Both the position numbers and the translations under genes were made by a program. A stretch of DNA of 32,715 bases. Source: a virus. The notes below the pieces were generated by a model. That model did no database searches, was not told the DNA's origin, and saw nothing but the letters and a program-made list of their open reading frames with translations. Shown here one piece after another: positions 1 to 32,715 of the stretch; position 1 is the stretch's first letter; each line of letters begins with the position of its first letter. The stretch lies in the IMG/VR virus record IMGVR_UViG_3300035388_000086, positions 1 to 32,715 of that record; one strand, 5' to 3'.

Positions 1-540
1 ATGTCTAAACGAAATGAAAAAATAGACCCCAATCAAATGGAGTTTGACTGGGATTTTCCCAGCAAATTGGAAAAGGTTCTTCAGGAGAGAGCAGATATCC
101 AGGATCGGGTTATTTTAGGTCCCCCCAAGGCCAAGCAGACAGAGAATGAGTTTGAAGTATGTGTGGTGCTCGCAGCCGGGATCAAGAAGGCGATTGATGA
201 ATCAGAATTGGGCCGTAAGCAAATCCCTGATCTTATTAATGAGTATTTTGGACGAACCGATGATGGAGCGAAAGAAGATGACCCTCTTTGTCGAAATCCA
301 CTGACCCTCCATATGTTAAATAATTATCTTTCAAAGCCTGCCGAATGCCCGATTCCAGCTTATTACCTGTTTGCCATTCATCATATCACAGAATCATTAG
401 AACCTGCCAAAGTATTTGTGGAAGCTGAAGGTGCCAAGATTGCCACCGGTGGAGAGATCAGACAGATGGCTATAGGTAAGCTTGAAGAGCATCTTGTTGA
501 GATTAAGAAATTAAAAAAAGAACTTAAAGGAAGGCGATAA
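1..540 (+). CDS. Early-region protein of unknown function (possible regulator)
   Basis: A 179-residue protein that I do not recognise with confidence. The middle (about residues 55-145) is helical and looks like a class of small phage early regulators, in which a helical DNA-binding-like segment (here around AIDESELGRKQIPDLI) is followed by a segment on substrate-like loops and a predicted helix near 'YYLFAIHHITESL'. The C-terminus (about 155-179) is a charged, lysine/glutamate-rich helix likely to form a coiled coil. It lies directly before the cysteine-cluster gene and the transposase, and its stop codon overlaps the next start by one base, so it belongs to the early operon. The window begins exactly at this ATG, so its ribosome-binding site and true start cannot be checked. 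The regulator idea is inference from position and a weak motif impression. Confidence 0.55.
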   Translation: MSKRNEKIDPNQMEFDWDFPSKLEKVLQERADIQDRVILGPPKAKQTENEFEVCVVLAAGIKKAIDESELGRKQIPDLINEYFGRTDDGAKEDDPLCRNPLTLHMLNNYLSKPAECPIPAYYLFAIHHITESLEPAKVFVEAEGAKIATGGEIRQMAIGKLEEHLVEIKKLKKELKGRR

Positions 541-1391
541 TGGCTGAAACACTGGTTGAATTAATTCAGGAAGGCAAGGATATCACCGAACACCTTCTGG
601 ATTCGCAAAAAGAGCGGCTTGAGGTCTGTGAAATCATTATCCACAAAGGTCTTCATACTTTTCTGGAAGTGGGACAAGCCCTGGCTGAGATTAGGGATGA
701 CAGGCTTTATAGAGAGACACACCTGACTTTTGAAAAATATTGTAAAGAGGTCTGGGATCTAAGCAAAGGTTATGCAAACCAGCAAATAGGTGGGTATCAA
801 ACGGTTTCGCTTTTGGAATCTAAAATGGCTGCAATTGCAGCCATTTCTAAAACATCCTCCGAAGAAACCCCGGACCAAGAAAAAAAATGCACGGATTGTG
901 GGTTTCGGGAAGCCCTGGCTAACAAGACCAAAGGCGTTAAGATTCCCGGGGAGCCCGGCAAATGTACCCGGCCTGAAGGCTTGTGTGAAAAGCATTCCCA
1001 ACCTGTAGACTCCCCTGATCGACAAAAAATCATCCTGCCCATAAATGAAGCTCAGACCCGGCCCCTGACAAAACTCAGCCCGGACGATCAGGTCAAAGCC
1101 TGGATGCTGGTTCTGGAAAAATTGAACCAGGACCCCAAGGCAAAGTTGACATCAGGCTTTATCAATAAGACGGTTAAAGAAATCAAAGGAGAAGTGGTCA
1201 GGGAGAAAATCAAACAGACCAAGAGTGATGTGGATAACACATCCCTGGTCAATAACATGTTTAAAAAACAGTTCCAGGTGATGCTGGATATTGTGTCAGA
1301 AGAACGGAATAATGGCTGGAAAACCATTAAACGGGCCGAGGCTGCCAAGCATATCAAGGCCCTTCTTAAAATAGTTGAAAATGATGATTAG
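540..1391 (+). CDS. Early protein with a Cys4/His cluster, unknown function
   Basis: A 283-residue protein starting at an ATG that overlaps the preceding TAA by one base, with a good Shine-Dalgarno (AAGGAAGG) upstream. Residues about 35-85 contain a pattern (LEVGQALAEIRDDRLYRE, then a 'TFEKYCKEVW' stretch) seen in many phage and ParB-associated DNA-binding proteins. The centre holds a probable metal site: C117-x2-C120, C142, C149-x2-H152. The C-terminal third is rich in lysine and glutamate and contains a repeated 'VKEIKGEVVREKIKQ' style helix. It sits between the first gene and the transposase, where Mu-like phages carry early regulatory or transposition accessory genes. A role in DNA binding is inference; I can name no characterised homologue. 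Confidence 0.6.
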   Translation: MAETLVELIQEGKDITEHLLDSQKERLEVCEIIIHKGLHTFLEVGQALAEIRDDRLYRETHLTFEKYCKEVWDLSKGYANQQIGGYQTVSLLESKMAAIAAISKTSSEETPDQEKKCTDCGFREALANKTKGVKIPGEPGKCTRPEGLCEKHSQPVDSPDRQKIILPINEAQTRPLTKLSPDDQVKAWMLVLEKLNQDPKAKLTSGFINKTVKEIKGEVVREKIKQTKSDVDNTSLVNNMFKKQFQVMLDIVSEERNNGWKTIKRAEAAKHIKALLKIVENDD

Positions 1392-1400
1392 GAGGAGAAA

Positions 1401-3545
1401 ATGACCGCATTAGTAGCAGAATCGCAGGTTGCAGAATCCATGAACATCGGGACAAAGGCCGTCAGGTTGAAAGCGATGGAGGATAACTGGCCGGTGATGA
1501 AAAAACAAAAACAGGGTGGGAGTGAGTTGTTTTTTATCCGGGATCTTTTACCAGTGAAGATCCAGGCCGGTTTGGTGATCCGAGATTCTGTGACAGGTAA
1601 TGCCGGTTTTCCTGCCGTTATCCATGACACACCGGTGCCCAAGCGATCGAACAAAATCGGCCTGGCCAAGTACAACCTGGTCCATGCCTTCCGGATTTCT
1701 AAAGAACAGGCAGGATGGGGGAAAAAGGGTCAGGCCGCAAAGGCGTTTCTTTTTGCCTACAATGCCGGGTTACTGCTGCCAAAAATTTATGCAGTTGTGG
1801 GTGAGATCCAGGAGAAGAGCATTGAGGCTCTGGATAAAAAGCTACGGAACAATGATGATAATTACCTGGCACTTTGCGATGGCCGGGGGGGATGGAAGAT
1901 GCACGGCACAAATAAATACAAGGGCCGGAAGTTGTCTGAAGCGGCCAAGGCCGTTTTCCTAAAATGCTACCTGCATGGTGCCAGACCGAGTGTGATCATG
2001 GCAATAAAGATGGCGAGGCTCACCATGGAAGAAAAAGGGATGCCGGAAAATGTGGCTGACAGCACATTCCGGCGCTGGCTAAAGGATTATGAAAAATACA
2101 ATGCCGGGGTTATCTGCCTGGCAAGGGATGGAATGAAAATGTATCAGGACAAGTATGGTCCTTATATTACAAGGGATGCCAGTTTGTTGAAAGTGGGTCA
2201 ATGCCTGGTTGCAGACGGCAAAACCTTGAATTTTAAAATCATTCATCCCGAGACTGGGATGCCATGCAGGATGACTTTAATTGTCTTTTTTGACTGGGCA
2301 TCACGGTATCCATGCGGGTGGCATATTATGCCGTCAGAGGATCAGTACGGTATCTTGAGTGCGTTTAGAAATGCGGCTCAAGCCCTGGGCAAATATCCTG
2401 ATGCTGTATATCTCGACAATGGGCGAGCGTTTAAGTCTAAGCTTTTCACAAAAACTGATCCTGATTTTTCAGAAATGACAGGGTTATACGCCAGGGTGGG
2501 AACGGCTGTGATGTTTGCCAAGCCCTACAATGGCCGAGCCAAGGTTGTTGAGCGATTTTTCAAGACCTTTCAGGGTCAGCTTGAATTCATGATGCCCTCT
2601 TATTGCGGTGATTCCATCCAGACAAAACCGCCCTGGATGCACAGGAATGAAAAATTCCAAAAGGCCTGGCATGAAGCCCGGACCCAAAACTGGGTGCCAA
2701 ATATTCGTGAAGCTGCCTTGATAATTGATCGGTATTTTCAATGGTATGGACAACAACCCCATGCAGATCTGCCTGCTCCTCCTGCTGATATTTTCCTGCC
2801 CAACCGGGGACCGGGTATTGATCCGATACAGCTTAATTATGATTTTTTGTTGCGAAAAGAGGTTTTACCACACCATTGCCGGGTAAGATTATGGAAGATT
2901 GATTATGAATCCGACTGCCTTCATAACTTGAGCAGCAAGGAACCCATATGGGCAGCAGTTGACACCGCAGATTTAAGAAAAATATGGTGCTATACGAAGG
3001 ACGGTATCTATCTTGGAGAAGCCTTTCCGGTTCAAGCATGCCATCCCTTGGCCCGATTGTTTGGCGATCAGGTTGCCCTTGATCATGTCATATCTGAAAA
3101 CAAACGCCAGGCCCGCCTTGCCAAGAATACAAAGAAGCAACTGGAAGACATAGGCATTGACAAGAATGCCCAGGACAGCCTGAATATTCTGTCATTTTCG
3201 GCCAATAGAGAGAAAACACCTATCCTGCCATCCCCCGGTAAGACAAGTAAAAATCAAACGTCAGGGGTTTCACAAGAGAAGCTTTCTGACAAAGAGACCA
3301 AACGGCTTGAGTTGATTACAAAAAAAGCTGAGGCGGAAAATGAGGTTGAGGTTGATATCCCCCGCCCTAAATATTGGGCATCCGGCCTGGAACATTATGA
3401 ATGGGTTTTCAGGTTGATTCATGAGCATGGCCGGGAACCCGAGAGAGTGGATGGAATATTCATGGAACAATTTGAATCCCTTCCGGAGTTTGAGACTTAC
3501 CGGCAGCGGTTTGAAGATTTAAAAATGGTCTTTGACCTTAATTAA
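1401..3545 (+). CDS. MuA-type DDE transposase
   Basis: This is the 714-residue transposase that joins phage ends to target DNA during integration and replicative transposition. Residues about 1-65 match the N-terminal Mu-type helix-turn-helix that binds end or enhancer sites. The central rve/RNase H-like core shows the catalytic triad D272 (in VADGKT), D339 (in YLDNGR) and E384 (in VVERFF), spaced 67 and 45 residues; MuA uses D269, D336 and E392. A beta-barrel-like region follows, and the C-terminal part (about 560-714) is charged, as in the MuA segment that contacts MuB. The ATG has a strong ribosome-binding site (AGGAGGAG). The MuB-like ATPase gene follows after 11 bases, as in Mu. All catalytic residues are present, so it should be active. 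Confidence 0.96.
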   Translation: MTALVAESQVAESMNIGTKAVRLKAMEDNWPVMKKQKQGGSELFFIRDLLPVKIQAGLVIRDSVTGNAGFPAVIHDTPVPKRSNKIGLAKYNLVHAFRISKEQAGWGKKGQAAKAFLFAYNAGLLLPKIYAVVGEIQEKSIEALDKKLRNNDDNYLALCDGRGGWKMHGTNKYKGRKLSEAAKAVFLKCYLHGARPSVIMAIKMARLTMEEKGMPENVADSTFRRWLKDYEKYNAGVICLARDGMKMYQDKYGPYITRDASLLKVGQCLVADGKTLNFKIIHPETGMPCRMTLIVFFDWASRYPCGWHIMPSEDQYGILSAFRNAAQALGKYPDAVYLDNGRAFKSKLFTKTDPDFSEMTGLYARVGTAVMFAKPYNGRAKVVERFFKTFQGQLEFMMPSYCGDSIQTKPPWMHRNEKFQKAWHEARTQNWVPNIREAALIIDRYFQWYGQQPHADLPAPPADIFLPNRGPGIDPIQLNYDFLLRKEVLPHHCRVRLWKIDYESDCLHNLSSKEPIWAAVDTADLRKIWCYTKDGIYLGEAFPVQACHPLARLFGDQVALDHVISENKRQARLAKNTKKQLEDIGIDKNAQDSLNILSFSANREKTPILPSPGKTSKNQTSGVSQEKLSDKETKRLELITKKAEAENEVEVDIPRPKYWASGLEHYEWVFRLIHEHGREPERVDGIFMEQFESLPEFETYRQRFEDLKMVFDLN

Positions 3546-3556
3546 AAGGAGATTGC

Positions 3557-4279
3557 ATGAAAAACACATTTATTGAAACCAGCCGGGTAACGGCATTCTG
3601 GACCGCAGTAAAAGCGGTGTCGGACATGGAAAAAGGCCATCCGGGTATGATGCTGGCCTGGGGATATGCCGGACGCGGGAAAACAGAGTGTGCCAGGACC
3701 TATGCCATCAGGAATAAAAATGCTGTTTATATCCGGGTTTTTGAGGACTGGACACCCAAGGCGATGTTATCGAGCATCTGCGAAGGGTTGAACGGGATGA
3801 GGCCCGGGCAGACCCATATTGCCAAACGCATTATCATTGAAGAGGTGGATAATAGCGACAGAATCCTCCTTATTGATGAGGCGGACCGGCTGACTGTCAA
3901 AAACATTGAGCATTTACGCGATATCCATGATGAAACGGCATGCCCCATTGTCCTGATCGGTGAGCCCAGTATCTATGCCCAGATAAAATCACGGACAAGA
4001 ATCTGGCGGCGCTTCACCCAGGCGGTTGAGTTTGGACCGCTGCTGGATGAAGATGTCATCCTTTTCGGCCTTAAAAACTGCGATATCAAAATCGTCCCGG
4101 AAGCTGCCAGGGCTCTGAAGAGTAAAAGCAAGGGCAGCTTCGGGTTTTTGATTCATTATATGTCCAGGTTAGAGGGAATTGCCAAATCCAACCAGATAAA
4201 AGAAATCTCTCTGGATATCGTCAATGACCTGCCGGACGATCTGCTTCCAAAACCAAAGTCAGAAAGGTTCTTAAAATGA
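3557..4279 (+). CDS. MuB-type AAA+ ATPase, target-DNA activator
   Basis: A 240-residue ATPase. In Mu, MuB polymerises on DNA in an ATP-dependent way, chooses target sites, stimulates the MuA transposase and gives target immunity. The sequence shows Walker A at residues 36-43 (GYAGRGKT), Walker B at 103-108 (ILLIDE, acidic pair D107/E108) and an arginine-rich segment after it that could supply sensor/finger residues (around RTRIWRRF). MuB of Mu is about 312 residues; this one is shorter because it lacks the N-terminal helix-turn-helix extension. It follows the transposase by 11 bases with the ribosome-binding site AAAGGAG, and its end overlaps the next gene by four bases (ATGA), so the genes are translationally coupled. 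Function by family and position is well supported. Confidence 0.93.
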   Translation: MKNTFIETSRVTAFWTAVKAVSDMEKGHPGMMLAWGYAGRGKTECARTYAIRNKNAVYIRVFEDWTPKAMLSSICEGLNGMRPGQTHIAKRIIIEEVDNSDRILLIDEADRLTVKNIEHLRDIHDETACPIVLIGEPSIYAQIKSRTRIWRRFTQAVEFGPLLDEDVILFGLKNCDIKIVPEAARALKSKSKGSFGFLIHYMSRLEGIAKSNQIKEISLDIVNDLPDDLLPKPKSERFLK

Positions 4280-4914
4280 AAAAAATGACACTTCTTCATC
4301 GTGCCATGGTGGTAAACCGGCTGTTCTCATATGCCACACTGGAACGTCAGGCCGGGTTGAGTCGTTCCTTCATCTTCCAGAACCTTAAGGCCTATGAAAG
4401 TGATTGCCTTATTAAACGGGCAGGACTTGGCACTAAGCAAGAAAAGCTTTGGCGATTGACCCAGAAAGGGAAACGGCAGTTTGATCCTAAATTTCCGACA
4501 GTCAGCTTTCAGGCCTTTGGACATCCTGCAAAAAATAACGATGTAGACAAGACCGTGCGTATGAAATTTAAGAATGCCCCCAGGGGGCTGATGGATCGGA
4601 AGGGCAAAGAATTTCCAGAAACCAAGCTGTGGAAAGCAATCCGGGAATTGGGCAAGTTTCGCATGACAGAACTGGTTAATATGAAGCTGGTTAATAAAAC
4701 AACCACATACCAGTATTGTGCGGCACTTGTCCGGGCGGGTTTCCTCCGAAAAGAACATAAAAAACTGGTAAGCAATCAATGTGTTTATACCGTGGCCAGG
4801 GTGACCGGAGATATCGCACCTGTTATCGGACGGGCGCTGTATTTGTATGACCCCAATACGGATCAGTTATGGGACGATATCCCGGCTCGTTTGGATATCA
4901 AAAAAACAATTTGA
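4276..4914 (+). CDS. Winged-helix DNA-binding-like protein next to MuB
   Basis: A 212-residue protein coupled to the MuB-like gene through an ATGA overlap. Residues about 15-65 look like a winged helix: a helix-turn-helix (LERQAGLSRSFIFQNLKAY) followed by a wing (KLWRLTQKGKRQF). A second similar unit seems to lie at about 110-170 (LGKFRMTELVNMKLVNKTTTYQYCAALVRAGFLRK, read as helix-turn-helix, followed by a hydrophobic wing). Two tandem winged helices are typical of transcription regulators or DNA-end binding proteins. The MuB here has lost the N-terminal helix-turn-helix found in Mu, so this partner might supply DNA binding; that is speculation. In Mu the corresponding region carries kil and gam-type genes, and I see no Gam homologue here. 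Confidence 0.7.
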   Translation: MKKMTLLHRAMVVNRLFSYATLERQAGLSRSFIFQNLKAYESDCLIKRAGLGTKQEKLWRLTQKGKRQFDPKFPTVSFQAFGHPAKNNDVDKTVRMKFKNAPRGLMDRKGKEFPETKLWKAIRELGKFRMTELVNMKLVNKTTTYQYCAALVRAGFLRKEHKKLVSNQCVYTVARVTGDIAPVIGRALYLYDPNTDQLWDDIPARLDIKKTI

Positions 4915-4933
4915 AGCGAATAATCCATAAAGA

Positions 4934-5032
4934 ATGGCCTGGAAGATGCTCGAACATCTTCACAGGCCCAAACAGCAACATGAAACGGGTTGCATTGATA
5001 ATGTTAGCCACCATGGCTGGCTTTGTCAATAA
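4934..5032 (+). CDS. Possible 32-residue small ORF
   Basis: An ATG-initiated 33-codon frame fills the 128-base gap between two early genes and ends with a TAA that overlaps the Shine-Dalgarno of the next gene, as translationally coupled genes often do. The product would be rich in histidine (HLH, HHGW) with two cysteines near the C-terminus. The ribosome-binding site is weak (AAAGA, close to the ATG), and a second in-frame ATG lies at 4946. An alternative is that this stretch is simply untranslated, or that the longer frame through it (upstream ATGs at 4869 and 4980) is used for the next gene. Low confidence. Confidence 0.2.
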   Translation: MAWKMLEHLHRPKQQHETGCIDNVSHHGWLCQ

Positions 5033-5042
5033 AGGAGAAAGG

Positions 5043-5330
5043 ATGAAACACAGAATTACCACAGGGATTTTTAGTCCAAGCAAAGGGAAACCCCTATCGT
5101 TTATGGTGGTCATGATCTGTCCAGATGCTACATGCGCACACGTATGGGAAGCATCATGCATCAGCACCCCTTGCCCCAGGTGTGGTAACAGGGATGTTGT
5201 CCCAGCCAGTAAGTGGAATCTTGACGAACAGGCAATCTTAAAGATGGGGAAGTTACCTGAATATCTTCCTTACAATAGCGGGCGGCCAGATCTGCGTGTT
5301 ATCCAGGGAGGGAAGGAATATGGCAAATAA
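5043..5330 (+). CDS. Small zinc-ribbon protein, early operon
   Basis: A 95-residue protein. I chose the ATG at 5043 because AAAGGAGAAAGG lies directly before it; longer in-frame starts at 4869 and 4980 have no comparable ribosome-binding site, and 4869 lies inside the preceding gene. Four cysteines, C26-x4-C31 and C44-x2-C47 (CPRCGN), form a zinc-ribbon-like pair of knuckles. The remainder is polar with no membrane segment. It begins a run of three small cysteine-rich genes between the replication genes and the GemA-like gene. The function is unknown. Its last bases overlap the next gene by 11. Confidence 0.65.
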   Translation: MKHRITTGIFSPSKGKPLSFMVVMICPDATCAHVWEASCISTPCPRCGNRDVVPASKWNLDEQAILKMGKLPEYLPYNSGRPDLRVIQGGKEYGK

Positions 5331-5760
5331 ATTGCGCGCATACTGGCTCAAACGACTGGAAAAAGAGAACGTAAAAAGGAGCCTTCAGGGGGCTACAAGT
5401 CGTTCTTTCGCTGGGAGGGTTGCTTTATCTTTTATCACGAGAACAGAAGTCCTGCCGGAAAAATACGATCAATGCAAGATTAAAACCGGCGGCGCCTATC
5501 TCGAAGTATACACAGACGGCTCTTTTTTTGATGATTATTTGAAAATCATCATTGCCGGATATGATTTAGAAATCAACGCCTGGTTTGAGGATGATGCCGG
5601 GATTAAGTTGTGTGAGATAGTGGGTCCAATTTCCGTAAGATACGAAGCGGATGGTTTGCCTGACCCAACTGGAATCCACTGCGTTGGCAGAAACGTAGTA
5701 TGCCGCGGGCGATGTACGTGTGAAGGGTGTTCGGCAAACAAGGAACAGGTGACAGCATGA
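5320..5760 (+). CDS. Small early protein with cysteine-rich tail
   Basis: A 146-residue protein of unknown function. The start at 5320 is preferred over 5296 because GGGAGGGAAGG precedes it at good distance. The N-terminus is basic (about residues 1-35, many Lys/Arg). The middle (about 45-115) is predicted beta-rich with acidic patches (FEDDAGIKLCEIVGPI). The last 25 residues carry a cysteine cluster, HCVGRNVVCRGRCTCEGC, which could bind a metal ion. Four bases (ATGA) are shared with the next gene. No characterised family comes to mind. Its neighbours suggest a role in early takeover of the host or in regulation, but nothing in the sequence proves that. Confidence 0.6.
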   Translation: MANKLRAYWLKRLEKENVKRSLQGATSRSFAGRVALSFITRTEVLPEKYDQCKIKTGGAYLEVYTDGSFFDDYLKIIIAGYDLEINAWFEDDAGIKLCEIVGPISVRYEADGLPDPTGIHCVGRNVVCRGRCTCEGCSANKEQVTA

Positions 5761-5999
5761 ATAATGCAACTTGTATTTCCGACGCTGAATACCAGAAAAA
5801 TATTGATTGGGCCTCCAAGTCTTACGGGGAGGCCGCGAGAAGCGGAATCGTTACTTGTCGTGGTTGCGATAATCCTTTCCCATTAATCAAAGTTTTTCGC
5901 TGTTACCATTGCGGATCCTATTTTTGTCCGGCCTGTGCAAGGAATCATTTTGGTTCCCGTGAGGGTCAGATGTTTGAAAAACAGGAGGGAATCATATGA
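5757..5999 (+). CDS. Small treble-clef/RING-like zinc finger protein
   Basis: An 80-residue protein whose start overlaps the previous stop (ATGA); an in-frame ATG at 5727 lies inside the previous gene and lacks a clear ribosome-binding site. The C-terminal half carries three CxxC knuckles, C34-C37, C49-C52 and C57-C60, plus H64. That spacing resembles compact cross-brace or B-box/FYVE-like zinc folds, which usually mediate protein contacts. The N-terminal 30 residues are helical. The gene is coupled by ATGA to the GemA-like gene. Three-knuckle proteins of this size are uncommon in Mu-like early regions. Function unknown. Confidence 0.62.
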   Translation: MNNATCISDAEYQKNIDWASKSYGEAARSGIVTCRGCDNPFPLIKVFRCYHCGSYFCPACARNHFGSREGQMFEKQEGII

Positions 6000-6418
6000 A
6001 CAGAAATCAGTTGGCTATTATCCACATAGCAAAAAAGCAAGTTGCTATGACTGATGAGGAATACCGGGATCTGCTCGGGAGCGTGGGAGTGGAATCATCA
6101 AAAAATCTGAATAATAAGACATTTTCAATCGTAATAAATCACTTCGAACAACTGGGCTTTAAGACAAAATCAAAGACTCGGGCAAAGCGCAAAGTCAACA
6201 ATCTGCCCAACCGGAAACAGCCCCTTATGAAAAAGCTTGAGGCAATCATCTTGGATATGGACAAGTCCTGGGCGTATGTGGATAGCATTGCCAAAAGTCG
6301 TTTTAATGTAGAAACTACCCAGTGGTTGGAAGTTCAGGAACTCCAAAAACTGGTCCAGATGATGGTGATTTATCAGAAACGTCAGCAGAAAAAAGAAATG
6401 AGGAGAATGGTTAAATGA
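5996..6418 (+). CDS. GemA/gp16-like Mu early protein (DUF1018)
   Basis: A 140-residue protein of the Mu gp16/GemA family. The recognisable part is the N-terminus: an IHIAKKQ stretch, then 'MTDEEYRDLL' and a 'FSIVINHFEQLGFK' helix, as in other Mu-like gp16 proteins. In Mu, GemA modulates expression of host genes and affects DNA supercoiling and the decision between host replication and phage growth; how it does so is poorly known. The C-terminal half (about residues 75-140) is helical and basic. It has a good ribosome-binding site (AGGAGGG) and is coupled at both ends by ATGA overlaps, so it lies in the middle of a tightly packed early operon. Confidence 0.85.
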   Translation: MNRNQLAIIHIAKKQVAMTDEEYRDLLGSVGVESSKNLNNKTFSIVINHFEQLGFKTKSKTRAKRKVNNLPNRKQPLMKKLEAIILDMDKSWAYVDSIAKSRFNVETTQWLEVQELQKLVQMMVIYQKRQQKKEMRRMVK

Positions 6419-7029
6419 ATACTTTAAATCGTGATGAATTCATGGTGAATGGTGTGGGGCATCTGGTGCCCATCAGCATGGTGGAAGAAATCGACAAGCT
6501 CAGGGATGACGTTGTCCGAAATTTGTTTGGCGATGCTGAAAAGCTCCAGGATGCAATGATCCAGTTCAAAAAGAAAGCCTACAGTGAAGTGGCTGCCTTT
6601 GTCGCTCTGTCAGCCGCTGAATACGGTAAGGAATACGGCGGGAAAAAGGGAAATCTCAAGTTTTGCAGCTATGACCATAGCCTTATGATTCAGGTGCAGA
6701 TCAGTGAACACATGACCTGCGATGAACGGCTCCAGGTTGCCAAAGAGATCATTGACGGATGTTTTGAACGGTGGACAAAGGACGGCAAGGATGAAATTAA
6801 AACCGTCATAAATGAAGCATTTACTGTGAATAAGGAAGGGCATATCAATATTCGCCAGATCCTTGGCTTGAGGAGATATGCCATTAAAGACCCGGACTGG
6901 CTCAAGGCCATGAAAATGATATCAGACAGCCTCCAGGTGTCTGGCTCAAAGTCCTATTTCAGGGTCTACAAACGGACCGGGCCGGAAGGTAAGTATGTCA
7001 ATATCCCCTTGGATTTTGCGTCTTTGTAA
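6415..7029 (+). CDS. DUF3164 family Mu-like early protein
   Basis: A 204-residue protein that matches the DUF3164 family of Mu-like prophages (sometimes misnamed a sulfate transporter in databases). Visible family features are the opening 'GHLVPISMVEEIDKLRDD', the central 'LKFCSYDHSLMIQVQISEH' strand-rich part, and the 'INIRQILGLRRYAIKDPDW' helix followed by a short basic C-terminus. There is no signal peptide or membrane segment, so it acts in the cytoplasm. Family members sit in early operons near GemA; the biochemical role is not known. It starts with an ATGA overlap on the previous gene. Confidence 0.85.
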   Translation: MNTLNRDEFMVNGVGHLVPISMVEEIDKLRDDVVRNLFGDAEKLQDAMIQFKKKAYSEVAAFVALSAAEYGKEYGGKKGNLKFCSYDHSLMIQVQISEHMTCDERLQVAKEIIDGCFERWTKDGKDEIKTVINEAFTVNKEGHINIRQILGLRRYAIKDPDWLKAMKMISDSLQVSGSKSYFRVYKRTGPEGKYVNIPLDFASL

Positions 7030-7041
7030 GGAGTAATCCCT

Positions 7042-7254
7042 ATGGCACAAGAACAAGCTCTAATAAAACAGATTGAAGGCCTCCTGACTGCCTATGAAGC
7101 GCTTTTTCTGGCAACCAGGACCGCCTTGGAAATGGCTGAGCCGGTTGATGATATGGAAAGCTACATCCATCCGGAAGTTCTGGAGGAGCTGGATGCGGCG
7201 TATCAAAAAGTCTACCGGCAGCGGCAAAAAAAAGGGAACAATCATGAAGATTGA
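7042..7254 (+). CDS. Small helical early protein, unknown
   Basis: A 70-residue acidic, mostly helical protein behind a clear ribosome-binding site (AAGGAG, 10 bases before the ATG). I recognise no domain. The middle (LFLATRTALEMAEPVDDMESYI) suggests an amphipathic helix followed by an acidic turn; the C-terminus is basic. It overlaps the next gene by 11 bases. It lies between the DUF3164 gene and the activator gene, a stretch that varies among Mu-like phages. Confidence 0.6.
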   Translation: MAQEQALIKQIEGLLTAYEALFLATRTALEMAEPVDDMESYIHPEVLEELDAAYQKVYRQRQKKGNNHED

Positions 7255-7576
7255 AACCAAACTACTGTCCAAAGGAGTTCTGGCGCGCATTGTGGATCAC
7301 TTCAGACCCATTCCACTTACGGATGATGTCCTTGCTAAAGTATTGTGTTTTGAAATGTGTATTGAAGTGAAAAAGATCCCCGGCAAGCAGGAGAAGCTTG
7401 AAAAAAAAATCAAGGCCATGCGGGTGACATTCAGATCTTCGCAAAAAAGGATCGACGCCTACAACAAATTGACCGAACAATACAACCGTATAGGGAATCG
7501 TGGCAGGAGCCTTTTGAAATCAATTGAAGAAATTGAAACCGAATATCCTGATCTGAAAAAAGGAGATACCACATGA
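7244..7576 (+). CDS. Small coiled-coil early protein, unknown
   Basis: A 110-residue basic protein. The start at 7244 is preferred because AAAAAAAGGGAAC lies before it; upstream in-frame ATGs fall inside the preceding gene. Residues about 40-75 and 85-105 form long charged helices (heptad-like Lys/Glu), so an oligomer or coiled coil is likely. No recognised family. It ends in an ATGA overlap with the activator gene that follows, so both are translated together. Confidence 0.62.
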   Translation: MKIETKLLSKGVLARIVDHFRPIPLTDDVLAKVLCFEMCIEVKKIPGKQEKLEKKIKAMRVTFRSSQKRIDAYNKLTEQYNRIGNRGRSLLKSIEEIETEYPDLKKGDTT

Positions 7577-8016
7577 ACGGCTCTCCCAAAGAAAAACAAT
7601 TAACGCTCTTTGATTCCGGGGTAATGTCAGCATCACAGGTGCTGGACGGCATGAACCAGGATTTGAGGAATGATGCCCGGACCTGGCCCAGCCTGTTGGC
7701 AGAGCTTGTGGATGTGCTGGCTGATCATTACCAGGACAGGGAAAAGGCCAATGAAGAAAAGGCCATGGCCATGGCCCAGGATGTCATCGTGGTCATTGCC
7801 CATCACCTGGGCGGCCGGAGCGTGTACCTTCCCCGGGATGACAGGCTCAAACGGGCAATCCGGGATTCAATGATCCACAGGGCATTTGACGGGACCAACC
7901 ATCTGGCCCTGGCCAGGAGGGCTGGACTGACAACAACACAAATTTATAACATCATTGAGAGACAGCGTCGGCTTCGCCAGGACCGACTCCAGATGAAACT
8001 GCCGTTTCCTGAATAG
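7573..8016 (+). CDS. Mor/C-family transcription activator
   Basis: A 147-residue protein of the Mor/C family (Mu Mor is 129 and Mu C is 140 residues). It switches on middle or late phage promoters by binding a palindrome upstream and contacting RNA polymerase. The family signature is visible: a helical N-terminal dimerisation region (about 20-78), then GGRSVYLP (residues 80-87), the beta strand whose equivalent in Mor touches DNA, then a helix-turn-helix at about 108-130 (TNHLALARRAGLTTTQIYNII). Mu has two such proteins in series (Mor, then C); only one is present here. It is the last gene of the early operon. Two matching palindromes before the late operons (11255-11268 and 17937-17950) are its likely targets; that link is inference. 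Confidence 0.92.
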   Translation: MNGSPKEKQLTLFDSGVMSASQVLDGMNQDLRNDARTWPSLLAELVDVLADHYQDREKANEEKAMAMAQDVIVVIAHHLGGRSVYLPRDDRLKRAIRDSMIHRAFDGTNHLALARRAGLTTTQIYNIIERQRRLRQDRLQMKLPFPE

Positions 8017-8027
8017 CTTTTCTTACC

Positions 8028-8050
8028 GGGCGGCCTTTTCTGGGCTGCCC
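8028..8050 (+). terminator. Stem-loop after the activator gene
   Basis: A GC-rich stem of eight pairs (one G-T wobble) with a T-rich loop lies 12 bases after the stop of the activator gene. The T run (CTCTTTT) starts about eight bases further on rather than directly after the stem, so it is an imperfect intrinsic terminator. It marks the end of the early operon and the edge of the AT-rich cassette. Confidence 0.5.
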
Positions 8051-8106
8051 CATCAACTCTTTTATGTATTAAGTGGATTTTCTAAAACTTCGTAAAGGTT
8101 GTTTTT

Positions 8107-8136
8107 TTGACAGATAATTATAACAGTGAATAAAAT
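8107..8136 (+). promoter_or_regulatory. Sigma70-like promoter of the accessory cassette
   Basis: TTGACA (8107-8112, a perfect -35) and TAAAAT (8131-8136, five of six) are 18 bases apart, 55 bases before the first accessory gene. The surrounding DNA is AT-rich. It would let the cassette be expressed from the prophage without the phage activator, as expected of a moron. Predicted only. Confidence 0.55.
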
Positions 8137-8191
8137 CTATTAATGAAAACAATTTTTACGGACAAAAGGACACAAATCAAAGAGGTAAAAT

Positions 8192-8638
8192 ATGGATATT
8201 AAAATAATTCAAAATTATGTTTCAAAAGCTCGAAGAATAATTGAGACCAACCTCAAAGTTTTTATTTTAAAACAACCAGCTGTTTTTGAAGCCTTCCCAA
8301 AAGGGACTTGCGGCGTAACAAGCGAGATTATTGGAACGTGGCTTATTTCAAAAGGAATTGAAGGGGTAGAATATGTAAATGGCAAAAGATGGCGAAAGGG
8401 GCGCCATGAGACTCATGGATGGTTAGAAATTGATGGCCTGATAATCGATATTACCTCTGACCAATTTAAGCCAGATGGATTGGGGCCTGTTTACATTGGA
8501 AGCGATAGAAAATTCCATGATACGTTTCAAAATCAGCAACACAAAATGCCCAATCTTTCATTTGTTTCAAGCGATGTATACCCGTCCTTTTTAGAATTAA
8601 TGAGACACTTTGAGACAGATTTACAGGAACCAAAATAA
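8192..8638 (+). CDS. Transglutaminase-like Cys/His/Asp protein (accessory)
   Basis: A 148-residue cytoplasmic-looking protein. The motifs suggest a papain/transglutaminase-type fold: C40 at the start of a helix (PKGTCGVTSEIIGTWL), H75 in 'ETHGWLEIDG' and D86 in 'IIDITSDQF'. That Cys, His, Asp order with a strand on each side is the usual transglutaminase-core layout, and the length fits a minimal single-domain member. It could be a peptidase, amidase or acyl/aminotransferring enzyme; the substrate is unknown. The gene is AT-rich unlike the phage backbone and has its own upstream promoter, so it looks recently acquired. The ribosome-binding site is AAAGAGG. A role in host fitness or defence is possible but not shown. 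Confidence 0.68.
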   Translation: MDIKIIQNYVSKARRIIETNLKVFILKQPAVFEAFPKGTCGVTSEIIGTWLISKGIEGVEYVNGKRWRKGRHETHGWLEIDGLIIDITSDQFKPDGLGPVYIGSDRKFHDTFQNQQHKMPNLSFVSSDVYPSFLELMRHFETDLQEPK

Positions 8639-8639
8639 T

Positions 8640-8676
8640 ATACAAACAGCAGGCCCGGCAAGGCCCCTGTGTATTC
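8640..8676. other. GC-rich imperfect inverted repeat in AT-rich region
   Basis: Between two accessory genes lies a short GC-rich island with paired arms (ACAG..GGCC against GGCC..CTGT, flanked by ATAC and GTAT). It stands out from the AT-rich surroundings. It may be a weak hairpin terminator or a leftover of phage backbone sequence; no T run follows. Confidence 0.35.
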
Positions 8677-8718
8677 TAAAGAAGGAAGGTGGCGTTTATT
8701 AAAGGAGATGAACCAACC

Positions 8719-9399
8719 ATGAAATTATTTAAATTTAAAAAAAACGACAACAACGACCTACCTTATATTTTGGACATTATAGTAAATAAACGGATTTTTC
8801 TATCTACCTCAGACAGTATGAATGATCCAGATGAAGGTCGTTGGAAACGCGAAGGTGAAGGTGAAGATGAGTACCAATGGGGAGACCTTCCAGGAAATTA
8901 TTTCGAATTAAAAAAACGGTTACATGATCGAGTTGATAAACAGAGATTCACTTGCTTCGTTGAAAACATCAACAACCCTTTAATGTGGGCTCACTATGCC
9001 GGAGGATTTCGGGGTGTCGCATTTGAATTTGAAATAGATGAGAATGTACATGATTTGAGAAAAATTAAATACGAAGGAATTCCTGTAGTTTCACAATTAC
9101 AGATTGAAAAAGTTCTTTCTGATAAGTCGTCGCCTCAGGATATAGGGATTCTAAAACAAAAAGCACGATGTTGGATATATGAAGATGAGTGGCGGCTATA
9201 TGGAAAATCAGATGATAAGTATGTAAACAAGATCCAATTGAAATCCGTAATATTGGGATTTAAAGACAATAAAGCCCACGATGTCCTACAAAAGATAATC
9301 AGAAAATTTGGTATTCGGCTCGGGTATTTGAGCCAAAGAAAAAATCAAGAATACTTTATTGAATATGTTGATGCCTATTCGAAAGAGTCAACTTATTAA
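8719..9399 (+). CDS. DUF2971 family protein (accessory)
   Basis: A 226-residue protein of the DUF2971 family. Family marks are an N-terminal 'KLFKFKK' strand, 'FLSTSDSMNDPDEG' (the conserved asparagine-aspartate-proline turn), 'NPLMWAHYAGGFRGVAFEF' (the hallmark W-x-H-Y-A followed by a glycine) and 'ARCWIYEDEWRLYG' (the conserved E-x-E-W-R region). The fold and activity are unknown in my knowledge; members are common in accessory islands and prophages. I chose the ATG at 8719 because AAAGGAG precedes it and the family usually starts with this strand; an in-frame GTG at 8689 is possible. It is AT-rich like its neighbours and is probably cotranscribed with the previous gene. Confidence 0.85.
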   Translation: MKLFKFKKNDNNDLPYILDIIVNKRIFLSTSDSMNDPDEGRWKREGEGEDEYQWGDLPGNYFELKKRLHDRVDKQRFTCFVENINNPLMWAHYAGGFRGVAFEFEIDENVHDLRKIKYEGIPVVSQLQIEKVLSDKSSPQDIGILKQKARCWIYEDEWRLYGKSDDKYVNKIQLKSVILGFKDNKAHDVLQKIIRKFGIRLGYLSQRKNQEYFIEYVDAYSKESTY

Positions 9400-9751
9400 T
9401 ATAATAACGTTCTCCTGAAAAATTAAGCTTCTCGACTTGATCGAAAATCAGGTTGATTATGTAATAACCTCCCTGTGGCAAATTTCCAGACAGGAAGGTT
9501 AGTCTCCAATATAGGTTAATGGAGTATTGATCAACTTGATTCTTCTCATTCTCATATAATTGATTTTTAAATCTGTGAATAAAAAATTTGTTTATACCAG
9601 ATGCAGCATTCTGGAAATATTTAAAAAGCCAGAACTGGAGAAAGAAGAGCTCTGTAATTTTTCTGCATCGGGCATTGAGAAATAAAAAATATAGATATTT
9701 AACTTAATAGGTAGTACAAGAATTCGGAATGATTCATTTATAGGAAAAACC
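9400..9751. other. AT-rich intergenic region, 352 bases
   Basis: This gap holds a hairpin (9466-9500), a perfect TATAAT at 9555-9560 without a good -35 at normal spacing, and a short GTG-started frame (9575-9685, 36 residues, ending 'ASGIEK') that has no ribosome-binding site but reads like real protein. That frame may be a remnant of a deleted gene. A smaller dyad (CCAGA..TCTGG) lies at 9597-9614. I see no RNA gene. Confidence 0.5.
9466..9500. repeat. Inverted repeat/hairpin after the DUF2971 gene
   Basis: Arms 9466-9476 (AACCTCCCTGT) and 9490-9500 (ACAGGAAGGTT) pair over 11 positions with one mismatch around a 13-base loop. No T run follows, so it is either a weak or factor-assisted terminator, or an operator. 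It lies 67 bases after the stop codon. Confidence 0.55.
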
Positions 9752-10918
9752 ATGATAACTAATATTCAATTTCTACGTGCTTTTGCAGCAATGTCCATAG
9801 TTCTTTATCATACAGCATTTCTTTTGCCTGGTAATATCCATACTGAATTTCAAGGAGTTGCTATTTTTCTTGTTATTAGTGGCTTTACCATTAGTTATAC
9901 TGCAAATAATAATCCAATAGGTTTTTTTTATCGTCGGGTAATTCGCATAGTTCCTCTCTATTGGATTGCGACCTTAAGTTGTGTGTTGTGGCTAAGTTTA
10001 CCAACTATAATACAGATTTATATGATAATAGGAATCTGTTTAATTTATCTTGCAGGAAAATATTTATTAAAATCGAGAAGCAAATATACCGCTATTATAA
10101 AAGATAAATGCTATATTTTATTAGGGTGCTTTATCTTATTATTTATTTTAGCTCTTGTTTATTTATGGATAGGTACAGTTCATAAAAATTTCGTTATTTT
10201 CCTACTAAAGAGTTTATTTTTTATCCCAGCTCTTGATATTAATGGTGATTTACATCCTCTTCTTGGCGTTGGCTGGATTCTTAATTTACAAATGTTTTTT
10301 TATTTTGTATTTGCGATTACTCTTTTTGCAGGGAAATACCTTGCGCCAATCTTGACCATCTTAGTATTAATAACAATAAAAGTTCTCTATTTAACAGGAA
10401 TATTTACTAATAATTATTTTAAGTTTTATTCGCACGACTACGCTATATTTATTATCTTAGGAATAATTTTGAATTATGCATTCGTTTACTTCAAGGGTAA
10501 GATTATATCAAAGAAATTGTCGATTACATTACTGTTTGTTGCTATATCATATTTATTATTGATTAACCTTGCGCGAGAATACATATATCCTTTTTGGGGA
10601 AGTCATTATGTCGGACCAGTCATTCTTGTTGGAGCAGCTCTGATATGTCATTCAGCGGGCGTTCAATGTAGCTGGAGGATTGCCATTATTTTAGGGAATG
10701 CTTCTTATTCTCTATACCTTCTTCACACAATAATCATAGAAACTCTACGTCGAGGAATAGCAATATACCCTGTTCTTGATTTTTCACATAATATATTTGG
10801 GTTATTAGTGGTATTCTTGATAGCTATCCCTGTCTCAATTGTAAGTTATAATTATTTAGAGCTTACAATTCAAAAGGGATTAAAAGATTTAGGCAAGAGA
10901 ATGGTAAATATCATATAG
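9752..10918 (+). CDS. Membrane O-acyltransferase (acyltransferase 3 family)
   Basis: A 388-residue integral membrane protein of the acyltransferase 3 family (OafA/OacA-like), which moves an acetyl or similar acyl group onto cell-surface sugars. It has about ten hydrophobic segments. The family motif R-x10-H is present exactly as R9 and H20 (FLRAF...LYHT) in the first segment. 'FFYRRVIRIVPLYWIA' (about residues 58-73) is the second family motif. The length is that of single-domain members without the extra SGNH domain. It is strongly AT-rich, and upstream DNA has no strong ribosome-binding site other than AGGAAAA. In phages, such genes alter the O-antigen and block adsorption of related phages (serotype conversion); that role here is inference. 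Confidence 0.93.
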   Translation: MITNIQFLRAFAAMSIVLYHTAFLLPGNIHTEFQGVAIFLVISGFTISYTANNNPIGFFYRRVIRIVPLYWIATLSCVLWLSLPTIIQIYMIIGICLIYLAGKYLLKSRSKYTAIIKDKCYILLGCFILLFILALVYLWIGTVHKNFVIFLLKSLFFIPALDINGDLHPLLGVGWILNLQMFFYFVFAITLFAGKYLAPILTILVLITIKVLYLTGIFTNNYFKFYSHDYAIFIILGIILNYAFVYFKGKIISKKLSITLLFVAISYLLLINLAREYIYPFWGSHYVGPVILVGAALICHSAGVQCSWRIAIILGNASYSLYLLHTIIIETLRRGIAIYPVLDFSHNIFGLLVVFLIAIPVSIVSYNYLELTIQKGLKDLGKRMVNII

Positions 10919-11304
10919 CCTCCAAAAACTAATCCATCTTCAAATAGCGTTCTTACTTCTTTTTTTATTTCTCAAAGTATGGTTGCTTATAATATTGGAG
11001 GACGGTAATCCAATCAGCTGTCACTAAACGGATAACAAGATTTCATTTAGTAGAAATACAAAATCAATAAAAATATTTTATAACAAATTGTTACACAGGG
11101 CACTAACAGATGGCTTTGGGGGTTACACTATACGATATAGGTAAGAAACAGCAGTATAAGCCATTTCCCCAAATTTTTTTTATAATATATTAAATTCCCC
11201 CTGGACGGTTTATCCCGGGCCGCCCAATCTTCCTTCCCTTCCTTCCCCCATTAATTCAAACACTTGAAACCCACCCCGCCAAGCCCATATGAAAGTATGC
11301 GGCC
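10919..11304. other. Intergenic region before the first late operon, 386 bases
   Basis: There is no convincing gene. The first half is AT-rich like the cassette. At 11115-11121 and 11167-11173, TTTGGGG and CCCCAAA can pair, the latter followed by eight Ts (11173-11180): a long-loop terminator candidate for the acyltransferase gene. A TATAAT lies at 11181-11186 without a -35. From about 11190 the base composition returns to that of the phage backbone. A polypyrimidine tract runs from 11229 to 11249, and the activator-type palindrome at 11255-11268 follows. Confidence 0.5.
11255..11268 (+). promoter_or_regulatory. Palindromic activator site, Plys-like late promoter
   Basis: TTCAA-ACAC-TTGAA. 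The same palindrome (TTCAA-ACGC-TTGAA) lies before the second late operon. In both cases the ATG begins exactly 36 bases after the palindrome, with TAT at the same place (11296-11298 here). No Shine-Dalgarno precedes the ATG. If the centre (between 11261 and 11262) is at -43.5, the position I recall for the Mor dyad at Mu Pm, transcription would begin on the ATG itself. This would be the counterpart of Mu Plys. Predicted, not tested. Confidence 0.6.
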
Positions 11305-11754
11305 ATGTATGAAGAAACCGTAGACATAATCCTTACCCGGCTGCGCCGGTCCGACCAGGGCACTGAAGGTATCTTCAGTATCCCCGGGTTGCATTTCTCC
11401 TGTCCTTGCCTGGAGTTGCCGTGGCGGGAAAACAGGTCCAATGTGTCCTGTATCCCGCCCGGCACCTATCCTTTGGTATGGCGGGAATCCAAAAAGTGGA
11501 AAGCCTTCCACATCCAAAACGTCCCGGACAGATCTTTTATCCTCATCCATTCCGGCAATTTTGCCGGGGATGTGACTAAGGGGTGGAAAACCCATGTCCA
11601 TGGCTGCGTTATCCTTGGATCGAAATCCGGCCGTATAGGCGGACAAAAGGCAGTGCTGGCATCAAGGCCTATGGTGAGACGGTTTAACATAATTTTGAGG
11701 GGCAGAAAGGCCCGCATAACCATCAAAGAACAATGGAGGCAGGAAAATGCTTGA
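11305..11754 (+). CDS. DUF5675 family protein, first gene of the late operon
   Basis: A 149-residue protein of the DUF5675 type. The family marks are an opening beta strand (IILTRL), 'CLELPWRENRSNVSCIPPGTYPLVW' in pieces (the E-x-P-W, then C-I-P-x-G-x-Y), and a later 'ILIHSGNFAGDVTKGW' and 'HGCVILG' part. Conserved histidine, cysteine and glycine residues suggest a catalytic fold related to YkuD-like or cell-wall enzymes, although the activity has not been established to my knowledge. In Mu the lysin gene occupies this place, so a lysis role is possible. No other endolysin is recognisable in the window. The start has no Shine-Dalgarno and is likely leaderless. The end overlaps the next gene by eight bases. 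Confidence 0.8.
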   Translation: MYEETVDIILTRLRRSDQGTEGIFSIPGLHFSCPCLELPWRENRSNVSCIPPGTYPLVWRESKKWKAFHIQNVPDRSFILIHSGNFAGDVTKGWKTHVHGCVILGSKSGRIGGQKAVLASRPMVRRFNIILRGRKARITIKEQWRQENA

Positions 11755-12397
11755 AGGATTGTTGGGTAATCTTGCCACCGGGGGATTTCTCGGGGGCATT
11801 ACAGGTCTGGCCGGGACCATTTGGTCCAGCTATAACAAACGCAAGCTGGCAGAGCTGGAAATGGTGGATCGGGATAAACAGCGGTCCCATGACGTGGCCA
11901 TGGTCCAGGCAGAATCAGATGCCATGATTGCAGAATCCAAGGCCCAAATTGAAGTGGTCGGTGCCAGAGTGTCAGGAGCGGTCGAGCTTGCCGAGACAGC
12001 GGCCTTTACAGAAAGCCTGGAAGCCGGGCGGATTCGGTCCTTTGATTCTTCATATATGGATCGGCTTTTTGCTGTTGAGGGCTGGCTCCGTTTCTTTTCA
12101 GTCCCTGCCGGTGTGCTGCTTGCTATTTTTTTTGGCCTTGTTGATTTTATCAAAGACATGGCCCGGCCCGGGATCACATTCTACCTTTTGGGTATCAGCA
12201 CCTGGATTACCATCAAAGCCTGGAAACTCTTGGATAAATTCAATGGATCTCAAATTACGGCCACCATGGCCACAAATATTATTTCCGATGCCATAGGGGT
12301 GATCTTTTACCTGACAGTGACCTCTGTGACCTGGTGGTTTGGGGATCGTATGGCCGCTAAGGGTATGGCTAAAAATTTAAAACTCCGGAGTTTGTAA
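11747..12397 (+). CDS. Holin-like membrane protein
   Basis: A 216-residue protein with a glycine-rich hydrophobic N-terminus (about residues 10-27), a long charged helical region (about 30-100, coiled-coil-like) and three hydrophobic segments at about 115-135, 142-160 and 182-199. The segments and the position right after the DUF5675 gene suggest a holin or other lysis membrane protein, but no holin family is certain. The ATG has a strong ribosome-binding site (GGAGGCAGG) and lies inside the end of the previous gene. A proline-arginine pair before the second segment (MARPG) is typical of three-segment holin-type proteins. An alternative role is a membrane protein in superinfection exclusion. 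Confidence 0.65.
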   Translation: MLEGLLGNLATGGFLGGITGLAGTIWSSYNKRKLAELEMVDRDKQRSHDVAMVQAESDAMIAESKAQIEVVGARVSGAVELAETAAFTESLEAGRIRSFDSSYMDRLFAVEGWLRFFSVPAGVLLAIFFGLVDFIKDMARPGITFYLLGISTWITIKAWKLLDKFNGSQITATMATNIISDAIGVIFYLTVTSVTWWFGDRMAAKGMAKNLKLRSL

Positions 12398-12604
12398 ATG
12401 GATGAAGGTGACCGGGGCAATATCAGCGCAGATAGGTTTCAAAAAGAGGCCCTTGCCCGTCAATTAAACCGGTCGGCTCAAGGAGAATCATTGACCGAGT
12501 GTGAAGACTGCGGAGAGCCAATTCCGGAAGGTCGGAGAAAGGCAGTACCGGGCTGTGTTCGGTGTGTCATATGTGAGACTAAATTTGAAAGGAAATCATG
12601 GTAA
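12398..12604 (+). CDS. DksA/TraR-family C4 zinc finger protein
   Basis: A 68-residue protein with the zinc finger of the DksA/TraR family: C-x2-C in ECEDCGEPIPEGRR and C-x2-C in 'GCVRCVICE'. DksA-type proteins bind in the RNA polymerase secondary channel and alter promoter choice; small phage versions keep mainly the zinc finger and a short helix. The ATG begins directly after the previous stop. Its end overlaps the next gene by seven bases. Its place among lysis-side late genes is common in Mu-like phages. Whether it changes host transcription is not known. Confidence 0.85.
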   Translation: MDEGDRGNISADRFQKEALARQLNRSAQGESLTECEDCGEPIPEGRRKAVPGCVRCVICETKFERKSW

Positions 12605-12936
12605 ATCCAAAAACTGATTATGCGGCCTGGCGGTTCTGGTTTGATGTTGGTCAATATATCATTGCCTTTCTTGTCGGCTTTTATGTGTGGTTCAGCAACC
12701 GGGCAAAAGCCACGGATAAAGATGTGAAAATTGTCGAAAAAACCATGGGCGGTATTGAGAGCCGGGTCACCAAGTTAGAAACCGGTTCGATTTCCCATGA
12801 CGACCTTGGAAAAGTGTATGAGCGTGTCAATGGTATAGCGGTCCAGGTATCCAACCTGGACGGCAAAATGGATGGAGTAAAGGGTGCTGTGGATATGATT
12901 AATGAACACCTGTTGAACAATGGAGGAAAAGGATGA
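12598..12936 (+). CDS. DUF2730/Mu gp25-like membrane-anchored coiled-coil protein
   Basis: A 112-residue protein with one N-terminal membrane segment (about residues 14-33, FDVGQYIIAFLVGFYVWF) and a coiled-coil tail (about 40-105). This layout and its place between the lysis genes and gp26 match Mu gp25 (DUF2730). The topology is like a spanin or Rz inner-membrane subunit (N-in, helix in periplasm), so a function in lysis is possible; I do not see a separate lipoprotein (Rz1) partner. The gene ends by overlapping the next one by four bases (ATGA). Confidence 0.8.
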   Translation: MVNPKTDYAAWRFWFDVGQYIIAFLVGFYVWFSNRAKATDKDVKIVEKTMGGIESRVTKLETGSISHDDLGKVYERVNGIAVQVSNLDGKMDGVKGAVDMINEHLLNNGGKG

Positions 12937-13229
12937 GCTATCAAGAAACACTTCAAAAGCATCTAAGGATAACGCTTTTACGGCTTTTGCTGGATGACCC
13001 GAGATATACGATGAACGATTCAATGCTTAAGGACCTGACAGAGGATTATGGTCATACGCCAAGCCGTGATAAGACCCGCACGGAACTTGCCTGGCTTAAA
13101 GAACAAGGCCTGATCACAATCGATGGTGATTCCGGTGTTCTTATTGTGACGCTCACCGAGCGCGGGGCTGATGTGGCCCAGGGCCGGGCAACGGTCCCGG
13201 GAGTCAAACGTCCTTCCCCCAGGAGCTGA
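12933..13229 (+). CDS. Mu gp26-like winged-helix protein
   Basis: A 98-residue protein with a winged helix: helices (LRITLLRLLLDDP, MLKDLTEDYG), then the recognition helix 'SRDKTRTELAWLKEQGL' and a wing with 'VLIVTLTERGADVAQG'. This is the pattern of Mu gp26-type proteins (VpaChn25_0724 family), always found just before the terminase small subunit. The role is unknown; DNA binding is expected. Strong ribosome-binding site (GGAGGAAAAGG). The gene is followed, almost without gap, by the small terminase gene. Confidence 0.85.
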   Translation: MSYQETLQKHLRITLLRLLLDDPRYTMNDSMLKDLTEDYGHTPSRDKTRTELAWLKEQGLITIDGDSGVLIVTLTERGADVAQGRATVPGVKRPSPRS

Positions 13230-13230
13230 T

Positions 13231-13791
13231 ATGAAATCCTCAAAAAACCGACCAAGCCGGGGCCGTCCATCAAGCATAGACCTTTTGCCGGAAGATATCC
13301 GGCTTCAGCTTAATGAAGCCCTGCGTGACCGACGCTTGACCCAGAAGGAAATCCGGCAGGCCATCAATGAACTGCTTGAAAAGCGTGGTAAAACCCCTGT
13401 TTCAAGAAGTGCCATTAACCGCTACTCCATACACGTAGAAGAAAAGGGCTCCATGATGAGAGAGGCCCGGGAAGCGGCTGACGCATTGGTGGGGGGATTG
13501 AAGCAAGATGGCACTGATCTTGGTCAAGCTGTGACTGAGATGATGAAGACCATAATTTTCGATAGAATCCTCAACAACGGAGAGGACATTGATGAGGATG
13601 CCATCAATAAGCTCTCTCTTGCAGCTCAGAGAATTGAAAACGCCAGCAAAATCGGTGAGGAACGCAAAGAAAAACTCCGACGCCAGGCCATTGAAGAGGC
13701 TGCCGATACTGTTGAAGAAACCGCCATCCAAAGCGGCATGAATGAAGAACAGGCCCAGCTCTGGCGTGAAAAGGTATTGGGGATTAAATGA
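13231..13791 (+). CDS. Terminase small subunit (Mu gp27-like, DUF3486)
   Basis: A 186-residue protein that matches DUF3486/Mu gp27. I chose the ATG at 13231, one base after the previous stop, because AGGAG precedes it; an in-frame upstream start at 13171 lies inside the previous gene. The N-terminus (SKNRPSRGRPSSIDLLPEDI) followed by a helix-turn-helix (TQKEIRQAINELLEKRGK, SRSAINRYS) fits DNA recognition, and the rest is helical for oligomerisation. It would recognise the phage end so that the large subunit can start headful packaging from integrated copies. It ends with an ATGA overlap on the large terminase gene. Confidence 0.93.
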   Translation: MKSSKNRPSRGRPSSIDLLPEDIRLQLNEALRDRRLTQKEIRQAINELLEKRGKTPVSRSAINRYSIHVEEKGSMMREAREAADALVGGLKQDGTDLGQAVTEMMKTIIFDRILNNGEDIDEDAINKLSLAAQRIENASKIGEERKEKLRRQAIEEAADTVEETAIQSGMNEEQAQLWREKVLGIK

Positions 13792-15434
13792 GTTTACCCG
13801 GCGATACCATAAGAATTTTAGATTGGGAAGAGCTGCCAGCAAGCGTCCGGGAGATCCCCAAAGATCATAATCCTCTTGCAGATGGGATTTTGATGCAGCA
13901 CCAGGTGGACTGGTGCAAGCAGATCCACGATTATTTCCTGAACATTGCAGAAAAAGGAAGGCGGACAGGTATCACCTATGCTACGGCCCTGGACGATACT
14001 ATCACCGCTTCCAGCAACCGGTCTGCTGGCGGGGATAATTGTTATTATGTGGGGGATACCAAGGAAAAGGGCCTGGAATATATCGGCTATGCCGCCCACA
14101 TGGCAAAAGTCATGGCCTCATCCATGGCCAAAGGCTGGGGCGGGATTGAGGTCTTTTTGTTTGAAGACCAGGACAAGGATGGCAACACACGACAGATCAC
14201 GGCCTACCGGATCCGTTTTGCATCCGGGTTCCAGATGGTGGCCCTGTCTTCCAACCCAGCCAATATTCGTGGCCTCCAGGGCATTGTCAATATTGACGAG
14301 GCTGCCTTTCACAAAGATGTCGGTGCGGTCATTGAGGCTTGCCTGGCCTTGATCATCTGGGGCGGTAGAATCCGGATCATCTCCACCCACAACGGTGTTA
14401 AAAATCCATTCAATCAGCTTATCCTTGATTCACTGGCAGGTCTTTATGCGTTCAAGGTCTTCCACGTCACCTTTGACGATGCCGTTAAAAACGGCTTGTA
14501 CGAAAGGGTCTGCATGGTCAAGGGATGGACCCCGACAGCTCAAGGCAAAAAGGAATGGTATGAACTGGTCCGAAAAGGATACGGCACCCGGCGTGCAGCC
14601 ATGCTGGAAGAACTGGATGCTATCCCCAGAGAAGGTTCCGGCGTGGCCATCCCCGGTGTCCTGGTGGAAGGGTGTATGCCTGAAGAGCGGCCCATTCTTC
14701 GCCTGGCCATGGAGGATGATTTTCTTTTAAGGGATCTGGCTTACCGGGATTCATGGATTGAGGACTGGATCAGGATACATCTTGACCCGTTGCTTGAGAT
14801 GCTCAACCCGGACCTTGAATATGTATTTGGTTCTGACTATTCCCGGTACTGCGATTTTGCATCCTTCGGTCCCATGGCCATTGAGCAGAACCTGACCCGG
14901 AAGGTGCCCTGGATGCTTGAAATGCACAATGTACCCACCCGGCACCAGCAACAAATTATTTTTCATATTATCCGGCATCTGCCCAGGTTCCGATGCGGGG
15001 CCATGGATGCCACGGGTAACGGCTTTACCCTGGCCGAGTATTGTGCTGATGAGTTTGGTTATGATGTGATCATTATGGTTAAGTTCAACGACAAATGGTA
15101 CCGGGAAAATATGGAGCCCTTTGTCCAGGCATTTGAGGACAAGACCATTGATCTGGGAAAAGATGCGGATGTGAAAAACGATATACGTGCCCTGGAGCGT
15201 ATTGACGGGGTGGTAAAACTGCCCAAACTCAGACAGGCGGACACCAAGGATTCCGGCTTAAAACGCCATGGTGATGCTGCCATTGCTTTGGCCTTGGGAT
15301 GGTTTGCATCCCTAAGCGACGTGGAGTCCTTTGGCTATATTCCGGTTAAACATGTAGTCGGGCCGGACCATGACGCAATCGACCGGCCTGTCAGAATCAC
15401 GGCAGGCTTTGGCCGCAAAGGAGGTATTTTATAA
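13788..15434 (+). CDS. Terminase large subunit (Mu gp28-like)
   Basis: A 548-residue DNA-packaging motor. The ATPase half has a variant Walker A at about residues 56-63 (KGRRTGIT, in place of GxxGxGK[ST]; Mu gp28 has a similar form) and Walker B at 166-171 (D170, E171 in VNIDEA). The nuclease half is RNase H-like with acidic residues D350 (in GSDYSR), D407 (in MDATGNG) and D496 (in RHGDAA). It cuts the phage DNA with host flanks and pumps it into the prohead via the portal. Length and order (gp27, gp28, gp29) are those of Mu. The last base of the stop is the first base of the portal start. Confidence 0.96.
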   Translation: MSLPGDTIRILDWEELPASVREIPKDHNPLADGILMQHQVDWCKQIHDYFLNIAEKGRRTGITYATALDDTITASSNRSAGGDNCYYVGDTKEKGLEYIGYAAHMAKVMASSMAKGWGGIEVFLFEDQDKDGNTRQITAYRIRFASGFQMVALSSNPANIRGLQGIVNIDEAAFHKDVGAVIEACLALIIWGGRIRIISTHNGVKNPFNQLILDSLAGLYAFKVFHVTFDDAVKNGLYERVCMVKGWTPTAQGKKEWYELVRKGYGTRRAAMLEELDAIPREGSGVAIPGVLVEGCMPEERPILRLAMEDDFLLRDLAYRDSWIEDWIRIHLDPLLEMLNPDLEYVFGSDYSRYCDFASFGPMAIEQNLTRKVPWMLEMHNVPTRHQQQIIFHIIRHLPRFRCGAMDATGNGFTLAEYCADEFGYDVIIMVKFNDKWYRENMEPFVQAFEDKTIDLGKDADVKNDIRALERIDGVVKLPKLRQADTKDSGLKRHGDAAIALALGWFASLSDVESFGYIPVKHVVGPDHDAIDRPVRITAGFGRKGGIL

Positions 15435-16978
15435 TGGAAAAAAGTCGTCTTTACGGGCCGGATGGTAAACTCTTACCCAAGCGAGAATTAACCCAGGAAG
15501 TGGCTGCCCCGACATTGATGGGCATTCGTTCTGTCTGGGGATATGGATCGGCAGCGGACGGGCTGACCCCGGCACGCCTGGCCACCATTCTGCACGATGC
15601 AGCAGAAGGCAATACCTGGGATTATCTGACCCTGGCTGAGGAAATGGAAGAACGGGATCTGCATTATGCCAGTGTCCTTGGCACCCGGAAAAGAGCGGTA
15701 TCCGGCCTTGAGGTCATTGTGGAGGAGGCATCCGAAGACAAGGAAGATGTCAAGATTGCAGCGGCCGTCCGGGAACTGACCCGGAAATCTGGATTCGGGG
15801 AGGCGGTTGATGATCTTCTGGATGCCATTGGCAAGGGATATTCTGCGGTGGAAAACATGTGGCAGACCGGAGCTGCATGGATACCCAAATATGAATGGCG
15901 GGATCCCCGTTTTTTTGTGTTTGATGAAAACGACGGCAAAACCCTCCGGCTGATGGATGAAAGCCACCACAACGGTATTGAGCTGCCCCCGTTTAAATTT
16001 ATCATCCACATTCCCAGGATTAAATCCGGCCTGCCTATCCGAGGTGGCCTGGCCCGGCTGGCAGCGGTCAGCTATATGTGTAAATCCTATACGCTTAAAG
16101 ACTGGATGGCCTTTGCAGAGGTGTTCGGCATGCCCTTGCGGGTCGGTCGCCACAAACCTGGTGCCCTGGAAAAGGATATCAATACCCTGATAAAGGCGGT
16201 TGCCAATATCGGCAGCGATGCGGCTGCCGTGCTGCCGGACAATATGCGGATTGAATTTATTGAGGCGGGCAAATCAACAGGCGGGGAAAAGCTGTTTTCC
16301 GGCCTGGCAGAATGGCTGGACCGGCAGGTTTCTAAGGGTGTCCTGGGCCAGGTGGCAAGTACAGAAGGCACCCCGGGCAAATTGGGCAACGATGGTGCCC
16401 AGGAAGATGTGAGAAAGGATATCCTGAAAGCGGATGCGAAGGCTCTGGGCAATACCCTTAGCCGGGATTTGGTCATTCCCTTTGTGGATATCAATTATGG
16501 AAAGCGGGACAAGTATCCCAGGATCCTTTTGCCGGTTCCGGAACCAGAGGATCTAAAAGCCCTGACCCTGGCTTTGAAGGAACTGGTCCCCCTGGGGATC
16601 AAAGCACCGGCAAACTGGGCCAGGAAAAAATTTAACATTCCGGATCCGGTGGAGGGGGAAGAACTTCTGGCAGAGATCCAGACACCTAAACCTGCCACGG
16701 CAGAAAACAGATCCCTTTCATCGGCTATGAACCGAACAGCCACGGACACATCGGATGAACTGGAAGAACTGGCCGATGGAATGTCTAAAGACTGGAAGCC
16801 GGTGATGGAACCTATTATCAACCCGGTCCTGGAACTGGCAGATCAGGCAGAATCCTACGAAGAATTTTTGAAGGGCCTGCCCGGGCTTTTGACCGAGATG
16901 GACCCCCAAACACTGATTAAAAAACTTGCCCGGGCAACCTTCACGGCCAGGGGTATGGGGGATGCCACAGATGGTTGA
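15434..16978 (+). CDS. Portal protein (Mu gp29-like, DUF935)
   Basis: A 514-residue portal of the DUF935 family, the ring at one capsid vertex through which DNA passes. Features are 'LTPARLATILHDAAEGN' near the start, the 'AEEMEERDLHYASVLGTRKRAV' region, and 'KGYSAVENMW' followed by the 'RDPRFFVFDE' strand, all typical of this family. A long C-terminal helical part (about residues 400-514) is more variable, with an acidic stretch. The ATG overlaps the large terminase stop. The C-terminal end overlaps the head morphogenesis gene by 17 bases. Confidence 0.94.
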   Translation: MEKSRLYGPDGKLLPKRELTQEVAAPTLMGIRSVWGYGSAADGLTPARLATILHDAAEGNTWDYLTLAEEMEERDLHYASVLGTRKRAVSGLEVIVEEASEDKEDVKIAAAVRELTRKSGFGEAVDDLLDAIGKGYSAVENMWQTGAAWIPKYEWRDPRFFVFDENDGKTLRLMDESHHNGIELPPFKFIIHIPRIKSGLPIRGGLARLAAVSYMCKSYTLKDWMAFAEVFGMPLRVGRHKPGALEKDINTLIKAVANIGSDAAAVLPDNMRIEFIEAGKSTGGEKLFSGLAEWLDRQVSKGVLGQVASTEGTPGKLGNDGAQEDVRKDILKADAKALGNTLSRDLVIPFVDINYGKRDKYPRILLPVPEPEDLKALTLALKELVPLGIKAPANWARKKFNIPDPVEGEELLAEIQTPKPATAENRSLSSAMNRTATDTSDELEELADGMSKDWKPVMEPIINPVLELADQAESYEEFLKGLPGLLTEMDPQTLIKKLARATFTARGMGDATDG

Positions 16979-17780
16979 TGGATATCATCCGGGGCCGGTG
17001 CCCAAGGAGGCCCTGGAGTATTTCAGGGCCAAGGGCTGGAAGATCGGTTTTGACTGGCGGGATGTGTGGCAGACTGAGCATGCCAATGCCTTTACCGTTG
17101 CCAAGGCTACAGAGATGGATCTGCTGGAAGATATCCGGACGGCTGTGGACAAGGCCATTGAAAATGGAGAAACCTTTCAGCAGTTCCGCAAGCAGCTTGA
17201 GCCGATTTTAAAAAAGAAAGGCTGGTGGGGCATAAAGGATGTAGTGGATCCTAAGACAGGAGAAACCGTCCAGGCACAACTGGGATCTCCCAGGCGGCTT
17301 AAAACCATTTACCGGGCCAACATGAGAACAGCCCGGGCAGCCGGGCAATGGGACCGGGCGCAGCGGACTAAAAAATACCGACCCTTTTTTGTATATTCCC
17401 TGGGGCCGTCCCGGGTTCACCGGGATCTGCATTTGTCCTGGAACGGCATTGTCCTGCCTGTTGATCATGAATTTTGGAATAGTCATTTCCCGCCCAACGG
17501 CTGGGGGTGCAAGTGCCGGATCCGGCAGATCAGCCAGCGGGAAGCCGAACGTCTGGGCGGTGTGACCCAAGCCCCGGTGATCCAGATGCAGGAATGGAAA
17601 AACAAACGAACCGGAGAAACAGTCTTTATCGCCCAGGGCATTGATCCGGGCTGGGATTATAATCCGGGCAAGGGCCGGGACAAAAATTTGAGCAATATCC
17701 TGGAGGATAAATTTAAATCCGCTCATCCCGACGATGCCGAGGCAGCAAAAAAAATCTGGCAGGAGAAACCCAAGAAATAG
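16962..17780 (+). CDS. Head morphogenesis protein (Mu gpF/gp30-like)
   Basis: A 272-residue member of the SPP1 gp7/Mu F head morphogenesis family. The motif block is visible: 'KTIYRANMRTARAAGQW' (about residues 110-126), then 'HRDLHLSWNGIVLPVDHEFW', 'HFPPNGWGCKCRIRQIS' with its Gly-Trp-x-C-x-C core, and 'GFDWRDVW'-like text at the start. The family protein is packaged in the prohead and needed for DNA packaging/ejection. I chose ATG 16962 because the text 'MPQMVDGYHPG...KEALEYF' fits the usual family start; ATG 16971 and a TTG at 16926 are alternatives. It is the last gene of the first late operon; 206 bases follow. Confidence 0.92.
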   Translation: MPQMVDGYHPGPVPKEALEYFRAKGWKIGFDWRDVWQTEHANAFTVAKATEMDLLEDIRTAVDKAIENGETFQQFRKQLEPILKKKGWWGIKDVVDPKTGETVQAQLGSPRRLKTIYRANMRTARAAGQWDRAQRTKKYRPFFVYSLGPSRVHRDLHLSWNGIVLPVDHEFWNSHFPPNGWGCKCRIRQISQREAERLGGVTQAPVIQMQEWKNKRTGETVFIAQGIDPGWDYNPGKGRDKNLSNILEDKFKSAHPDDAEAAKKIWQEKPKK

Positions 17781-17828
17781 CCAAAATTTATCTATACAAG
17801 CCCTGGGTCATGCCATTATCCATAGTAA

Positions 17829-17862
17829 GGCCTGATTAGTCCGTAAAATTGATTTTCAGGCC
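17829..17862. repeat. Inverted repeat between the two late operons
   Basis: GGCCTGA (17829-17835) and TCAGGCC (17856-17862) are perfect 7-base arms with a 20-base loop, 48 bases after the gpF-like gene. T-rich DNA follows about 12 bases later (TTTTACTCTTTTCC). It may be a weak terminator of the first late operon, or part of a regulatory structure. The rest of this short gap contains only the palindrome at 17937-17950. Confidence 0.4.
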
Positions 17863-17936
17863 ATTCACCGTATAGTTTTACTCTTTTCCTTTATCGCAAT
17901 CGCGCATTTCAGTGTTAAAAACCCCAGATCGTTATT

Positions 17937-17950
17937 TTCAAACGCTTGAA
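17937..17950 (+). promoter_or_regulatory. Palindromic activator site, PI-like late promoter
   Basis: TTCAA-ACGC-TTGAA, differing from the site at 11255-11268 only at one centre base. The ATG at 17987 begins exactly 36 bases after it, the same distance as at the first late operon, and TAT (17978-17980) lies at the same place. There is no Shine-Dalgarno before the ATG (TCTATACCGGC precedes it). This fits an activator-dependent promoter with a leaderless transcript, at the place of Mu PI, before the protease gene. Confidence 0.6.
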
Positions 17951-17986
17951 ATACCTCTTTCCTCCCCACCTGGTATCTATACCGGC

Positions 17987-18970
17987 ATGGATAAGAAAAC
18001 TTTAAAAATTGCCTTGAACATCCGGCTGCCTGAAGACGGCACCCTGCCAGACTGGGTGGAGCTGATACCTGCCGGTGAACTTGTCATTGGACGAGACGGC
18101 CGCAAATGGATCAACCCCACCCCTGACCAGGTGGTGGCTGCTTTCGATTCAAACGGTGCTGATCTTCCCATTGACTGGGAACATGCCACCGAAAAAAAAG
18201 CACCCAAGGGGGAGCCAGCACCGGCAGCGGGATGGATAAAGCAAATGGAAGTTAGGGACGGGGCTATCTGGGGCAGAATCGAATGGACGGATAAGGGGAC
18301 CGATGACGTGGAAAACAAGCGATACCGTTATCTGTCACCTGTTTTTGTCTATACCCTGCAAAATCGCAGGATTGTCCGGATCACATCGGCCGGGCTGACC
18401 AACCAGCCCAACCTGCACCTTACGGCCCTTAATCAGGAAGAAACCCAAACTAAGGAGAACGGTATGGATTTACTCAAAGCCATCTGCCAGGCCCTGGGGC
18501 TTACAGACGGTACAACCGATGAACAAGCGTTTGCCAAAGTGACCGCCATGAAAGGGGACCTGGCCACGGCACAGAACCGGGCCGAGACCCCGTCCCTGGA
18601 AAAATTTGTTCCGCGTGGTGATTATGATGCGGCCACAACCCGCGCAACCAACGCAGAACAAAAGCTCAAGGATCAGGAAGCCAAGACCCTGGGCGATGAG
18701 ATCGACACAGCCATCAACCAGGCACTGACAGACGGTAAAATCACCCCGGCCAGCAAGGACTATCACATGGCACAGTGCCGGACAGAGGGCGGACTGGACA
18801 GATTCAAGGAATTTGCGAAAGCAGCTCCGGCAATGGCCCAGGACACGGACCTGAAAGACAAGGATCTGAATCAGAACAAAGGATCTTTGACAACTGAGGA
18901 TAAGGCGGTTTGCCAGCAATTGGGCATTCCTGAAGATGAGTATCTCAAAAGTAAAAAGGAGATCAAATAA
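17987..18970 (+). CDS. Prohead protease with fused scaffold domain (Mu gpI-like)
   Basis: A 327-residue protein like Mu gpI. The N-terminal 150 residues are the protease that cuts scaffold and capsid precursors during head maturation. The core 'DLPIDWEHAT' (H66) and the strand 'YRYLSPVF' (S117) are the conserved parts; I cannot confirm the catalytic residues. The C-terminal half, after about residue 160, is helical and charged, as scaffold domains are. I chose ATG 17987 because it aligns with the first late operon at the same distance from the palindrome, and it fits family starts; an in-frame start at 17912 would lie upstream of the palindrome. The final base overlaps the capsid gene start. 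Confidence 0.92.
   Translation: MDKKTLKIALNIRLPEDGTLPDWVELIPAGELVIGRDGRKWINPTPDQVVAAFDSNGADLPIDWEHATEKKAPKGEPAPAAGWIKQMEVRDGAIWGRIEWTDKGTDDVENKRYRYLSPVFVYTLQNRRIVRITSAGLTNQPNLHLTALNQEETQTKENGMDLLKAICQALGLTDGTTDEQAFAKVTAMKGDLATAQNRAETPSLEKFVPRGDYDAATTRATNAEQKLKDQEAKTLGDEIDTAINQALTDGKITPASKDYHMAQCRTEGGLDRFKEFAKAAPAMAQDTDLKDKDLNQNKGSLTTEDKAVCQQLGIPEDEYLKSKKEIK
18464..18970 (+). CDS. Nested scaffold protein from internal start (Mu gpZ-like)
   Basis: Inside the protease gene, AAGGAG at 18452-18457 stands six bases before an in-frame ATG at 18464 (codon 160). Translation from there would give a 168-residue, helical, glutamine/alanine-rich protein equal to the scaffold half of the longer product. 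In Mu the same arrangement (gene Z inside I) makes scaffold in larger amount than protease. The strong ribosome-binding site inside a gene whose own start has none supports this. The longer product is initiated without any Shine-Dalgarno, so the ratio of the two could be set there. Based on sequence and the Mu precedent; not shown experimentally. Confidence 0.75.
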   Translation: MDLLKAICQALGLTDGTTDEQAFAKVTAMKGDLATAQNRAETPSLEKFVPRGDYDAATTRATNAEQKLKDQEAKTLGDEIDTAINQALTDGKITPASKDYHMAQCRTEGGLDRFKEFAKAAPAMAQDTDLKDKDLNQNKGSLTTEDKAVCQQLGIPEDEYLKSKKEIK

Positions 18971-19872
18971 TGACAACCATTGTGACTCCGGCTGTTTTGC
19001 AGGCCCTGATGGTGGGCTACAGCAGAAAGTTCCAGGAAGGCCAGGGTATGGCCAAGTCCCAATATTTGAAGGTGGCCACCAAGGTTCCCAGCGGCGGTAA
19101 ATCCACCACATACGGGTGGCTGGGCAAATGGCCTGCTTTCCGTGAGTGGATCGGTGATCGTGTGATCAATGCCATGGCAGCCCATGCCTACAGCATTGTA
19201 AATAAACCCTTTGAATCCACCATAGGCGTGGACCGGGATGACATTGAAGATGATGAGATCGGGGTATACGCTCCCCTTTTTCAGGAAATGGGCAGGGCCG
19301 CCGAGGTGTTCCCGGATGAATTGATTTTTCCCTTGCTGGATGCCGGTCTGGCAGCAGATTGCTATGACGGGCAGTATTTTTTTGATATTGACCATCCGGT
19401 TTATCCCAATGTGGACGGAACAGGCGTAGCAGTTTCTACGCCCAACTATATTGACGGTGCCGGGCCTGCCTGGTTCCTTCTGGATACCACCCGAGCATTA
19501 AAACCCCTGATTTATCAGGAGCGGCGTCCCATGAAGTTTGAGCGGATGATCGACCCCAAGGATGAGCAGGTCTTCATGTCCAAGCAGTTCCGCTATGGTG
19601 TGGATTGCAGGGCTAATGCCGGGTACGGATTCTGGCAGATGGCCTTTTGTTCTAAAGCCACTCTCAATGCGGACAATATCTGGGCAGCTTATGAAGCCAT
19701 GAAAGCATTCACGGCTGACGGCGGTAAAAAACTGGGTATCCGTCCCAATCTTCTGGTGGTTCGATCCGGCCAGGAAAAACTGGCTGAAGAGACCATGAAG
19801 GAAATCGTCAACGGCGGGGAAACCAATACTCTCCACGGCAAACTTGAACTTCTGGTCCCGGACTGGATTTAA
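18970..19872 (+). CDS. Major capsid protein (Mu gpT-like)
   Basis: A 300-residue protein matching the Mu gpT major head subunit family. Recognisable parts are 'PAVLQALMVGYSRKFQEG' at the start, 'TTYGWLGKWPAFREWIGDRVIN', 'FESTIGVDRDDIEDDEIGVY', and near the C-terminus 'LLVVRSGQEKLAEETMKE'. It builds the icosahedral head with the scaffold made from the gene before. Length agrees with Mu gpT. The start overlaps the previous stop (TAATG) and the scaffold/protease gene is adjacent, so expression is coupled. Confidence 0.95.
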   Translation: MTTIVTPAVLQALMVGYSRKFQEGQGMAKSQYLKVATKVPSGGKSTTYGWLGKWPAFREWIGDRVINAMAAHAYSIVNKPFESTIGVDRDDIEDDEIGVYAPLFQEMGRAAEVFPDELIFPLLDAGLAADCYDGQYFFDIDHPVYPNVDGTGVAVSTPNYIDGAGPAWFLLDTTRALKPLIYQERRPMKFERMIDPKDEQVFMSKQFRYGVDCRANAGYGFWQMAFCSKATLNADNIWAAYEAMKAFTADGGKKLGIRPNLLVVRSGQEKLAEETMKEIVNGGETNTLHGKLELLVPDWI

Positions 19873-19898
19873 CCCTGAAGCATAATTAGGAGGCATTA

Positions 19899-20363
19899 AT
19901 GTCCGTAGTTATACGATCCAGTAAAGACGGGTTTCGCCGGTGTGGCGAAGCCCATTCAAAAAATCCGACCACCTGGCCGGATGACCGCTTCAGCGAAAAA
20001 GAGCTGGAACTGCTTTTAGATGAGCCCAAGCTAAGTGTGACTATTACCCAGGAGGCGAAAGCACCCGCAACCAAGGAGAAGCCGATTGAAAAAAATTCTA
20101 ACAATTCTTTATCTGGCCCTGAAAAGAGTCTACCTGCGGCCACGGATGTGGGTTCAAACCAAACGTCTGACATGGCCCCGGAAGTTTTGGAAGCTGTCCG
20201 GCGGGCTATTACCGACGGGAATACGATTAAGTCAGGTGCTCCTGATCTCAAAGCGATGGAACAGATTCTGGGCCGGGATGTTGATGCGGCTGAACGTGAC
20301 CAGGCCTGGGAACTCGTCCAGGCAGAGGCTGAAACAAAAACCCAGGATAAGGCTGAGGAATAG
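19899..20363 (+). CDS. Mu gp35-like (HI1506-related) protein
   Basis: A 154-residue protein. The N-terminal 45 residues (SVVIRSSKDGFRRCGEAHS, then a PDDRFSEKELELLLDEPKL stretch) match the HI1506/gp35 family that follows the capsid gene in Mu-like phages. The middle is low-complexity and rich in Lys, Ser, Thr, and the C-terminus (about 95-150) is helical. It has a good ribosome-binding site (AGGAGGC). The role is probably in the head-tail connector region, but it has not been defined. Confidence 0.85.
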   Translation: MSVVIRSSKDGFRRCGEAHSKNPTTWPDDRFSEKELELLLDEPKLSVTITQEAKAPATKEKPIEKNSNNSLSGPEKSLPAATDVGSNQTSDMAPEVLEAVRRAITDGNTIKSGAPDLKAMEQILGRDVDAAERDQAWELVQAEAETKTQDKAEE

Positions 20364-20368
20364 CCCAT

Positions 20369-20794
20369 ATGCCCTATGCAACCAAACAGGATATTGACGA
20401 CCGGTACGATGATGTCAATTACCCCATGATGCCGGATCCCCAGGATCCCGATGAAGAGATCGTGGATGTGGCAGTCATTGAAAAGGCTTTGGCTGATGCT
20501 GCTGCCGAGATTGACCCGTATCTGGCGGTCAAACACAGCCTGCCCCTGGTTGATCCCCCGGAGATCCTTGTCCGGCTGTCCGTGGATATTGCCCTTTACC
20601 GGATGGTATCGGATGCCTTGGGCAATACTGAAGAACGTCGTCAGCGGTATGAAGATGCCCTAAAAACCTTGGGCCGGATTTCATCCGGCATCATGGTCCT
20701 GGGCATTGAAGAAACCGAGGCCAGCCCCAACGGCGGGGTTACCATTTCCGGTCCTGGACGTTTGTTTTCCCGGGACACCATGGCAGGTCTTTAA
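20369..20794 (+). CDS. Mu gp36-like head-tail connector protein (DUF1320)
   Basis: A 141-residue DUF1320 protein. The start 'PYATKQDIDDRYD' and the 'VIEKALADAAAEIDPYLAVKH' helix with 'LVRLSVDIALYRM' are the usual family pattern. In Mu this product is called gp36 (gene J). It probably forms a connector ring between the portal and tail, like other adaptor proteins of similar length with an all-helical fold. There is a five-base gap from the previous gene, and the next gene follows directly. Confidence 0.9.
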   Translation: MPYATKQDIDDRYDDVNYPMMPDPQDPDEEIVDVAVIEKALADAAAEIDPYLAVKHSLPLVDPPEILVRLSVDIALYRMVSDALGNTEERRQRYEDALKTLGRISSGIMVLGIEETEASPNGGVTISGPGRLFSRDTMAGL

Positions 20795-21250
20795 ATGGCT
20801 GATGTCGGCATTGTCATAGATCCGGAGTTTGCCCGGCTTGCAGAGCGACTGGAACGATTGGCTGATATGGAGCTGGGTGAACTTCTGGATCTTGTGGGAT
20901 CTGAGGTGGAAAGCCAGACCAGAAGACGGATCGAATCAGAAAAATCCGATCCGATTACCGGTGATGAGTGGGCAGAGTGGTCCGATGATTATAAACCCAC
21001 CCGCCACAGCGGCCACAGCCTTTTGGAAGGTGAAGGGGATCTGCTGGATTCTATCACCTTTGAGGTGAACGAAGATGCGGTGGTGGTTGGCACAAATCTT
21101 ATTTATGGTGCCATCCACCAGTTTGGCGGGGAAGAGGTAGGGATCAATATCCCGGCGCGGATTTACCTTGGCCTGTCTGAAGAAAATGAAGACGATATCC
21201 TGGCTATTGTAGATCAGTGGATTGATGACCAGCTTCTGGAGGCGGCATGA
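20795..21250 (+). CDS. Virion morphogenesis/tail completion protein (Mu gpG/P2 gpS type)
   Basis: A 151-residue protein of the phage virion morphogenesis family that includes P2 gpS and Mu gpG. The family parts are the helical N-terminus with 'RRRIESEKSDP' and 'W..WSDDYKP', the 'LLEGEGDLLDSITFEV' segment, and the 'VGTNLIYGAIHQFGG' motif followed by 'NIPARIYLGLSEEN'. It is needed for joining or completing tails. In Mu, gpG is coded before the protease; here the gene lies after the connector gene, closer to the P2 arrangement where S precedes V. It starts directly after the previous stop and ends with an ATGA overlap. Confidence 0.9.
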   Translation: MADVGIVIDPEFARLAERLERLADMELGELLDLVGSEVESQTRRRIESEKSDPITGDEWAEWSDDYKPTRHSGHSLLEGEGDLLDSITFEVNEDAVVVGTNLIYGAIHQFGGEEVGINIPARIYLGLSEENEDDILAIVDQWIDDQLLEAA

Positions 21251-21801
21251 CCTTAAATGATGTAATCAATTCCATTTGTAAACAAATCAAGATCTGGCTG
21301 CCGGAACTGAAAACATGCGAATCCCACGGCGGCCGGTTTGACCTAAAGGAGATCCAGCGGATCTCTGGGCAGGCTCCGGCCGTGTATGTATCGATCCTGG
21401 CCACGGGCAAACCCAAGGCGGTTGGCACCGGTGAGCAGGATGTTCCCGTTACCTTTGCGGCCTATGTTGTGGCCACGGACCGGAACAAACTGTCCAGGGC
21501 AGTGGCTGCACTGAATATGACCGAATGCCTGATCGTTAAAGTCTGCGGTCAGAACTGGGGATACCCGGATCAGGTTTTTTGTGCCGGCACAGCTTCATCC
21601 AAAAATCTTTACTCAGGCATGATCGCCAAAAAAGGCGTGGCCTTGTGGGCCGTGACCTGGCAGCAGACCACCCGGCTGGGGGATGATATTTTTAAGACAG
21701 ATCTGCCCATGCCATCCAAGCTTTATATCGGGCTTTCGCCGGACACTGGGGAAGGCCATGAAGATGATTATCAGGTGATTGAAGGTAAGGAGACCCCCTG
21801 A
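21247..21801 (+). CDS. Mu gp37-like tail terminator-type protein (DUF1834)
   Basis: A 184-residue protein matching DUF1834/Mu gp37. Family signs are an N-terminal 'LNDVINSICKQIKIWLPEL' helix, 'PAVYVSILATG' and 'VPVTFAAYVVATD' strands, and 'VALWAVTWQQTTRLGDD'. A tail-tip or tail-terminator role (closing the tail tube at the head end) is the likely one. It is the last Mu-type gene; the next gene and all further ones belong to the P2-type tail module, so the Mu/P2 junction lies near 21801. It overlaps both neighbours, by four bases before and by one base after. Confidence 0.85.
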   Translation: MTLNDVINSICKQIKIWLPELKTCESHGGRFDLKEIQRISGQAPAVYVSILATGKPKAVGTGEQDVPVTFAAYVVATDRNKLSRAVAALNMTECLIVKVCGQNWGYPDQVFCAGTASSKNLYSGMIAKKGVALWAVTWQQTTRLGDDIFKTDLPMPSKLYIGLSPDTGEGHEDDYQVIEGKETP

Positions 21802-22397
21802 TGTCGAGCATTGATTACAGAGTAGCTGAGCTGGAACGAAAACTGGGCAATATCATCCGCATTGCCACGGTTGTGGAATTGAACGGGGACCGGGTTAAAG
21901 TGAAAGATGGTAATCTTGTCACGGGTTTTTTACCCTGGATCACCAGACGGGCTGGCAAGGATAGGGACTGGTGGGCACCGGAACCCGGAGAACAGGTAGT
22001 GCTACTTTGCCCGTCCGGGGATCCTGCCCTGGGCGTTGTGCTGCCTGCCCTTTACCAGGATAGTTATCCGGCCCCGGCAGATGTGTCCACGGTCCGACGC
22101 TGGAATTTCAGCGACGGTGCCGTTATCGAGTATGACCGGGAGGCTCACTTGCTCAAAGCAATTATTCCGGGGACCATTGAAGCCCAAGCCGAGAATGTTA
22201 TTGTGACCGCTGATGTCAGAATCAACGGCCCCCTTCATGTGACGGATGCCATTACCAGCGACATCTCCATTGCCGCCCCAGAGGTATCCGGCGGCGGATC
22301 TGTTTCTGCTCCAAGCATTAAAGCTGGCGGGAAAGAAGTCACCGAACATGACCATGCATGTCCCAATGGGGGCAGAACTTCAATTTTAGGAGAATAA
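21801..22397 (+). CDS. Baseplate spike protein (P2 gpV-like)
   Basis: A 198-residue baseplate assembly protein V. The N-terminal OB-like domain ('VVELNGDRVKVKDGNLVTGFLPWITRRAG', in sections) is followed by a repeated beta-helix section (about 110-180) and a C-terminal 'EHDHACPNGG' tip. The H183-x-H185 pair matches the HxH iron site at the apex of P2 gpV, although the rest of the apex differs. The trimer is the membrane-piercing needle at the end of the tail. P2 gpV is 211 residues. The ribosome-binding site AAGGAG stands before the ATG. Confidence 0.93.
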   Translation: MSSIDYRVAELERKLGNIIRIATVVELNGDRVKVKDGNLVTGFLPWITRRAGKDRDWWAPEPGEQVVLLCPSGDPALGVVLPALYQDSYPAPADVSTVRRWNFSDGAVIEYDREAHLLKAIIPGTIEAQAENVIVTADVRINGPLHVTDAITSDISIAAPEVSGGGSVSAPSIKAGGKEVTEHDHACPNGGRTSILGE

Positions 22398-22400
22398 AGA

Positions 22401-22604
22401 ATGCCTGACTATACCGTTAAAAAACCATGCAGGCCCAATATTGAATACAAGACTCCGGGGGATGAGGTCAGCTTGACCCCCGCCCAGGCCAAATATCTTT
22501 TGATGTCCGGACACCTGACACTTAAAAAGCAGGAGCCCAAACCCGAAGAATCCAAACCGCCGGTTAAAAAAGCCGCTAAAACTAAAAAGACGGACGCGCA
22601 ATAA
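22401..22604 (+). CDS. Small lysine-rich protein between V and W
   Basis: A 67-residue basic protein. The N-terminal 40 residues have 'PGDEVSLTPAQAKYLLMSGHL', a pattern seen in small phage proteins next to baseplate or capsid genes (a peptide-binding-like helical hairpin). The last 25 residues are a run of Lys, Pro and Glu with little structure. It has a good ribosome-binding site (TAGGAGAA). P2 has no counterpart between V and W. The function is unknown. Confidence 0.72.
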   Translation: MPDYTVKKPCRPNIEYKTPGDEVSLTPAQAKYLLMSGHLTLKKQEPKPEESKPPVKKAAKTKKTDAQ

Positions 22605-22605
22605 C

Positions 22606-22941
22606 ATGGGCATGAATGCTGCCACAGGCAAAGACCTTACCGGCCTGGATCACCTGCGCCAGAGTGTTGCGGATATCCTGGGCACCCCCATCGGCACCCG
22701 GGTGATGAGGCGGTCATACGGATCCAGGCTGCCGGAACTGATCGACAACCCCATGACCCCGGGTTTGAATGTGGATATTTTTGCCGCCACAGCCGAGGCC
22801 ATAGACCAGTGGGAAAGCCGGTATAAGCTGTCAAAAATTCAGGTGGCCGAGGCCAGCGCCGGAAAGTTGATCCTGGATCTTGTGGGAATTTATCTGCCTG
22901 AAGGCAAACTTGTCACCATGGAAGGAATCGTCATCCAATGA
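22606..22941 (+). CDS. Baseplate wedge protein (P2 gpW/T4 gp25 family)
   Basis: A 111-residue member of the GPW/gp25 family (P2 gpW is 115). Recognisable parts are 'HLRQSVADILGTPIGTRVMRRSYGSRL' and 'PELIDNPMTPGL' with the 'EAIDQWESRYKL' helix. It is the inner part of the baseplate wedge that connects the tube end with gpJ. The ATG at 22606 has a weak ribosome-binding site; an in-frame ATG at 22612 is an alternative. The end overlaps the next gene by four bases. Confidence 0.92.
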   Translation: MGMNAATGKDLTGLDHLRQSVADILGTPIGTRVMRRSYGSRLPELIDNPMTPGLNVDIFAATAEAIDQWESRYKLSKIQVAEASAGKLILDLVGIYLPEGKLVTMEGIVIQ

Positions 22942-23828
22942 CCAGTGCATTTACAGCCATAGATCTGTCACAACTGCCAGCGCCAAAGGTGGTAGAAGAG
23001 CTGTCCTTTGAAGATATCCTGACAGACTGGAAAACTGATTTTTTGGGACGGTATCCGGAGGCGGCCGCCGAACTGGATCTGGAGTCCGATCCTGTGGCCA
23101 AGCTTTTGGAAATTGGAGCATACCGGGAAATGGTCCTGCGTCAACGGGTGAACGATGGTGCCCGGGCAGTCATGCTTGCTTTTTCTGGGGATAGTGACCT
23201 GGATCACTTGGCCGCACTGACCCCGGTGGAACGAAAAACCATAGATCCCGGGGATCCGAATGCAGTACCGCCCATCGATCCCACCATGGAATCCAACGAA
23301 GAATTCAGAGGCCGGGTCCAGATGGCACCTGAAGGCTTTTCAACGGCCGGGCCGGACGGAGCTTATATTTTTCATGCCCTGACTGTAACCGGTTGCCGGG
23401 ATGCATCCGTGGCAAGCCCCAATCCGGTTGAGGTGGTGGTGACCATTCTGGGCAGGGACGGGGATGGCATTCCGGATCCGGCTGTATTGACCGAGGTGGA
23501 ATCCGTCCTGGGAAATAGCATGGTGCGGCCGCTCACTGACCAGGTCACGGTCCAGGCCCCGGAGATCCTAAATTATACCATATCTGCCACCCTTGAATTC
23601 TATGACGGCCCGGACACCGGCGTGGTTCTGGCAGAAGCCCAGGCCCAGGCCAATCAATATACCAGCGATCGCCACCGGCTTGGGGATGCTGTGACCCTTT
23701 CGGGTCTGTATGCAGCACTTCATCAACCGGGGGTGAAAAAAGTGAACCTGGCCAGCCCGGATGTTGACATCAGTGCCCAGGGGCACCAGGCTCCCTATTG
23801 CACCAATATCATAGTGGTGGCGGCATGA
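22938..23828 (+). CDS. Baseplate wedge protein (P2 gpJ-like)
   Basis: A 296-residue baseplate J protein (P2 gpJ is 302). The family parts are a start 'FTAIDLSQLPAPKVVEELSFEDIL', then 'LEIGAYREMVLRQRVNDGARAVMLAFS' and 'DLDHLAAL', a later 'NEEFRGRVQMAPEGFSTAGP' and 'AYIFHAL', and 'LSGLYAALHQPGVKKVNL'. Together with gpW and gpI it forms the wedges around the spike. It begins with ATGA coupling to W and ends with ATGA coupling to I. Confidence 0.95.
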   Translation: MTSAFTAIDLSQLPAPKVVEELSFEDILTDWKTDFLGRYPEAAAELDLESDPVAKLLEIGAYREMVLRQRVNDGARAVMLAFSGDSDLDHLAALTPVERKTIDPGDPNAVPPIDPTMESNEEFRGRVQMAPEGFSTAGPDGAYIFHALTVTGCRDASVASPNPVEVVVTILGRDGDGIPDPAVLTEVESVLGNSMVRPLTDQVTVQAPEILNYTISATLEFYDGPDTGVVLAEAQAQANQYTSDRHRLGDAVTLSGLYAALHQPGVKKVNLASPDVDISAQGHQAPYCTNIIVVAA

Positions 23829-24388
23829 CCATTTTACCACCAAACAGCTCAGCATTAGAGCAGGCCATTGACGGCAGTCAGGCTGTCCGGATTGACGGCA
23901 TTGATGTGCCCATCAGAGACCTGTGGAATCCGGATCGATGCCCTGCTATTGTTTTGCCCTGGCTTGCTTGGGCAGTTTCGGTTGATGAATGGGATCCGTC
24001 CTGGAGCGAATCACAACAGCGCCAGGTCATCAAGAACAGCCCCATTGTCCACCGCCACAAAGGCACGCGGGGAGCCATGGAAGCAGCCCTGGAATCCCTG
24101 GGATTTGGTGTTGAAGTAATCGAATGGTGGGAAAAGGTTCCCAAGGGCACCCCGGGCACCTTTGACTTAAATATTTTTATCCCGGCCGGATATGCCGTTG
24201 ACCAGGCCACCTATGATGAAGTGGAACAGGTTGCCCTGAAGGCTAAGAATATCAGAAGCCATCTGGGCAACATTCAACTGACTCCGGCAAGCTTAAGCCA
24301 GATGCCCACCTATTCGGCTGCCGTTCTATCCGGGATTATCACAACCGTTTACCCCCTGGGCCGTATCGGCATCGGGAATGATGTTTAG
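23825..24388 (+). CDS. Baseplate/tail protein I (P2 gpI-like)
   Basis: A 187-residue tail protein I (P2 gpI is 176). I chose ATG 23825, which shares ATGA with the J stop; the in-frame ATG at 23798 lies inside J. The segment with 'LPWLAWAVSVDEWDPSW', 'RHKGTRGAMEAALESLG' and 'VIEWWE' is typical. The C-terminus 'LSGIITTVYPLGRIG' is more variable. It is a baseplate protein near the fibre attachment site. Confidence 0.92.
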   Translation: MTILPPNSSALEQAIDGSQAVRIDGIDVPIRDLWNPDRCPAIVLPWLAWAVSVDEWDPSWSESQQRQVIKNSPIVHRHKGTRGAMEAALESLGFGVEVIEWWEKVPKGTPGTFDLNIFIPAGYAVDQATYDEVEQVALKAKNIRSHLGNIQLTPASLSQMPTYSAAVLSGIITTVYPLGRIGIGNDV

Positions 24389-24396
24389 GGAGCAAT

Positions 24397-25383
24397 ATGA
24401 CTGATTTTTATACACTTTGGACGGATGGCGGCCTGACCAAGCTGGGGGATGCCACCCTGGAGACACCTTTCAATATTACCACGGCTGTGGTGGGAAATGG
24501 CAACGGAGCTGACGTGATCCCTAACAAAGGACAGGTCGATCTTGTAAACCAGGTCTGGTCCGGGGCAATCGGCGGCAAGATAAGAAGCCAGTCTGATCCC
24601 AACACCATTGTTTTTGAATTTGCCATTCTGGCTGCTGACGGACCTTTTACCGTTAGAGAAGTGGGTCTCAAAAGCGATGACGGCCAGCTTTGCATTGTGG
24701 GCAATTTTCCGGTAACGGAAAAGCCAGTGGCAGCGGACGGATCTGTTCGAGACATGATCCTACGAATCCCCGTGCATTTTGAGAATGCGGATGTGGTGAA
24801 CCTGGTGATTGATCCTAATATCACGGTGGCTACCAAAACGGATGTGTTGGTCCATGCGGCTGATAGCAATCTTCATGTAACAGCAGAACTTTTAAGCCAA
24901 ATGGCGGGGATAAGAGGCTATATGCCCGGCGATGAAATAAATCTTACATATGTTCCAAGCGCACAAGAAAGAATTGATCGAGGTCTGTTGGAACGAAATG
25001 GAGATCAGCTTCTTGTTGCCGACGAACCAGATATCTATTCCAAAATTGGCAGGACCCAAACACCACCGGAAGTTGCACCTCAGTATTTCTGGCTGATGGA
25101 TGATAGAGGATTGTTTCCAAGAAATTGGGATCATGGTGCAGGAATTGACCCCGATGCTGCAAGCAGGATAAGGCCAGATGGAATTGTTGGTGATTTTGTT
25201 GGTTCTGGACAAGACGATGCATTTGAATCTCATGCTCACGGACTTGAAACGACCTCCCAACTTGCAAGCGGATCAGCAGGCGGCGACATAAACGGCGGCC
25301 CGACAATCAAACAAACACAAGCAACGGGTGGGAACGAAACTCGTCCGGCAAACAGATATAAATGGGGAGGTATTTTTAGATAA
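24397..25383 (+). CDS. Tail fibre protein, receptor-binding (P2 gpH-like)
   Basis: A 328-residue tail fibre. Residues about 1-150 are the conserved phage tail-collar fibre N-terminus (DUF3751), which docks on the baseplate; typical are 'TKLGDATLETPFNITTAVVG', 'VFEFAILAADGPFTVREVGL' and 'GSVRDMILRIPVHF'. The C-terminal half is different in composition and has a tail-collar-like ending 'WDHGAG', 'DDAFESHAHGL' and 'GGNETRPANRYKWGGIF', which is the family's distal tip that meets the receptor. P2 gpH is 669 residues, so this fibre is short. From about 24880 the DNA is less GC-rich, which suggests exchange of the host-range part. It starts after TAGGGAGC and overlaps the next gene by one base. Confidence 0.92.
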   Translation: MTDFYTLWTDGGLTKLGDATLETPFNITTAVVGNGNGADVIPNKGQVDLVNQVWSGAIGGKIRSQSDPNTIVFEFAILAADGPFTVREVGLKSDDGQLCIVGNFPVTEKPVAADGSVRDMILRIPVHFENADVVNLVIDPNITVATKTDVLVHAADSNLHVTAELLSQMAGIRGYMPGDEINLTYVPSAQERIDRGLLERNGDQLLVADEPDIYSKIGRTQTPPEVAPQYFWLMDDRGLFPRNWDHGAGIDPDAASRIRPDGIVGDFVGSGQDDAFESHAHGLETTSQLASGSAGGDINGGPTIKQTQATGGNETRPANRYKWGGIFR

Positions 25384-25958
25384 TGACAAGCTTATATTAC
25401 GCTCATCCAAAAACTCTGGAATACTTAGTGGGCAAAGACTCTGAAGCAAGCCCAAATGATAAATATACTCCTGAGACTCACGCCTTGGCAGATAAATATC
25501 GTTACAACCATCTAACGTCTTCTATTCTTAAGCCACCTGATGTTGGAAAAAATGAAAGACAAATCCTCATTAATGAGGAATGGCTTGTGGTACCGGATTT
25601 CAGAGGGAAAATTTTTTATAACACCCTTACACAGGAACAACACCAGATAACTGAACTCGATAAAGAGCCTGACCCGGCCTGGACAGATCAGGAACCTACA
25701 GCATCATATCAGGTTTGGAGTGGTAATGGCTGGATTGCCGATTTTGGTTTATGGCTGGATCAAATAATCCGCCCGCAAAGGGACGTGAAAATGGCAGCAT
25801 TTGAATGGCGGTTGGGCCGTCATGATCGGGAAATTAGGCTGGGCCTGACACTCACTGATGATATTTCCATCCTGGATAACTATATGCAAGATCTTGCTGA
25901 TTTTCCATCAACATTATCAGCAGTTATTGATCCTATTCCATGGCCAGAACTATCATAA
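25383..25958 (+). CDS. Tail fibre assembly chaperone-like protein
   Basis: A 191-residue protein in the place of P2 gpG (fibre assembly, 175 residues). The first 60 residues resemble tail fibre assembly proteins ('YYAHPKTLEYLVGKDSEA', 'ETHALADKY'). The C-terminus carries the phage chaperone-like part 'RDVKMAAFEWRLGRHDREIRLGLT', 'DNYMQDLADFPS' and the ending 'IPWPEL', as in XkdW-type and Tfa-type proteins. It should fold or attach the fibre just upstream, with which it probably coevolves; both the fibre C-terminus and this gene's first half are AT-richer than the surroundings. Position and motifs agree, but the match to a named family is not certain. Confidence 0.82.
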   Translation: MTSLYYAHPKTLEYLVGKDSEASPNDKYTPETHALADKYRYNHLTSSILKPPDVGKNERQILINEEWLVVPDFRGKIFYNTLTQEQHQITELDKEPDPAWTDQEPTASYQVWSGNGWIADFGLWLDQIIRPQRDVKMAAFEWRLGRHDREIRLGLTLTDDISILDNYMQDLADFPSTLSAVIDPIPWPELS

Positions 25959-25999
25959 TTAAATAACCGCCGTAATATTCGGTAAATTAAGGAGGCAAT

Positions 26000-27187
26000 A
26001 TGCCAGAACAATTTTTACACGGAATTGAAATCGTGGAGGTGGATGACGGGCTCCGGCCAATCCAAACGGTTAAATCTTCCGTCATCGGCCTGGTGGGGAC
26101 AGCGCCAGATGCAGATGCAATCAAATTCCCCTTGAATACTCCTGTCCTGATTGCAGGCAACCCCCGCTTAGGAGCGGATCTTGGAGCTACCGGCACCCTT
26201 AAGGATGCCCTGGACGATATTTTTGATCAGGCCTGGGCCGTGGTGGTGGTGATCCGGGTGGAAGAGGGAGCGGATGCCGCAGCCACACTGACCAACCTTG
26301 TGGGTGATGCAACGGCCTTGTCTGGAGTTCATGCCCTGCTCGGGGCAGAAAATGAAGTCAAGGTCACGCCTCGGATCCTGATCGCCCCCGGGTTCACCAG
26401 TGACCGGCCGAGTGATCTTGCCAATCCTGTGGTAACTGAGTTGCAAGGCATTGCCCAGCGTTTACGAGCGGTGATCATTGCGGACGGACCAAACACCACC
26501 ATGGCGGATGCCATTACCTACAGAGATGACTGGGGCAGTGACCGAATCTATGTGGTGGATCCGGGCGTTAAGGTCTGGGATACGCTTACCAGCACTCCTG
26601 TGGTTAAACCGGCATCGGCCAGGGTGGCGGGTCTGATCGCCAAGATGGATGCCTCCAAAGGATTCTGGTGGAGTCCGTCAAACCAGACCATCAACGGTAT
26701 TATGGGAGCTGCCCGGCCCATAGACTTTGCCATGAGCGATACCAATTGTGAGGCCAACCTGCTCAATGAGAATGAGGTGGCCACCATTGTCCACAAGAAC
26801 GGATACCGTCTCTGGGGCAACCGGACTTGTGCCACAGATTCATTGTGGGCATTCCTTTCTGTTCGCCGGACTGCCGACATGATTTATGAAAGCATGGAAG
26901 AGGCATTCTTGTGGGCTCAGGATCGTCCCATGAGCGCCAACCTATTCCTGGACATCCAGGAGAGCGTCAATGCATATCTCAGGCATCTAAAAGCGGTTGG
27001 AGCACTTCTGGGCGGGAAATGCTGGATGGATCCCACTCTGAACAGTCAGGATCAGCTAATGGCGGGCAAATTATACATGGATTTTGACCTTGAACCGCCT
27101 GCCCCTCTGGAACACCTGATTTTCAGGGCACACAGGGAAAGCGGGTATTATGAGGAACTGGTGGAGCAGGTTTTGAACGTAAGCTAA
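26000..27187 (+). CDS. Tail sheath protein (P2 gpFI-like)
   Basis: A 395-residue contractile tail sheath (P2 gpFI is 396). Typical are 'FLHGIEIVEVDDGLRPIQTVKSSVIGLVGTAP' (in sections), 'PVLIAGNPRLGADLGATGTL', 'RILIAPGFTSDRP', the 'SPSNQTINGIMGAARPI' part and 'LNENEVATIVHKNGYRLWGNRT' near the C-terminus. Sheath subunits contract and drive the tube through the envelope. A strong ribosome-binding site (AAGGAGGC) stands before the ATG. The gene follows 41 bases after the fibre chaperone with no clear promoter of its own. Confidence 0.97.
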   Translation: MPEQFLHGIEIVEVDDGLRPIQTVKSSVIGLVGTAPDADAIKFPLNTPVLIAGNPRLGADLGATGTLKDALDDIFDQAWAVVVVIRVEEGADAAATLTNLVGDATALSGVHALLGAENEVKVTPRILIAPGFTSDRPSDLANPVVTELQGIAQRLRAVIIADGPNTTMADAITYRDDWGSDRIYVVDPGVKVWDTLTSTPVVKPASARVAGLIAKMDASKGFWWSPSNQTINGIMGAARPIDFAMSDTNCEANLLNENEVATIVHKNGYRLWGNRTCATDSLWAFLSVRRTADMIYESMEEAFLWAQDRPMSANLFLDIQESVNAYLRHLKAVGALLGGKCWMDPTLNSQDQLMAGKLYMDFDLEPPAPLEHLIFRAHRESGYYEELVEQVLNVS

Positions 27188-27204
27188 ATATTTAAGGAGG
27201 GCAA

Positions 27205-27708
27205 ATGCCTTTACCCAAACGATTGAAAAACATGACGGCCTTTGTTGATGGCCGGGGCTATGCAGGCAGGGTTGAAGAAATCGAGCCGCCAAAGCTGGTC
27301 TTAAAAATGGAAGAATACCGGGCAGCCGGGATGGATGTGCCCGTGGATCTGGACATGGGTATGGAAAAGATGGAATCCTCCCTCACCTTTGCCGAATATG
27401 ATCCGAAATTGTTTGGCCTCTTTGGTTTGGTGGACGGCAATGCCGTATCCCTGACCATCAGGGGGGCAAGGGAAAATGATACCGGTACTGATGCTATCAT
27501 CATAAATATCCGGGGCGGATTTAAGGAATTGGATAGCGGCACTTGGAAGCCCGGGGATAAAGGAACTTTGAAAGGGAGTGTTTCCTGCCGGTATTATAAG
27601 CTTACCATTGGCGGACAGGAGCTGATTGAAATTGATGCGGAAAATATGACCCGGAAGATCAACGGTGTTGATCAACTGGCCGCCCAGCGTGAAGCCCTTG
27701 GGTTATAA
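27205..27708 (+). CDS. Major tail tube protein (P2 gpFII-like)
   Basis: A 167-residue tail tube (P2 gpFII is 172). The start 'LPKRLKNMTAFVDGRGYAGRVEEIEPPKL' (in sections) and 'MDVPVDLDMGMEKMESSLTFAEYDP' are close to gpFII; the end carries 'RYYKLTIGGQELIEIDAENM'. It stacks as hexameric rings to form the DNA-conducting tube inside the sheath. The ATG is behind a strong AAGGAGGG. It is followed by the tail assembly chaperone genes, as in P2. Confidence 0.97.
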   Translation: MPLPKRLKNMTAFVDGRGYAGRVEEIEPPKLVLKMEEYRAAGMDVPVDLDMGMEKMESSLTFAEYDPKLFGLFGLVDGNAVSLTIRGARENDTGTDAIIINIRGGFKELDSGTWKPGDKGTLKGSVSCRYYKLTIGGQELIEIDAENMTRKINGVDQLAAQREALGL

Positions 27709-27730
27709 CTGGGCCTATAAGGAGTAAAGA

Positions 27731-28060
27731 ATGACAGATCAGAAACAATGGATTGAACGGCCCGATGACATGACCCGGATTGCCAATCTGGAATTCCCGG
27801 TAACACTTGGGGCTGAAGGTGATACCGCAGGCAAAATTAACAAGTTGACGATCAAACGCCCTACGGTTGGGGATATCCTGACTACATCCAAATTAGGGAC
27901 AAATGAAGATGAGCGCCGGGTACAGGCTGTGGCCCGAATGAGCAATCAGCTCCCCAGCCTTATTGAAAACTTATATGCCAGTGACTGGGAGCGGGTGAAT
28001 GATGCCTATGATGAATTACGCTTCCCAAAGCAGAACGGGGCCGTCTCCGAAGAATCGTAG
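27731..28060 (+). CDS. Tail assembly chaperone E (P2 gpE-like)
   Basis: A 109-residue tail assembly protein of the P2 gpE type (P2 gpE is 91). It binds the tape measure during assembly and is absent from the mature tail. The pattern 'RPTVGDILTTSKLG' with 'ERRVQAVARMSNQLPSLIENLYASDW' is typical of this small family. A ribosome-binding site (AAGGAG) precedes it. Its 3' end contains a frameshift signal (28024-28072): most ribosomes would end at the TAG in the loop of the hairpin, giving E alone. Confidence 0.9.
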   Translation: MTDQKQWIERPDDMTRIANLEFPVTLGAEGDTAGKINKLTIKRPTVGDILTTSKLGTNEDERRVQAVARMSNQLPSLIENLYASDWERVNDAYDELRFPKQNGAVSEES

Positions 28061-28170
28061 CGGAGACGGCCCGGGGCTTAAGACAGCCCCTGTCTGAATT
28101 TATGACAATGGACCTGGAAGAACTGGCACAATGGCACCAAACACTTAAGGATATTGAAAATGGGGCATGA
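27731..28170 (+). CDS. E-E' fusion made by -1 frameshift (P2 gpE+E'-like)
   Basis: If ribosomes slip back one base at CCCAAAG (28024-28030), reading continues in the -1 frame, open from 28015 to the TGA at 28168-28170. The product would have 146 residues (100 from E, 46 after the shift); P2 gpE+E' has 142. The added part includes 'PLSEFMTMDLEELAQWH', which resembles the P2 GpE'-type family (P-L/P-S-E-L...L-x-E-L-x-x-W). An ATG-only start for this part has no ribosome-binding site. Tail chaperone frameshifts are conserved among phages with long tails. The last bases overlap the tape measure gene. Confidence 0.85.
28024..28072 (+). promoter_or_regulatory. Programmed -1 ribosomal frameshift signal
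   Basis: The slippery heptamer C-CCA-AAG (28024-28030, form X-XXY-YYZ) lies in the right phase of gene E. After seven bases, arms 28038-28049 and 28061-28072 form a perfect 12-base-pair GC-rich stem with an 11-base loop that contains the E stop codon TAG (28058-28060). No T run follows, so it is not a terminator. Confidence 0.85.
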
Positions 28171-30193
28171 TCTGGAAGTTGGATTAAGATTGACCGCAAG
28201 GAGGGATTCGTCCCTCCAGACCAATCTTAAGCAGACGGCAAAAGGGCTTGAAAACATTGGGAGCCAAGCCCGGCGTTCTGCCGGGTTGAGTAAATCTGCC
28301 AGCGATACCCAGACCCGTGCCCTGGGCAATACCGAGCGCAAGGCAGGCCTTTTAACCCGGGCCTACCAGCGCAGCGCCCGGGTAATGCAGGGCTGGGGCA
28401 AAGCCATGCGGAAAAACACTGGGGATCTGAACAAACAGCGCAAGGCCGTGGATCTGATGAACAAGGGTTTGAATGGTGTATCCAACCGGTATACCGGCCT
28501 TGTGGGCACTGTTGGGGCCGGGTTGACTATCAAAAATGTGGGAAATGCCCAGGAGCGACTTGAACGGCTTGGCATCCAGGCCGGATTATCATCTGAAAAA
28601 ATGAAGCAGCTCAAAAACGATATCTATGCCACTGCCCTTCAGGATAATATCCGGGTGGATCCCAAAGAAATCCTTGCGGGTGTTGAATCAATCGTTGAGA
28701 AGACCGGCAATTTGGAGTTTGCAGAAAAGAATATCCGGAACATTGGCATGGCTGTCCAAGCTACCGGTGCAACCGGTCAAAATATCGGCGAGCTGTTCGG
28801 TGAATTTGAGAAGATGGGGATAAAGGGGCCGGAAAAGGTCGCTGAAGCACTTGATATTCTCAATGTCCAGGGGAAATCAGGTGCATTCACCCTCCAAAAT
28901 CTGGCAGCTCTGGGACCAAGGGTTATCACGGCCTATACATCTACAGGTCGGGAAGGCACCACCGCTCTCAGGGAAATGGGGGCTGCTCTCCAGATGATTC
29001 GCATGGGTACCGGATCGTCTGAAATGGCTGCCACAGCCTTTGAAGCTATGATGAGAACAATGACGGACCCGGCTAAAATTAAAAAGCTTGAAGAATCCGG
29101 TATTGAATTGTTTGACCCAAAAAAGATGGCTGATGGGAAACGGGTACTGCGCCCTATCAATGAGCTTATGGCAGAGATCATTGAAGCCACTGGCGGCGAT
29201 AAAGTTGATTTGGGAAAAATATTTGATGCTGAAGCGATTCGAGCTTTTAATGTTGCCGCCACTGAATATCAGAAGACCGGAAAGATAAATAAACTCAACG
29301 AATTTTATAATGTTCAGGCCGATGGCTCTACGACCATGAAAGATTCAGAGCGGGCCGCCAAAACCTTTAATGCCTCCCTGACCATGATCTCCACCTCTTG
29401 GGAGCGGTTTGCCGACACGCGGCTGACAGGTCCTATTGAAAGCATGGCTAAATTGCTTAATATGCTGGGATCAGAGGGGGCTGATCGTTTGTGGACCGGG
29501 TTGAGTATCGGCGGTGGTCTGCTTGGCAGTGCCTTGATTGCAAGGAAAGGTGTTGGCCTGTACCGTGGTGCCAAAAATTTATTTAGCAAAGGCAAAGGAG
29601 GTTCCGGAGGCCTGGCAGATATCGCCTCCGGAGGCGGGCTGGGTGTCCAGAATGTCCGAATTGTGAACTGGCCTGCCGCCAGATCGCTAAGAAGTCTTGA
29701 TGGCGGAGGCGGTGGTAGCAGTAGTAAATCAAGGGCTAAGGGTGGCCGTCTTGCCCGGGTGGCCAAGGGCGGGTGGCTAAGAAAGGGGGGTCGCTTGTTG
29801 GGCCGCATAGGCGGACCTTTGGCTGCTATTGCAGGCATTGCTGATCTTGGTATGGCCGTTAACAGCGGAAGCTCAAAAAAGATCGGCGGTTCCCTGGGGA
29901 GATCCGGAGGTGGCCTGGCCGGGGCTGCTGGTGGGGCTGCCCTGGGCAGTGTGGTGCCTGTTGTGGGAACGCTCATTGGCGGCATTGCCGGTGGAATACT
30001 GGGAAGCATGTTTGGGGAAAAGCTGGGGGAAGGTGCGGGCAAGGCCATGGAAAACAAGCCCCAGACTGCCATGGCGGTTGCCGGTTCTAATACCATTAAT
30101 ATTTATCCCCAGCCTGGCCAGGATCCCGGAACCATTGCAGATGAGGTAATGAGGCGGTTAGAAAAACTGAGAGGAGGTCGGCTCCATGACTGA
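28160..30193 (+). CDS. Tail tape measure protein (P2 gpT-like)
   Basis: A 677-residue tape measure (P2 gpT is 815), which sets the tail length and leaves through the tube during ejection. The start at ATG 28160 has AAGGAT seven bases before it; an in-frame TTG at 28154 is less likely. The N-terminal coiled region (about 1-120) is followed by the TP901-type core ('NDIYATALQDNIRVDPKEIL', 'NIGMAVQATGATGQNIGELFGEFEKMG'), a hydrophobic glycine-rich segment (about 445-465) and a second glycine-rich segment with alternating Gly and Ala (about 575-620). The last part 'INIYPQPGQDPGTIADEVMRRLEKL' is typical. The shorter length predicts a shorter tail than P2. Confidence 0.93.
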   Translation: MGHDLEVGLRLTARRDSSLQTNLKQTAKGLENIGSQARRSAGLSKSASDTQTRALGNTERKAGLLTRAYQRSARVMQGWGKAMRKNTGDLNKQRKAVDLMNKGLNGVSNRYTGLVGTVGAGLTIKNVGNAQERLERLGIQAGLSSEKMKQLKNDIYATALQDNIRVDPKEILAGVESIVEKTGNLEFAEKNIRNIGMAVQATGATGQNIGELFGEFEKMGIKGPEKVAEALDILNVQGKSGAFTLQNLAALGPRVITAYTSTGREGTTALREMGAALQMIRMGTGSSEMAATAFEAMMRTMTDPAKIKKLEESGIELFDPKKMADGKRVLRPINELMAEIIEATGGDKVDLGKIFDAEAIRAFNVAATEYQKTGKINKLNEFYNVQADGSTTMKDSERAAKTFNASLTMISTSWERFADTRLTGPIESMAKLLNMLGSEGADRLWTGLSIGGGLLGSALIARKGVGLYRGAKNLFSKGKGGSGGLADIASGGGLGVQNVRIVNWPAARSLRSLDGGGGGSSSKSRAKGGRLARVAKGGWLRKGGRLLGRIGGPLAAIAGIADLGMAVNSGSSKKIGGSLGRSGGGLAGAAGGAALGSVVPVVGTLIGGIAGGILGSMFGEKLGEGAGKAMENKPQTAMAVAGSNTINIYPQPGQDPGTIADEVMRRLEKLRGGRLHD

Positions 30194-30578
30194 TGTAATG
30201 ATGGGGCTGGGAAATTATAGATTCAGCCTTTCAACGGCGGCATACCAGGATCTGAAGCGAACAAATCCTTATCGATGGTCAGCTCAGAACCGTATTGGCC
30301 AGCGCCCGGCTCTACAGTATATCGGCCCTGGCCAGGAAACCATAGAGCTGTCCGGGGATATTTATCCTTTATATAAAGGAGGTATCGGCCAACTGGATAA
30401 AATGCGAGTTTTAGCAGGGACCGGGCAACCGCAGATTCTGGTGGACGGCCTGGGCAACATCTGGGGCAAATGGTGCATTGAAGAAATCCAGGAGACCCAG
30501 ACCACCTTTCTGCCCGGGGGCATTCCAAAGAAACAATCTTTTACCTTGCGTCTAAGTCATTACGGGGAGGAAAAATGA
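30186..30578 (+). CDS. Tail protein U (P2 gpU-like)
   Basis: A 130-residue gpU (P2 gpU is 159). Typical are 'MGLGNYRFSLSTAAYQDLKR', 'RWSAQNRIGQRPALQYIGPG', 'LSGDIYPLYKGGIGQLDKM' and 'IEEIQETQTTFLPGGIPKKQ'. It lies near the tail end and is needed for tail completion. A strong ribosome-binding site (GGAGG) lies within the tape measure end, and the genes overlap by eight bases; the end overlaps X by four. Confidence 0.93.
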   Translation: MTDVMMGLGNYRFSLSTAAYQDLKRTNPYRWSAQNRIGQRPALQYIGPGQETIELSGDIYPLYKGGIGQLDKMRVLAGTGQPQILVDGLGNIWGKWCIEEIQETQTTFLPGGIPKKQSFTLRLSHYGEEK

Positions 30579-30781
30579 TTTATAGAACCAAGGACGGTGA
30601 TATGCTGGACCGAATCTGCTGGGAATATTACGGCCGGGAATCTGGGGCGGTTGAAAGGGTCCTGGAGGCTAATCCAGGGTTGGGGGATAAAGGCCCGGTG
30701 TTTGATGCGGGGCAGGAAATTACCCTCCCGGATCTGGATCCGGATACAACTGAATCCACTACTGTGAGGCTTTGGGATTAA
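30575..30781 (+). CDS. Tail protein X (P2 gpX-like, LysM-type)
   Basis: A 68-residue protein like P2 gpX (67 residues). It has the LysM-like pattern 'DGDMLDRICWEYYGRESGAVERVLEANPGL', in sections, with the ending 'FDAGQEITLPDL'. In tails this small LysM-like part bridges the tube and baseplate proteins (gpX connects gpD). The start overlaps the U stop by four bases (ATGA), and its stop overlaps the D start by one base. Confidence 0.93.
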   Translation: MIYRTKDGDMLDRICWEYYGRESGAVERVLEANPGLGDKGPVFDAGQEITLPDLDPDTTESTTVRLWD

Positions 30782-31767
30782 TGACACCAATCTATACCAT
30801 TAAAGCCAATGGCAACGACATCACCCGCCTGATCAAAAGCAGGTTGATATCCCTTACAGTTACGGATGAAACCGGCTGGCAAAGCGATCAGGCCACCATC
30901 GAGTTGGATGACCGGGACAACCCCTTTGAACTGCCTGCAAAAGGTGCAATCCTGGATATCAGCATGGGATTTAAAAAGGATGGTAAACGATATATCAATC
31001 ACATGGGGGCCTTTGTGGTGGATGAGGTGGGTATCAGTGGCCCACCTGACAAATTGACTATCGAGGGCAAGGCCGCCAATATGACTGCCAGTCTGAAGGA
31101 AAAGAAAACCCGGCCCTGGGACAATGTAACTCTATCTGACATCGTGGCTACCATTGCCGGTGAACATGATTTCACTCCGGTGGTAGGTGCTGAACTGGCC
31201 GGGATCCACTTTGATCATCTGGATCAGACCGAGGAATCAGATCTACATCTTTTAACCCGGTTGGGCCGTGAACATGATGCTGTGGCCAAGCCGGTATCGA
31301 GGCGATTGCTCATGGTCAAAAAAGGCCAGGCCAAAACAGCCTCCGGCAAATCCCTGCCCACTGTCAACCTGACAAGGTCTGATTTTGTAGAGCCGGGCTG
31401 GGAGATGAATACCCCGGATCGCGGCCGGTATAAATCAGTGCAAGCTTTCTACCAGGATATACAGGCCGGAGAAAAGAAGTCCATCACCATCGGATCAGGA
31501 AAGCCGGTATATGTGATCCGCTCACCTTTGGCCACCCAGGTCCAGGCAGATCAGGCAGCCAGATCCCGCCTGGACAGACTGAACCGGGGAACGGCCACCC
31601 TGAATGGCCACCTTCATCCCAGGACGGATCTGTTTGCCGAAAGCCGGATCAATATCACCGGGATCCGCCCCGGTGTGAACGGCTCCTGGAGCCTTACCAA
31701 AGTGACAACCAAAATCACCGACAACGGCTATGCCGTGTCATTCAATGCTGAAGTACCAAAGACTTAA
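30781..31767 (+). CDS. Baseplate hub protein D (P2 gpD-like)
   Basis: A 328-residue late control D protein (P2 gpD is 387). The start ATG 30781 overlaps the X stop; a TTG at 30772 is less likely. Typical parts are 'TPIYTIKANGNDITRLIKSRLISLTVTDE', 'QSDQATIELDDRD' and 'WDNVTLSDIVATIAGEHDF', 'SDLHLLTRLGREHDAVAKPV', and the C-terminal 'GSWSLTKVTTKITDNGYAVSFNAE'. The fold is like the T4 gp27 and VgrG hub, which joins the spike to the tube. It is the last tail gene; the usual P2 order ends here as well. Confidence 0.94.
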   Translation: MTPIYTIKANGNDITRLIKSRLISLTVTDETGWQSDQATIELDDRDNPFELPAKGAILDISMGFKKDGKRYINHMGAFVVDEVGISGPPDKLTIEGKAANMTASLKEKKTRPWDNVTLSDIVATIAGEHDFTPVVGAELAGIHFDHLDQTEESDLHLLTRLGREHDAVAKPVSRRLLMVKKGQAKTASGKSLPTVNLTRSDFVEPGWEMNTPDRGRYKSVQAFYQDIQAGEKKSITIGSGKPVYVIRSPLATQVQADQAARSRLDRLNRGTATLNGHLHPRTDLFAESRINITGIRPGVNGSWSLTKVTTKITDNGYAVSFNAEVPKT

Positions 31768-31784
31768 AAGAAATTAGGGAAGTT

Positions 31785-31815
31785 GCCCTGGTGGATGCGC
31801 TAACATCCCCAGGGC
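31785..31815 (+). other. Strong hairpin after the hub gene
   Basis: GCCCTGG (31785-31791), a bulged T and GGATG (31793-31797) pair fully with CATCC (31804-31808) and CCAGGGC (31809-31815) around the six-base loop CGCTAA. That gives 12 pairs with one bulge. No T run follows, so it is not a plain intrinsic terminator. It lies in the gap that separates the tail operon and the methyltransferase. Confidence 0.6.
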
Positions 31816-31855
31816 GAATGGACTAACGGACAGCCCAGACATCACAATGATAACT

Positions 31856-31881
31856 CCCCCGCTCGGACCGAGCGATAGGGG
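31856..31881 (+). other. Second hairpin/palindrome, upstream of the methyltransferase
   Basis: CGCTCGG and CCGAGCG (31860-31866 and 31868-31874) form a palindrome around one A, flanked by CCCC (31856-31859) and GGGG (31878-31881), which can lengthen a stem with a three-base bulge. It lies 27 bases before the methyltransferase ATG and 13 bases before its ribosome-binding site (AAGGAAAA). It may be a protein-binding operator or an RNA structure that controls translation. Confidence 0.5.
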
Positions 31882-31908
31882 ATATACCAATCTTAAGGAA
31901 AAAAGTCC

Positions 31909-32715
31909 ATGAAAAGCCCTCTTGCCTATATCGGCGGCAAATCCAAACTATCTAAACAAATCGTCTCTCTTATCCCGAAACACAAGGCCTATTGTGAGGT
32001 CTTCTCAGGCGGGGCCTGGGTTTTCTTTACCAAGGATCCCTCCAGAGTTGAGGTCATCAATGACCTGGACAGTGATTTGATATCATTTTACCGGGTGGTC
32101 CAGAATCACCTTGAAGAGTTCTTAAAACAATTTAAATGGTGCCTGACCTCCCGGGAATGGTTTGAGGACTGGAAAAACCAGCTTGACGGCCGTGGCCTGA
32201 CCGATATCCAAAAAGCTGCCCGTTACTATTATGTGCAGCGCCTGGCATTTGGCGGTCGGGTAAGAAACAGATCCTATGGTGTTCAGATCGACGGAAGAAC
32301 ACCCAGGGTGAATATCCTGCGATTAGAAGAGGAGATGTCTGACATCCACCTGCGACTGGCCCATGTCCGGATAGAGAATCTGTCCTGGAAGGATTTAATC
32401 ATCCGTTATGATAAACCGGATACCTTCTTTTATTGTGACCCGCCTTATTACCTTTGCCCGGATTACAAGCACAACTTTGTCCTGGAGGATTTCATCGACC
32501 TGGCCAACATCCTGAAAGGTATCGAAGGCAAATTCATGTTAAGTATCAATGACCATCTGGACATCAGAGAGGTATTCAAGGATTTTAACCAAAAGGAAGT
32601 ATCATTATTATATACAGTAGGACAAAAGGGACCGGTCGAGGCCAACGAATTGATATATTCAAATTATGAATTTAAGAAGAAAGAGGATCTGAGTTTGTTT
32701 CCAAACACAGATTGA
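31909..32715 (+). CDS. DNA adenine methyltransferase (Dam/D12 class)
   Basis: A 268-residue D12-class N6-adenine methyltransferase. The S-adenosylmethionine motif is 'AYIGGKSKL' (residues 6-14), with 'YCEVFSGGAWVFF' after it (about 28-40), and the catalytic motif is DPPYY (D177-Y181). 'QRLAFGGRVRNRSYG' lies in the target-recognition region. The recognition sequence cannot be told from the protein; GATC is the usual Dam target. In Mu the right end codes for mom, a DNA modification gene that guards DNA against restriction; this gene lies in the equivalent place and may have the same purpose. The window ends exactly at its stop codon. Ribosome-binding site AAGGAAAA. Confidence 0.93.
   Translation: MKSPLAYIGGKSKLSKQIVSLIPKHKAYCEVFSGGAWVFFTKDPSRVEVINDLDSDLISFYRVVQNHLEEFLKQFKWCLTSREWFEDWKNQLDGRGLTDIQKAARYYYVQRLAFGGRVRNRSYGVQIDGRTPRVNILRLEEEMSDIHLRLAHVRIENLSWKDLIIRYDKPDTFFYCDPPYYLCPDYKHNFVLEDFIDLANILKGIEGKFMLSINDHLDIREVFKDFNQKEVSLLYTVGQKGPVEANELIYSNYEFKKKEDLSLFPNTD

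Follow-up and report, generated by a model that had tools for sequence, protein, structure and literature searches.

Two copies of the palindrome TTCAA-N4-TTGAA, each lying ahead of a late operon whose first gene has no Shine-Dalgarno (SD) sequence, suggest that this Mu-like phage produces late mRNAs that are activated by a Mor-type protein and are leaderless or nearly so, with a leader of at most about 5 nt. We consider this the best reading of the window, by which we mean the whole stretch of DNA analysed, 32,715 bases of an IMG/VR virus record, and we give it a probability of roughly 80%. In the proposed mechanism the phage's own Mor-type activator would bind the two palindromes, one at each late promoter. 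The activator, bound some 43–44 bases upstream, would steer the host's RNA polymerase to a −10 hexamer that is weak, in many cases extended, and ends 6–7 bases before the ATG, and the transcript would in consequence begin with the A of this codon or only a few bases away from it. The first gene of each late operon would then be translated from a leaderless mRNA, with the later genes of the operon using ordinary SDs.

The layout of the window is Mu-like, with an integrase-core transposase, F-like genes, gpI (17987) and gpT (18970). A terminase and a portal are also present, named from their positions and from Mu-like relatives. The gene for a Mor/C-family late transcription activator occupies 7573–8016 on the plus strand (Pfam Mor, 3e-26), and its product matches the PHROG late transcriptional activator (8.7e-34) and the structures PDB 9l0x and 9vw8 (C) and 1rr7/9l0y (Mor). 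PF08765 is matched only once in the whole record, making this the sole Mor/C gene of the window phage; a count of one per genome is found in eight of the eight records that have any such gene. Both late first genes lie downstream of it. The first gene of the lysis-position operon (11305–11754, plus strand) belongs to the DUF5675 family (Pfam DUF5675, 1.9e-27) and has no in-frame start upstream. The first gene of the head operon (17987–18970, plus strand) encodes the gpI protease/scaffold (Pfam Mu-like_Pro, 3e-67), the N-terminus of which is kept in relatives from the ATG at 17987 onward. The initial annotation had equated the two places with Plys and PI of Mu, and this equation is borne out by the presence of DUF5675 at the lys position and of the Mu-like protease I at the I position; the window promoters precede the lysis operon and gene I, as Mu-type late promoters do.

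The predicted Mor sites of the lysis-operon promoter (11255–11268, TTCAAACACTTGAA) and of the head-operon promoter (17937–17950, TTCAAACGCTTGAA), to which no strand is assigned, are the only exact matches to TTCAA-N4-TTGAA in the 32.7 kb. When one mismatch is allowed there are seven matches, compared with 2.27 expected, a number reached in none of 100 shuffles, and among these seven only the two exact copies stand before genes in such an arrangement. A chance origin is ruled out by these counts and shuffles together with the conservation described below. As originally reported, the distance from palindrome to ATG is exactly 36 bases at both 11305 and 17987, and TAT occurs at offset 28–30 after both palindromes. 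Neither ATG has an SD, again as first described, their anti-SD duplexes having energies of −0.8 and −2.9 kcal/mol where the median for the window is −7.55; among 42 starts these pairings rank second and third weakest, the weakest being that of a doubtful TTG start. The accompanying statement that nearly all other genes have strong SDs holds for most of them and fails for about ten, at which the SD is weak to moderate. No third late promoter of the same geometry was found in the window.

Could the palindromes instead be repressor operators or chance repeats, with the late genes read from promoters further upstream? A palindrome by itself cannot separate an activator site from a repressor site. 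Each record, however, has a single Mor/C gene, a read-through mRNA would have no SD to use, and the distance from site to ATG is kept across unrelated sites and unrelated first genes. We regard this explanation as highly improbable.

Comparison with Mu places the predicted start of transcription at the ATG. The Mor dyad at Mu Pm spans −51 to −36, with its centre at −43.5 (PMC4287176), in agreement with the position given in the initial annotation, whose arithmetic is also correct: the centre of the window palindrome falls at −43.5 when the A of the ATG, the predicted start, is +1. For the late promoters of Mu, we derived the starts from the oligonucleotide designs in Table 1 of PMC4461284, in which the lys, I and P promoter fragments end 20 nt past the S1-mapped start. 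The distance from the ATAA half-site to the start is thereby 37 nt at all three promoters, or 36 if +1 lies outside the 20, and the hexamers TAGACT, CAAACT and TATCCT end 7 (6) nt upstream of the start (PMC4461284). If the A of the ATG is taken as +1, the window fits this geometry within 1–2 bases, depending on the alignment of the half-sites. The Mu ATGs lie 20–26 nt downstream of the start, behind a leader with an SD (AGGGA, AGGA), so that what distinguishes the window is that the coding sequence, without an SD, begins at the predicted start point itself. In other respects the window promoters share much with the C-activated Plys and PI and the Mor-activated Pm, namely the lys and I positions, an activator of the Mor/C family and a non-consensus −10 region. 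The dyad, too, would be as in Mu, some 43 bases ahead of the start, if the window transcripts begin where predicted. A further difference is that Mu has both Mor and C, whereas the window phage has only one Mor-type protein. We infer Mor binding, the exact start point and initiation of the leaderless (5′-AUG) type at both starts.

Before gpI the putative extended −10 element consists of TGG and then TATCTA (17971–17979, plus strand), 7 nt before the ATG, a position that agrees with the relatives and with the hexamer peak of the survey described below. Before the lysis gene it consists of TGA and then AAGTAT (11290–11298, plus strand), the hexamer occupying −12 to −7 if the A of the ATG is +1. 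Both window starts are thus AUG codons with a −10 hexamer 6–7 nt upstream, weakly so for lys; AAGTAT is a weak hexamer and a better one, TATGAA, lies at 11288–11293, that is at −17, given which a leader of about 5 nt is possible at this promoter. The same hexamer favours an alternative in which the Mor-activated promoters generally give an SD-less leader of about 3–8 nt and the mRNAs are not strictly leaderless, as do L137, in which 8 nt separate TAAGGT or TAGCAT from the ATG, and the fact that transcription can begin a few bases to either side of its usual point. The gap between hexamer and ATG is, however, 6–7 nt in 26 of the 26 promoters tabulated, with pyrimidine-A fixed at the junction, which makes such a leader rather unlikely.

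Relatives were gathered by gpI and Mor searches and comprise the Desulfobacteraceae MAG L005, whose Mor is 97% identical to that of the window, further genomes from the order to which it belongs (G170, G186, G148 and G214) and IMG/VR contigs. Absence of the palindrome and of its spacing from relatives had been named at the outset as evidence against the proposal; both prove to be conserved. Within the Desulfobacteraceae group, the site, followed by 35–37 bases and an ATG without an SD, is kept in 14 lys or I promoters. The lys-side palindrome is conserved in L005, L006, L007, L010, L068, L069 and L070, and the I-side palindrome in L005, L008 and L009; on the I side of L010 and L058/L070 the dyad is weaker. 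The sites of L010, L070 and the phage LPB1 are imperfect palindromes. At the same −10 place the lys-side relatives have TGA+TTTAGT, TGA+TGTAGT or TGA+TTTAAG, and L070 (the same as L058) has TGC-TATCTT-GGCAGC-ATG. In the L006 promoter, TTCAAACGCTTAAA, CATAAT stands 6 nt before the ATG, and a further example is that of L009, TTTAAACGTTTAAA. Conservation of the site does not imply a leaderless gene, since in L002, L036/L071 and L052, which have a different first gene, a related site is retained and is followed by a leader with an SD; the gene after Mor is an amidase in L002 and L036. A site in L003, at 12311, lies inside a reading frame resembling DUF5675 and is taken as a coincidence.

Nor is the arrangement restricted to the window group, as other Mu-like lineages have the same geometry built around other sites. 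B23 (KY939598) has CCTGAA-N4-TTCAGG, then TAATCT or TAGTCT, 6 nt and the ATG. The dyad is GGAACGCGTTCC in L019, GTTGAACCCCTTC in the D3112-like phages LPB1 and DMS3, and GGACA-N2-TGTCC in L113 (G666), and in all of these, B23 included, the best second copy precedes the first gene of a different operon by an equal distance. In DMS3 the transcription starts predicted on this reading fall at record positions 19037 (gpI) and about 10261 (the first late gene, whose product has 115 aa). The first late genes are not homologous across lineages, being DUF5675 in the window, a holin in B23 and L019 and PHROG 3648 in DMS3, implying that it is the junction that is conserved rather than the gene. In an automated search, equal-distance twins of at least 15/18 identity were obtained for about 14 of about 80 gpI anchors, compared with 6 of 1184 control anchors. 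Blind searches found no twins for L112, L028, L010 and L070; in L010 and L070 a lys-side site is present by eye. L023 has three sites, with an ATG at the right distance only for gpI. The leaderless arrangement is not universal in Mu-like phages, as Mu, martha 12B12, MuM16-2 and the 64 SD-led members of the survey demonstrate. The site, its spacing, the missing SD, their conservation and their recurrence across lineages can all be read directly from the genomes.

The survey covered 80 further gpI loci in addition to the earlier ones, with near-identical upstream regions removed. Starts were chosen blind to promoter features, taking the best SD if it was −5 kcal/mol or lower and otherwise the most upstream ATG, and the non-redundant gpI starts divide into 64 that are SD-led and 49 without an SD. 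The hexamer NANNNT is present at −12/−13 in 38 of the 49 starts without an SD (background 7%, p 3.7e-34) and in 4 of the 64 SD-led starts, and a pyrimidine occupies −1 in 45/49 and 31/64, respectively (p 6e-7); both p-values are optimistic because the rows are related by descent, and the contrast between the two classes is independent of this kinship. Palindromes with an N4 spacer, scored as the percentage of starts with at least 4 of 5 pairs, show peaks in the no-SD class only, with centres at −44.5 (29%) and −43.5 (12%), and elsewhere reach 0–4%. The start codon is ATG in all 49 no-SD genes, ATG having been required in that class.

Both window starts also carry a predicted hairpin that ends 1 nt before the ATG. 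The hairpin before the lysis gene (11283–11303, plus strand) has a GAAA loop and a stability of −8.4 kcal/mol (z −3.8), matched in none of 200 shuffles. That before gpI, CUGGUA-UCUA-UACCGG (17970–17985, plus strand), has −5.5 kcal/mol (z −1.5); as 12 of 200 shuffles fold equally, it is weak when taken alone. Across the survey, a perfect stem of at least 5 bp ending 0–3 bases before the ATG is found at 37% of no-SD starts, compared with 4% in the shuffle null and 2% at SD-led starts, and the −10 hexamer is often the loop of this stem. Examples are CCGCC-TAATCT-GGCGG in L019, GCCGCC-TATCTT-GGCGGC in L144 and CACGCTA-ACG-TAGCGTG in L172.

Such hairpins might instead be part of a genuine 5′ leader, a possibility that counts against the leaderless reading. 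Transcription would then start 20–30 bases further upstream and the hairpin, in the true mRNA, would present the AUG, as its position adjoining the ATG and the absence of an SD would allow. This would, however, leave no more than about 20 bases between the activator site and the start, in contrast to Mu Pm with its dyad at −51 to −36 (PMC4287176) and to Mu lys, I and P, with 36–37 nt from half-site to start. It would also leave the hexamer peak at −12/−13 and the pyrimidine at −1 unexplained, and we consider it improbable.

If transcription starts at the ATG, as in the leaderless reading that we prefer, the window hairpins are confined to read-through RNA. This allows an extension of that reading, not a replacement for it, in which, in many lineages, a hairpin with the −10 hexamer in its loop forms only in read-through RNA and blocks the AUG, such that the holin or gpI would be made only from late-promoter transcripts. 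The enrichment of stems at no-SD starts and the hairpins at both window starts are consistent with this, as are the position of the first late gene downstream of Mor and, in B23 and L019, its identity as a holin gene. Where a near-perfect stem has a single mismatch, this is G.T in 12 cases and A.C in 3, favouring pairing in the sense RNA, but several of the G.T mismatches share descent in B23-like phages. The abutting hairpin is, moreover, absent or weak in L008, L009, L068 and L069 of the window group, and the B23 I hairpin is no more stable than shuffles. We hold this extension tentatively, at somewhat less than an even chance. In T4 late genes such as the lysozyme gene e, which supply the analogy for this proposed lock, a read-through hairpin hides the SD and is missing from the late transcript. 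The window hairpins would likewise be present only in RNA from upstream, differing in that the T4 e hairpin hides an SD, whereas those of the window would adjoin a leaderless AUG.

Leaderless mRNAs are known from lambda, in the case of cI. In Deinococcus-Thermus, genes with a '−10 region adjacent to ORF' give leaderless mRNAs (PMC12340547). The window starts resemble these in having a TANNNT-type hexamer a few bases before the ATG and no SD, and differ from them in that the window promoters are predicted to be activator-dependent and to drive phage late operons. No report of leaderless transcripts in Mu-like phages was found in the literature searched, mostly outside subscription journals, and the available part of an RNA-seq study of the B3-like phage Fc02 gives no start sites (PMC9936078).

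It is conceivable, if not the likelier outcome, that a large and polyphyletic share of Mu-like phages, including the DMS3-type phages of P. aeruginosa, have activator-dependent leaderless first late genes, many with a −10-centred hairpin that silences the AUG in read-through RNA, which would make translation from that AUG dependent on prior firing of the late promoter there. If the leaderless reading is true, many transposable phages make their holins and head proteases by leaderless translation as infection ends, a stage at which this mode of initiation may compete with the conventional one. This design would also account for the annotation of these genes in reference genomes, where their starts are overlooked or wrongly placed. 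Finally, it would provide a natural comparison within one activator family, with a leader in Mu and none in B23 or DMS3, and thus a setting for studying why leaderless mRNAs are retained.

The stretch between the gene for the Mor/C-family late activator, Mor, and the lysis promoter varies among relatives. In the window (8192-10918) it carries three cargo genes, weakly YunG-like, DUF2971 and acyltransferase, some of them in AT-rich DNA. Mor matches are spread across two frames in locus L003 (10001-10301) and genome G186 (C27:152788-153091), and these are apparently decayed copies.

In the DMS3 record (L114; NC_008717) a 115-residue ORF (PHROG 3648; 2725-3072) that lies immediately 3' of Mor has no annotation. 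The RefSeq start of DMS3-32, which encodes the protease/scaffold gpI (L114 11501), lies 126 nt downstream of the conserved ATG that is predicted to be leaderless. In the N-terminal extension of gpI, mismatches between DMS3 and the D3112-like phage LPB1 fall mostly at third positions.

In Vibrio, Shewanella and Pseudoalteromonas phages, the starts of I or of lys, the first gene at the lysis position, have longer inverted repeats of the type GCACAATC...GGTTGTGC shortly upstream (L118 3190-3236, L077 3590-3640, L076 3560-3605 and L119 11200-11236), and these starts, too, mostly lack a Shine-Dalgarno (SD) sequence. An ATG-TAA start-stop mini-ORF with a strong SD is found just 5' of an SD-led gpI gene in all three of MuM16-2, martha 12B12 and Vibrio 1.028 (L076, L077 and L120). 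At the L071 site (3988), the ATG at the predicted start opens a four-codon ORF (MAFA, stop), possibly a relic or a minimal leader peptide, which precedes an SD-led amidase gene.

Finally, the Mu-like relative L023 has ATTAGC-N4-GCTAAT/GTTAAT in three copies, at 1690, 9940 and 14597, with -10-like hexamers (CATCCT, GACGAT and CATCGT) at a constant distance from the site. An ATG coincides with the predicted start point at the gpI copy alone, so led and leaderless late promoters seem to occur side by side in this phage.
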